IMG/VR virus record: IMGVR_UViG_3300027911_000025
Location: 1-43,973 of that record
Length of the DNA stretch: 43,973 bases
Strand: one strand, 5' to 3'
From: a virus
Shown here piece after piece: positions 1 through 43,973 of this stretch (the stretch's first letter is position 1; each line of letters starts with the position of its first letter). The notes under the pieces were generated by a model, which did not search any database, was not told where the DNA came from, and worked only from the letters and a program-made list of their open reading frames with translations. Position numbers and translations under genes: made by a program.

Positions 1-519
1 TCTGGGAACAGTGGGCTTGCTGGAAGGGCTGCCGTTTCTGAAACCCGACATAAGAACCGCATTTTCAACCCTCTTGAACTGTTTGGGGCGACCATCATCG
101 CCGGGGGGACGGGCGGAGCTGGTGGGTCTTCTGGGGGAGGCGATGGAACCAACAACGGTGGAGCAGGTGGGGCTGGTGGATCTGGTGCGGGTTGTTTTTT
201 CCTGCTCTGCAATATTCTCGACAACTCTGGGACCATCAACTCAAACGGTGGAGCTGGTGGAAACGGGTTCACCCCTGCCTCTGGGAACACTGGCGGCGGT
301 GGCGCAGGTGCTGGTGGTGGGGGTGGGTTCATCCTCATTGGGGCAAACGTGGTCAAGAACTTAGGGACCATCCAGGCAAATGGCGGTGCTGCGGGTTCTG
401 CCGGATCTGGGCACGGAACAGGCACTGCGGGTGGGGCTGCTGGTGCTGGCAGCCAGGGGACGATTCTTGTCTACGAGGCATACTCAGACACCTATAAACA
501 GTCGCAAAGTGGGGCATAA
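1..519 (+). CDS. Glycine-rich phage adhesin, C-terminal part (5' end beyond the window start)
   Basis: The frame beginning at base 1 is open without a start codon and ends with TAA at 517-519, giving 172 residues. It is dominated by GGAGG, GGGGAG and similar glycine tracts, with hydrophobic strand segments such as GGFILIGANVV between them, and ends in QSQSGA. This is the pattern of glycine-rich receptor-binding or tail-tip proteins built as stacked polyglycine-II or beta-helical folds. The gene at 43570-43973 has the matching N-terminal half, including an N-N-G-x-N-G repeat style, and runs off the right edge. I infer that both belong to one gene interrupted where the circular molecule was opened. 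The frames do not join exactly: 404 plus 519 bases is not a multiple of three. A short gap or a one-base error at the join is therefore likely. Confidence 0.75.
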   Translation, partial: SGNSGLAGRAAVSETRHKNRIFNPLELFGATIIAGGTGGAGGSSGGGDGTNNGGAGGAGGSGAGCFFLLCNILDNSGTINSNGGAGGNGFTPASGNTGGGGAGAGGGGGFILIGANVVKNLGTIQANGGAAGSAGSGHGTGTAGGAAGAGSQGTILVYEAYSDTYKQSQSGA

Positions 520-522
520 CAA

Positions 523-2496
523 ATGGCAAGAGAGATCCAGTATGTCGGCGTGTCCGGCCTCACCATCTATGCCAGGATATTTCGTCCCACAGACGGCTAT
601 GTGTGGAACACGTCCGGCACCCCTGCTTTTGAAGCAGCTGTTGCTGGGAACGTTGCAAACTACGTTATCAGCCTGACAGAGGACGCCCTGGGGGTCTACG
701 TGGCAACCATGCCCTCGGGTATCACCGTTGCCGGAAACTACTCCTACGTTGTCTACAGAGGCTCTGGCGCAGCATCAGACCCCATTTTGCCGGGTGGCCA
801 GGGTGGGTACGTCCCCTGGTCGGGATCCGCCCTCACGAACCATCTCGTGAACGTCCAGCAGTGGCTGGGAGGCACGATCCCAGCCCCCAACGTGACCGGG
901 GTGCCGCTTACCGACGTCAAGTATATCCTGGGGACGCTCAGTGCGGGTGCCGCAGGATACTTTGGCCCGGACTGGGGTCATATCAATGCGGCGTCCTCGA
1001 CCGTGAATCTATCGGGCACCACTATCTCCACAGTCTCCGGCGCGGTGGGATCCGTGACGGGTGCGGTCGGCAGCGTCACGGGGGCCGTCGGAAGTGTTAC
1101 TGGCAACGTGGGAGGCAGCGTTACCGGTGATGTCCAGGGCAAGGTGCTTGGGGGCGGCGCCTCCTCGATCACGGGGACCGGCGTTCAGGCGTCGCTTGCA
1201 TCCGGCCAGGTGGTCGCCTCGGTTTCGGGCAGTGTTGGATCAGTGACGGGCGCCGTGGGTTCGGTGACCGGGAATGTAGGAGGGAATTTAATTGGCAACG
1301 TCAACGGAAATGTCGCCGGCAACGTTTCAGGAACAGTGGGCTCCGTTACAGGCGCAGTGGGCTCTGTTACAGGGGCTGTGGGCTCGGTCACAGGCAACGT
1401 CGGCGGAAACGTCGTCGGGTCGGTTGCCTCTGTTACAGGCGCAGTTGGCTCAGTTACTGGCAACGTGGGAGGCGATGTCGCAGGAAAGCTTCTTGGTGGA
1501 GGTAGTAGCAGTATCACAGGGGCTGGCTGCCGAGCAGACCAGGTTACAGGAAGCGTTGGCTCTGTCACCGGCGCCGTCGGAAGTGTCACCGGCGCCGTCG
1601 GGTCCGTAACCGGAAACGTTGGTGGCAACGTCACCGGCTCGGTGGGCAGCGTCGCGGGGAACGTGTCCGGCTCGGTGGCCTCTGTGGTGGGCGCGGTCGG
1701 CTCGGTGACCGGCGCGGTGGGGAGCGTCACCGGTGGCATTGGGGGGAACCTGACCGGAACGATCGGTGGGTACGCTTCAGGGCAGTCGCCAGCGACCCTG
1801 GTGCTCGATGCGGTCCAGGCGTCCCACAACACGGCCGGAACGATCGGGTACGATATCGGGCTCTCGGGCTCGGGTGGCGGCGGTGGCCTCACGACAGGCC
1901 AGGCGGCGCAGCTCGCGGCCGTGGCCGGAACCTCCGCCGAGCTCCAGACCTTCATCGAACCCGATTCTGGTTCGAACTATCGCTTCTCGGCCGCCGGTCT
2001 CCAGAAAGCGCCAACCGGCACCAGCCTGATCCCCAGCCCGCCCGTGTCGGCCTCGTTTGCCTTCACGGTCGCGGGCCTCAATGAGATCATGCTGCTGCTG
2101 TTTAACAACGCGTCCTGGGCCGGTCTGGGCGACTCGACCGGGGTCGTGGGGTCCGCCTCCGCCGGTAACCTGTACCTCTCCTTGCACAACGCGGATCCGG
2201 GCACGGGCGGGAACCAGTCCACCCACGAAACCGCCTACACCGGCTACGCCCGCCTCGCTGTCGTCCGGTCAGGCTCGGGCTGGAACGTGGTCGGGGACAC
2301 GACTAAAAACGCGGCGGATCTCCTCTGGCCCACCTGTACCGGTGGATCCGACACGATCACCTATATGGGTATCGGCACGGCGGCTTCCGGGACCGGGCTC
2401 CTCCTTTGCCGCTGCCAATTGAATACTCCGCTCGGGGTGACCACCAACGTCATTCCCCGGCTGCTCGCCAACGCCCTCACGCTGCAAGGACCCTGA
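523..2496 (+). CDS. Tail fibre with heptad GSVTGAV-type repeats
   Basis: This 657-residue protein starts at the ATG three bases after the upstream stop. Residues about 1-85 form a small beta-rich domain (IQYVGVSGLTIYARIF) of the kind found at the base of phage baseplate or fibre proteins. Residues 105-165 carry the VNVQQWLGGTIPAPNVTGVP style of linker common in environmental phage fibres. Residues about 170-415 are near-perfect seven-residue repeats of GSVTGAV or GSVTGNV, expected to fold as a beta-helix or fibrous stalk. The rest is a globular tip. It is the first of several fibre-like genes and overlaps the next gene by TGATG. The structural class is clear; receptor binding is inferred from position and composition. 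Confidence 0.7.
   Translation: MAREIQYVGVSGLTIYARIFRPTDGYVWNTSGTPAFEAAVAGNVANYVISLTEDALGVYVATMPSGITVAGNYSYVVYRGSGAASDPILPGGQGGYVPWSGSALTNHLVNVQQWLGGTIPAPNVTGVPLTDVKYILGTLSAGAAGYFGPDWGHINAASSTVNLSGTTISTVSGAVGSVTGAVGSVTGAVGSVTGNVGGSVTGDVQGKVLGGGASSITGTGVQASLASGQVVASVSGSVGSVTGAVGSVTGNVGGNLIGNVNGNVAGNVSGTVGSVTGAVGSVTGAVGSVTGNVGGNVVGSVASVTGAVGSVTGNVGGDVAGKLLGGGSSSITGAGCRADQVTGSVGSVTGAVGSVTGAVGSVTGNVGGNVTGSVGSVAGNVSGSVASVVGAVGSVTGAVGSVTGGIGGNLTGTIGGYASGQSPATLVLDAVQASHNTAGTIGYDIGLSGSGGGGGLTTGQAAQLAAVAGTSAELQTFIEPDSGSNYRFSAAGLQKAPTGTSLIPSPPVSASFAFTVAGLNEIMLLLFNNASWAGLGDSTGVVGSASAGNLYLSLHNADPGTGGNQSTHETAYTGYARLAVVRSGSGWNVVGDTTKNAADLLWPTCTGGSDTITYMGIGTAASGTGLLLCRCQLNTPLGVTTNVIPRLLANALTLQGP
1036..1770 (+). 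repeat. Tandem 21-bp coding repeats (GSVTGAV units)
   Basis: The DNA cycles with a period of about 21 bp encoding G-S-V-T-G-[AN]-V. Units are interrupted twice by a GGGxSSITGxG module, near 1150 and 1497. The second module is shortened and reads GCRADQVTG where the first has a longer GVQASLASGQVV segment, which suggests an internal deletion or shift between repeats. Confidence 0.8.
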
Positions 2497-3137
2497 TGCG
2501 AAAACGATTTCTGATTGCTTTACCACTCGCTGCGCTTTTCGTATCGTGCGGGAGTGTGGACAAAGTCCTCACGGCCCGCGTCGCGCCCGATCCCCTCGCC
2601 GCCTCCTATGTCGGGCCTCAGACGTATCCGGTGCGCTGGAAACAGCCGATCGTCACCTACGCCAGGGACGGTGGACACACCTCGATCCCGGGTGTGGACT
2701 CCTATGACACCGCACGAAACCAGTTCAAGCGCTGGTTTGGGTACACAAATGGCTTGAGGCTCGTTGAGGTCGAGGGATCCGCTGACATCACGATCCATTT
2801 CGTGAAAGCGGGCGTCGTGGACGGAGTCGCCCAGGACGGCGGGTACCAGGGCTACACGCAGCTCACGGTGGAGTCCGATACGAAAAAAGGTGGAGATCCG
2901 AACAAACTGGTCAAGGTGGATACCTACATTGACGAAAGTCTCCCCCAGTGGCGGATGGCCGCGATTGGGCTGCACGAGTTTGGACACGCGCTGGGCATTC
3001 GGCAGCACTCTCCGGAACCTGCCGATATCATGTACCCCGCACCACCCAACTACGCGATTACCGAGGTGAGGCTCACACAGGCGGACGTCGATTCGATGAC
3101 GGCGATTTACCAGGGTTTGACCACGGCAGGTCAGTAA
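2496..3137 (+). CDS. Secreted lipoprotein metallopeptidase, matrixin-like (metzincin)
   Basis: The 213-residue product starts at ATG 2496, overlapping the upstream stop as TGATG, with AAGGA five bases before it. Residues 1-18 form a lipoprotein signal peptide: basic start, hydrophobic core and a lipobox ending LFVSC with cysteine 18. The catalytic zinc motif HEFGHALGIRQH (about residues 160-171) has the full HExxHxxGxxH signature, and IMYP about seven residues later is the metzincin Met-turn. The protein should therefore be exported, lipid-anchored and able to cut proteins. It sits between fibre genes in a rightward late cluster with four-base or shorter junctions. It may be a virion-associated protease or a protein that changes the host surface. 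The enzyme class is secure; the role is inference. Confidence 0.85.
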   Translation: MRKRFLIALPLAALFVSCGSVDKVLTARVAPDPLAASYVGPQTYPVRWKQPIVTYARDGGHTSIPGVDSYDTARNQFKRWFGYTNGLRLVEVEGSADITIHFVKAGVVDGVAQDGGYQGYTQLTVESDTKKGGDPNKLVKVDTYIDESLPQWRMAAIGLHEFGHALGIRQHSPEPADIMYPAPPNYAITEVRLTQADVDSMTAIYQGLTTAGQ

Positions 3138-4225
3138 TGCCGACGTACGCGGACGCGGGCGGTACGATGGATCTTCGGATCTGGGGGTGCGGTGCGGTGC
3201 CCCTCGAGATCGCGCCCATGTACGCCGATATCCCGGTGAGCGGCAGCGTCAATGCGCCGTGCCGCCGGGAAAGGGCGACCGCGCCCTGCACGACACCGAC
3301 CCGCAAATCCCGCAATACCGACCCCTGCGACACCCTGACGCCGTTCCTTTTGGAGATGGGCCGGGTGCTCTTTATCCAGGATGGATTTTCAACCGGCGGG
3401 GAGATCTCAACCGGCGAAGGGATGATCTATGCGGGTCTGTCGGGGGCGTCCTCGGTCGTGTTTGGCGGGCGGACCTACCTGTGCCCGAACGTGCTCGATT
3501 ACTATCCGGGCGAGATCATCGGGCACAACAACCCGGCCCAGAGCACCGCGCGCTATTACACGCCAATCACCCAGCCTACCAACTGGACACCCCAGACCGA
3601 CGGCTACACAATGATCACGTTTGCGCTCGGGCAGTACTCCTCGGCCGGGCCGAACACCCGCGTGTATCAGTGTTTGGCGATCAACTCGCAGAACCCGAAC
3701 GTGGGCACCACGCCCCACTGGCTGCTCCACGGCCAGGACACCGACGGCTCGAATCAATATGCGGAGCGGGTCCGGGTCCAGGGCGCCAATGGAAACCTGG
3801 TCGGCCAGGACATCGAGACGATGTTTGCCGTCGATAACGGAGCCTGGTCCGGGGGCAGTTTGGGCCCGGTTGCCTGGGGGTGGGGAACCGTCTCGGATGG
3901 GACCGTGAAGCAGACGTTCTGGCAGCACAACGACGGGACGGTCGAATTCAACGCGCCGCTCGGGGCCGGATCGAGCTACACGCAGGCGTTTCCTCCCAGC
4001 CCTTGTGTGCACCTTTTTATCCACGGCGAAACGACGTATGGGACCTCCTCAGACGCCCAGATTGCCGGATCGATCATCGTGCCGTACGGCATGACCCAGG
4101 CGCAGATCCAGGCCACGTTTGATGGCTGGAACGCAGGACTTTCTTTATCGGTTTCCCCGTGCCCGCCCTCGCGCCGGCGTAAGGTCCGGGCAGCGTGCGA
4201 GAACATCACCCGGAAAACGGACTAA
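3137..4225 (+). CDS. Unrecognised virion-region protein, possible lectin-like tail component
   Basis: A 362-residue protein starting at ATG 3137, which overlaps the stop of the protease gene as TAATG. I do not recognise its family. Residues 1-85 contain many cysteines and short charged stretches (CRRERATAPC). The remainder is rich in G, T, Y and W with alternating beta-strand patterns, for example AWSGGSLGPVAWGWG, as in jelly-roll or concanavalin-like domains. It ends in a basic tail, RRRKVRAACENI. Its position between fibre genes and the large tail protein suggests a tail tip, spike or cell-surface recognition part. A secreted enzyme cannot be excluded. Confidence 0.6.
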   Translation: MPTYADAGGTMDLRIWGCGAVPLEIAPMYADIPVSGSVNAPCRRERATAPCTTPTRKSRNTDPCDTLTPFLLEMGRVLFIQDGFSTGGEISTGEGMIYAGLSGASSVVFGGRTYLCPNVLDYYPGEIIGHNNPAQSTARYYTPITQPTNWTPQTDGYTMITFALGQYSSAGPNTRVYQCLAINSQNPNVGTTPHWLLHGQDTDGSNQYAERVRVQGANGNLVGQDIETMFAVDNGAWSGGSLGPVAWGWGTVSDGTVKQTFWQHNDGTVEFNAPLGAGSSYTQAFPPSPCVHLFIHGETTYGTSSDAQIAGSIIVPYGMTQAQIQATFDGWNAGLSLSVSPCPPSRRRKVRAACENITRKTD

Positions 4226-7200
4226 TGGAAACGCTTCAACCGTACCTGGATGGACCCTTTGTTGGGATCGACCTGGACTCCCCCGCCGAGATGCTCGCGC
4301 CGGGCGTCCTGACCCAGGCGGACAACGTCTTCCTCGACTCCGGGGACCTGGTTACGCGTCCCGGCTGGGCGGCGATGCTGACGACACCTGTGGGAACCGG
4401 ACGGCGCATCACAAGCGCTTTCCCCTTCCGGTACTCCGGGGAAAACTACGCGCTGCTGGCGATCCGAAACGCGGGCGCCACGGGGGACCAGATCTGGCTC
4501 TGGCAGGAGTCCGCGCCCACGGTTTTCCAGAACTCGGGTGGGCCGCTCTCCCCCTCCATCCTCTTTAACTCCGGCCAGGTGCAGTTCGCCCAGCTTCGGG
4601 GCTACGTCTTTATTTCCGGCTCCCAGGACGGCAAACTGTACCGGTTCTCGGTGGATCTGTCGGATCTCACCCTGGAGCCCACGGTAGGCGGCACGGCCGG
4701 GGCCACCACGCCCACACGCAAGGTGGCGGCGGTGATCGGGTCCCAGGTGTTGGTCGATTGGTCCACTTGCACGATTGATTCGGACACCGGCACCACCTAC
4801 GTCCCCCAGACGCAAAGCACCGTGGGGTGTACCACCACGCCGACGCTCGCCCCGAACCTGCTCGATGGGGGCACCTGGCAGGTGTTTTCCGGCGAGGTCG
4901 AGGCGCATTTTGGCTCCTTTATCGATCCGGTGAATCCGACCCAGCGGTATCTGCGGCTTGATTACCCGACGGATTCGGTGCTCGTGCTGGCGCCGTTTAC
5001 CTCCGCCTCCAAATACAACACCCAGGCGAACGTGGTGAACCGCTACACGAACCAGTTTGTGGTCAGTTTGCCCATGCGCGGTACTTCCGCCAATTCCGCG
5101 CTTCTGGTGACCGTGTACGCCTATAACACCGCCTCGCCCACGATTGGAACGACGGCGCCGATCGCCCAGATCACCAAGCTCTTTACCCCGACCTCCACCA
5201 GCGCTCCGCAGACGATCAGCCGCACCTTCTCGTTTGCCGGTATCGTCGATGACACCCAGGTGCTCTCGGTCGGCGTCCTGATCGCCGGTGGCCCCAACGT
5301 CGATACCCCAGACTCCGGCCCGTATGTGGGCGGCATCACGGTCACCCCGCAGCCACCCACCGGAAGCGCCGGGACCTACGAAGCGTACCAGACCAGCGTC
5401 ACCGGGTCCGGATCCGGGGTGAGCCTTGGGATCTCCATCCAGCCTACCGTGAGCGATCCGCAGGGCGACGACTCGACCACGCTGCTTTTTGGCTACAACC
5501 GGGTCGGGATCAATCTGGGATCCTCCACGGCGATGTTTGCCACGGTGGAGGGGATCGCCATTCCGGTCACCGAGTACTTGTCCCTAAACAGCTACAACGT
5601 CCAGCTCGGGTTTTTGTCGAGTTTAACCTCTCCCCCGGTCTATATCCCGCTTACCCGAGTCGTTGACACGACCGGAACGTACTGGGTGGCGGACCTTTCC
5701 ACGATCAACTCCAATGCGATCTTGTCGGCGACCCAGTGGCTGGAGCTCAACTGGCTCCAGGACCTCACCACCACCGGCACCCTGGTGGAGAGCCCGACCC
5801 AGGTCTTTGCGCTCGGAGCGCTGACGGATGCGGGGCCGCTTTCGGTCGGGTACAACACGTACGAGTACCGCTACCGGGAAAAGACCGCGACCACGCTCTA
5901 TACCTCCAAGGCGACGCTTGCGTCAAACTCGATCACCCCGACCCAGTACAAAAGGACCGGTTTGGCGACCGTGTCCGGCTCGGTCCCGCAAAACTCCGGG
6001 GCGGCGCTGGAGTGGTGGCGCCGAGGCGGGACATTTGCGGACGGGCTGTGGCGAAAGCTTACGGAGCTGGACACGCCCGGCTCCGACTACTCGGACGCGT
6101 TTGTTTCCTGGGACCACACGACCCGGACCTTAACCGATCAGACGCCGGACTCGGCCTTGCTGGATGTGGATCTCTTAACCGATCACGATCCGCCGCCGTT
6201 TGGCGCCAATTCCATCTACGCGCGCGCGGTCGGCGTCCACGGCCCACGGGTGGTGGTGGCGACCGATGACGGGATCTACCTGTCTCAGGTGCCCCAGGCG
6301 CTAAACGATCCGGGGATGTACTGGGACCTGGTGACCGACCCCCTGGCGGTGGACGTGTCGATCCGGGGCCTCTATACCAAATTGTCCGGTCAGCAGTACG
6401 TGGGCGGCGACACGATCCAGCGCCTTTTGGTGATGAACGATGACCTGGTGATCTTCTTTCGGACGTCCCGGTACCAGCTGATCGGCACGGACCCCTCGAA
6501 CTACCAGGTCCGGCGCTACGAGTCGGACCGGGGCCGGGGCCTTTTAACCCCGACCGCAGTTGAGGTGGCCGGGGGGCTGGTGTGGTACATTTCGCAGGAC
6601 GGCCTGAGAGCCTGGGACGGGGTAAACGATGCCCGGCGCGTTCAAGGGATCGAGCGGGCCGTGTACCCGGCCGGGCTCTTTGCCGGGCTTGAGCCCAATT
6701 ACGCGGTGCTTGAGCAGTCCTGCCTGGAGCTGTCTGCCGGCCGGCTTTTTTTGACCGCGCCCTACAACACGTCCGATACCGAGTGCACCGCGCTTTACGT
6801 GCTCGATTCCCGGTTTGGGTGGGACGTGAAAAAAGACCGGGACGAGCAGATCCTGTCCCCGTCGGCCTGGACCCGCTGGTGGATTCCGGACGGCTCGGGC
6901 GGTCGGCGCGGGATCGGGTGCCTGTGGACGTTTGGCAACACGCCGGCCTCTGGCGTGTCTGCGGTGACCGACACGCTCTACGCAGCCACCTCCGACGGGC
7001 AGCTGTGGCGCCTCCAGGCAACGCAAGGCGATATCCTGACGGCCGGTGGGTCGCCGGTGGCGGTGGCGGTTTCCATCACGTCCCGAAAGTTTCGCGTGCC
7101 GGACGTGTGGCTCAGGCCCGAGCGGCTCACCGCCCGGTGCTATTGCTCCGATGCCAGTCCGACGGCCACCTTCTCCGTGATCGGGGACCAGACGTATAGT

Positions 7201-7365
7201 TTGTCTTACTCGCTTGACCAGGGTCAGAACCAGCTGAGAAACCTCGAAATCCCGCACGACTCGCGGGGGAATACCCTCCAGTGGCAGGTGACCGCCTCCA
7301 CCGTGGCGGCGTTCCGTTTGCAGGAGATGATCCTTAAAGTCTCGCCTGAAGGCGGGGCGCACTAA
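4225..7365 (+). CDS. Large tail protein, probable tail tube/nozzle-type component
   Basis: This 1046-residue protein starts at ATG 4225, coupled to the upstream stop by TAATG, and ends in the same way against the next gene. It is acidic and rich in beta-strand sequence, with no transmembrane segment or signal peptide. Its N-terminus, with LDGPFVGIDLDSPAEML and then TQADNVFLDSGDLVTRPGW, is typical of phage proteins that open with a 'features of the tail' beta domain. The C-terminal third contains several WxxxDG and GxxWxL blade-like motifs (for example ATSDGQLWRL), as seen in propeller-like nozzle proteins. Size, position after the adaptors and before the ejection proteins, and composition fit a podovirus tail tube B or nozzle protein. 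This is an inference, not a motif match. Confidence 0.6.
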   Translation: METLQPYLDGPFVGIDLDSPAEMLAPGVLTQADNVFLDSGDLVTRPGWAAMLTTPVGTGRRITSAFPFRYSGENYALLAIRNAGATGDQIWLWQESAPTVFQNSGGPLSPSILFNSGQVQFAQLRGYVFISGSQDGKLYRFSVDLSDLTLEPTVGGTAGATTPTRKVAAVIGSQVLVDWSTCTIDSDTGTTYVPQTQSTVGCTTTPTLAPNLLDGGTWQVFSGEVEAHFGSFIDPVNPTQRYLRLDYPTDSVLVLAPFTSASKYNTQANVVNRYTNQFVVSLPMRGTSANSALLVTVYAYNTASPTIGTTAPIAQITKLFTPTSTSAPQTISRTFSFAGIVDDTQVLSVGVLIAGGPNVDTPDSGPYVGGITVTPQPPTGSAGTYEAYQTSVTGSGSGVSLGISIQPTVSDPQGDDSTTLLFGYNRVGINLGSSTAMFATVEGIAIPVTEYLSLNSYNVQLGFLSSLTSPPVYIPLTRVVDTTGTYWVADLSTINSNAILSATQWLELNWLQDLTTTGTLVESPTQVFALGALTDAGPLSVGYNTYEYRYREKTATTLYTSKATLASNSITPTQYKRTGLATVSGSVPQNSGAALEWWRRGGTFADGLWRKLTELDTPGSDYSDAFVSWDHTTRTLTDQTPDSALLDVDLLTDHDPPPFGANSIYARAVGVHGPRVVVATDDGIYLSQVPQALNDPGMYWDLVTDPLAVDVSIRGLYTKLSGQQYVGGDTIQRLLVMNDDLVIFFRTSRYQLIGTDPSNYQVRRYESDRGRGLLTPTAVEVAGGLVWYISQDGLRAWDGVNDARRVQGIERAVYPAGLFAGLEPNYAVLEQSCLELSAGRLFLTAPYNTSDTECTALYVLDSRFGWDVKKDRDEQILSPSAWTRWWIPDGSGGRRGIGCLWTFGNTPASGVSAVTDTLYAATSDGQLWRLQATQGDILTAGGSPVAVAVSITSRKFRVPDVWLRPERLTARCYCSDASPTATFSVIGDQTYSLSYSLDQGQNQLRNLEIPHDSRGNTLQWQVTASTVAAFRLQEMILKVSPEGGAH

Positions 7366-8549
7366 TGAGCCGGTACCGCGCCGGCACGGCGGACCAGTCC
7401 GGGTATGACTCGGACCGAGCGGATCTGCTCACGACGATTCGGGGGCTCACGCAGCGGATTCAGTCACTCGAGAATACCGGAGCCAAGCGCCCCACCTCCG
7501 GCACCACGATCCAGCAGACCACGACGATTGTCAGCGGGGGTGGTGGGTCCTCGGTGTCGGCCTCCGACAGGGCCTGGTGGAATACGGGCGGGGCACTGAC
7601 CGAGGTGGCGCTAAACAACACGACGGATGTGGGTGCCGATGGTAACTACTGCATCCTGACGCTGACCTCGAATCACACCTTTGTGCTGCCAACGGTAAAT
7701 AGCACGATACTCGGACGCCCTATTCGCTACCGGCTCGACTCGGGCGCGTTTATCGCAACGCTTTCCGCCGCTTCTGGCCAGAAGGTGTTCTGGTCCTCGG
7801 ATAGCACCGGGCAGTCGTCCTGGCTACTCGGGCCGCAGCCGCAAGACGTTCTCTTCATTGCGGTTATCGTGGGTGGGGTTTATGGATGGCGGGTTGCTGA
7901 TAGATACCCCTACTACAGGCCGATAGTCGTCTCGACAACGTCGAGCCCACAGCCAGGGGACCATATCAGAGTAGCGACCGGGACGAGAGTTGTTCTGTCG
8001 TTTCTCCCAGACGCAAGCCTCTGCTTAGGGGACAGGGTCCTCCTTGAGGTGATCTCTGGTACAGGTGGGCTAAGACCCTCCCCGGTGTCCGGCCAGAGCA
8101 TCTTTCAGCCATTCGGGATACCAACCGGCATCAGTGGTGCCCCCTATCAGTTTTACCCAATCGGGTCGCTGATTGAGCTGGAGGCAGCCGTCCAGGCAAA
8201 CGGGACAACCTTTGGCTGGGACATCATCAGCAACTACAGAGCCGGGGTGTCAGCGGATTTCAGCCCCATCATCAGCACCCAGTCAGGGACAACGTACACA
8301 GCTCTCTCGACAGACGACGTGGTCATCTTCACGTCGACCTCTGCGTGTACGCTCACCCTCCCAGCAGCCTCTGCTTACTCAGGGAAGATCCTCAGGGCAC
8401 ACAAGGCCACGACAGGGAACCTCACTGTAACAAGGGCTGGATCGGACACGATCAATGGTGCCACCTCTGTCACTTCGACCACCGCCACCGGTGCGTCCAT
8501 TTCTGTTTTTTCCGACGGTGCCGCCTGGTACCTCGTTGTTCAGGTTTGA
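7365..8549 (+). CDS. Tail fibre-like protein
   Basis: A 394-residue protein starting at ATG 7365 within TAATG. Residues about 20-40 (LTTIRGLTQRIQSLE) are predicted to form a coiled coil that would trimerise the protein. After this comes a T/S/G-rich linker, then beta-rich domains. The C-terminal part has two copies of a pattern seen in many phage fibre tips: T-L-P-A-A-S-A-Y-S-G-K-I-L-R followed by T-V-T-R-A-G-S-D-T-I-N-G. The middle and end of the gene are visibly lower in G+C than the neighbouring tail genes, as expected for exchanged host-range modules. It is probably a side fibre or spike. Confidence 0.65.
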   Translation: MSRYRAGTADQSGYDSDRADLLTTIRGLTQRIQSLENTGAKRPTSGTTIQQTTTIVSGGGGSSVSASDRAWWNTGGALTEVALNNTTDVGADGNYCILTLTSNHTFVLPTVNSTILGRPIRYRLDSGAFIATLSAASGQKVFWSSDSTGQSSWLLGPQPQDVLFIAVIVGGVYGWRVADRYPYYRPIVVSTTSSPQPGDHIRVATGTRVVLSFLPDASLCLGDRVLLEVISGTGGLRPSPVSGQSIFQPFGIPTGISGAPYQFYPIGSLIELEAAVQANGTTFGWDIISNYRAGVSADFSPIISTQSGTTYTALSTDDVVIFTSTSACTLTLPAASAYSGKILRAHKATTGNLTVTRAGSDTINGATSVTSTTATGASISVFSDGAAWYLVVQV

Positions 8550-8561
8550 AAGGGAAAACAA

Positions 8562-9320
8562 ATGCCTCCGTGGCTTTCTTCCGTACTCGGCGGAGCGGCG
8601 TCCTTCGGGCTTTCGAGCCTGTTTGGCGGCGGTCCGAAGGTCAATCCGTACTACCAGCAGATGCAGGCCCAGGGGCTGGCGGGCCTCGGCCAGGTCGCGG
8701 GCCAGGCCGGGCAGCTGGGCGCCCAGGGCCGCGAGCTATCGTCTTACACGATGCCCGCCTATACCCAGCAGCTCCAGAACGTGGGCCAGATGCTCACGCA
8801 GGATCCGTACACCGACGCCTACCGCACCGCCCAGATCAACCAGGCGACCGGCGGGGTGGGGTCCGCATACCAGCAAGGCGCGGCCCAGCTCCAGTCGCAG
8901 CTGGCGCAGCGGGGCCTCGATTCCTCGGGTCTGATGGCCGGGGGCCTGGCGGACCTGGACGCGTCGCGTGCCGGTGCGCTCGCCTCCCCAATGCTTGGCG
9001 TTGGGCTAAACGCGGTCCAGACCCGGACGGGGAACAACCTGCAGTGGATGGGGCTGCTGGGCTCTGCCAACCAGGACGCGACCAACATGCAGCAAAACGC
9101 CAACCAGCAGCAGATGGGCGCGTACGGCCAGATGGGCAGTCTCGCCAATCAAGGCCAGGGGCAGAACCTCCTGAACAACCAGTACCAGCAAAACATGTGG
9201 CAGCAGCTGATGGGCGGCGTGGGCGGCGGCCTTGGCAATATCTTCGGCAATCCGGGCACCGGACGGCGCTACGCACCAGGCGCGTTCGGACCCGGCTTTG
9301 GCACCGGTTACGGACCGTAA
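8562..9320 (+). CDS. Putative DNA ejection / internal virion protein (small)
   Basis: The 252-residue product is rich in G, Q, A, L and N. It starts MPPWLSSVLGGAASFGL, a glycine-rich amphipathic hydrophobic head, followed by Q-rich helices such as QQMQAQGLAGLGQVAGQAGQ. The C-terminus is glycine-rich. Proteins of this composition in a row of three, ending with one over 1000 residues, are the ejection proteins of short-tailed phages (the P22 gp7/gp20/gp16 or T7 gp14/15/16 arrangement), which leave the head and make a channel through the cell envelope. No specific motif proves this; the order and composition do. Confidence 0.6.
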   Translation: MPPWLSSVLGGAASFGLSSLFGGGPKVNPYYQQMQAQGLAGLGQVAGQAGQLGAQGRELSSYTMPAYTQQLQNVGQMLTQDPYTDAYRTAQINQATGGVGSAYQQGAAQLQSQLAQRGLDSSGLMAGGLADLDASRAGALASPMLGVGLNAVQTRTGNNLQWMGLLGSANQDATNMQQNANQQQMGAYGQMGSLANQGQGQNLLNNQYQQNMWQQLMGGVGGGLGNIFGNPGTGRRYAPGAFGPGFGTGYGP

Positions 9321-9331
9321 GGAGGCCCACG

Positions 9332-10621
9332 ATGATGGATCCCGGATACCTTTCCTTCCTTGGCAACGCGCTGTCAGGCTATCAGGCCGGACGACAGCAG
9401 ATGTTTCAAAACAACCAGACGCTCGCCCAGCAGCAGCTTCAGCAACAGCAGCAGGACCAGCTCGACCAGTACCGCCAGGCGGCGCTTGCGGAACAAATGC
9501 GGGCATCGATGGCGAACGAAGGGCTTCAGGGCCAGGGGCTTTCCAACCAGTTCACGCTCGGGCTCGGGAACCTGGGCGTGAGTCAGCAAAACGCGAACAC
9601 CCAAATGATGGGAACCGCCGGGCAACTGGCGCTCGGTGGGCAGCGCAACCTGATCGACGCGGCCGGCGTCATCCCCGGCCTGTTCTCCGCGCTCGGCAAT
9701 ACTGGTGGACTGTCTCCTCAGGACCGGGCGTCCGTGGCGAATGGCACGCTGCAGTCCATCGGTCTCGGAAACGTGGCCGTCCCGCAGATATCCTTAAATC
9801 CGGTCTCCACCGCCCAGATCGCGGCAACGAACGCCGGAACGCTCGGGTCACTCGCCGCCACAGGCCAGAACTTTGTGGGCGCGCCGCCGGCGGCCGCTGC
9901 CAGTTTCACGAGCCAGGCGAACAACATCACCGGGAGCGTGGGACTGCCTCCGATGCCAAACACCGGCGTGATCCCGCCCTCGCCGGCGACCCGGCTTACC
10001 CAGACCCAGACGCAAGTGGAGGCCCAGCAGCCCGGAATCCAGAAGCTTGGGATCACGACCCAGGCGCAAACGGCCGCCAATGCGCTCGCGGAAACCACCC
10101 ACTTTAACAACGCCCAGGTGGCGCTTCAGGCACTCCAGATCCGGAACGCCCCGATGATGTCGCTGATGGGCACGATCTCGTCGGCGAACGATCAGTACGC
10201 CAAATCCACCCAGGAGCAGCTGGCGCAGGCGGCCAAAGACAATTCCGGCCAGCTCCAGGCGTTACTCACCCAGCGGCAGCAGATCCAGGCGCAAATGGGG
10301 GAGCTGACCAAGTCGATCGCGACGAACGTGGTGGTGGCAAACAACCCGGCCATGCTCTCCAACGTCCAGGCGTCGCTCAAAGATTACGCCCGGCAGCTCG
10401 ACGCGATCGAGGGCAAGATCACCACCGTGGTCGGCAAGCAGACCGTGCTCCAGGATCAATGGGGCTCGCGTATGAAAGGGATCATCTCCCCGCAAGCGGT
10501 GATGCAGATGCTGCAAAAGGCCAGAGGGGCGATGGTGCCCGGAGCGCAGTCCGCTCCGGCTCCGGCGGCTCCGGGGGCCGGTCTCTTTAACCCGTACGGC
10601 CTGCCGGGGATGGGAGGCTAA
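9332..10621 (+). CDS. Putative DNA ejection / internal virion protein (middle)
   Basis: The start is ATG 9332 (MMDPGYLSFLG), with GGAGG seven bases before it. The product has 429 residues. Residues about 20-60 are a glutamine-dense coiled coil (LAQQQLQQQQQ). The centre contains ITGSVGLPPMPNTG-type loops, and residues 230-390 are long amphipathic helices (QLAQAAKDNSGQLQALLTQRQQ). It has no signal peptide or enzyme motif. It lies between the two other ejection candidates with gaps of 11 and 2 bases, so the three are surely co-translated. I infer a structural or ejected internal protein. Confidence 0.6.
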   Translation: MMDPGYLSFLGNALSGYQAGRQQMFQNNQTLAQQQLQQQQQDQLDQYRQAALAEQMRASMANEGLQGQGLSNQFTLGLGNLGVSQQNANTQMMGTAGQLALGGQRNLIDAAGVIPGLFSALGNTGGLSPQDRASVANGTLQSIGLGNVAVPQISLNPVSTAQIAATNAGTLGSLAATGQNFVGAPPAAAASFTSQANNITGSVGLPPMPNTGVIPPSPATRLTQTQTQVEAQQPGIQKLGITTQAQTAANALAETTHFNNAQVALQALQIRNAPMMSLMGTISSANDQYAKSTQEQLAQAAKDNSGQLQALLTQRQQIQAQMGELTKSIATNVVVANNPAMLSNVQASLKDYARQLDAIEGKITTVVGKQTVLQDQWGSRMKGIISPQAVMQMLQKARGAMVPGAQSAPAPAAPGAGLFNPYGLPGMGG

Positions 10622-10623
10622 CC

Positions 10624-13600
10624 ATGTTTCGTGGTCCGGATCCCCTGACGCCCTCTTTGGCGGGTCCCACTCCGCAGCTAAACCCTGCCCAGGGACTGAC
10701 CCCGCCAGCGCCAATCCCCATTAACTACCTGATGGGGCTCACCGCACCGGCGCTCCCAGGAATGGCTACCGCGTCCTCCTCGATGCTGACGCCGCCGGCC
10801 ATGCCTCCCATGTCGCCCCTGCCGACGCTGCCGACGCTGTTCAACAATCCGCTGTTCGGGGTGCCCGGCACGATCCCCCAGGCGCTGGGCCAGCTGGACT
10901 GGCAAAACATCGAGCGCCAGCGCTGGGACGCGATGGGCAAATCGCTCCTGGCGGGCCAGGGGATCGGATCGGCGGCCGCCGTGCCCGTGCCGCCGGTGCC
11001 GGTCCGGTTTGGCGCCGATCAGCGCAATGCGATGAACGCTCCCGTGGACGCCTTCATGGACCGCCAGGTGGCGCCGCGCCTCGAGACGCTGGGGCGAAAC
11101 GCCGCATCCGCTGCCATTCCTCTCCTTACTGGTGCGTTTACCGGTGCGGTCGGAGGATCGCTCTTTGGCGGGCTGGGGGCAATCCCTGGCGCGATCGGCG
11201 GGGCGGCCTTTGGCCTGGGCGGTGCGCTCGGGGCAGGTGCGCTGCAGAACGCGGTAGGCCCGATGGTGACCGGCCAGTCCTACTGGGACCAGCAGCAGGC
11301 GCGCGAAGCGCAGCTAAACGCGCAGCACCCCCTGTGGGCCGCTGCGGGCCAGGTGGCCCCGGCACTGCTTACCGGGAGCCCCTTAAACGTCGGCGCTTTA
11401 ATGTCGGGCGAAGAAGGGGCACTCGGGAACGCGGCCGCGCAGTACGGCGCCGGTCTGGGGATGGAAGGCGTCAATCAGCTGATGTCAGGCCAGTTTGACC
11501 CAGGGCGCCTCTTTGGGATGCCGCTTTTGAACACACTGGCCGCCGGCGGAGGATCCACAGAGCTGGGGGCAGCGTTGCACGCTTCAGGGGAAGCGTTTGG
11601 CGGGCAACTGGCCAAGTCGTTCCAGGTCCTGCCACCAGAGACACAGGGCGGTACGATTCTCGGTAGCGGACTCGGCGGAGCACAGGGCGCACTGCCGCTT
11701 CATTTCCCCACCACGACTCCGGATTCTCCCGAATGGACTGTTTCTGCGTCGGGAGTCGCTTCAAAAACATCCTTGCCTGTGGATGCACTCAAGCCGTCGG
11801 ATAACCGGTACCTGTTCCTTCCACAAGACGCCGAAGCACTGGCGAAATACGCCCACGACAACAACCTGCGAATCCAAAACCAATTTTACTCGCCGAGCGC
11901 GACCGGTGATTACACACCATCGAATCCGGATGCTCCCTACTGGCAGCGACCGGAAAACAAGATCGTCCTTCCTGGTGGTGTCGGTATTGCTCAGATTGAC
12001 CCGAACTACGGGGTGATCACGGGGAGCAGTGGGGCGCCTTTCGCAACGCGACTGTTCCGCCAAGGATTGCCGGCGGGAAGCGTCAAAGGGTCCGATGTCC
12101 CACAAAATGCGTCTATCACAGCGTATGTTTTGCATCCTGCCCGTAATGCTTTCCAGGAAACGACGCCGCTACGGGCTTACCTCCAGGAAATCCAACAGCG
12201 TGTCGAAGACGGGCAGCTTGATCCCCACGAGATTGATCTGGTTGTTGGGCACTCTGCCCAAAAAGCAGGTGCGCCTAATATCACGACACTCAACGATGCT
12301 ATTAACGATTTGCGTAACGGTGGAGTTGAACTGAATACTCTGGCGAAACGAAATGAGTTTGTCGGCACGCTATCTGGTGACGATATCAGATCGATAGCCG
12401 GACACCCTGGCTTGGACGTCGCCAAAGGCGCGGTGGACTATCAGGGGGCGGGTCCCTATCGAACTGTTGCTATAGGGCTTCAGGACCCCACAAAACCGAT
12501 GCAAACGCTGCCACAGATGGGGCTAAGCGCCAACCCGGATTTCAATGTGGGTATACCAGGATTACGCCTGGGAGACACCGCCAATGTTCCGGTTTTCGAT
12601 CTGGCCCGCCAGTCTATACACGACGATTTTTGGCACGCGATACAATCAGGGAACACCGATGCGATTCGGAAGGTAGTCCGGAGCTTGGACATGTTCAACC
12701 GCCCAAGCCTTGAAGCCACCCCGGATTTATTGGCCCGGTTAGCGTATCCCTTGGAAAGGTCGCAGGTCGGAAATGGAAACGGAAGTACCCAAAATGGTGG
12801 AAGCCCCAGTACAATCCCGCAAGAAGCTATCGGAAATGACTCCGGAGGAACGGGAAGCGCTTTTCGACAAGGCCCACAAGAAGGCGGTGCAGGAAATCCA
12901 GGAGCAGCAGGAGATGTCGGAGTACCTGGAGGACGCAGCCAACCGGGCAATGTGGAAGAAAACGCCCCAGGAAACGGCGGACCTGATCCGGGGACTGGCG
13001 CATCCAGTACCCCAACTCCCGAAGGAGTAGTCCCGCCAAAACCGACGGGGACAAATCCCACAAACTCTCCGCTGGGCGACCAGGTGGGCGACATCCAATT
13101 GATGGGGTCCCTGGGGCCCGCCGGCGTGCTCGCCCATGCGTTTTTGTCCGGCATCACCTCCAAGGATCCCACCGGGTCGACTCCCATCCAGAACCTCCTC
13201 ACTGTCCGCAAGGCGATGCAGATGTCGCCGTCCTCGATCTTTGGCCGGGTGCTCGTCGAGAACTCGGTGTCGGAGCTCGGGAACGAACTGGCCCGGCTCC
13301 CGGCCGCGATCGGGGACGCGGCTCGCGTTGCGGCCGCCAAAGGCCTGATCGGCCAGGTCAAGGTCGGCCAGACCACACTCGGGGATATCCTGGGCGGGCA
13401 GCGCCAGGTGCAGGGCGCGTTTAGCCGGGACTTCTTCGATGCGGCCCGAACGGCCGCCACCCAGGGCGTGCAGCAGGCCAAGCAGATCCTCGCGCAGGGA
13501 CACGTGCCAAACGACCCGCTGGCCTCTGGCCACAACGAGCTGACGCCCGGCCAGGCGGGGATGGTGGACCTGAACGAGTATGCCTCCAAGTCCCCGGTCA

Positions 13601-14910
13601 TGAACGCGCTGGTGAACGGGATCTACCGCGGGATCTCCGCCCAGGACCGCATCACGCGCGTGTTCGGATACCAGCGCTCCTTAAACGAACAGGCCACGAT
13701 GCTCGCCCAGGCAGAGGCCCAGGCGGCGCAGCAGATGGGGAAACCGGCCGTGGACGTGGCGGCGCGCCGGGCACAGCTGCTGGCAAGTCCCACCGAGGCG
13801 ATGCACCTCCAGGCGATCGTGGACAGCGAAGAAGCCACTTTCCAGAACGACAACGCGATCGCATCCGCCTGGAAATCCGCCCGCGACAAGTTCAAGGACG
13901 CCACCGCCGGCAACCCCGCGCTGGACACCATCGGCTCCGTGCTGTTTCCCTTCGTGAAGACCCCGTCCAACATCATCGGCCGCACGCTCGAGTACGCGGT
14001 GGGAGCCGCCTACGCTCCGGTGAAAGCGGGTCTGCAGATCAAGACCGAAGTCCAGAACCAGCAGCGGCTCCAGAGCGCCCAGGACAATCTCCAGACGTTG
14101 CTCGGGAAACCCTCTTTCGGGTCCGCGACGCCAGAAGCCTGGGCGCAGTCCAAAGGGCTCTACGACGATACCCAGGCCGCCCGCGCCGAGCTGAAAGCCG
14201 CGGCCGACGCGGCCGCCAGCCGGGCGTTTGGTCCGGAGCAGCAAAAGGCGTTTGCCGAAACCTTTGGCCGGGGCATGACCGGGCTCGGGCTGGTGGCGCT
14301 TGGGGCGTACCTGAACAACCACGGGATCCTGACCGGCAAAAACGTGGCCGACTCGGACGCGACCGACCGGGAGAAGATGCAGCTGCCGGAGGGCTCGATC
14401 CGGGTAGGAGACACCTGGCTAAACGTCTCCGATATGCTGCCCTTCGGTTCGCTCATGGCCTTAGGCGCCACGATCAACGAGCAAAACCACAAGATCGATT
14501 CGGCGTCGGGCCGCTGGTCCAACCCGGTCTTAAACACCGGCGCGTCGCTGATCAACGAGGTGGGATCCGAACCGCTGATCGGCGGGATCGCCTCGATCAA
14601 GGACCTGGGCCAGCCGAACAAACTGGCGCGCTTTATCGGCAGCCTGGGCTCCTCCTTTATCCCGAAAGGCGTTCGGGAGATCGCCGTCTCGATGGATCCC
14701 CTGAAGCGCCAGATCCGGCCCGGTATCCAGGGGATCTCCGACGCGTTTGCCCAGAACATTCCTGGCCAGGGGCTGCCGGGCTGGGGGCTGCCAGGGCGAG
14801 AAACCCTGTGGCCCCGCCCGGCGATGAACCTGAAGGCCGGACCGGCAGCGTTCCTGCCGGGTGAACCTGTAAAGGGCGGCCCGACCACGCCCTACATTTT
14901 CACCAAGTAG
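10624..14910 (+). CDS. Giant internal virion / ejection protein with an inserted low-GC segment
   Basis: The frame encodes 1428 residues from ATG 10624. Residues 130-240 are a glycine/alanine-rich hydrophobic stretch (GAVGGSLFGGLGAIPGAIGG) able to enter a membrane. Residues about 380-710 (DNA near 11760-12760) are lower in G+C and have a different residue use, so they look like an inserted domain whose family I do not recognise. Residues about 715-810 are a G/P/S/T-rich linker. The C-terminal 600 residues are helical and alanine-rich, with hydrophobic patches near VGLGLVALGAYLN. It ends with PTTPYIFTK. Size, position and composition match the largest ejection protein of podoviruses. The linker is overprinted by another convincing frame at 12773-13030. 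Confidence 0.65.
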   Translation: MFRGPDPLTPSLAGPTPQLNPAQGLTPPAPIPINYLMGLTAPALPGMATASSSMLTPPAMPPMSPLPTLPTLFNNPLFGVPGTIPQALGQLDWQNIERQRWDAMGKSLLAGQGIGSAAAVPVPPVPVRFGADQRNAMNAPVDAFMDRQVAPRLETLGRNAASAAIPLLTGAFTGAVGGSLFGGLGAIPGAIGGAAFGLGGALGAGALQNAVGPMVTGQSYWDQQQAREAQLNAQHPLWAAAGQVAPALLTGSPLNVGALMSGEEGALGNAAAQYGAGLGMEGVNQLMSGQFDPGRLFGMPLLNTLAAGGGSTELGAALHASGEAFGGQLAKSFQVLPPETQGGTILGSGLGGAQGALPLHFPTTTPDSPEWTVSASGVASKTSLPVDALKPSDNRYLFLPQDAEALAKYAHDNNLRIQNQFYSPSATGDYTPSNPDAPYWQRPENKIVLPGGVGIAQIDPNYGVITGSSGAPFATRLFRQGLPAGSVKGSDVPQNASITAYVLHPARNAFQETTPLRAYLQEIQQRVEDGQLDPHEIDLVVGHSAQKAGAPNITTLNDAINDLRNGGVELNTLAKRNEFVGTLSGDDIRSIAGHPGLDVAKGAVDYQGAGPYRTVAIGLQDPTKPMQTLPQMGLSANPDFNVGIPGLRLGDTANVPVFDLARQSIHDDFWHAIQSGNTDAIRKVVRSLDMFNRPSLEATPDLLARLAYPLERSQVGNGNGSTQNGGSPSTIPQEAIGNDSGGTGSAFRQGPQEGGAGNPGAAGDVGVPGGRSQPGNVEENAPGNGGPDPGTGASSTPTPEGVVPPKPTGTNPTNSPLGDQVGDIQLMGSLGPAGVLAHAFLSGITSKDPTGSTPIQNLLTVRKAMQMSPSSIFGRVLVENSVSELGNELARLPAAIGDAARVAAAKGLIGQVKVGQTTLGDILGGQRQVQGAFSRDFFDAARTAATQGVQQAKQILAQGHVPNDPLASGHNELTPGQAGMVDLNEYASKSPVMNALVNGIYRGISAQDRITRVFGYQRSLNEQATMLAQAEAQAAQQMGKPAVDVAARRAQLLASPTEAMHLQAIVDSEEATFQNDNAIASAWKSARDKFKDATAGNPALDTIGSVLFPFVKTPSNIIGRTLEYAVGAAYAPVKAGLQIKTEVQNQQRLQSAQDNLQTLLGKPSFGSATPEAWAQSKGLYDDTQAARAELKAAADAAASRAFGPEQQKAFAETFGRGMTGLGLVALGAYLNNHGILTGKNVADSDATDREKMQLPEGSIRVGDTWLNVSDMLPFGSLMALGATINEQNHKIDSASGRWSNPVLNTGASLINEVGSEPLIGGIASIKDLGQPNKLARFIGSLGSSFIPKGVREIAVSMDPLKRQIRPGIQGISDAFAQNIPGQGLPGWGLPGRETLWPRPAMNLKAGPAAFLPGEPVKGGPTTPYIFTK
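12773..13030 (+). CDS. Nested 85-residue frame overprinting the linker of the giant ejection protein
   Basis: In the frame one base ahead of the large gene, ATG 12773 opens 85 codons ending at TAG 13030. The peptide looks like a normal soluble helical protein, rich in E, K and Q with amphipathic spacing: MTPEEREALFDKAHKKAVQ, then ADLIRG near the end. The main frame across the same bases gives a featureless G/P/S/N/T linker. A weak AGG lies six bases before the ATG. Either a true overlapping gene is translated from within the large one, or the linker is the out-of-frame image of an older separate gene. I cannot assign a function. Confidence 0.5.
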   Translation: METEVPKMVEAPVQSRKKLSEMTPEEREALFDKAHKKAVQEIQEQQEMSEYLEDAANRAMWKKTPQETADLIRGLAHPVPQLPKE

Positions 14911-15342
14911 ATGACTACCGATTTTGCGCAGATTATCACCGGCCTTTCTGGAGTCCTGGTGGGCGTCATTTCCGCGCTGTCCGCTCGCTCTATCGCAACC
15001 CGCACCTCGCGTGCGCAGGAGAAAAAAGACGACGCGACGGCAAATGCGGCAATCTATAGCGATGCGAACAAAACGGCACTCGAGTGGGCCAAGCTCTACG
15101 AGGGGGTCACCCGGCAGTACAACGGCGTCCAGGCCCAGTACAACGAAGCCGAAGCCAAGATCAACCGCCTCGCCGATAAGATCGACAATCTCGAGAAAGA
15201 AATCAAGCGGGTCGAGAGCGAGAAAACCAGCTGCGTCGAAGCACTCGCACAGGCACGCGCAGAGATCATCGCACTCCGGAATCGGGAGCAAGCCTACATC
15301 CGCCAGATCGAGGAATTCAAGAAAGGGGAAATGCGCGGTTGA
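14911..15342 (+). CDS. Membrane-anchored coiled-coil protein, possible inner-membrane spanin
   Basis: A 143-residue protein whose ATG follows the previous TAG directly. Residues about 6-27 (IITGLSGVLVGVISALSA) are one transmembrane helix. Residues 70-140 are a long charged coiled coil (INRLADKIDNLEKEIKRVE). An N-terminal anchor plus a coiled coil outside the membrane, placed at the head of a holin-endolysin cassette, is the layout of Rz-type inner-membrane spanins. I see no clear outer-membrane partner overlapping it. A holin accessory or tail-linked membrane protein is an alternative. Confidence 0.5.
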   Translation: MTTDFAQIITGLSGVLVGVISALSARSIATRTSRAQEKKDDATANAAIYSDANKTALEWAKLYEGVTRQYNGVQAQYNEAEAKINRLADKIDNLEKEIKRVESEKTSCVEALAQARAEIIALRNREQAYIRQIEEFKKGEMRG

Positions 15343-15358
15343 AAGGATTTCAACGAGG

Positions 15359-15679
15359 ATGACGCCTATGACGCAGGGCGGGGCGAACGTGCGCGGCTTT
15401 CTGATCGTCGCCATCGCTGTTTACATCGCTGTTTTTTCTGACGACCAGGTACTCGCCGCGATCCCGCCAGGGGTGAAGGTTATCATCCATGCGATCGCCA
15501 TCGGGCTGGTGACCTTCCGTGCTTACATCGATACATCAAATGCAGACGCCAAACAAACCGACAGACCTCAAATCGCACAACAAAACAATGCTGGCCCAGG
15601 TGCACCCAGCGCTGCGCCCCCGGATCCAGCTCATCCTCCAGTCGCTCCAGGTGCGGGGGTGCAGTCCCCGGATCCGTGA
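15359..15679 (+). CDS. Putative class II holin
   Basis: The start is ATG 15359 preceded by AAAGGA and CGAGG. A second in-frame ATG follows three codons later, which may give a dual-start holin/antiholin pair. The 106-residue product has two membrane helices, about residues 11-28 (RGFLIVAIAVYIAVFS) and 39-57 (VKVIIHAIAIGLVTF). A hydrophilic proline-rich tail follows. That topology next to an endolysin gene fits a two-helix holin, which would form the membrane lesions that time lysis. The tail-coding DNA overlaps the endolysin start by 92 bases. Confidence 0.65.
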   Translation: MTPMTQGGANVRGFLIVAIAVYIAVFSDDQVLAAIPPGVKVIIHAIAIGLVTFRAYIDTSNADAKQTDRPQIAQQNNAGPGAPSAAPPDPAHPPVAPGAGVQSPDP

Positions 15680-16046
15680 AGCCTGGCGCTCCCAAAACGA
15701 CCAGGCCCGGCTCTACGCGTCCGGCCAATCAAACGTCACCTGGTCCTTTCATAACGCTCAGGACCGCGACGGCAAGCCCGAAGCCTTGGCGGTGGACATC
15801 GTCGAGGACGGTGCGGACAGTCCCGCTTTCCCTTTGATGCTCGCGGCCGCCGTCCGCGCGGAGGACCTGTGCTGGGGCGGCGTGTGGGGCCTGACCAAGC
15901 GTCAACGAGAAATCGTGTGGGCGGCGGTGGACGCACGCGCCTGGGACGCCTGCGTGCGCCTCGGGACCGACCCGCAGCACGTGGAGATAAACGGGATCAC
16001 GCTCATTCAGGCACGCTCTGGAGAAAGGCCCTCTTATGGCAAATGA
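15588..16046 (+). CDS. Endolysin, peptidase M15-like (L-Ala-D-Glu or D-Ala-D-Ala type)
   Basis: From ATG 15588 the product has 152 residues. Three zinc-site features of M15 peptidases are visible: histidine 55 in TWSFHN, aspartate 70 in ALAVDIV, and histidine 131 in DPQHVEI. The tryptophan-glycine segment LCWGGVWG near residue 97 is also typical. The enzyme should cut the peptide part of peptidoglycan. It has no signal peptide, so it depends on the holin encoded just upstream, whose frame it overlaps. An earlier in-frame ATG at 15519 would add 23 poor residues, and I prefer 15588. A structural M15 protein of the tail is a less likely alternative. Confidence 0.85.
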   Translation: MLAQVHPALRPRIQLILQSLQVRGCSPRIREAWRSQNDQARLYASGQSNVTWSFHNAQDRDGKPEALAVDIVEDGADSPAFPLMLAAAVRAEDLCWGGVWGLTKRQREIVWAAVDARAWDACVRLGTDPQHVEINGITLIQARSGERPSYGK

Positions 16047-16497
16047 TGCTTTGGCCGTCGCTGCCCGGAAAGCGATCCACGACCCGGCGTTCGTCTCCAC
16101 GCCGCACTGCTGCCAGATGTTTGTCCGCGAAGTCATCGAGGCGGTGTATGGGGACCGGTACGACGACTACCGCGCGGACACAGCGCTGCACGCGGCCCAG
16201 AAGTGGCAGGCGGCGGGCCTGGGGAAAAAGGTCGAGGACATCTCTGACTACCCGCAGACCGGTGACATCCTCTACAAGATGTTTAATGATGGGGACGCCG
16301 GCCACGTGGGGATCTACGTCGGCCGGATCGGGGACCCCCAGCCGGTGATCGGGTTGGTGGCGGAAAACTCCTCGACCTCGATCGGACGCGTCCAGGGGGC
16401 GAAGGGATACCGGAACCTGTCGGAATTTGGCGCGGTGGACCTGGTGGTGCGGCTCCCGGATCCGTCCCCGACCGCGAATAGCCCAGTCGGTGGTTAA
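16036..16497 (+). CDS. NlpC/P60- or CHAP-like cysteine hydrolase
   Basis: A 153-residue protein that overlaps the M15 gene by 11 bases. The order cysteine 25/26 (TPHCCQMFV), histidine 90 (GHVGIYVG) and asparagine 111 (VAENSS), with GDILYK before the histidine, is the catalytic layout of the NlpC/P60 and CHAP papain-like folds. These cut peptidoglycan stem peptides or amide bonds. No signal peptide is present. Together with the M15 enzyme the phage would have two cell-wall hydrolases side by side, either for lysis or with one used at entry. The fold assignment is good; substrate specificity is unknown. Confidence 0.75.
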   Translation: MANDALAVAARKAIHDPAFVSTPHCCQMFVREVIEAVYGDRYDDYRADTALHAAQKWQAAGLGKKVEDISDYPQTGDILYKMFNDGDAGHVGIYVGRIGDPQPVIGLVAENSSTSIGRVQGAKGYRNLSEFGAVDLVVRLPDPSPTANSPVGG

Positions 16498-16508
16498 AAC
16501 TCCATCGT
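16496..16508 (+). repeat. 13-bp direct repeat, left copy (flanks lipoprotein gene)
   Basis: AAAACTCCATCGT occurs here and again at 16965-16977. The two copies bracket the lipoprotein gene. On the minus strand both copies encode the end T-M-E-F-stop of the converging gene. Confidence 0.85.
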
Positions 16509-16550
16509 AACCAAGGAGGGGTTTCAAACAACAGTGTCCAAATCGGTGTT

Positions 16551-16961
16551 ATGAAACTCCTTTCTTGCTTTCTTGTACTCCTACTTTGTCTGATAACAGG
16601 TTGCGGGGCTCCAACCAATGGCGGCTATGGTTACAGCCCTGGAATAACTAGTCTTGAAGGCCTTAAAGTCGTCGCACAAGATGGTACTTTCCTTGGTGTG
16701 ATCTCTCGAAATCAGTACGCAGCCGAGTCAATGTCGAATGCGTATGGAAGTTACGGAAGCCAGTATTCGGCGACTTCGATTTTCAATCAGTATAGTGTCT
16801 ACGGTAGCCCTTACAGCGCACAATCGCCTTTCAATCAGTACACCGCCACCCCGCCTATCATCTTAAATGGCGACACCGCCGTCGATTATCTCACCGTAAA
16901 CACCTTCAAGACACCACGACTGGATCCCAACGCGGTGATCGCCTGGATGAAAGGGAATTGA
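16551..16961 (+). CDS. Lipoprotein with YGSxYS repeats, probable inserted cargo (moron) gene
   Basis: The 136-residue product begins with a lipoprotein signal peptide whose lipobox ends LITGC (cysteine 18). Residues 55-105 contain repeats of the form N-x-Y-G-x-Y-G-S-x-Y-S, a pattern shared by a family of small bacterial lipoproteins of unknown function. By eye its DNA is clearly lower in G+C than both neighbours. A good SD (AAGGAGGGG, 16513-16521) lies too far from the ATG but well placed for a GTG at 16533. That GTG would give a six-codon leader ending at TGA overlapped with the lipoprotein ATG, so translational coupling is possible. It is probably expressed from the prophage or late in infection to alter the cell envelope. 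Confidence 0.75.
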   Translation: MKLLSCFLVLLLCLITGCGAPTNGGYGYSPGITSLEGLKVVAQDGTFLGVISRNQYAAESMSNAYGSYGSQYSATSIFNQYSVYGSPYSAQSPFNQYTATPPIILNGDTAVDYLTVNTFKTPRLDPNAVIAWMKGN

Positions 16962-16962
16962 T

Positions 16963-17220
16963 TCAAAACTCCATCGTGAGCGTGTCTTCGTCCGCATCCT
17001 GAGCCTTGAGGCGGCGCACTTGGCCGGGCCAAACACCCCGGAACCGCAGGTTTAACGCGTGCCGGACTTCCTCGCACCAGACCTTGTAGGGATGCATCTC
17101 TCGCTGTCCGAACGGATAGGCATCCCTCAGTGCCCGGCGGACGGCGTTTTCATCCGCGTCCGCCGGAAGGCCCGCCAGTGTATCCCGAATCGTACTAGCC
17201 GCTCGATAACGCCAGGTCAT
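16963..17220 (-). CDS. Conserved small phage protein of unknown function (PFG..HPYKVW motif)
   Basis: An 85-residue basic protein read leftward from ATG 17220, which overlaps the upstream stop as ATGA. I recognise only the motif AYPFGQREMHPYKVWCEEVR (about residues 34-53), which recurs in small phage proteins without assigned function. It is the last gene of the leftward early operon and meets the rightward lipoprotein gene tail to tail with one base between. No hairpin terminator is visible at that meeting point. Confidence 0.65.
   Translation of the reverse strand: MTWRYRAASTIRDTLAGLPADADENAVRRALRDAYPFGQREMHPYKVWCEEVRHALNLRFRGVWPGQVRRLKAQDADEDTLTMEF
16965..16977 (+). repeat. 13-bp direct repeat, right copy
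   Basis: This is the second copy of AAAACTCCATCGT. It lies in the last codons of the minus-strand gene ending at 16963. Confidence 0.85.
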
Positions 17221-17465
17221 AGCTCCGCCAGGTTCGTCAAAGCGCGCAGCGGGAGGTGGATCTGCTTGCGACTGGAATCCAAGGGGTGCAGGACTATGGA
17301 GGGCTGAAGCCCTCCATAGTCCTGCACCCCTCCCACTTTGGCGTCCACGGTATCAGAGGTGCCTGCAAACTTCCAGCTAACACGGACCTTCTGGCCTACG
17401 AAATTCTCGGCGTCCGCGCGCTTGATATCGGACTGGGTGTGCGCTTCAAACATCTTCTTAGCCAT
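17217..17465 (-). CDS. Small unknown protein containing a perfect coding palindrome
   Basis: An 82-residue protein starting at ATG 17465 with GGAGGGAAAGA before it. It looks like a small beta-barrel: VGQKVRVSWKFAG, then SIVLHPLDSSRKQIHLPLRALTNL. I recognise no family. Codons for residues about 45-61 (GVQDYGGLQPSIVLHP) lie in a perfect 23-bp inverted repeat with a four-base loop, so the same peptide can be read on both strands. It overlaps its downstream neighbour as ATGA, as do other genes of this operon. Confidence 0.65.
   Translation of the reverse strand: MAKKMFEAHTQSDIKRADAENFVGQKVRVSWKFAGTSDTVDAKVGGVQDYGGLQPSIVLHPLDSSRKQIHLPLRALTNLAEL
17282..17331. repeat. Perfect 23-bp inverted repeat with 4-nt loop
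   Basis: Bases 17282-17304 and 17309-17331 are exact reverse complements, separated by TGAA. The RNA of either strand would form a very stable 23-bp hairpin. It lies wholly inside a coding frame and has no T-run after it on either side, so it is not a standard terminator. Confidence 0.95.
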
Positions 17466-18195
17466 TCTTTCCCTCCTGGTCGTGCCACCACCGCGCCAAG
17501 GCGATCCAGGTGGCGTAAAGCAAACCGCCTTCCTCTGTTTGTATCCACCCGGTCTCCCCGTGGCGACTGGCCAGCATCCGGGCGTGCGTGATGCACTGCA
17601 TGAGCTCGGCTTTGGGGTGCGCGCAGAACCGGCCGTCCGGCAAGGGGATGGGCGAATCCGCCCGTACCGGGATCTCGTCCTTCATCGCCGCGCTCCGAGA
17701 CCACTTTAGAAACGTCACCACTTCGGGCAGGTCCTCCAGGAGCGCGCACCGGATGGATTCCGCTCGGGCCTCCAAGGTCGCCACAACCGCCGCCGGGACG
17801 CCCTGGCCGTGGATCCGGACCCCACCGGTGGCGAGCGGTTGGAGCACCCACCCCCGCTCCGCGCAGCGCTCGATGAATTCGGCGGCCGTCATCGTCTTCT
17901 TAGGGGCTGGCGGGTACTTCTCCGGGAATTTTTCCTGGTCGATCTTACGACAGGCGTCTATCATTTGTGGATACCTTTCAAAAAAGGCGACTTTGAACAC
18001 ATCCAGATCGGTGAACTCAGTATCATCCAGGAAGAAAGTGGTAACGGCTTCCGATTTCCGGGTTTCGGCGCGGGTCACCTTAGTGATCTTAAATTCCTCG
18101 TTATGGTACGAGTTACAGTAGCCGCCTTTTGTAAAGTCCATGAAGGCGACGGGCTGCAGTGGTACGTAGATCGGCGGTAAGTCTTCGGCAGTCAT
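17458..18195 (-). CDS. Unknown early protein with possible TubC-like docking segment
   Basis: A 245-residue protein from ATG 18195, preceded by AGGAGGGAAGG and overlapping the upstream stop as ATGA. The N-terminal 95 residues (for example GGYCNSYHNEEFKITKVTRA) form a domain I do not recognise. Residues about 100-155 (TAAEFIERCAERGWVL...VRIHGQG...AALLEDL style) resemble the small docking or primase-associated fold often annotated TubC-N-like. The last 75 residues contain HPKAELMQCITHARM and end WWHDQEGKNG. Placed between the Gam-like gene and small unknown genes in the replication operon, it may be an accessory of primase or helicase. The function is not established. Confidence 0.6.
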   Translation of the reverse strand: MTAEDLPPIYVPLQPVAFMDFTKGGYCNSYHNEEFKITKVTRAETRKSEAVTTFFLDDTEFTDLDVFKVAFFERYPQMIDACRKIDQEKFPEKYPPAPKKTMTAAEFIERCAERGWVLQPLATGGVRIHGQGVPAAVVATLEARAESIRCALLEDLPEVVTFLKWSRSAAMKDEIPVRADSPIPLPDGRFCAHPKAELMQCITHARMLASRHGETGWIQTEEGGLLYATWIALARWWHDQEGKNG

Positions 18196-18737
18196 TCCTT
18201 CCCTCCTGGGAACTTAATCGAAAACGATTCCCGCGCTTCTGTCCGCTCGATGCCCGGCAGCAGTTCGCCGGTGCGCTCCAGGTGCACATGGGCGGTATTG
18301 AGGTAGACTGTTTTCCCGTTGTCCGTTGGGTCCCCGAACAAAGCACTGACGGACGGAGCCCAGACATCTTTCTGGACTACGAATTGCGCCAGCCCTGGCT
18401 CCGCCTTAGCAAACGCCAGAGCCTCTTCCTCGCTGGAGACAACGAGTCTGGGAGGCACCGCCCGGAACGCGCAGGTGCCCTGCAAGAGCACGATCGACTT
18501 GCGCTTCCCACCCCGGCGCTCCAGTTCGCCCCGCGTCCATTCCTCCAGCTCTGCACCAAACCGGCCCATGAGCCGCTCACGGTCCCCCTCCAGCTGCTTT
18601 ACGATGGTGTCCGCCTGGGCTTTGACGCGTGCCTTCTCGGCGTCAATCGTGGCGATCTTTCGTAAAAGCCAGTTCGCTTTTTCCTCCGTGTCGATATGGA
18701 ATTCTTCCTGCTCGACCACTTCGTTTTCGTCGTCCAT
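18192..18737 (-). CDS. Gam-like host-nuclease inhibitor / DNA-end protection protein
   Basis: I place the start at ATG 18737, where the stop of the primase gene overlaps it (TGATG); longer in-frame starts would run into that gene. The 181-residue product opens with acidic residues, then a long charged helix (residues 20-70, ANWLLRKIATIDAEKARVK). A beta part follows with KRKSIVLLQGTCAFRAVPP and EEALAFAKAEPGLAQFVV. This order is typical of Mu Gam-like proteins, which bind double-stranded DNA ends and block exonucleases such as RecBCD. It would protect linear phage DNA during replication or recombination. The family match is by pattern only. Confidence 0.65.
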   Translation of the reverse strand: MDDENEVVEQEEFHIDTEEKANWLLRKIATIDAEKARVKAQADTIVKQLEGDRERLMGRFGAELEEWTRGELERRGGKRKSIVLLQGTCAFRAVPPRLVVSSEEEALAFAKAEPGLAQFVVQKDVWAPSVSALFGDPTDNGKTVYLNTAHVHLERTGELLPGIERTEARESFSIKFPGGKE

Positions 18738-21115
18738 CAATCCATCCTCCCCTCGTTCAAGGCCAGACCGGTGTAGTACTGCTGGCCGGAAACCTTCGTC
18801 ACCCCGAAACGCGATTTGATCTCTTTGCCAAACACCGTCATCGAGCGGATCCGCTCGTTGCGCCGCTCCGCCCACTGGCAGTAGGCGGCGTACAGGTAGG
18901 CCGGTTGTACTTTGGCCTTCCCGCTCACCGTGCAGCAGTCTTCTAAAAACTGCCCCCACACGTCGTTTTCCTCCGCGTATTCCTCCACCGCCTGGCGCAC
19001 CACATCCGGCTCCTGGATGCCAAACGCGAGGTACTGGGTAAGCCCCCGGAGCGCCCAGTTCAGGATCCCCGGCAGCTCCGCCACCAGTTTGTCCAGGAGA
19101 TGCAAATCCTTTTCCGCCTCGGGGATCCGAACCGCAAACGGCACCAGCTTAATCCGGCGCATGATGCCGTCGCCGGTGTCCGCGAGGTACAGCTTGGGGT
19201 TTGCAGCGATCCAGACTTTGTGGGTCTGGGGGAACTGGAAGGAGTTTTTATAAAGGAACCGGGCCCGGATCACGTCGGTGTCGGTGATCTGCTTGACCAC
19301 GTTTTCCGCGAGCGTTTCGTTTTTCCCGAGCTCGTTGATCACCGCCAGGCGCGCCCCCGCGAGGTGCGCCAATTCGTCGTTTACCATCCCGTTCGGGCGC
19401 ACCGTGATCACCGAGGACTGAAGATGCACCGCGTACGCCCCGAACAATTTCTGGAGCACGATCACAAGCGTTGACTTGCCGTTGGAGCCCGAACCCCACA
19501 AGTACCAGAGGCACTGCTCGGTGGTAAGCCCGGTCAAGGTGTAGCCCGCCGCCCGCTGCAGATATGCCCCGAGATCCTCCGGCAAAATCCGCTTCAGGAA
19601 CGCGTCCCAGGTGGGGCACACGGCTTTCGGGTCGTACGCGTAGGGCAGTACTTTGGTGCAAAGGTCCGTCCGGGCGTGATCCCGCAGCTTGCCGGTCGTA
19701 AGCTCAAGCGACCCGTTCGCCAGGTTCAGAAGCAGTGGATCCGCGTCGAGTGTCCCGGCCTCCACCGGGATCCCCGGCTCGGACTGGGCCAGGCGCATCG
19801 CGGCCACGATCCGGTTGTTCGATTCGGATTTGCTCGCCCAGGCAAGCGTTGCGGCCGCCTCCTTCTGGATCCCCAGCTTCCGGTCCGCGTCGTTTTCTCG
19901 GCGGGCCCGACGATACAGCGCATCGGCCTCGCACTGAATCTTGCGCACGGTGGCCTTCATACGCCGCTCGACCTCCCCGGATTCATCGAGCACCCAGGCG
20001 CAGGCGTTCCACACGTACCAGCCGCGCGTCGGGCAAAACCGCAGGTCCTCCCCATGACGCCGAATCAGGCGCTCTGCGTTCCCGTACTCGGTGAGGGGAA
20101 ACCGCTGCGTCTCCGGGGGCTCGGGCGCCTTCTTTGGGGAGACCCAGTCGAAGGCGGCGTCGGGCAGGCTGATGTCGGGCTGGCCGTAGCCCTCCCGCGC
20201 CAGGGCGGCCGCCGCCGCCTTGAAGTCGCCGCCATGCTCCAGGATCGTGTAAAGGGTGAACGCATCGTACCCGTGACCCGGCGCGAGCGGCGGGGCCGAG
20301 TCGGTGAAGCAGTAAAAGACGCCCGGCGCCACGTGTCCGATGGTGCCGGAGCGGATGTCGGAGGGTTTCCCCGGCCGGATCATATCGATCGCGTCGCCCC
20401 GGTCCGCACCGCGACGCCAGCCCCAGCGCAAAAGCAGCGCGGCGATATCTTCGTGGGTCTGGGACGCGTTGTAATCGTCGCCCGGACGGCCTTCACTTCG
20501 GTCACCGTCCGCGGTGACAGGAACGTCCGCCGTGCCGCTGGTCGGGGCGGCTTTGGGCGTGCCGGTCGCTTTTTCGGGGACCGGTGGCAGGGTCCGGGCG
20601 TCGAGCCACTCCCCGTCCTGGGACCGCGCGAACGCCTCCGCCAGGCGCTCGGGCGGGCAAGAGGGCGTGTAGTACATCCGGGACGGATCTTTGGCGGACC
20701 GGTCGTTATGATTCTTCAGGAGCCAGTAGGAGCACCGCTCCCAGACGCCGCGCCACTCCTCAGCCGGGATGGGAACCGCGAGCGGAAACACCACGCGCCA
20801 GCGCGGGGCCTCGGTGGTCGAGCCCCAGGAGGAATACAAAACGTAGGCCCGGTTCCCCCACAGACCCTCCAAAGCGCCCGGCGGCGTGCCATCGTCGATG
20901 TCGGCTACAAAGCAGCAGACCGCGACCAGGTTCCCTTTCTCCAGGTTCTGCTGCTCCCGGATCCGGCCCGGCCTCCATCCGCAGGGACACCAGAGCATCC
21001 CGTCCTTTTCCTGGCGCGGCCGGTGTCTGGTCAGATCGCGGGCTAAATCTTCCCAGTCGATTTCCCGGCGTCTTGGCTGAGTGTCGTGTCGATTCCCGAA
21101 CGTGGTAATAATCAC
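18737..21115 (-). CDS. Primase-helicase: AEP-like primase fused to D5/P4-type SF3 helicase
   Basis: I choose GTG 21115, which overlaps the stop of the resolvase gene as GTGA and has GGAAGG before it. Longer starts would sit deep in that gene. The product is 792 residues. Residues 65-160 look like an archaeo-eukaryotic-type primase, with the acidic motif VADIDDG (72-75) and SSWGSTTEAPRWRVV. Residues 540-660 are the P4/D5 helicase core: Walker A GSGSNGKST (541-549), Walker B-like VINELGK (about 592), sensor VWIAANP (about 635) and arginine-rich RRIKLVPF (about 653). It would unwind the phage origin and lay down primers. It is the central replication protein here. Confidence 0.88.
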   Translation of the reverse strand: MIITTFGNRHDTQPRRREIDWEDLARDLTRHRPRQEKDGMLWCPCGWRPGRIREQQNLEKGNLVAVCCFVADIDDGTPPGALEGLWGNRAYVLYSSWGSTTEAPRWRVVFPLAVPIPAEEWRGVWERCSYWLLKNHNDRSAKDPSRMYYTPSCPPERLAEAFARSQDGEWLDARTLPPVPEKATGTPKAAPTSGTADVPVTADGDRSEGRPGDDYNASQTHEDIAALLLRWGWRRGADRGDAIDMIRPGKPSDIRSGTIGHVAPGVFYCFTDSAPPLAPGHGYDAFTLYTILEHGGDFKAAAAALAREGYGQPDISLPDAAFDWVSPKKAPEPPETQRFPLTEYGNAERLIRRHGEDLRFCPTRGWYVWNACAWVLDESGEVERRMKATVRKIQCEADALYRRARRENDADRKLGIQKEAAATLAWASKSESNNRIVAAMRLAQSEPGIPVEAGTLDADPLLLNLANGSLELTTGKLRDHARTDLCTKVLPYAYDPKAVCPTWDAFLKRILPEDLGAYLQRAAGYTLTGLTTEQCLWYLWGSGSNGKSTLVIVLQKLFGAYAVHLQSSVITVRPNGMVNDELAHLAGARLAVINELGKNETLAENVVKQITDTDVIRARFLYKNSFQFPQTHKVWIAANPKLYLADTGDGIMRRIKLVPFAVRIPEAEKDLHLLDKLVAELPGILNWALRGLTQYLAFGIQEPDVVRQAVEEYAEENDVWGQFLEDCCTVSGKAKVQPAYLYAAYCQWAERRNERIRSMTVFGKEIKSRFGVTKVSGQQYYTGLALNEGRMD

Positions 21116-21699
21116 CGTTTGCGCGCCTTCCGGGGTTTGGGCAGTGACATCGCAAGTTGGCGTGCCGGAGGGAGAGGGAGCAGCTCGCCGGCGCGGACAC
21201 GGGACCAGGCGGCCTCCGCGACGGCCAGAGCGTCCGCCATATCGTGCTGGGTAGGCCCGAGGGAAAGCCGGAAGGTGCGGTTCGCCCACAACGTGGCGGC
21301 GATCTTCCCGTCCGCGCGGGAAAGCTTCGCGCAGCCCCAGGCTTTCTTCGCCTCGGCAGCACTGATCGGCACGAGCGGCAAAAGGGCAAGCGCGGGCATG
21401 GAAAGCAGCGTGCCGGTCAGCCAGTGGATCGCCTCGATGGTGTCCGAACCGCGATACGGCAGCTCATAGGCCACGTGGGTCGGTTCGTGGTCCCGCCCCT
21501 CCAGGAAGACGGAAAGACCGGTGCGGATGCGCCGGATCCGGTCCGCCCGCACGACCAGGGACAGGTCTGCATCCGATGCGTTCGGGATGATAGTGGTAAG
21601 GCCCAAGATCCGCCGGGCCGGGTATTCGACTAGCGCAACCCCGCAGCCGGTGCCGGGCTCGGACCCGGTCGAGGGGTCCAGTGCTAAAATGATGCTCAT
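21112..21699 (-). CDS. RuvC-like Holliday junction resolvase
   Basis: A 195-residue protein from ATG 21699 with CGGAGG before it. The RNase H-fold catalytic acids are in place: aspartate 8 in LALDPSTG, glutamate 79 in VAYELPYRG, and aspartates 153 and 156 in QHDMADALAVAEA. This spacing is that of RuvC-like nucleases, which cut four-way junctions and, in phages, branched DNA before packaging. The basic C-terminal tail (LPKPRKARKR) may bind DNA. It is followed within four bases by the primase-helicase gene and preceded directly by the structured RNA at 21713-21884. Confidence 0.85.
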   Translation of the reverse strand: MSIILALDPSTGSEPGTGCGVALVEYPARRILGLTTIIPNASDADLSLVVRADRIRRIRTGLSVFLEGRDHEPTHVAYELPYRGSDTIEAIHWLTGTLLSMPALALLPLVPISAAEAKKAWGCAKLSRADGKIAATLWANRTFRLSLGPTQHDMADALAVAEAAWSRVRAGELLPLPPARQLAMSLPKPRKARKR

Positions 21700-21712
21700 G
21701 TTTCCTCCGTAG

Positions 21713-21884
21713 GACTCTCGGCGGGAATCGAACCCGCTTGACTGCCTTTAGGCACTGTCGGCAACTTGGACATCTCTTTACGCAAGCCCGAAGCTTGCAC
21801 GTCGCCCGGTCCGTCTCAGTCGTAAGGCCCAGGTTTCCCTGTGTTCTTTCCGCCCATGCCTGCACACCATGTGCATCGAGAGTC
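21713..21884 (-). ncRNA. 172-nt structured RNA with tRNA-like termini (possible intron-bearing or chimeric tRNA)
   Basis: Read leftward, the 5' end GACTCTCG (21884-21877) pairs perfectly over 8 bp with CGAGAGTC (21720-21713), like an acceptor stem. Beside the 3' strand is a canonical T-arm, GCGGG-TTCGATT-CCCGC (21737-21721). Beside the 5' strand is a D-arm-like hairpin, GCAC-ATGGT-GTGC (21874-21862). In place of the anticodon arm are about 120 bases with a GNRA-capped CAGG-GAAA-CCTG hairpin (21841-21830) and a GCAAGC/GCTTGC hairpin (21798-21782). Between them and the T-arm lies a TGCC-TAAA-GGCA hairpin. GGCAT (21860-21856) can pair with GTGCC (21755-21751) as an anticodon-stem equivalent. The blocks CAGGGAAACCT and TAAAGAGA..GTCC resemble, from memory, parts of tRNA group I introns, but the insert is too short for a complete one. 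It fills the gap between two genes. Confidence 0.6.
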
Positions 21885-21928
21885 AAATTGCCGGGTACCA
21901 CGCCCCCGGCCGGGCGATAACGAAGCGG

Positions 21929-22180
21929 TTAACCCGCTGGTGTGACGGTCATGTAATAGGCTTTGCCTGGCTCGAAAAACCCGTGTACGTTCGGGTTGCT
22001 AACAAACACTTCAAAGGACCCCGATGGCGATGCTTTGGCGAACCGGCGATCTTCATCGAGCTTTTCGTCGTATTGCGCAACCAGTTTCACCGTCTCACCG
22101 CCGTACTGGTGCTTCGTGACGGAATCACAAACGAACTTGCAGATCGTTGAATCAATCAGCTTTTTTGTCTCTTCACCCAT
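21929..22180 (-). CDS. Small conserved-looking early protein, unknown
   Basis: The start is ATG 22180, with a strong AAGGAGG eight bases before it; a longer frame exists but ignores this site. The 83-residue product reads as one compact domain: TICKFVCDSVTKHQYGGETV, then FEVFVSNPNVHGFFEPGKAYY and a final strand YMTVTPAG. The last segment resembles short phage proteins that end with a 'FFxPGKxYY' strand pair, but I know no function. It is separated from the resolvase gene by the structured RNA, so the RNA would be made in the same transcript. Confidence 0.7.
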   Translation of the reverse strand: MGEETKKLIDSTICKFVCDSVTKHQYGGETVKLVAQYDEKLDEDRRFAKASPSGSFEVFVSNPNVHGFFEPGKAYYMTVTPAG

Positions 22181-22221
22181 GGTTTTGCTCCTCCTTTCGT
22201 TAGCATTGCGAAACATCTTCC

Positions 22222-22264
22222 GCCGGGGAGACCTGATAGGGGTTTGCTAAATCCTCTCCCCGGC
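22222..22264. repeat. 10-bp inverted repeat in the 22181-22309 intergenic gap
   Basis: GCCGGGGAGA (22222-22231) and TCTCCCCGGC (22255-22264) are exact reverse complements with 23 bases between. This 129-base gap has no convincing gene. A 31-codon leftward frame starting near 22292 lacks an SD. The hairpin could pause or end part of the early transcript or protect RNA ends. Confidence 0.7.
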
Positions 22265-22309
22265 GTTTCCATCGCTCGCTGGCCGCCCAGGTCATCGCGG
22301 AGGAAGTCG

Positions 22310-22795
22310 TTAAATGTGGCAGTCCAGAAGCACCGCCTGGTGGTCGCGGTAGTGCTCCCGAATGCGTTCCCACTCTGCTATCCACTCTTCGTCAGGCTTC
22401 CGATCAAAACTGATAGCGAACCAGCCCATGCGCCCAACAGCGTGCCACTCGCCGTCCGGTGTTACCGCCGCGTAGGGACTCCAGCCGGCCGGGATATCAC
22501 TGACCACGGAGCGATTGGAGCCGTGCCAGGCGCCATTCCACCGCCCGCCTTCAAGGTAGTAGTCCCACTTCGACTTTGGGTTGTAGCTCGTCTGGTACTT
22601 GCCTTTGCCGTCGCATTGTTCGCAATCAGGATTCGGTACCTCGTCCTTGATGCAATAGCACGGCCTGTCGTAGGGCTCGACCTCGGTGTTTTCGTCGTAG
22701 GGCGCCATCAGCCTGACCACCTGGTCGACCAGGCTCTGCGCGTCTACTTCACCGGAAAGCAGCGGGGTGATAACCGCCACTGTGTAATGACTCAT
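22310..22795 (-). CDS. Unknown protein with cysteine cluster (possible zinc site)
   Basis: I set the start at ATG 22795 with AAGGGGG before it, ten bases after the SSB-like gene; the longer frame would overlap that gene widely. The 161-residue product starts MSHYTVAVITPLLSG. Residues 47-63 carry CYC..DCEQCDGKGKY, a CxC plus CxxCxGxG cluster like half of a DnaJ zinc repeat. It continues with tryptophan-rich sequence (WDYYLEGGRWNGAWHG). Proteins with this 'GGRWDG' segment occur in phages and plasmids without known function. A metal-binding role is inferred from the cysteines alone. Confidence 0.7.
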   Translation of the reverse strand: MSHYTVAVITPLLSGEVDAQSLVDQVVRLMAPYDENTEVEPYDRPCYCIKDEVPNPDCEQCDGKGKYQTSYNPKSKWDYYLEGGRWNGAWHGSNRSVVSDIPAGWSPYAAVTPDGEWHAVGRMGWFAISFDRKPDEEWIAEWERIREHYRDHQAVLLDCHI

Positions 22796-22805
22796 CGCGG
22801 CCCCC

Positions 22806-23348
22806 TTACTTGTCGAACGGATCCTCGAACTCATCTTCCGCCGGGACGCCCGCTTTCGGGGCGGGGACCTGGGAACCGGTGCCGGGCTCCCGGAAGAATT
22901 CGGACGGCTGGGGGTAGGGCCGCTGCTTTTTGCCGGCGATGTTGTGCACAAAGCCGCCAAACTTGACGCCCGGCTGCCCATTGTTTTTGGTGTAGGGAAT
23001 CACCATCACGTAGCCTTTGATCTTGCCCACCAATTTTGCGGTAGAGAGGTGCTGCGCCTCGTCCTCGGTCAGTGGCCGCCCGAAAAAGGACGTCAGAAGC
23101 TCGCGCAATTTCTTGCCGTTCTTGTAGGTCCAGAGCGTGATCTGCTCCGGGTTTTCCGGATCGGCGGGGGACGCCGCCTCAAAGATCCACTCGACCTGCA
23201 CTTCCTTCTCGCCGGTGGACGCCTGGCCTTGTGCGACGTACTTGTCTCGCTCGACGAGTTGCACGCTTGCAAGCGTTGCCGCGTGCTGTCCGGCCACCAT
23301 CACGTTGCCCTTGGAGGAAACGTCTAAATCCACGTCTTGTGCTGCCAT
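22806..23348 (-). CDS. Putative single-stranded DNA-binding protein
   Basis: The 180-residue product starts at ATG 23348 after GAGGAG. The first 140 residues alternate beta-strands (VQVEWIFEA, KLVGKIKGYVMVIPYTK, VKFGGFVHNI) in a manner fitting an OB fold. After a proline-rich linker the chain ends with the acidic tip DEFEDPFDK. An OB-type core plus an acidic, phenylalanine-containing tail is the signature architecture of SSB proteins, which coat single strands and recruit partners by the tail. Its neighbours (helicase, resolvase, primase) fit that job. No SSB family motif is certain, so a related recombination accessory is possible. Confidence 0.55.
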   Translation of the reverse strand: MAAQDVDLDVSSKGNVMVAGQHAATLASVQLVERDKYVAQGQASTGEKEVQVEWIFEAASPADPENPEQITLWTYKNGKKLRELLTSFFGRPLTEDEAQHLSTAKLVGKIKGYVMVIPYTKNNGQPGVKFGGFVHNIAGKKQRPYPQPSEFFREPGTGSQVPAPKAGVPAEDEFEDPFDK

Positions 23349-23359
23349 CCATACTCCTC

Positions 23360-23417
23360 GGGGTCTGTACGCCGACCCCCTCGCGTGTAGTAGTGGGGAC
23401 CGTTAAACGCCGTCCCC
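23360..23417 (-). promoter_or_regulatory. Two tandem stem-loops in the leader of the SSB-like gene
   Basis: Hairpin one pairs GGGGTC (23360-23365) with GACCCC (23374-23379). Hairpin two pairs GGGGAC (23395-23400) with GTCCCC (23412-23417). On the transcribed strand both loops begin GGCGT. They lie between the helicase stop and the SD of the SSB-like gene, a fitting place for translational autoregulation. Confidence 0.55.
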
Positions 23418-23427
23418 TTCGCGTCTG

Positions 23428-23446
23428 GTCATAAAACTTTTATGAC
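23428..23446. promoter_or_regulatory. 19-bp palindrome GTCATAAAA-C-TTTTATGAC, possible operator
   Basis: A perfect palindrome with one central base lies over the helicase stop codon and upstream of the SSB-like gene. It shares its ends (GTCA..TGAC) and AAAACTTT core with the palindrome at 28254-28270 in the immunity region. It could be a repressor site or a hairpin. Confidence 0.5.
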
Positions 23447-25068
23447 AAACGGAGCGAGCGAAACCCGAATTCGCCCTCGATCCAGAGCTCCTCCTTGGCG
23501 CGCGTGATCGCCACGTACGCCAGGTTCGCCTCCTGCGTCATTTGCCACCCGCCCGAAACGCGCGGGTGAGGCAAAAGATCCGCCCGCAGAATCGCCGCGT
23601 ACCGTGCCTCGAGACCCTTGGCCCGGTGGATCGAGGAGAACACCACGCCCTCGGTCGGCTGCTCCGGGATCAGGGTGTTTAAGACCTGCTTTACTGCCTC
23701 CGCTGACGTGCTCCCTTTGCGGGTGATCAGCTCATCGGTCACGATCCGGACGCACTGGAGCCGGTCGAGCAAGGCGTCAATGGCAGCGTCCGAGGCGTCC
23801 GCCGCCTTTAGCTGCTCGAGCCGCCGCGACTCATAGAGCCCGATCGCCTGCATAATCGTGGCGTCCGAGTACTCATCAAGCGCCGCGATCGTGTCCACGT
23901 CCGCGAGCAGCTGCTCGGCAAACTCCCGGCCCCGGATGTAAACCGGCACCCGGCGCTTTAAGAGCTGGACCGCGGCCGACAAAAGAGGCGCGTTCGTGCG
24001 GCACATCACCAGCCACGGCTCCCGGAACGCTTGCCAGTCGCCGGCGGCCCGCGCGAGGATCTCGGTGCGGTCCGTCCACTCGACGTTCCCAAGTGGCGCA
24101 CCCGGCGCGGCCTCAATCTCCGGGACCAGGCGTTTGGCAAGCGCGATCACCGTGGTGGGACACCGGTAGCAGATGGAGAGCGGGAGCTCGCGCGCTTTGG
24201 TGCGCTCGATCACGTAATCAATGGAGCGGCAATCCGCCCCGGCGAATCCGTAAATCGCCTGGTGCCGATCCCCGACAAACCCGATCCGGCCACCGGGGGC
24301 CAAACACGAGAGCGCCAGCTCCAACTGGCACCGGTTCAAATCCTGCGCCTCGTCCACCAGGATGAGATTAAAGTGGGGCCGATCGATCTTCGCATCGGTC
24401 GCCGGCAGCCAGATCTGGTCGGCAAAGGCAACGTGCTCGCTCGGGCGGTACCGGCGTCCTTCGCGGTCCGGCTCCGGCATCCCGTCCCGTCCCCAGGTGA
24501 GCACCAGGCGCACCACGTCCACGACGGGCTCCAAAAAGTTCAGGGCGGGCAGCTCGACCTCGTAGTGCGCCGCGACCAGCATCAAGCTCTCGCGGGTCGG
24601 TTCGGTAAGCGTGGACTGGCAAAGCGAGACCAGCGTCCCGGCGCATTTATTGGCGACTTTGAACTTATCGTCCTTGCGGTCGGGTTTCGGGATCCGGCCG
24701 AGCCGAAACTGCTGGTTCCAGGCAGCGTCGAGCAGCCGGAAGTACTTCAGGTTATTCATGTAGCCCTGGCCCCGGACCTCGTAGTGAGCCCGAAGGATCC
24801 GAAACCCCATTGAATGGAAGGTGGAGATCGTAACGCCGGCCGGGAATCGCCCGATCTGCTGCCGGCGCGCCGTCTCCTCCGCGATCGCTTTGTTAAACGC
24901 CACGACCCAGGTGTTGCACTGCAAGGGTCCGGGGAGCAGCGCGATCGCCCTCTCGAGCGTGGTGGTTTTCCCGGACCCGGCGACCGCGGACACCACGAAG
25001 TTCCCCTGGCCGTGCACCAGGTGCTGGAACACGCCTTTCTGGTACCCCGAGGGTTCAAATTGACTCAT
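23440..25068 (-). CDS. UvrD/Rep-like superfamily 1 helicase
   Basis: I choose ATG 25068, overlapping the sigma gene stop as ATGA; the product is 542 residues. SF1 motifs in order: Walker A AVAGSGKTTT (28-37), STFHSMGF (motif Ia region, about 81), Walker B LVDEAQDLN (236-244), motif III GDRHQAIYGFAGA (265-277), motif V VFSSIHRAKGLEA (about residue 495), and motif VI LAYVAITRAKEEL near the C-terminus. It should be an ATP-driven 3'-5' DNA translocase acting in replication or recombination. It is shorter than cellular UvrD (about 720 residues), as is usual for phage versions, and lacks a nuclease domain. Confidence 0.9.
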   Translation of the reverse strand: MSQFEPSGYQKGVFQHLVHGQGNFVVSAVAGSGKTTTLERAIALLPGPLQCNTWVVAFNKAIAEETARRQQIGRFPAGVTISTFHSMGFRILRAHYEVRGQGYMNNLKYFRLLDAAWNQQFRLGRIPKPDRKDDKFKVANKCAGTLVSLCQSTLTEPTRESLMLVAAHYEVELPALNFLEPVVDVVRLVLTWGRDGMPEPDREGRRYRPSEHVAFADQIWLPATDAKIDRPHFNLILVDEAQDLNRCQLELALSCLAPGGRIGFVGDRHQAIYGFAGADCRSIDYVIERTKARELPLSICYRCPTTVIALAKRLVPEIEAAPGAPLGNVEWTDRTEILARAAGDWQAFREPWLVMCRTNAPLLSAAVQLLKRRVPVYIRGREFAEQLLADVDTIAALDEYSDATIMQAIGLYESRRLEQLKAADASDAAIDALLDRLQCVRIVTDELITRKGSTSAEAVKQVLNTLIPEQPTEGVVFSSIHRAKGLEARYAAILRADLLPHPRVSGGWQMTQEANLAYVAITRAKEELWIEGEFGFRSLRLS

Positions 25069-25727
25069 AGGGTGACCATCCTTTCGGCGATGCGCCGGGA
25101 GCGTTCCAGCGCCGACTGCCGGATCTGGCGGATGCGTTCGCGGGAAAGATTCCATCGCTTGCCGCATTCCTCGTACGTGTCGCCCTCAAAGGTCGCAAGC
25201 AAAATCGCCCGGTCGCGTGGGTCCAGATGCCGCAGTACTTGCGCCAGCACCAGGCGGTCCAGGATCCTGCCCGCATGATCCGGAGTGGTGGCCAGGTTCC
25301 AGGCGTGCTCGGCGCTGGTGCCGTCCTGGTCGCCCGAGGAGGGCTCTGAGAGCGAGGCGCACACCATCGCGGCGACCGGTTCCCCTTTGAGGCGGCCTTC
25401 GGCGTAGGCGGCCGGGAAACGCACGATCCGGTTCGGGGACCGGTAGATAAAGCCCGCGCACTTGTGCTGCAAGGCGTTGTAGATGTGGCTGGTGATCGAG
25501 CAGCCGCCCGGTATCACCTTGTAGGTGCGGATCGCATCAAGGGCGAAAAGGCGACACTCGGCCACCGCCTCGTCAAAGGTAAGGGAGGCGAGCGCGCCCA
25601 CGATGTGTTGCTGGGTCAGTTTGCCCGCAAACTTTTTGATCATCGGGTCCACCTGGGCGAGGATCTGCTCGGTTTGGTCACGTTCCTGTCGCCCAGGACG
25701 GCGAATGGAGTCACGCTTGCGTTTCAT
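25065..25727 (-). CDS. Phage-encoded RNA polymerase sigma factor
   Basis: A 220-residue protein from ATG 25727. Residues 50-100 resemble sigma region 2 (AECRLFALDAIRTYK, then SITSHIYNALQHKCAGFI). Residues about 165-215 are a clear region 4 helix-turn-helix: LDPRDRAILLATFEGDTYEECGKRWNLSRERIRQIRQ (in two parts, about 167-203). It would direct host RNA polymerase to phage promoters, most simply those of the late rightward genes. The gene begins six bases after a run of ten G on the coding strand, which also acts as a purine-rich ribosome site. It overlaps the upstream gene by 17 bases and the helicase by ATGA. Confidence 0.85.
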   Translation of the reverse strand: MKRKRDSIRRPGRQERDQTEQILAQVDPMIKKFAGKLTQQHIVGALASLTFDEAVAECRLFALDAIRTYKVIPGGCSITSHIYNALQHKCAGFIYRSPNRIVRFPAAYAEGRLKGEPVAAMVCASLSEPSSGDQDGTSAEHAWNLATTPDHAGRILDRLVLAQVLRHLDPRDRAILLATFEGDTYEECGKRWNLSRERIRQIRQSALERSRRIAERMVTL

Positions 25728-26631
25728 TTATCGCCCCCCCCCCTTCCCGCCGGAGGTTGCTGGTGCGCACCTCCCAGGTGCCATTGTTTCGGCGTTCGTG
25801 GCGCTCGATCACTTTTGCGTTTTGGGGGACGGCCTCGCGTACGGAAATCGTCGTGTACTTACCGCCCCGCAGATGCACCAGGTCAAAGCGTCCGCCAGGG
25901 ATGTTGAAAACACGCCTGGCTTCCGCGACCGCTTCCTGGATGGAGTTGGCACGCTCGATCGCCTCCGGGGACAGGTCTTCCAGAGCGGGGGATACTGGGG
26001 CAACGAAAGCCTCCGGTATCAGCTCTCGCAGCTTAGGTATCATCGGACCGGTTGGCTTTGTGGTCCCTTTTACCCAGTTGTAGGCCGTTTGCGCGTTGAT
26101 CCCGAGCATCCTTGCAAGTCCTGGGGTGTTGATGGCGCGCGCCTCCATAGCCTGTTTCAGAGCCTCTGCCGAGAAGTCTCCCGGCATGGGCGGCAGGGGA
26201 TTCGCCTTGCAGTACTTCACGAATTCGCCCGCTTTTACAGATAGGGGATCCCCGGACGCGATGGCGTAGTCGGCGAGCGTTTGCGGCTCCGGATCCGGAA
26301 CGGGGGGCTCCGGAGCGGGCGGCAGATCGACCACGGCCGGGGCGGTCACTGTGCAGGTATAGCCGCCCCCTACCGCGACCTGGCCGAGGCTCCCCGGCAA
26401 CGGCTCCCAGCGGGTGGGCGCATCCACCACGTCTGCGGAATCGAGCTCGAGCATGACCTGGCGCGCGGCGGCGATGATCGCGTCGTAGCGCTCCAAAAGG
26501 AAACCGGTCACGCAGTCGGATTCGTCTCTCATTTCGAGGAGAGCGATCTGGAGGAGCAGGTTCTCGAGGGGATCGACCGGGGCGTACCGCTGCCAGATCA
26601 GATTCTCGTAGCGCTTAGCGATAGCGATCAT
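25711..26631 (-). CDS. Early DNA-binding-type protein with HTH
   Basis: The start is ATG 26631 (MIAIAKRYENL), inside the end of the small membrane gene. The 306-residue product has an N-terminal helical part, a proline-rich linker near residues 103-116 (PPAPEPPVPDPEP), and a helix-turn-helix at about 155-203 (ARAINTPGLARMLGINAQTAYNWVKG). A C-terminal beta domain follows (IPGGRFDLVHLRGGKYTTI). The HTH is of the phage or plasmid replication-initiator and regulator kind. A role as origin binder or early regulator is possible; the family is not recognised. The last codons contain the ten-G run before the sigma gene. Confidence 0.65.
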   Translation of the reverse strand: MIAIAKRYENLIWQRYAPVDPLENLLLQIALLEMRDESDCVTGFLLERYDAIIAAARQVMLELDSADVVDAPTRWEPLPGSLGQVAVGGGYTCTVTAPAVVDLPPAPEPPVPDPEPQTLADYAIASGDPLSVKAGEFVKYCKANPLPPMPGDFSAEALKQAMEARAINTPGLARMLGINAQTAYNWVKGTTKPTGPMIPKLRELIPEAFVAPVSPALEDLSPEAIERANSIQEAVAEARRVFNIPGGRFDLVHLRGGKYTTISVREAVPQNAKVIERHERRNNGTWEVRTSNLRREGGGAINETQA

Positions 26632-26770
26632 GCTTTTCCTCCAGTCGGATCGAAAGATACGCGGCCATGACAAGCACCACCATCGCGGCGTCATCGGGAG
26701 CACCTTTGAGCAGGCAATAGAGCGCGCCAAAGGCGAAAGAAAAAAAGAAGATCATGTCAGGGATGGTCAC
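26615..26770 (-). CDS. Small two-helix membrane protein (51 residues)
   Basis: A GTG at 26770 overlaps the stop of the SWIM gene as GTGA and has GGAGG ten bases before it, so this short frame is very likely real. The product has two hydrophobic helices: MIFFFSFAFGALYCLL (about 6-21) and AMVVLVMAAYLSI (about 28-41), followed by a charged end, RLEEKHDRYR. It overlaps the next start by 17 bases. Such peptides in early operons may affect the host membrane or superinfection. No function is known. Confidence 0.7.
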   Translation of the reverse strand: MTIPDMIFFFSFAFGALYCLLKGAPDDAAMVVLVMAAYLSIRLEEKHDRYR

Positions 26771-27399
26771 GGGGTCGCCTCCAGTCCGAGCTCCGTGAGG
26801 AGTGTGCGCTCCTCGGAGGTGCACTCGGGTCCCATCAAGCCCTGGCGGTTCGAGCGGTAAATGGCGAACCGGTGGTCTTTTTCGTACCAGCGGATGATAA
26901 AGACGCGCAGGCCCGGACAGTGCGAGGGGATCCGGGTGGCTTCCTGGATCGGGGCGAGCGCCCAGTTGTATGTGACGCCCCCTTGCCACCGGGCCGCGTA
27001 GCAGTACTCCTGGCGGCGGATGATCTCGCTCGGCGAAAGCGGCGCCGGTGCGTGATCGGGCACGGTGACCTTCACGGGCTGGGGGAGCAGCGGGCCAAGC
27101 AGCGCCACCGCTTCCGCGATCGAGGTGAGGACCGCGATTTTGTGTTTGCAGTCCCCGAGGCTGGCAAAGGCGGGACAGCTGCAGGTGCCCTGGCAGATAT
27201 CCACCGTGTAACCCTCGATATAGGTGCCGTCTTTTTTGATCAGCGGGACGGGGCGGCGGACAAAGTAGATGCCGGGGGTGTCGGTGGTTTCTACCTTGTA
27301 GCCTTCGGACAGGAGCGAGGTGGCGCGGATCTGCGTGGTCCGGAGCGCCTGCCACTCGGAAGCGTTAAAGGCGACTTCGCCGTTTGGTGCCTGGGTCAT
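26767..27399 (-). CDS. SWIM zinc-finger protein
   Basis: From ATG 27399 (ATGA overlap with the upstream gene) the product has 210 residues. The zinc signature of the SWIM domain, CxCx(n)CxH, is complete: cysteines 73 and 75 in GTCSCPAF, cysteine 84 and histidine 86 in DCKHK. SWIM domains bind DNA or protein partners and occur beside helicases and recombination factors. The N-terminal 60 residues form the usual strand pair before the zinc site (GYKVETTDTPGIYFVRR). The C-terminal half is unassigned. In this operon it may assist the helicase or resolvase. Confidence 0.8.
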   Translation of the reverse strand: MTQAPNGEVAFNASEWQALRTTQIRATSLLSEGYKVETTDTPGIYFVRRPVPLIKKDGTYIEGYTVDICQGTCSCPAFASLGDCKHKIAVLTSIAEAVALLGPLLPQPVKVTVPDHAPAPLSPSEIIRRQEYCYAARWQGGVTYNWALAPIQEATRIPSHCPGLRVFIIRWYEKDHRFAIYRSNRQGLMGPECTSEERTLLTELGLEATP

Positions 27400-27692
27400 T
27401 TTTGTGCCCTCCATGCGTCCCATTGCGCGCCAAAGCTTGCCATCACCGACGGGTACCGGTCCTCACCGACCAGGGCCAGGATCGCGGCTTTCATCGCGGC
27501 CATCGCCCAGTCTGCCCCGTCTTTGTCGTCGCTGGTCGCGCTGATCCGGAACTCGGACGTGAGTGTTACTGCCTCGGTTTTGCCAAAGGCTATCGAGAGG
27601 CGAAAGGTGGCAAGTGGTGGAAGCTCCGGTTCACTTTGTGTGGTGGTTTCACTCTCATCGCCATTTAGTGGTATAACAGAATCAGAAAGCAA
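27396..27692 (-). CDS. Small unknown early protein (TTG start)
   Basis: The frame has no ATG near its 5' end. A TTG at 27692 lies nine bases after a strong GAGGAGG, so I take that as the start. The 98-residue product has an acidic N-terminus, a strand pair (ATFRLSIAFGKTEAVTLTSEFRI) and a C-terminal helix (DWAMAAMKAAILALVG). I recognise no family. It is the first gene after the XRE repressor gene, and its leader contains the 8-bp hairpin at 27709-27726. Confidence 0.6.
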   Translation of the reverse strand: MLSDSVIPLNGDESETTTQSEPELPPLATFRLSIAFGKTEAVTLTSEFRISATSDDKDGADWAMAAMKAAILALVGEDRYPSVMASFGAQWDAWRAQK

Positions 27693-27708
27693 GATGACAA
27701 TCCTCCTC

Positions 27709-27726
27709 GACGAAACAAGTTTCGTC
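27709..27726. promoter_or_regulatory. 18-bp palindrome/hairpin before the SD of the 98-residue gene
   Basis: GACGAAAC-AA-GTTTCGTC is a perfect inverted repeat immediately upstream of GAGGAGG on the transcribed strand. It may be an operator or a leader hairpin. Confidence 0.5.
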
Positions 27727-27740
27727 CGGCCTGGCAGCGT

Positions 27741-28046
27741 TTACCGACGCGCCAGGCTTTTCTTTTGGTAAGAAAAGCCCCGGCCGGACGTACCGACCGG
27801 GGTCGCTCCGGTCGCCGTGCTCCGGTCGCTGTCGGCAGCGACTTGACCAGGCGAATGGAGTTCAGTCGCCTTTCGCAGGGCAACTTCGGTAAGGCTGATC
27901 CCGAGCACGCTCGCGAGCCGGCAAGCGATGGTCTCGCAGGGGATGCAGCCCGATTCGTAGCGGCGGATGGTGGAGACCGAGAGACCTGCGCGCTTCGCGA
28001 GCTCTGCCTGCGTGATGCCCAGGCGGGCGCGGGCGGGTCCGATCAT
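27741..28046 (-). CDS. XRE-family HTH regulator (Cro-like)
   Basis: A 101-residue protein from ATG 28046, overlapping the upstream stop as ATGA. Residues 1-55 are a classic XRE helix-turn-helix: ARLGITQAELAKRAGLSVSTIRRYESG followed by ACRLASVLGISL. The tail is unstructured and basic. Being the second gene of the leftward operon, opposite the S24 repressor-like gene, it is placed as phage Cro is. Its codons at 27867-27886 are nearly duplicated at 29021-29040 upstream of the integrase. Confidence 0.85.
   Translation of the reverse strand: MIGPARARLGITQAELAKRAGLSVSTIRRYESGCIPCETIACRLASVLGISLTEVALRKATELHSPGQVAADSDRSTATGATPVGTSGRGFSYQKKSLARR
27867..27886. repeat. 20-bp imperfect direct repeat, copy A (partner 29021-29040)
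   Basis: CGCCTTTCGCAGGGCAACTT here and the same sequence with one change (T for C) at 29021-29040. Copy A lies in the XRE gene. Confidence 0.8.
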
Positions 28047-28243
28047 TGCGCCGCCGCCTGGGCTTCCATGTCTTTGCGCACCAGACGACGCTGCAGATGC
28101 CGGCGGGTGTCGAGCCGGTAGCCTGCGTCATCAAGCTGCTTTAACAGCTTTCGGTAGTGGGTCCCACACCGGCGGGCGATTTCAAGCACGGGCACACCCT
28201 CGCGGACCCACCCGTCCACATTCTGGATCTGTTCCGGGGTCAT
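28043..28243 (-). CDS. Small HTH protein, first gene of the leftward operon
   Basis: From ATG 28243 the product is 66 residues. Residues 14-45 form a helix-turn-helix of the resolvase or transposase-like type (WVREGVPVLEIARRCGTHY). The rest is basic (HLQRRLVRKDMEAQ). The start is close to the operator palindrome at 28254-28270, so it is the first product after induction. The ribosome site is weak (AGGA nine bases before the ATG). It may be an early regulator or excision helper. Confidence 0.6.
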   Translation of the reverse strand: MTPEQIQNVDGWVREGVPVLEIARRCGTHYRKLLKQLDDAGYRLDTRRHLQRRLVRKDMEAQAAAQ

Positions 28244-28358
28244 TTTCCATCCTGTCAAAAAAACTTTGACGAAATGATACCCCATCAAGTGGGCATCTGC
28301 CACGGCGGATGCTGGAAAGGAGCGAGAAAACGTAGCCCGGTATCTGCGTGGCGCCGGT
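28244..28358. promoter_or_regulatory. Divergent immunity control region
   Basis: These 115 bases separate the leftward operon from the rightward S24 gene. A 17-bp palindrome GTCAAA-AAAAC-TTTGAC sits at 28254-28270. A leftward -10-like TATCAT is read at 28277-28272 (minus strand), without a good -35. No clear rightward promoter is seen. Confidence 0.5.
28254..28270. promoter_or_regulatory. 17-bp palindromic operator candidate
   Basis: GTCAAA and TTTGAC are exact reverse complements separated by five bases, in the divergent control region. The sequence resembles the 19-bp palindrome at 23428-23446. Confidence 0.6.
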
Positions 28359-28841
28359 ATGGACGAGTATGTTCGTCTGGTGGACCGACCAAGCGTCGCG
28401 GACGATCCGCTGCTCTCAATTGCGGAGGACCTGCCCGCCGGTGTGTCCGCCCAGCTTTTGATCGGCATGGAGGCAATTGTGGATGTAGGCGCCAATATGG
28501 AGCGGCTTACACCAGGTGACGATGATAGCGCCGAGCCACTGCAATTCGGGGGACACGTGCGCGTGATGCGGATCCGAAACGACTGCATGTGCCCGCTCTT
28601 AAACCCCGGTGACGTGGTTTTTCTCACTGGACCGGAAACGGTTCAATCAGGCGACATCGTAGTAGCCGCTGTTGATGTGTTTTATCGAACCTGTAAGATA
28701 ATTCGGTTCACTGGAGAAAGTGCGTACCTGGAGCCGACCAACGGCGAGGGACGCATCAATGAGGATCGGTTTACGGTGCTTGGGGTCGTCAAGTACCGAC
28801 TGCAGCCGATTTCCGAGCGGACGAATAATACCGTCCATTAG
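28359..28841 (+). CDS. S24 (LexA/CI/UmuD-like) repressor-fold protein with Cys at the serine position
   Basis: The 160-residue product has the S24 core in its last 95 residues: HVRVMRIRNDCMCPLLNPGD, then SGDIVVAAVD, TCKIIRF and a final LGVVKYRL. In LexA and CI the first motif is GDSM.P with the nucleophilic serine. Here the equivalent residue 76 is cysteine (NDCM). The paired lysine is present (113). I see no N-terminal DNA-binding domain; the frame is open 78 bases further upstream but gives no HTH and no usual start codon. It may be a stand-alone S24 domain like UmuD, a modified CI, or a repressor cut short. It is divergent from the early operon. Confidence 0.75.
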   Translation: MDEYVRLVDRPSVADDPLLSIAEDLPAGVSAQLLIGMEAIVDVGANMERLTPGDDDSAEPLQFGGHVRVMRIRNDCMCPLLNPGDVVFLTGPETVQSGDIVVAAVDVFYRTCKIIRFTGESAYLEPTNGEGRINEDRFTVLGVVKYRLQPISERTNNTVH

Positions 28842-28927
28842 GATTCCTCCCCAGCCTCGTTTGCTTCCCTGCGTTAGGCGTGCTTTGAGAGCGTATTCCC
28901 ATTTCTAAGGTCTTTTTGGGCTACGTC

Positions 28928-28972
28928 CCTTTCAAGGAGGAAACCACCGGTTCAAGTCCGGTACGGGGTACC
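28928..28972 (+). other. attP core: 3' half of a tRNA-Glu(UUC) gene
   Basis: These 45 bases read as the 3' half of a tRNA. There is a seven-base anticodon loop CTTTCAA (anticodon TTC at 28931-28933), the 3' anticodon strand GAGGA, a T-arm ACCGG-TTCAAGT-CCGGT, the acceptor strand ACGGGGT and then ACC. No 5' half precedes it. A phage copy of a tRNA 3' half, 80 bases before an integrase gene, is the usual form of an attachment site: integration restores the host tRNA. The U at position 72 fits tRNA-Glu, which often has a G1-U72 pair. Confidence 0.85.
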
Positions 28973-29020
28973 TTTCTGATAAAAACTGTAAGTTATTAAT
29001 ACTCGGTCACACAACCAAAA

Positions 29021-29040
29021 CGCCTTTCGCAGGGTAACTT
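29021..29040. repeat. 20-bp imperfect direct repeat, copy B
   Basis: CGCCTTTCGCAGGGTAACTT matches 27867-27886 at 19 of 20 positions. This copy is non-coding, just upstream of the integrase. Confidence 0.8.
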
Positions 29041-29052
29041 TCATTCAAGGAA

Positions 29053-30096
29053 GTGCCCAAATTGACTCTTAAGATTCCTCCCTCTCGTGTTTTGAAGCGA
29101 GCAAGGGTTTACCAGGCGCCGCTCCCGGCGCGTGTCGGTGTCGCCACGATTCGTCTGCCCGAACTTGGCCAGGCGTGGGATCTGGATGCGCGTGCTGCGG
29201 GACTTTCGGCCCGTTACCGAGACACCCAGCGCGAAGTCCTCCAGCGCCTCACGTGGTATCTTTCGCGCGAGCGGATTGGCACGCTTGACCAGGCGGCGCT
29301 GCGCCGGTTCTTCGCATACCTCCAGGGCGCGCACCTCGAGCCCGGCGGCCGCTGGGACGCCGGAGATACCCGCTCGCGCGCTCCGCTTTCGGATTCCACA
29401 TTGAAGGACTGGTACCGGCGCGTCCGGACGTTTCTCAACTGGCTGGTCGAGCAGCACGTGGTGGATACCTCACCGCTCGGTGGGGTCCGCCAGCCGATCC
29501 ACCGCACGTCCGGGCTCGGTTTCCACGTGTTCACCCAGGACGAGATCCGCCGGCTCCAGGCGGCCGCCCAGGGGCCGAGGGATGTGGCACTGGTGCTGCT
29601 CCTCCTGGACACGGGGCTCCGGGCCACCGAGGTGTGCGGGCTGGTCTGGGGGGATCTGGACCTGGTCGCGCGCCGGGCGAATGTCCGGGCGGAAAACGCG
29701 AAGGGCGGCCGGGTCCGGGCCGTGCACTGGTCGCGTCGCACCGGGTCGGCCTTGTGGCGCTGGATCCAGGCGCTCGGCGGCCAGGACCCGGACGCGCCGG
29801 TGTTCCCCTCAATCGGGAATAAGTCGCGCGGTCAGGCGTTGACGCGGGTGGGGCTCGGAAAGCTTTGCGCCCGGCTCGGGGCAGACGCAGCCGTTCCCCA
29901 TTGCCACCCGCACACCTTCCGCCACACGTTTGCCACGTTGTTCCTTTTGTCCGGCGGGCAGCAACGAACGCTGATGGAGCTGATGGGCCACACGTCCCTT
30001 TCGATGACGATGCGCTACGTTCGGTTCACGGGTGCGGACCTCGCCGCCCAGGCCCGCGTGCACTCCCCGGTGGAGTACGCCCACCGGCGCCGGTAA
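29053..30096 (+). CDS. int: Tyrosine recombinase integrase
   Basis: The frame starts at GTG 29053 (347 residues), but AAGGAA is only one or two bases before it. A TTG at 29062 has better spacing and may be the true start. An N-terminal SAM-like core-binding domain covers residues about 50-145. The catalytic residues of tyrosine recombinases are all present: arginine 190 (TGLRATEV), lysine 217 (NAKGGR), histidine 287 and arginine 290 (HTFRH), histidine 313 (LMGHTS) and tyrosine 322 (TMRYVRF). The length and HTFRH/GHTS style are close to XerC/D-like phage integrases. It would recombine the neighbouring attP with a host tRNA-Glu gene. Confidence 0.93.
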   Translation: MPKLTLKIPPSRVLKRARVYQAPLPARVGVATIRLPELGQAWDLDARAAGLSARYRDTQREVLQRLTWYLSRERIGTLDQAALRRFFAYLQGAHLEPGGRWDAGDTRSRAPLSDSTLKDWYRRVRTFLNWLVEQHVVDTSPLGGVRQPIHRTSGLGFHVFTQDEIRRLQAAAQGPRDVALVLLLLDTGLRATEVCGLVWGDLDLVARRANVRAENAKGGRVRAVHWSRRTGSALWRWIQALGGQDPDAPVFPSIGNKSRGQALTRVGLGKLCARLGADAAVPHCHPHTFRHTFATLFLLSGGQQRTLMELMGHTSLSMTMRYVRFTGADLAAQARVHSPVEYAHRRR

Positions 30097-30109
30097 GTGT
30101 ATTTTGTAC

Positions 30110-30152
30110 AGGGGACACTTGAGGCATTTAGGGGACACTTTGGGGGACACTT
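30110..30152 (+). repeat. Three direct GGGGACACTT iterons
   Basis: The 10-mer occurs three times within 43 bases, starting at 30111, 30131 and 30143, right after the integrase stop. More copies in both orientations follow at 30416-30481. The layout resembles binding-site arrays for a replication or regulatory protein. Confidence 0.7.
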
Positions 30153-30178
30153 ATATGTCTAGTCTCCCCCAAACGCAT

Positions 30179-30205
30179 TGATACCTGATACCGGTAATTG
30201 ATACT
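30179..30205 (+). repeat. TGATAC triple repeat
   Basis: TGATACC at 30179-30185 and 30186-30192, and TGATACT at 30199-30205. GGTATAC at 30212-30218 is a near-inverted copy. Confidence 0.6.
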
Positions 30206-30270
30206 TATTTCGGTATACATTTCTGCACTGGGGGAGAGTAGGGGAGACTTTTTACGAATATCTCCTAACA

Positions 30271-30318
30271 TGCGCGCGGGTTTATACCTCGCGCGCGCAC
30301 GCACGCACGCGCACATAA
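30271..30318. repeat. GC hairpin and alternating CG/CA tract
   Basis: TGCGCGCG and CGCGCGCGCA flank GGTTTATACC, giving a near-perfect stem at 30271-30300. The right arm continues as CGCACGCACGCACGCGCAC, an alternating purine-pyrimidine tract. There is no T-run after it. Confidence 0.6.
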
Positions 30319-30521
30319 GCGTGATTTTAAGGAAAAGTATCCCCTACCCTCCACCACTATACAGAAGTGTATCGAAATAAATACCAAGGGTTATCAATGG
30401 ATGGGAATGCGTTTGGGGGACACTGGACATACTACTGTCCCCTAAACCCTCCCCTAAATCGTCCAAGTGTCCCCTGTCCCCGGTACACGAAGTCGGCTGT
30501 TTGGTCGTATTTCATCAAAGT

Positions 30522-30550
30522 TTGTTGACGGGGTGGGTTTCGTGTATAAT
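30522..30550 (+). promoter_or_regulatory. Promoter candidate for the rightward late region
   Basis: A perfect -10 box TATAAT lies at 30545-30550. A 17-base spacer gives TTGTTG (30522-30527) as -35. A better box TTGACG (30525-30530) is only 14 bases away. The site would drive the tRNA-like element and the terminase cluster. Confidence 0.55.
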
Positions 30551-30685
30551 CTGGGCGAAAGCGCGAACTCCTTTCGGATTCCTTCTTTGAGTCCCTGGCC
30601 CCCGGCGGGTTCCCCCGTTGACGTGGCTATCACCGGCCCCGTCGCCTCTGGTTTCCAGTGGTGCGGGCCAGGGATTGCTTTTCGC

Positions 30686-30755
30686 GCACCCGTAGCTCAG
30701 TGAGAGCGCCCGTCATTCCAGACGGGAGGGCGAGGCTCGATGCTTTCCGGGTGCT
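30686..30755 (+). tRNA. Degenerate tRNA-Gly(UCC)-like element
   Basis: The acceptor strands GCACCCG (30686-30692) and CGGGTGC (30748-30754) pair 7 of 7. TA and the D-stem GCTC/GAGC follow the normal tRNA text (TAGCTCAG), but the D-loop is shortened. The anticodon arm CCCGT/ACGGG has an eight-base loop CATTCCAG instead of seven. The T-arm reads CTCGATG with a poorly paired stem. A functional tRNA is therefore doubtful. It could be a decayed tRNA gene or a tRNA mimic. Confidence 0.5.
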
Positions 30756-30804
30756 TTGGTGTCGGACCCACGGTAACGCTTGCAAAAGGCCCCTGAGGTG
30801 GGAC

Positions 30805-31077
30805 ATGGGGCACAAGGACCAGACCTCGATGCAGAAACGCACCCCTGAAGTGATCGCGATGCAGCGGGCCCAGGCGCGCGCCTGGCGCCAGGCCCGGCGG
30901 GTGCCGGTGGACGCGAGCATTATGGGCGAAGTGATCGAGGCGACGCGCGTCAGGCGCGTGCCGGAGACGGGGGACCTGGACCCGAAGCAGTCGCCACTTG
31001 ACCGGGTGAATCACCGGGGGGATGTGTGGTACGTGAATGAGGCCGGACGCATCGTCTACAGCAGGTGGGACTCGTGA
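30805..31077 (+). CDS. Small basic protein at the head of the packaging cluster
   Basis: I choose ATG 30805, with GAGGTGGG just before it; a longer frame would run through the tRNA-like element. The 90-residue product is helical and basic at first (IAMQRAQARAWRQARRVPVD) and ends with the strand pair DVWYVNEAGRIVYSRW. No family is recognised. It is first in the rightward operon and overlaps the next gene as GTGA. Confidence 0.6.
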   Translation: MGHKDQTSMQKRTPEVIAMQRAQARAWRQARRVPVDASIMGEVIEATRVRRVPETGDLDPKQSPLDRVNHRGDVWYVNEAGRIVYSRWDS

Positions 31078-31364
31078 GCGAAGAACCACGGTCTTTTGCG
31101 ATCGGCAGACGCTGGGCGCAGTGTTATGAGCGAGGGCTTAATTGCGCGTTCGCCGCACAAGCTTCACTGGCTGATATGGAATCCCTTCTCACACAGGTCG
31201 AAAAGACGCTGGACGAGAAAGATGAATTTTTAGCCTCTATTACGCCCATTGAGCGCTGCTCAAAATGTGGCAACCAGACGTTTCTGATCGCGCAAAATAA
31301 AGCGTTTTGTTGCTACTGCTATACGCGCATCGAGATCGATGTTGAAATACAGCGACCAGGATAA
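31074..31364 (+). CDS. Small zinc-ribbon-like protein
   Basis: The start is GTG 31074 (GTGA overlap, AGGTG before it). The 96-residue product has a helical N-terminal half and a zinc-ribbon pattern at the end: CSKC (62-65), then CCYC with cysteines 79 and 82. The ends of the ribbon strands look normal (QTFLIAQNKAFCC). It overlaps the small terminase start by 26 bases. It may bind DNA at the packaging site, but there is no direct support beyond position. Confidence 0.6.
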   Translation: MSEEPRSFAIGRRWAQCYERGLNCAFAAQASLADMESLLTQVEKTLDEKDEFLASITPIERCSKCGNQTFLIAQNKAFCCYCYTRIEIDVEIQRPG

Positions 31365-31917
31365 AGCAAACGCCCTGGCGACGCTGGATGCCAACGGGGG
31401 GAACCTGGTGCTGACCGCAGCCCAGCTGGGGATCCCGCGCTCCACCATCAAGTCCTGGCGCGGTGGCATCGGCGTGCACGAATCGGTGGCGAGGTCTCGC
31501 CATGAGAAAAGAAACGTGCTGCGGCAGCTGTACCAGGCAGAAGCGGAGGCCGCGCTCAAACTGGCGGCGACCAAGCGTAAAGAGGCAACGTACCAGCAAT
31601 TGATGACCGCTGCCGCGATCAGTACCGACAAACTGGCCGCGCTCGATGCGGCGGATGCGGTGAATCCGGCGGACCTCTTTGACCGGATGGAAGCGATCGC
31701 CAGAGTGCTGGCCGAGCGCATACAGGACGTGGACCTTCTTGCTACCATCGCCCAGGACCTCGACGAAATCGAGAAACAATACGCCGCCCCTCTCAGTGGT
31801 GGCCCAGCGCCTCCGGGAAGCGTCCCTCAGATCGGCGCAGCTGATCCCGCCGGAGCGCCAGGTGCGACTCCCGCACCTGAAGATCCAAACGAAGGACCAG
31901 CGGCTCATCCCGCTTGA
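31339..31917 (+). CDS. Terminase small subunit
   Basis: A 192-residue protein from ATG 31339. The first 45 residues form a helix-turn-helix of the Terminase_2/helix-turn-helix-28 style: ANALATLDANGGNLVLTAAQLGIPRSTIKSWRGG (in two parts). The middle is helical, with LDAADAVNPADLFDRMEAIARVL, suited to ring oligomerisation. The C-terminal 40 residues are a G/P/A-rich tail that overlaps the large-subunit gene in another frame. It would recognise the packaging start site on phage DNA and hand it to the large subunit. Confidence 0.8.
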   Translation: MLKYSDQDKANALATLDANGGNLVLTAAQLGIPRSTIKSWRGGIGVHESVARSRHEKRNVLRQLYQAEAEAALKLAATKRKEATYQQLMTAAAISTDKLAALDAADAVNPADLFDRMEAIARVLAERIQDVDLLATIAQDLDEIEKQYAAPLSGGPAPPGSVPQIGAADPAGAPGATPAPEDPNEGPAAHPA

Positions 31918-33394
31918 GCCAAACACGGTCCAGGCCCGCTACCTCACGCAGCTCGGGCACACGCTGCGGCATAAACGCGAAATCATCTTAAAGGCGCGCC
32001 AGTTCGGGTTCTCCACTCTGCTGATTGCGCTGATGTTCCAGGACACGGTAAATACCCCAAACACCGTTTCCGTAATCATCGCCCACGACCAGGAAGCGAC
32101 CGAGAATTTGTTCCAGATGGTGTCCCGCTTTTGGGAAAACCTGCCGGATGGGATCCGTCCGCCGACGCGCTACGCAAACCGGCGCGAGCTCTACTTCCCG
32201 GATCGCAACTCCCGGATCCTGGTGATGACGGCGGGGAAGAAGCGGGCAGGCCGCTCCTACACCATCAATAACCTGCACTGCTCGGAAGCGGCGTTCTGGG
32301 AGCACTCGGAAACCATCACCGGTCTTTTCCAGGCGGTGCCCGCCTCCGGCTTCATCGCGGTGGAGTCCACGGCAAACGGCACCGGTGGCCAGGGGAAGAT
32401 CTACCACGACCTGTATGAAACCGCCAAGTCCGGCACGAATGGTTACACCGCCCGGTTTTACGCCTGGTGGGAACACGACGAGTACGAAGCAGATCCGCCA
32501 GCTGGTTTTCGACGAACAGACGAGGAGGTGGGTCTGGCGATCCGTTTGGATCTCGACCACCGCTTCGGCAGGGATACAGCCGATAGAAAGCTTTACTGGC
32601 GGCGACTGAAGAAGGCGGAGCCGGGTATGGGCGCGATGTTTGCGCAGGAATACCCCTCAGATGACGAGGAAGCCTTCCTCGCGGTTACCGATGCGTTCTT
32701 CACGGACTTTGATCCGGCTCGCCACGGGGTGTTCGAGGATGAGGTCCGGATCGAAAAATACTGGCAGTACTCCGGCTCGTACGACTGGGGCTACGGGTCT
32801 CCGGCCTCGTTTGGGCTCCGGGTGGTGGACGATCGCGGCCGGGTGATCGATATCGACGAGCGGTACCAGATCCGGGCGACCGATCCCGAGCAAGCCGCCG
32901 AAGTGGTCGCCTGCATCAAGAGCTGGGGGCTGCGGCTCGACCAGGTGCCGATCTACGCAGACCCCTCCATGTGGGCCAAAAAGACGGACCACATGGGGAG
33001 ACTGATCGCCAATGTGGATGCTTTTCTGGCTGCTGGGCTACGCATGGTCCCTGCATCAAATGACCGAAAAGGCGGCTGGGCGAACTGCCGGCGATACCTG
33101 CATGACCTGGACGAGGAAAAGGACCAGTCCGGCCAGGTGGTGAAGCGCACCCCGTTCTGGCGCTACCTCAAGGGGCGACGCCCGAATCTGGTGCGCACCA
33201 TCACGCAAATGGTCCACGACGAAAACGACCGCGAGGATCTGGACACCGACAAGGAAGACCACGCGGTCGATGAATGGCGCTACGGCCTGGCCGCCCGTCC
33301 CCGGCCCTCGGACAAAAAGAGTCCGGAGGAAAAGAAGCGGGAAGCCGATATCGCCAAAGAATTCGGGCAAAACCGCCCGAAGCGGAAACTCTAA
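31796..33394 (+). CDS. terL: Terminase large subunit (ATPase/nuclease)
   Basis: The exact start is uncertain. I take GTG 31796 (or the next GTG), inside the small-subunit gene, because homologous sequence seems to begin near RLPHLKIQTKDQRLIPL; there is no SD, so coupling is assumed. The product is about 532 residues. ATPase motifs: LKARQFGFSTL (66-76, deviant Walker A) and NNLHCSEAAFW (Walker B region, acidic residue in SEAAF). Nuclease acids: DWGYG (about 327), YADPSMW (about 384) and HAVDEWRYG (about 498). It powers DNA packaging through the portal and cuts the concatemer, most likely by a headful mechanism given the P22-type portal. Confidence 0.88.
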   Translation: MVAQRLREASLRSAQLIPPERQVRLPHLKIQTKDQRLIPLEPNTVQARYLTQLGHTLRHKREIILKARQFGFSTLLIALMFQDTVNTPNTVSVIIAHDQEATENLFQMVSRFWENLPDGIRPPTRYANRRELYFPDRNSRILVMTAGKKRAGRSYTINNLHCSEAAFWEHSETITGLFQAVPASGFIAVESTANGTGGQGKIYHDLYETAKSGTNGYTARFYAWWEHDEYEADPPAGFRRTDEEVGLAIRLDLDHRFGRDTADRKLYWRRLKKAEPGMGAMFAQEYPSDDEEAFLAVTDAFFTDFDPARHGVFEDEVRIEKYWQYSGSYDWGYGSPASFGLRVVDDRGRVIDIDERYQIRATDPEQAAEVVACIKSWGLRLDQVPIYADPSMWAKKTDHMGRLIANVDAFLAAGLRMVPASNDRKGGWANCRRYLHDLDEEKDQSGQVVKRTPFWRYLKGRRPNLVRTITQMVHDENDREDLDTDKEDHAVDEWRYGLAARPRPSDKKSPEEKKREADIAKEFGQNRPKRKL

Positions 33395-33412
33395 TTCAAA
33401 CCCCCACTTCGG

Positions 33413-33428
33413 TCGCCGTGCTCGGCGA
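33413..33428 (+). repeat. Intergenic hairpin TCGCCG-TGCT-CGGCGA
   Basis: A perfect 6-bp stem with a four-base loop lies between the terminase stop and the next SD. It belongs to a group with 39779-39794 and 41745-41778. No T-run follows. Confidence 0.6.
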
Positions 33429-33449
33429 TCACGACAGGAGCGATTCAGT

Positions 33450-33776
33450 ATGTACGACAGGAAATCGGGAACCAGTTTAGATGCCGCGCGCGGCTATGGG
33501 ACCGAAGCTGCAATGCAGGTACCGGAAGAAGTCACTATCGGCCATATCCTCAAGGAACAGGCGGATCTGCTTGATCGGGTGTCTATGCAGCTTGCCAGCC
33601 TTCACGAGCGGATCGGTCCGGTGCTTAAACCCGACCAGATGGCACCGGACCAGGCGTACTCCAAGCAGCCAGCGCCTGTCCATAGCGGTTTCTACGAACT
33701 GGTCGAGCGCCACAATATGCAGCTTCGGGTGATCAGCGCCGGTATCAATAACCTGCATGATCGGGTCGATCGGTGA
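33450..33776 (+). CDS. Small helical structural-region protein, unknown
   Basis: ATG 33450 has AGGAG nine bases before it. The product is 108 residues. Residues 30-60 (IGHILKEQADLLDRVSMQLASLHERI) and 83-108 are amphipathic helices. Proteins of this kind between terminase and portal are common in P22-type phages, but the function is unknown. It overlaps the next gene as GTGA. Confidence 0.65.
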   Translation: MYDRKSGTSLDAARGYGTEAAMQVPEEVTIGHILKEQADLLDRVSMQLASLHERIGPVLKPDQMAPDQAYSKQPAPVHSGFYELVERHNMQLRVISAGINNLHDRVDR

Positions 33777-34165
33777 AAACCGGCGTTCAGGCCCTGCCTG
33801 GCATTGATGTCCGGGTCTACTCGGTGCAATTTTCCCTGGGGCGTTTGGTGGCCGCTGCTCACCCCAAGCGGGCCCAGGAGGGCCGGGAGCAAGGCACGAT
33901 CTCGCTTACCATTGCGGTTGAGACAGACCTGGCACCGGGCGAGATCTCCGTCTATCTGCCGTGGGTGGACGGGGCACAGGGCCAGAATGTGCAGTACATC
34001 CGGATGGCTGCGGTGGGCGGCGCGAAGGCGATCCGGGAGTGGTTCGTGCGCTCCCAGAGCTTCACGGATCCGGACGATCTGGGCGGCGAAGATCCCGGCG
34101 CTCCCACTCCTGAACCAGCAGCCGAAGTGTTGAGTAGCGAACCAGCGGCATTGACGCCACATTGA
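33773..34165 (+). CDS. Unknown small protein with beta core and low-complexity tail
   Basis: The GTG start at 33773 overlaps the upstream stop. The 130-residue product has an ordered first 95 residues (DVRVYSVQFSLGRLVAAAH, GTISLTIAVETDLAPG, VQYIRMAAVGG). Its last 35 residues are P/E/A-rich (GEDPGAPTPEPAAEV), and that part is overlapped on the other strand by a plausible gene. The core could be a small beta-barrel. No function is known. Confidence 0.6.
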   Translation: MKTGVQALPGIDVRVYSVQFSLGRLVAAAHPKRAQEGREQGTISLTIAVETDLAPGEISVYLPWVDGAQGQNVQYIRMAAVGGAKAIREWFVRSQSFTDPDDLGGEDPGAPTPEPAAEVLSSEPAALTPH

Positions 34166-34319
34166 CCTGCCCTTCGTAATACGCCCGGCCGTAAAACAGC
34201 GGGATCTCTTTGTCCGGCACATCGGTGTTTGGCAGTCCCGCCTCCGTTAAGGCGTCCCGCATGGCCTCTATGTCACTTTTGCTAAACGCGCTGATCAGTG
34301 TGCTTTTGTCGGTGCTCAT
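34062..34319 (-). CDS. Possible antisense gene, 85 residues
   Basis: On the minus strand ATG 34319 opens 85 codons ending at 34062. The peptide looks natural: SDIEAMRDALTEAGLPNTD, then EIPLFYGRAYYEGQVNV and TLRLLVQEWERRDLRR. Codons mostly end in G or C. It covers the 95 bases that hold no rightward gene (34166-34260), the low-complexity end of the previous gene, and the first codons of the next small membrane gene. The SD is weak. All surrounding genes run rightward, so this would be an isolated antisense gene. An inner start at 34262 is also possible. Confidence 0.45.
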   Translation of the reverse strand: MSTDKSTLISAFSKSDIEAMRDALTEAGLPNTDVPDKEIPLFYGRAYYEGQVNVASMPLVRYSTLRLLVQEWERRDLRRPDRPDP

Positions 34320-34428
34320 AACCATCACTTTTCTCGTTTGGCGGGAAATCAACCTGCTCCGGCGGGGGATCCACGTCTCAGACGAGTCCTGGCTTGCTAA
34401 GTTTAAGAAACGGAAACGGAAACTGTAA
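34261..34428 (+). CDS. Small single-span membrane protein
   Basis: I choose ATG 34261, with AAGG about eleven bases before it. The product is 55 residues with one transmembrane helix at about residues 5-28 (LLLNALISVLLSVLITITFLV). It ends in a very basic tail (KFKKRKRKL). The stop overlaps the next start as TAATG. Such proteins among packaging genes could be minor virion or membrane-associated proteins. A second holin or pinholin is possible, but it is far from the lysis genes. Confidence 0.6.
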   Translation: MASMSLLLNALISVLLSVLITITFLVWREINLLRRGIHVSDESWLAKFKKRKRKL

Positions 34429-34709
34429 TGTCCCTGATTACTAAGATTTTCGGTGTGGACCCACTCATTCAAGATGCCAAAGAGCACGATTGGGTGGCGG
34501 CAGAAGACGAGCTGGCCAATTTGCTGACCCGGTACGCCGATGCGTCGGTCGCCTCTGAATTTAAGGCCTTGCTCCCGATTCTGGACCCGATTCTGACGGC
34601 GCTTGCCCAGAAGAAGCTCACTGCCTCCGAGATGGAGCAGATCGTGGTAGGTGCTCTTGCCGCGCTGCCTGAAGTCGCGCCGTCCCTGGCGCCTAACGCC
34701 ACCACGTAG
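34428..34709 (+). CDS. Small helical protein before the portal gene, unknown
   Basis: A 93-residue protein from ATG 34428. It is almost wholly helical: LIQDAKEHDWVAAEDELANLL, then KALLPILDPILTALAQ and ASEMEQIVVGALAAL. No motif is recognised. It is coupled at both ends (TAATG upstream, TAGTG downstream), so it is made with the membrane peptide and the portal. It may assist head assembly. Confidence 0.65.
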   Translation: MSLITKIFGVDPLIQDAKEHDWVAAEDELANLLTRYADASVASEFKALLPILDPILTALAQKKLTASEMEQIVVGALAALPEVAPSLAPNATT

Positions 34710-36925
34710 TGTTCAAGGTCTTTGGCTCCGGCTCCCAGCCCGCAAACGCCCCGCTGAACTCGAACGCCGGGACGCCGGAGCAGCTGGTCACGCCCTACTC
34801 GACGAGGCCGCCCGACAGTGCGCCCCAGCCACGTCGCCAGCAGTCCGCGGACGCTCGCCAAACGGTGGAGGAGATCCGAAAGGAATGGCGCCGGGCTGCG
34901 GACGCGCGCCGGCTCATGGAGCGGGAATGGGTGCTCTCGATCGCGATGGTCGAGGGGCGCCAGTGGCTCGCCTGGGACGACGCGGCCAACAAGATCATCT
35001 CGCTGATTGACGAGTCCGACCCGGACCGGTACATCACCGAAAACCTCTTGCGGCCACTCATGACCAAGTGGATCGCGCTGCTCACGATGACCAAGCCCGA
35101 CGCCTCCGTCGCGCCGGACACCACGTCCCCGATTGACCGGGCGGCGGCGGCCGAGGGGCGTGCGATCCTCGGGAATCTGGCCCGACGACTGAATCAGCAG
35201 CAGCAAAACATCGAGATCGCGTACTGGCTCTACACGACCGGCGTTTGCTACCAGTACTCCTGGTGGGACGCGAACGCGATGGCGGACATCCCCAAGATCG
35301 GTTCGGATGGGAGCCTCCAGGGCAAGCAGCGCGCCCGCGTCGGAGATCACTGCGTGGAGGTCAAGTCTCCGTTTGAGATCTTCCTCGATCCGGCTGCGCG
35401 GCGCTTCAAGGACTGCCGCTATGTCGTGGACATGACCGTGCGCCCACTGGTCTGGTTTGAGGAGCAGTTCGGGAAAGCGGGGCAGTTCGTCCAGGCGGAA
35501 TCCGCGATTCCGTACCTTGGGTACCTCGGGTACCTGCAGGGCTACGGCGGGATCTCCCAGCTCCCCGGTTACGGCGCCAACTTCTCCGCGCTCATTGCCG
35601 GGAAAGACGTCGCCCAGGCCCCGTGCATCAACTACTACGAGCCGCCTGGCCCCAAGTACCAGAACGGCCGCTGGATCGTGATTGGTGGGGACCGTCTGCT
35701 TTACGACGGTGAGTGGCTGCCCGAATGGCTCGAGGACTCGCCGCGCCGCCCGTTCCCGATGTTCACCCGCTACACGCTCGAGGAGTGCGCCGGACACCCG
35801 TATTCGCGGGGGTTGGTGCCGGATCTGGCGCCGCTCCAGGTCGAGTACAACCGTTTGGCGTCTCGCGTGATCGAGCGGATCGAGGAAGACAAGCTCACGG
35901 TCATTATCGACAAGGGCGCCGGCGTTCGGGTGGACGCGTACGTCGATGACATCGAGGAAGGGCGACACGTCCGCAAGATCCTCTATAACCCTGGCTCCAC
36001 GCCGCCCACGATGGAGGGCGCACCACCGGTCACCGCAGACGTCTGGCGCCTCAAGCAGGAACTCTGGGCGAACATGCAGCACATGGCCGGGATCCACGAC
36101 CCGAACCTGGGCCAAACGGAAGGCGGCGTCACGGCGGGTATCGCGATTGAGATGCTGCAGCAGTCGGACCGCACCCAGCTGGCGATCGCGCTAAATGCGA
36201 TGGAGTCCGGGCTCGAGGACACCGCGAACATCGCGATCCTCTCGTACCGGTTCAACGCGCAGCCGTACCTGCAGCGCCTGGTGGGGCTCGATGACACCGG
36301 GAACCCCGACCAGGCCCGAAACAATGTGCAGGCGTTTACCGCTTTGTCCCAGGGCGGCGCCGCTTCCTGCATCGTGACCGCCGGATCGGCCACTCCCAAA
36401 ACGCCCGCCGGCCGCAACCAGGAAATCCTGACGTACCTCCAGATGGGCCTTTTCGGCCCGGTCGGATCCCCGGATGCGGCGGCGATCGCCGTCCAGCTTA
36501 TGAGCCTGTCACGCTCCGACCTGGTGCTTGACATGCTCCAGCAGCAGATCGCCCAGCGTCAGCAGATGGCCCAGCAGGCCGCGCAGCAGCAATCCCAGCA
36601 ACTGGCCCAGCAGGCCCAGCACCAGCAGGACCTGGAAAACTTACGAAACCAGGGCAAGCTGCAAACCGAGGTGGTCCGCCAGGCCGGATCGATGCAGCGC
36701 GAACAGGCGGCGGTGGGCGGGAAGATCCTGCTGGCCGAGCAGCAGCACGGCCAGATCGGCGCGCAGGCGGCCCAGGGACACGCCCAGGCCCAGGACCAGG
36801 AATCGCTGCGGCTCATGGGCCAGATGCTGCTCGCGGAGCTTGGGCACCGGTCCCAAATGGAGATGCAGCAGCAAAAGCTTCAGTCCCAGCCCTCGCAAAG
36901 CTACGACAACGTGAACCAGGACTAA
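34709..36925 (+). CDS. Portal protein, P22 type
   Basis: The GTG start at 34709 overlaps the upstream stop; the product is 738 residues, close to the P22 portal (725). Early features are typical of the P22-like portal family: EEIRKEWRRAADARRLMEREW, then EGRQWLAWDD (about residues 50-95) and ENLLRPLMTKW. The stem/wing region (KSPFEIFLDPAARRFKDCRYVV) follows, and EYNRLASRVIERIEEDKL is in the helical core. Residues 610-735 are a glutamine-rich coiled coil resembling the long barrel of P22 gp1. It forms the twelve-fold channel through which DNA enters and leaves. The identification is strong. Confidence 0.88.
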   Translation: MFKVFGSGSQPANAPLNSNAGTPEQLVTPYSTRPPDSAPQPRRQQSADARQTVEEIRKEWRRAADARRLMEREWVLSIAMVEGRQWLAWDDAANKIISLIDESDPDRYITENLLRPLMTKWIALLTMTKPDASVAPDTTSPIDRAAAAEGRAILGNLARRLNQQQQNIEIAYWLYTTGVCYQYSWWDANAMADIPKIGSDGSLQGKQRARVGDHCVEVKSPFEIFLDPAARRFKDCRYVVDMTVRPLVWFEEQFGKAGQFVQAESAIPYLGYLGYLQGYGGISQLPGYGANFSALIAGKDVAQAPCINYYEPPGPKYQNGRWIVIGGDRLLYDGEWLPEWLEDSPRRPFPMFTRYTLEECAGHPYSRGLVPDLAPLQVEYNRLASRVIERIEEDKLTVIIDKGAGVRVDAYVDDIEEGRHVRKILYNPGSTPPTMEGAPPVTADVWRLKQELWANMQHMAGIHDPNLGQTEGGVTAGIAIEMLQQSDRTQLAIALNAMESGLEDTANIAILSYRFNAQPYLQRLVGLDDTGNPDQARNNVQAFTALSQGGAASCIVTAGSATPKTPAGRNQEILTYLQMGLFGPVGSPDAAAIAVQLMSLSRSDLVLDMLQQQIAQRQQMAQQAAQQQSQQLAQQAQHQQDLENLRNQGKLQTEVVRQAGSMQREQAAVGGKILLAEQQHGQIGAQAAQGHAQAQDQESLRLMGQMLLAELGHRSQMEMQQQKLQSQPSQSYDNVNQD

Positions 36926-36928
36926 ACT

Positions 36929-38479
36929 ATGCCAAACCAACCAACGTTTACGGTCGCCTTGGACGATCCGGTCTCCCCCACGCAGCTGACCGCAACATTT
37001 ATTCGGCCTGTCGCACCGGGTCCGCAGCCTGTCCCTCATATCGTCGATGTCACTGACAGCGCTGACGGGTATATGGGTTCTAAAACCGTGGTCGTACCTG
37101 CCGCCGCCCCGCTCGCCCCGGCTGCTCCTACTGGCCTGAAGGCAAGCAGCACCTGGGACGCTACAACGGGCAAACCCGCCAATACCCTGACCTGGAGCAC
37201 GTCCGTGGGTGCAACCAGCTATGATGTCCTGCGCAATGGATCCGTTATCCAGACGGGTATCACTACGCCAAGCTACGTGGATGAGGGAGCAACACCTGGC
37301 GGCACGGTCGCCTATACGGTTATTGCTCGGGGGCCAGGGGGACCCTCTCCTGCATCGTCTCCGGCGGCCGTAACCTCTGCCAGCGCTCCCGTTGCAGCGC
37401 ATGGGGTGGTTCTTCGGGCGGACGGCACGGTGACCCCTTTTGGTATCACCCCCGGCATCGAGCCACAGTGCCCTGCGTCGTTTTTGTGCCCAGGTCCAGC
37501 GGGAATGAAGTTCGTTCAGCTCTTGATCTCGGCATTTCGGAACTTTAACGGCGGTCCTGTTCCCGATGGCGTCATCGCGCAAATCGTCGCCTCAGCTCAG
37601 GATGCAGGCGTCTTTCAATCGATCATGTGGTTCGTGGAGATGGTCGCCTGTGATATGACCAAATCCAGCTTCACGGCTCCTGGACCTGGGAACGGTTTTG
37701 TCGCTTCGATCTATGCCTACCTCGGTGAGGCGTACGGCACGCAGCTCCTGTCTCCGAACTGCCAGCAGGTTGCCGGTGCCCTTCCCTTCGCCTTTAACGC
37801 GAACACCGGCAAGGTCTTGCATATGTCCTGGGTAACCCCTCGGCACTTTGGCGATAATCAGGGACCGGGAGACTGGGTCGGGTTCCAGCTTGCGGATAGG
37901 GTCGGCAAATGGATCTCGAATAAGTTCCTGCTCGGCGACTCGATGAATACGGTTGACAATGTTATCGCCAACTGGCAGCCAGATCAGTTCAACCTGGTGC
38001 TCCAGAAGGTCGTATCTACTCCCGGATTCGACGGAGCCGACAGCACCCAGACCTGGACCAACAACGTGCTGACGACCAACTGGATGGACATGGACCCGAA
38101 CAATCAGGTGATCCGGGGCGGGGAGCAGAACTCTGGCCAGTACGAGAAAACCTTCGCCACGGATGGCTTGCCCTTCAACGCAATCTCAGCGAGCCGCCCC
38201 CTTCTTCGCAAGGATCTCTACTACCAGCGTATGGGGCTACAGGACTCCTTCGCGGCGTTCGAGGATGGGATCCAGCAGTTCCGCTCCGGATTGCTCCCGG
38301 TGGCCCAGAGCATGACGCTACCATCGGGTTACATCCTCCCGGCGTTCAGTGTCAATCAGTACCATCCCGCCCTCCACGAACTGGGTAACACGGGCGATGC
38401 TCCCACGATCATGCAGCTCACCAATCTTGCCGTAATTGTCGAGGACGTGATGCCGACCGGTAAGGTTTTGGGGTTCTGA
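36929..38479 (+). CDS. FN3-domain protein inserted in the head module, unknown
   Basis: A 516-residue protein from ATG 36929 with AGGA seven bases upstream. Residues about 64-150 form a fibronectin type III domain: APAAPTGLKASSTW, NTLTWSTSVGATSYDVLRNG and VAYTVIARGPGGPSPAS are its usual strands. The N-terminal 60 residues may be another small beta domain. The C-terminal 350 residues have a different style, with VFQSIMWFVEMVACD and many aromatic and N/Q residues, and I do not recognise them. FN3 domains on virion proteins often bind carbohydrate on cells. A decoration protein or secreted factor is possible. Confidence 0.6.
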   Translation: MPNQPTFTVALDDPVSPTQLTATFIRPVAPGPQPVPHIVDVTDSADGYMGSKTVVVPAAAPLAPAAPTGLKASSTWDATTGKPANTLTWSTSVGATSYDVLRNGSVIQTGITTPSYVDEGATPGGTVAYTVIARGPGGPSPASSPAAVTSASAPVAAHGVVLRADGTVTPFGITPGIEPQCPASFLCPGPAGMKFVQLLISAFRNFNGGPVPDGVIAQIVASAQDAGVFQSIMWFVEMVACDMTKSSFTAPGPGNGFVASIYAYLGEAYGTQLLSPNCQQVAGALPFAFNANTGKVLHMSWVTPRHFGDNQGPGDWVGFQLADRVGKWISNKFLLGDSMNTVDNVIANWQPDQFNLVLQKVVSTPGFDGADSTQTWTNNVLTTNWMDMDPNNQVIRGGEQNSGQYEKTFATDGLPFNAISASRPLLRKDLYYQRMGLQDSFAAFEDGIQQFRSGLLPVAQSMTLPSGYILPAFSVNQYHPALHELGNTGDAPTIMQLTNLAVIVEDVMPTGKVLGF

Positions 38480-38790
38480 TGGTCACCTCCGTACGCATTC
38501 TGGGCCTTGACTACCCGGTTCTGGTCCAGTTCAAGGATACGGACACGTACCTTGACGGGAAGTTCGGTTATTTCGACGGTGTCCGGATGCGAATCGTGCT
38601 GGCCGCGAATAACGATCCGGGCGTTCAAGGCGAAGTGCTCCTGCACGAAATCGTCCACGCTATCGACGCTGCGATGCAGACAGGGCTGGAGGAAGACCAG
38701 GTGGGACGCCTTTCACGTGGTCTGTTCGCGGTTCTCAAAGACAACCCTGGGCTACTCGCCCACATTCTAAACGAGGTAAACCATGCCTGA
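38479..38790 (+). CDS. HExxH phage metalloprotein (putative zinc peptidase)
   Basis: A 103-residue protein whose ATG overlaps the preceding TGA (TGATG). Residues 52-63 read EVLLHEIVHAID, the zinc-binding HExxH motif (histidines 56 and 60, glutamate 57). This is followed by LEEDQVGRLSRGLFAVLKDNPGLL, a pattern shared by a widespread family of small phage proteins with HEiiHaid-type sites. They occur near head genes and may process virion proteins. The enzyme activity is inferred from the motif only. Confidence 0.75.
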   Translation: MVTSVRILGLDYPVLVQFKDTDTYLDGKFGYFDGVRMRIVLAANNDPGVQGEVLLHEIVHAIDAAMQTGLEEDQVGRLSRGLFAVLKDNPGLLAHILNEVNHA

Positions 38791-39772
38791 TCCCTCCCCA
38801 GGCGCGTCACCCGCGCCACCGGCCGCTCCTGGAGGCACGAGCGGCGAAGGAACCGCCCCTGGCGCTGTCCAGGGCGCGGTCGCGACACGTCTTGATTCCA
38901 GCACCGGCGCACTCTCCGACGGCTCCGGCGGTCCGGACTGGCCAAAACCGGTAGACGACCACGGAGCCGAAGCGAACCGGCGCAAATTACTCGGGCGCTG
39001 GGCTCCGGGAGCGCTGGCTGCCGAGGACGCTGCAAAAGGCGTGCCGCCGCCAGCCGCGCCGGCTCCTGCTCCTGCGGCTGCCGCGCCGCTGGTCGCAGAT
39101 CCGGCGGCGCCTGCACCCGCGCCGGTGGGGTCCGTTCCCGCCCCGGAACACCAGGTAGACCCGACGATTCTGGCCGCTGCCCAGCAGTTCGCGCCGCTGA
39201 TCCAGCAGCTCCAGGCGCAGGGGTACACGTCCGCTGACGCGGTTCAGGCGGCCTACGCCGAGCAAAGTGCGCTGGCCCAGCACCAGAGCGCCGTCGGTCA
39301 ACGATTCCAACAATACAAAGCCGAAGTGGATGCCGGAAAGATGGAGCCAGGCGTGGCCGAGCGGCTCTTTAACATGGAAGCCCAGGCGATGGATCGCGAG
39401 TTTCAGGCCAATCGGTTGATCCGCCAGACGATGGTGCAGACGCAGTCCGCCACCATTGCCTCGATCCGCCAGGCGTACCCGTCCGTGCCCGCCGACACCG
39501 TCCAGGCGCTGGTGACCGCCAATCCGATGACGGCCCAGCAGATCGCCGGGCAGATCCACGCGGCGATCCAGGCGGAAGTGTCGCGCCAGGTCACGGTCCA
39601 GGCAGGACAGGCCCAGCGCCAGCAGCAGCTCGCGCCGGCCAGGGCCGCAGCCACTCCTGGCGGCGCACCCGCGGCCGCACCGGCCGGTGCCCAGGCGCAG
39701 CAGGGTTCCAACTGGAACGGTTGGCTAAACCATATGCGCGGTCTCGGGATGAAACTACCAGGCCGCACGTGA
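38783..39772 (+). CDS. Putative scaffolding protein
   Basis: A 329-residue protein from ATG 38783, overlapping the previous gene by eight bases. It starts with a P/A/G-rich disordered region (about 1-125). Long charged helices follow (VGQRFQQYKAEVDAGKMEPGVAERLFNMEAQAMDREFQ), then a Q/A-rich end with a basic tip, GMKLPGRT. This layout, placed directly before the major capsid gene, fits a head scaffolding protein that shapes the procapsid and then leaves. No protease-like motif is seen in it. Confidence 0.7.
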   Translation: MPDPSPGASPAPPAAPGGTSGEGTAPGAVQGAVATRLDSSTGALSDGSGGPDWPKPVDDHGAEANRRKLLGRWAPGALAAEDAAKGVPPPAAPAPAPAAAAPLVADPAAPAPAPVGSVPAPEHQVDPTILAAAQQFAPLIQQLQAQGYTSADAVQAAYAEQSALAQHQSAVGQRFQQYKAEVDAGKMEPGVAERLFNMEAQAMDREFQANRLIRQTMVQTQSATIASIRQAYPSVPADTVQALVTANPMTAQQIAGQIHAAIQAEVSRQVTVQAGQAQRQQQLAPARAAATPGGAPAAAPAGAQAQQGSNWNGWLNHMRGLGMKLPGRT

Positions 39773-39778
39773 TTCCAT

Positions 39779-39794
39779 TCGCCGTCCTGGGCGA
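39779..39794 (+). repeat. Intergenic hairpin TCGCC-GTCCTG-GGCGA
   Basis: A 5-bp stem in the 130-base gap before the capsid gene. With the following CAGGAACG (39795-39802) it forms the reverse of a 13-mer at 41737-41749. The rest of this gap holds no gene that I can support. Confidence 0.5.
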
Positions 39795-39902
39795 CAGGAA
39801 CGTGATTTATTTCACCTCTTTTCGGGACGTTTGCCGACTCCCATTGCCCCCTGTCCACCGACAGTGGGCCGCGCCCCCTGACGGTCGGACGTGGAGCCAT
39901 CC

Positions 39903-40913
39903 ATGTCCTTCGATTCTAATGCTCTCACACTCGCTGACTACGCGATGCAGAGCAATGATCCGGGGGTGCGGGAGCTGATCAAGGCGATCCTGCTGCCCAC
40001 CTCGATCTTAAACGACATCCCGCTCATCACCAATCCGGCGCTTAAAGCCGAAGCTCTCCGGTTATTGCCCACCGGCCTGCCCGGCAGCTTTTCCGGCTGG
40101 GGACGCGTTAACAAAGACCCAACCGTCTACAAAGCGTCTTTTGAGGACTTCCAGGAGCCGATCTACCTGGTGCGCAACCTGATCCAGGTGGACGTGGCGC
40201 TCCTCGAATCCCCCAACTGGATCGGTGACCCGTTTGAGATGCAGCTTAGTGCCTGGCGTGACCACCTGAACTACGAGCTAAACACCACCTTTATCAACAA
40301 CGACCCGATCGCCGGGAACGGGGATGCGTGGGTGGGGCTCAAGTCTCGTTTCACCCTTCCGCACTACAAGGTGCCCGCCCGAAACCTAATCGACGCGGGC
40401 GGTCTGAACATGAAGACATCCATGGCGGACGCCGACGCGGAAACTTTGATGGAGATCCTCGGGACCATGTTCGCCTTCGTCGGGTCGCCGGACGGTACCG
40501 ACTGCGTGATCTACACCAACTACCTGATGAAAGAGCGCATGGCCCGTGCGTTTCGCCAGACCAAGCAGTGGCGCTACGACCAGGACGCGTTCGGGCGCAT
40601 GGTCGAGAAGTTCCGGATGGCCACGGTTCGCGACCTCGGCTGGCAGCAGGACTCGGTCACCCCGGTCGTGTCGCTTTACGAGACCTCCGCCGGTGTCACC
40701 TCGGGCACTTCGACTGCTTACACCTCACTCTATGTGGTCCGCTACGGCAACACCACGTTTAGGGGCTGGCAGCGCAAGGAACTGAAATTGGAATACCTGG
40801 GCCGGTCGACGGAAACCGGTGTGAAGGAAAACGCACTGATTGACTGGGGCGTCGGCATCTTGCAACCGCACCCCTTTGCCATTGCCCGCGCGTTCGACAT
40901 TCAGCTGGCATAA
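39903..40913 (+). CDS. Major capsid protein
   Basis: I choose ATG 39903 (MSFDSNALTLADYA), with GGAG six to seven bases before it; a GTG at 39891 is worse placed. The 336-residue product has features of HK97-fold capsid proteins: an N-terminal helix, then PLITNPALKAEALRLLP, IYLVRNLIQVDVALLESP (E-loop region) and the helical-strand alternation DCVIYTNYLMKERMAR typical of the P/A domains. It is followed immediately by two likely decoration or completion proteins. Order portal, scaffold, capsid supports the call. No unusual length. Confidence 0.8.
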   Translation: MSFDSNALTLADYAMQSNDPGVRELIKAILLPTSILNDIPLITNPALKAEALRLLPTGLPGSFSGWGRVNKDPTVYKASFEDFQEPIYLVRNLIQVDVALLESPNWIGDPFEMQLSAWRDHLNYELNTTFINNDPIAGNGDAWVGLKSRFTLPHYKVPARNLIDAGGLNMKTSMADADAETLMEILGTMFAFVGSPDGTDCVIYTNYLMKERMARAFRQTKQWRYDQDAFGRMVEKFRMATVRDLGWQQDSVTPVVSLYETSAGVTSGTSTAYTSLYVVRYGNTTFRGWQRKELKLEYLGRSTETGVKENALIDWGVGILQPHPFAIARAFDIQLA

Positions 40914-40924
40914 GGAGGACTCAA

Positions 40925-41317
40925 ATGGCGGTTGATAATCTACTCGACATCACCGGTGGTTTTGTTACCAAAACGGCCACCTTTACGTCTAACCCGGTCG
41001 CACTCTCGACCGGGCGCACGCCGCTCCGCAAACCCCTGTGGATTCGCATCCGGTATAAGTCGGCGTCCAATGCGTCTGGGTCGAATACGGTTCAGTTTTC
41101 TGCTCAGGACCAGGATGTTACCAACACCTATTACGATAAGGAGTTCTCCCCGGTGATCACTTTGACCACCACCGCCCAGTCCGGCGAGTACTTCATTCCG
41201 CTGGTCGGTTTTGGTCGTTACTCGGCCGGGAACATCCAGTTCAAATGCACGATTGCCGGTGCCGGCTCAACGCCCACCGTTACCTTCGCGGCCGAAATCG
41301 TGAACGCGACCGGCTAA
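40925..41317 (+). CDS. Putative head decoration protein
   Basis: A 130-residue protein; the ATG at 40925 has a strong AAGGAGG. It is almost all beta: KPLWIRIRYKSASNAS, NTVQFSAQDQDVT, EYFIPLVGFGRYS and a final TVTFAAEIVNATG. A small beta-sandwich right after the major capsid gene is typical of head decoration or cement proteins. No specific family is recognised. Confidence 0.65.
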   Translation: MAVDNLLDITGGFVTKTATFTSNPVALSTGRTPLRKPLWIRIRYKSASNASGSNTVQFSAQDQDVTNTYYDKEFSPVITLTTTAQSGEYFIPLVGFGRYSAGNIQFKCTIAGAGSTPTVTFAAEIVNATG

Positions 41318-41335
41318 ACCAGACCGCTTGCAAAC

Positions 41336-41357
41336 GCCCTGGGCCCTCGCCCAGGGC
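41336..41357 (+). repeat. Intergenic hairpin GCCCTGGG-CCCTCG-CCCAGGGC
   Basis: A perfect 8-bp stem with a six-base loop lies between the two decoration genes, with no T-run. It may set the mRNA ratio of the capsid gene set by pausing or by protecting RNA. Confidence 0.7.
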
Positions 41358-41369
41358 GGGAAACCTATT

Positions 41370-41735
41370 ATGGCCAAAGAGAATTTCGGGTTCTATTCAG
41401 CCCTCCCAGCAGTGATTGCGGCGTCTGGTTCTCTATCTGCCGCCATTGTGATGGAACGCCAGGGGATTGCCAGAATCATCGTCCCTACAGGCTGGACGGC
41501 TGCCAACCTCACCTTCCAGGTGTCTGAGGATGGGGTCACCTTCTACGAGCTGTACAACGACACAGGAACAGCCATCTCGGTCACTGTCCCTGTGACAACG
41601 GGTTGCGCCTTAAACCTCCAGCATACGACCTGGGGGATGGGATTCAACTACATCAAGATCAGATCCGGGACTGCTGGCTCTCCGGTGAACCAATCCAGCC
41701 AGGCAAACCTGACCGTTATCCGCAGACCACTCTAA
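41370..41735 (+). CDS. Second putative head decoration or minor capsid protein
   Basis: The start is ATG 41370 (MAKENFGFYS); an earlier in-frame ATG would put the hairpin in the gene. The 121-residue product is beta-rich: IARIIVPTGWTAANLTFQVS, TFYELYNDTGTAISVTV, then YIKIRSG and TVIRRPL. This 'GWTAA.LTFQVS.DG..' layout recurs in small phage capsid-region proteins. By eye the gene is lower in G+C than its neighbours. Confidence 0.65.
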   Translation: MAKENFGFYSALPAVIAASGSLSAAIVMERQGIARIIVPTGWTAANLTFQVSEDGVTFYELYNDTGTAISVTVPVTTGCALNLQHTTWGMGFNYIKIRSGTAGSPVNQSSQANLTVIRRPL

Positions 41736-41736
41736 G

Positions 41737-41780
41737 CGTTCCTGTCGCCGTCTCCTCGCTCGGAGACGCGAGCGGCGAAT
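41737..41780 (+). repeat. Intergenic nested hairpin TCGCCG...CGGCGA
   Basis: TCGCCG (41745-41750) pairs with CGGCGA (41773-41778). Inside it, GTCTCC pairs with GGAGAC. The left part CGTTCCTGTCGCC is the reverse complement of 39790-39802. Confidence 0.6.
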
Positions 41781-41788
41781 GAAACACC

Positions 41789-42520
41789 ATGCTGACCCAC
41801 CCCCTCATCACAGCAGATCCGACATTTGGGTCTATCCTCGCCTCCTGCCAGTTGTCTCTTGAGGAGACACCCGGCACCGATGAGGCGGTGGCATCCTTCG
41901 AGTGGCACCCGCACATCGTCCAGGCGGCAAACGATGTGGCGGGCGAGTCGGATTGCCATTTTGCGACCGATTACCTGGACCTTATCGCCGGCCAGGAAGA
42001 CTACTGCCCGCCGCGTGTGTACCGGATCAAGGAGCAAAAAGTCCTGGATTCGGGCAGCAACTGGCAGCCGCTTATCATCAACACCCGGAAGCGGGCCCAG
42101 CGCCTCTTCGGGTCAAACTACGAAAACGATACGGCCGACCCGCCGCGCTATATCCTGATCGGCGGGGCCTCGGACGATTCCGGGGCGTTTCGGCTCTACC
42201 CGACGCCAGAAGTCTCTCGTTCCGCCGCCGTGTCCGTGTCGGGCTTTGCGCGGCCAGGGCGAATCTGGGCATGGGACTCGACCGGTGCGCCCGTGGCGTT
42301 TTCGGCAACCACCCCGTTTCCCTTGCCCGAGTGGGCGCTTCAGGCCACCATTACGAAAGCCTGTTACTACCGCTGCCGGCAAAAGGCCCGTAAAGACGCC
42401 TCCTACAAGATGATGATGCCGGTTTTTGAAAAAGACTACCTCTGGCAGATCGCCGAATGCCGAGCACGCGCCGCCGATTGGTACCGTGAGACCGCCGGCC
42501 GGAGACACCTGAAGGCATGA
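41789..42520 (+). CDS. Head-tail adaptor / tail tube A-like protein 1
   Basis: A 243-residue protein from ATG 41789. The C-terminal half, with PRYILIGGASDDSGAFRLYP, then LPEWALQATITKACYYRCRQ and EKDYLWQIAECRARA, is typical of head-tail adaptor proteins of podoviruses (T7 gp11 or P22 gp4 type). These bind under the portal. A second protein with a similar layout (a FYPxP strand, then a W-rich helix and end) is encoded next, overlapping by ATGA. Identification is by pattern and position. Confidence 0.65.
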   Translation: MLTHPLITADPTFGSILASCQLSLEETPGTDEAVASFEWHPHIVQAANDVAGESDCHFATDYLDLIAGQEDYCPPRVYRIKEQKVLDSGSNWQPLIINTRKRAQRLFGSNYENDTADPPRYILIGGASDDSGAFRLYPTPEVSRSAAVSVSGFARPGRIWAWDSTGAPVAFSATTPFPLPEWALQATITKACYYRCRQKARKDASYKMMMPVFEKDYLWQIAECRARAADWYRETAGRRHLKA

Positions 42521-43245
42521 GCTGGACCCGTCAGCAACTGGAAAACGAGACGCTGCAGCTGCTGCGTTTGGCGTCAAACTCCGTCCGGGTGCAGCTCCCG
42601 ACCGGCTCCGGCGGTTCGCCCACCATCACGAACTCTAACCAGCTCGGGCTCTGGTTTGACGAGGGCGTGAAAGAGCTCGCGATGCGCTGCTGGCCGGTGC
42701 TCGGGAAAGCGACCTGGACCTGGACCGCGAACCGACAGCAGCAGCTCTATAACACGGGCTCCGGGTTTCTCGACGGGGTGGGATCCACCGACGGATCCGA
42801 GCTGTGGAGCCCGGAAGTGGTTACCTGGGCCGGGTCGCCGCTCGAGCAATACGACCGGGAGCGCCTGGTTTTGGCAGGACTGAATCCGGTCACCGACACC
42901 GCCTCTATCCCGACCGGTTGGTACAAGCAGGGGCTGGGGTTCGGGTTTTATCCGGTGCCGACCACGTCCGATGCGGTGGTGGCGTACGGCCTCATGATCC
43001 CGCCCCGGCTCACCTCGACGGGCCAGAGTCTCACCTGGATCACGGACCGGGAAGCCTATTTTTTGGCGCTCTACGACGCCTGGAAAGTGGCCGCCGCCGC
43101 GATGGACGATCCGCTGCTCACGGCGCGCGCCCCGGTGTGGGGCACCGAGTGGCGCGCCCAGGTCAACAATTTCTGGATGAATCTGCCGGCTACGCTTCGT
43201 GCACGCCACTACCCGACCGAGCCCTACCCGGCTCCTCCCGAATAG
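42517..43245 (+). CDS. Head-tail adaptor / tail tube A-like protein 2
   Basis: A 242-residue protein; its ATG overlaps the previous TGA. It reads LWFDEGVKELAMRCWPVLGK, then a long variable part and GFGFYPVPTTSDAVVAYG. It ends with the helix AYFLALYDAWKVAAAAMDDPL and EWRAQVNNFWMNLPA. The length and the order of the last elements match the preceding protein, so the two may be diverged copies or form one connector together. Confidence 0.6.
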   Translation: MSWTRQQLENETLQLLRLASNSVRVQLPTGSGGSPTITNSNQLGLWFDEGVKELAMRCWPVLGKATWTWTANRQQQLYNTGSGFLDGVGSTDGSELWSPEVVTWAGSPLEQYDRERLVLAGLNPVTDTASIPTGWYKQGLGFGFYPVPTTSDAVVAYGLMIPPRLTSTGQSLTWITDREAYFLALYDAWKVAAAAMDDPLLTARAPVWGTEWRAQVNNFWMNLPATLRARHYPTEPYPAPPE

Positions 43246-43254
43246 AAACACAGC

Positions 43255-43566
43255 ATGGCACTCACTACAGCGGAAGAAACCGTCCTGGCTCCGTTTGCGG
43301 ATTCGCTAAACACGATAGCCACCCAGCAAAACATCGCACCTGCCACATTTGGCAGCGTACTGGGCACCGCCATGGCGTATGCGGTGGTGCTTCAGGCCAT
43401 CTCCTTGACCAGTATCTCAATCCAGAACCAGCTGGCAGACACTACCGACCCAAACGCCATCGCAACTCTTACGGCTAACCGGCAAAGGTTAGACACGATG
43501 GCGGAAGCTATCTCCCGTCGGCTGGCAACAATCGGCGCAACAGCTGCGAACCACGTCTGGAGTTAA
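43255..43566 (+). CDS. Small helical tail-region protein, unknown
   Basis: A 103-residue protein, ATG 43255. It is helical with a small hydrophobic stretch (GSVLGTAMAYAVVLQAISL) and a C-terminal helix NRQRLDTMAEAISRRLATI. No family is recognised. It lies between the adaptors and the split glycine-rich adhesin and could be a tail chaperone or minor tail part. Confidence 0.55.
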   Translation: MALTTAEETVLAPFADSLNTIATQQNIAPATFGSVLGTAMAYAVVLQAISLTSISIQNQLADTTDPNAIATLTANRQRLDTMAEAISRRLATIGATAANHVWS

Positions 43567-43569
43567 CAG

Positions 43570-43973
43570 ATGCCTATTGGAACCGGCGGGCCAATCCGCA
43601 CCTTTAACGACATTGAACTGGGCGACGGCTCAGATGGGGCGCTCTCTGTTTCGACCACCGTCACCCTGTCTGCGGATGGGTTCTACTCCTCAATCACGGT
43701 AACCAGTTCTGGAGTCCTAAAAACTGCGGGCTACCGTCTGTTTTGCACAGGGACGTGTCAGATCCAGGCAGGAGGCATCATCCAGAACAATGGAAACAAT
43801 GGGACGAATGGTGGCGCAACCACTGGCGGTACTGCTGGAGGAACCGTATCCGCGAACTCACTTGGTGGGGCAACCGCCGGTACAAACGGGGCGAACTCCA
43901 GCACCACGACATCTGCCCAGGCAACAGCCCCAACCGCCGCAGTGGGGGATGGTGGCTCAGGTGGGGCGGGTGG
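43570..43973 (+). CDS. Glycine-rich phage adhesin, N-terminal part (runs off window end)
   Basis: ATG 43570 opens a frame that stays open to the end (134 codons plus two bases). It begins with a beta domain, IELGDGSDGALSVSTTVTLSADGF, followed by VLKTAGYRLFCTGTCQIQAGG. Then come glycine/threonine/asparagine repeats (NNGNNGTNGGATTGGTAGG). The family usually continues with longer glycine tracts and a hydrophobic strand region, as found at positions 1-519. I infer that the two parts are one adhesin of at least 307 residues that the window splits. Confidence 0.75.
   Translation, partial: MPIGTGGPIRTFNDIELGDGSDGALSVSTTVTLSADGFYSSITVTSSGVLKTAGYRLFCTGTCQIQAGGIIQNNGNNGTNGGATTGGTAGGTVSANSLGGATAGTNGANSSTTTSAQATAPTAAVGDGGSGGAG

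What the first reader, a model, noticed from the sequence alone, without database searches (positions are those of the whole stretch)
21713..21884. 172-nt RNA with tRNA acceptor, D-like and T arms around a large structured insert
An 8-bp perfect terminal helix, a canonical T-arm and a D-arm-like hairpin form a tRNA-like body, while the anticodon arm is replaced by about 120 bases with several hairpins including GNRA and UUCG-type loops. It is too short for a tmRNA and has no tag frame. Parts look like the core of tRNA group I introns, but the insert is shorter than known self-splicing ones. It may be a compact intron-bearing tRNA, a tRNA-mimic RNA regulating the early operon, or a new class of phage RNA. 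It sits directly before the resolvase SD, so tRNA-type processing would also cut the early mRNA there.
Basis: partly seen in the sequence, partly recalled or inferred. Interest (0 to 1): 0.8.

Follow-up and report, generated by a model that had tools for sequence, protein, structure and literature searches.

The report
Anticodon-less tRNA-like RNA in a phage
A temperate phage appears to carry a 172-base RNA whose two ends fold like the top half of a transfer RNA while its decoding arm is replaced by a different folded domain; it fits no catalogued RNA family, and no true relatives were found, so its job is still an inference.

Summary
Confirmed on the minus strand (21884→21713): an 8-bp perfect acceptor helix, a 6-bp D-position hairpin with loop UGG, a 101-nt domain in place of the anticodon arm, a 20-nt variable arm and a fully canonical T arm. 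It ends 4 nt before the Shine-Dalgarno of a RuvC-like resolvase. The acceptor and T stems have pairing probability near 1. In 1000 shuffles of the window, a T arm closed by a perfect 8-bp helix occurs 0.002 times per window; none occurs in 374 kb of other fetched DNA.

ARAGORN finds no tRNA or tmRNA. Rfam has no match above threshold: no group I intron or tmRNA. The integrase's probable attP lies elsewhere. The phage is nearly an orphan: no relatives of its RuvC, UvrD or RNA, and mostly distant primase and terminase homologues, so covariation could not be tested. A 141-nt RNA in another phage's tRNA array has the same architecture, but its insert does not match beyond chance.

Best reading: a non-decoding tRNA mimic released from the early operon by tRNA-processing enzymes, leaving the resolvase mRNA starting at its SD. 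Intron-bearing tRNA, tmRNA and attP readings are disfavoured; a cis-acting 5'-UTR element remains open.

The parts
21713..21884 (-). whole tRNA-like RNA, 172 nt
   Evidence: sequence; folding; shuffles
21877..21884 (-). acceptor helix, 5' strand GACUCUCG (8 of 8 pairs with 21713-21720)
   Evidence: pair probabilities 0.97-1.0
21713..21720 (-). acceptor helix, 3' strand CGAGAGUC; outermost G-C pair can be read as G-1:C73
21861..21875 (-). D-position hairpin UGCACA-UGG-UGUGCA; GG in the loop, no canonical D loop
21851..21860 (-). 5' strand of the long stem at the anticodon-arm position (GGCAUGGGCG)
   Evidence: pair probabilities mostly 0.91-0.97
21760..21772 (-). 3' strand of that stem (UGUCCA-AGU-UGCC), 3-nt AGU bulge
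21830..21841 (-). hairpin CAGG-GAAA-CCUG with GNRA loop, inside the insert
   Evidence: pair probability 0.99
21781..21799 (-). hairpin with inner stem GCAAGC/GCUUGC and loop UUCGG, inside the insert
   Evidence: pair probability 0.99-1.0 for the inner stem
21740..21759 (-). long variable arm, as in class II tRNAs
   Evidence: pair probability 0.85-0.99
21721..21737 (-). canonical T arm GCGGG-UUCGAUU-CCCGC
   Evidence: pair probability 0.99-1.0; same letters in a Microcystis phage T arm
21704..21708 (-). Shine-Dalgarno GGAGG of the resolvase, 4 nt after the end of the RNA
   Evidence: sequence
21112..21699 (-). RuvC-like Holliday junction resolvase gene directly downstream
   Evidence: PHROG 159, E 7e-11

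Best explanation
The locus encodes a non-decoding tRNA-like RNA. Shown: a tRNA 'top half' (acceptor helix plus canonical T arm forming a 13-bp stack, with a small GG-loop hairpin in the D position) surrounds a structured domain that replaces the anticodon arm, and it sits between two genes of the minus-strand early operon, with its 3' end 4 nt before the resolvase SD. Inferred: the RNA is cut out of the operon transcript at its 5' end by RNase P and at its 3' end by RNase Z or equivalent 3' processing, receives CCA and accumulates as a stable RNA, while the resolvase-primase mRNA downstream begins just at its Shine-Dalgarno. Inferred more weakly: the inserted domain is the working part (binding a protein or RNA) and the tRNA shell gives processing and stability; because the end can be read as G-1:C73 on a 13-bp minihelix, the host HisRS could charge it.
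For: Structure and pair probabilities. The T arm plus 8-bp closure is not a chance feature. No promoter-like or terminator-like site around it, consistent with release by processing rather than its own transcription. It is intergenic, and RuvC starts correctly at 21699 with an SD. Bacterial RNase P is known to process non-tRNA substrates including phage regulatory RNAs such as P1/P7 c4 RNA, mRNAs and tmRNA (PMC4919922). HisRS charges 13-bp minihelices carrying G-1:C73, and brome mosaic virus's tRNA-like end lacks a tyrosine anticodon yet is aminoacylated (PMC9976931). Another phage's tRNA array holds a 141-nt RNA with the same architecture: acceptor, UGGA-loop D hairpin, long stem with a 3'-side bulge, long variable arm, T arm. 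Further expanded tRNA-like RNAs (102-148 nt) occur in another metagenomic phage.
Against: No transcript data. No relatives of this RNA, so no covariation across true homologues; the two-sequence comparison with L018 has 13 two-sided changes but was fitted to the model, and the inserts do not match beyond chance (418 of 1000 shuffles as good). CCA is not encoded (the next bases are CUA). Ordinary tRNAs score as high as L018 with the single-sequence model.
Confidence: 0.5

Rival explanations
1. A cis-acting 5'-UTR regulator: the tRNA mimic stays in the resolvase mRNA and binds a tRNA-binding protein or ligand to switch resolvase/primase translation, in the manner of the thrS operator or the tRNA-shaped yjdF riboswitch.
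For: It ends 4 nt from the resolvase SD; tRNA mimicry in 5'-UTRs is known (thrS operator, PMC9976931; yjdF, PMC9142559, abstract).
Against: The RNA is closed by its own terminal helix like a released unit, and in the predicted fold no part of it covers the SD, which lies outside the folded stretch; the SD region itself was not included in that fold.
Confidence: 0.2
2. A phage tRNA gene relic: an ancestral class II tRNA whose anticodon arm was overwritten, now decaying and functionless.
For: The long variable arm and T arm are tRNA-like; a degenerate tRNA-like element is present elsewhere in this phage (30686-30754) and others in other phages.
Against: All 13 acceptor and T-stem pairs and the T loop are intact, while the D arm is already non-canonical; decay would not be expected to spare the top half.
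Confidence: 0.15
3. A compact intron-bearing tRNA: the insert is spliced out and leaves a working tRNA.
For: The insert is at the anticodon-arm position; very relaxed ARAGORN settings can force a tRNA-Trp(CCA) with an 84-nt intron.
Against: ARAGORN at default intron settings finds nothing; Rfam finds no group I intron even at E<=10; no consistent anticodon results from deletion scanning; a 3- to 5-nt D loop is not that of a functional tRNA; a 2014 review states that all phage group I introns seen by then lie in protein-coding genes (PMC3984707).
Confidence: 0.06
4. A phage attachment site: the tRNA 3' end is the attP core identical to a host tRNA.
For: The phage is temperate with a tyrosine integrase, and such phages often carry tRNA 3' ends.
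Against: A better attP candidate, a tRNA 3' half, lies directly upstream of the integrase at 28910-28972, 7 kb away from this RNA; attP would not explain the matching 5' acceptor strand and D hairpin.
Confidence: 0.03
5. Chance or a protein-coding stretch.
For: A 32-codon frame runs through it; the folding z-score is only -2.2.
Against: Expected 0.002 per window for the T arm plus 8-bp closure, before adding the adjoining D hairpin and variable arm; it lies between genes.
Confidence: 0.04

Closest known systems
Viral tRNA-like structures (plant virus TLS, especially brome mosaic virus TLS-Tyr)
   Same: tRNA-like acceptor and T domain on a virus RNA without a decoding anticodon; N-1:N73-type end recognisable by HisRS (PMC9976931)
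   Different: those are 3' ends of RNA-virus genomes with a pseudoknotted acceptor (own knowledge); this is an intergenic RNA of a DNA phage with a true 5'/3' acceptor helix
Bacterial Y RNA (YrlA)
   Same: tRNA-like D, T and acceptor arms joined to another stem; 90-150 nt (PMC8394870)
   Different: in YrlA the 5' and 3' ends form the Ro-binding stem, not the acceptor; no GNCGAAG motif in the RNA; no Ro/TROVE protein among the phage proteins scanned
tmRNA
   Same: tRNA acceptor and T arm with the anticodon arm replaced by a long helix and an inserted domain
   Different: half the length, no match to RF00023 or RF04321, no G3-U70 for AlaRS, no usual tag
Phage P1/P7 c4 RNA
   Same: short phage RNA that is an RNase P substrate (PMC4919922), released from the transcript of the gene that follows (own knowledge)
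   Different: c4 is an antisense RNA of about 77 nt (own knowledge); no Rfam family matches here
L018:1493-1633, a 141-nt RNA in the tRNA array of a 161-kb metagenomic phage
   Same: same order of elements, tiny GG D-loop, long stem with a 3'-side bulge, long variable arm, T arm
   Different: no insert sequence similarity beyond chance; one acceptor mismatch; lies among 22 tRNAs

Membership tests
tRNA | 7-bp (or 8-bp) acceptor stacked on a 5-bp T stem with TTCRANN loop | tested here: met
tRNA | 7-nt anticodon loop with U33 on a 5-bp stem | tested here: not met
   replaced by a 101-nt domain; deletion scan gives no consistent anticodon
tRNA | scores above ARAGORN / Rfam tRNA threshold | tested here: not met
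   tRNA-Sec 14.8 bits against a cut-off of 47
tmRNA | match to RF00023/RF04321 or ARAGORN tmRNA | tested here: not met
tmRNA | G3-U70 pair for alanylation | tested here: not met
   pair 3-70 is U-A, or C-G if all 8 pairs are counted (sequence)
group I intron | P3-P8 core recognised by RF00028 | tested here: not met
   no hit at E<=10 with permissive filters
YrlA bacterial Y RNA | Ro-binding stem with GNCGAA-type motif (motif from own knowledge) | tested here: not met
   no GNCGAAG match within 21713-21884
YrlA bacterial Y RNA | Ro60/Rsr partner in the same genome | tested here: inconclusive
   none found among the phage proteins scanned; the host is unknown
tRNA-like RNA processed by RNase P / RNase Z | mature ends at the acceptor helix, CCA tail | not testable with these tools
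   needs RNA
attP site in a tRNA 3' end | adjacent to the integrase | tested here: not met
   candidate attP at 28910-28972, next to the integrase

The most novel reading that the evidence does not exclude
A recurrent but uncatalogued kind of phage RNA: a tRNA top half (acceptor, mini D hairpin, T arm) used as a processing and stability shell around interchangeable structured domains in place of the anticodon arm, acting as operon punctuation and as a trans-acting, possibly aminoacylated, RNA.
Probability: 0.2. Interest if true: 0.8.

Novelty: new variant of a known kind. Interest (0 to 1): 0.5.

Why it matters
If real and processed, it would be a DNA-phage counterpart of the anticodon-less viral tRNA-like structures, and a case where a phage borrows tRNA processing both to release a structured RNA and to set the 5' end of a replication mRNA. 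It would also mean that tRNA finders, which demand an anticodon arm, are missing a set of phage RNAs.

Tried and rejected
Relatives by neighbouring proteins: RuvC and primase in IMG/VR and GTDB, UvrD and terminase in IMG/VR; only distant homologues, plus one 100% terminase fragment in which the RNA model finds nothing. Relatives by RNA: blastn to phages and plasmids gave T arms and short chance stretches only; three IMG/VR pattern scans gave ordinary tRNAs, coding stretches, a permuted tmRNA (L043) and the architecture match L018. The shared AAAGAA/ACUGAGAC motif between the window and L018 first looked like homology but failed a shuffle test. A covariance model from this one sequence scores ordinary tRNAs as high as L018, so its hits are not evidence of kinship. 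A host search centred on a plasmid locus was not accepted by the tool. Group I intron, tmRNA, Y RNA and attP readings were tested and dropped.

Full report
What is there. The window is a whole 43,973-base virus record of a temperate phage: P22-like portal, large terminase and tyrosine integrase. On its minus strand runs an operon with sigma-like, UvrD-like, small, RuvC-like and D5-primase genes. Between a 95-aa ORF and the RuvC-like gene, at 21884→21713, lies the reported element. Read on the minus strand it folds as: 8-bp perfect terminal helix; one-base linker; hairpin UGCACA-UGG-UGUGCA in the D position; a 9-10-bp stem with an AGU bulge on its 3' strand in place of the anticodon stem, holding about 80 nt with a GAAA hairpin and a UUCGG hairpin; a 20-nt variable arm; and the T arm GCGGG-UUCGAUU-CCCGC. 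The terminal helix and T-stem pairs are near certain in the ensemble; the small inner stem 57-60/78-81 is weak (0.60-0.65).

Is it more than chance? Folding energy alone is modest (z = -2.2), and the opposite strand folds well too. The geometry is the telling part. In 1000 dinucleotide shuffles of the window, a T arm followed directly by a strand that pairs perfectly over 8 bp with a segment upstream (within about 260 nt) occurs 0.002 times per window, and 0.012 times for 7 bp. Among 54 other fetched loci (374 kb) there is no perfect 8-bp case; 10 of the 12 looser 7-bp closures at 95-260 nt lie in loci that carry tRNA or tmRNA genes.

What it is not. ARAGORN finds no tRNA or tmRNA. Rfam has no match at threshold, and only tRNA-Sec and a tymovirus tRNA-like element at chance level with permissive settings, so no group I intron, tmRNA or other catalogued RNA. 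Deletion scanning of the insert gives many arbitrary anticodons rather than one. The Ala identity pair of tmRNA is absent. The Y-RNA motif is absent and no Ro protein was found among the proteins scanned. The attP reading is unlikely, since a tRNA 3' half sits directly upstream of the integrase at 28910-28972.

Relatives. None of the RNA was found. RuvC and UvrD relatives were absent, primase gave only distant homologues in IMG/VR (26% and one 52% short stretch) and none in GTDB, and terminase gave one identical fragment plus 32% homologues. The best look-alike is a 141-nt RNA in the tRNA array of a 161-kb phage (L018:1493-1633, minus): acceptor, UGGA-loop D hairpin abutting it, long stem with a 3'-side GU bulge, long variable arm, CAA linker, T arm. 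A model-fitted comparison of the two gives 13 pairs changed on both sides and 96% paired cells, against 27-46% when partners are slid, but the alignment is fitted to the structure and the inserts are no more alike than shuffles (418 of 1000). I therefore treat it as the same architecture, not as a proven homologue. Another phage in the fetched set carries tRNA-like RNAs of 102-148 nt with expansions in the D or variable region (L013), and a Microcystis phage has a short one with a reduced anticodon loop, so expanded or decoding-less tRNA-like RNAs may be commoner in phages than annotation shows. The loci were fetched by T-arm patterns, so this is not an unbiased survey.

How it may work. Shown: tRNA-like ends; position 4 nt before the resolvase SD; no promoter-like or terminator-like sites nearby. 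From literature: RNase P processes phage regulatory RNAs and mRNAs (PMC4919922); HisRS charges 13-bp G-1:C73 minihelices and some viral tRNA-like ends lack an anticodon (PMC9976931). Inferred: tRNA enzymes release the RNA and fix the 5' end of the resolvase-primase mRNA; the inserted domain does the specific work. I put this at 0.5, with a cis-acting 5'-UTR mimic next (0.2) and a decayed tRNA after that (0.15).

Limits. There are no RNA data, no true homologues, and the host is unknown. The covariance model R1 comes from one sequence and does not separate relatives from ordinary tRNAs.

Noticed in passing
window 30558-30690 (+): Very strongly folded RNA region (z = -5.2, 0 of 200 shuffles as good): a 12-bp closing helix around three hairpins, inside a GCGCGAA/UUCGCGC helix, just downstream of a TATAAT (30546-30551) and upstream of the late genes. 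No phage match at E<=0.1.
   Followed up: partly
window 30686-30754 (+): Second degenerate tRNA-like element directly after it: 7-bp acceptor GCACCCG/CGGGTGC, tRNA D stem, anticodon-type hairpin with UUCC in its loop, poor T arm; missed by ARAGORN.
   Followed up: partly
window 28910-28972 (+): 3' half of a tRNA (21.9 bits to RF00005) just upstream of the tyrosine integrase 29053-30096: likely attP core and a handle on the host.
   Followed up: partly
L013 1110-3660 (-): Metagenomic phage with a run of aberrant tRNA genes carrying insertions in the D loop (102 nt in all) or variable region (148 nt), some with odd anticodons.
   Followed up: partly
L037 1461-1530 (Microcystis phage Mwe-JY26): Unannotated tRNA-like RNA with a 3-nt D loop and 5-nt anticodon loop upstream of the annotated tRNA array.
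   Followed up: partly
L049 6365-6383, 6640-6658; L053 10130: Free-standing T-arm-like hairpins AAGCGGG-TTCGATC-CCCGCTT after stop codons, repeated between genes in two phage contigs.
   Followed up: no
L014 3588-3741 (+), same in L019 and L025: About 151-nt tRNA-like RNA (GGAGAG/CTCTCC closure, variable arm, T arm, CCACC-like end) in phage contigs; no Rfam family at threshold.
   Followed up: partly
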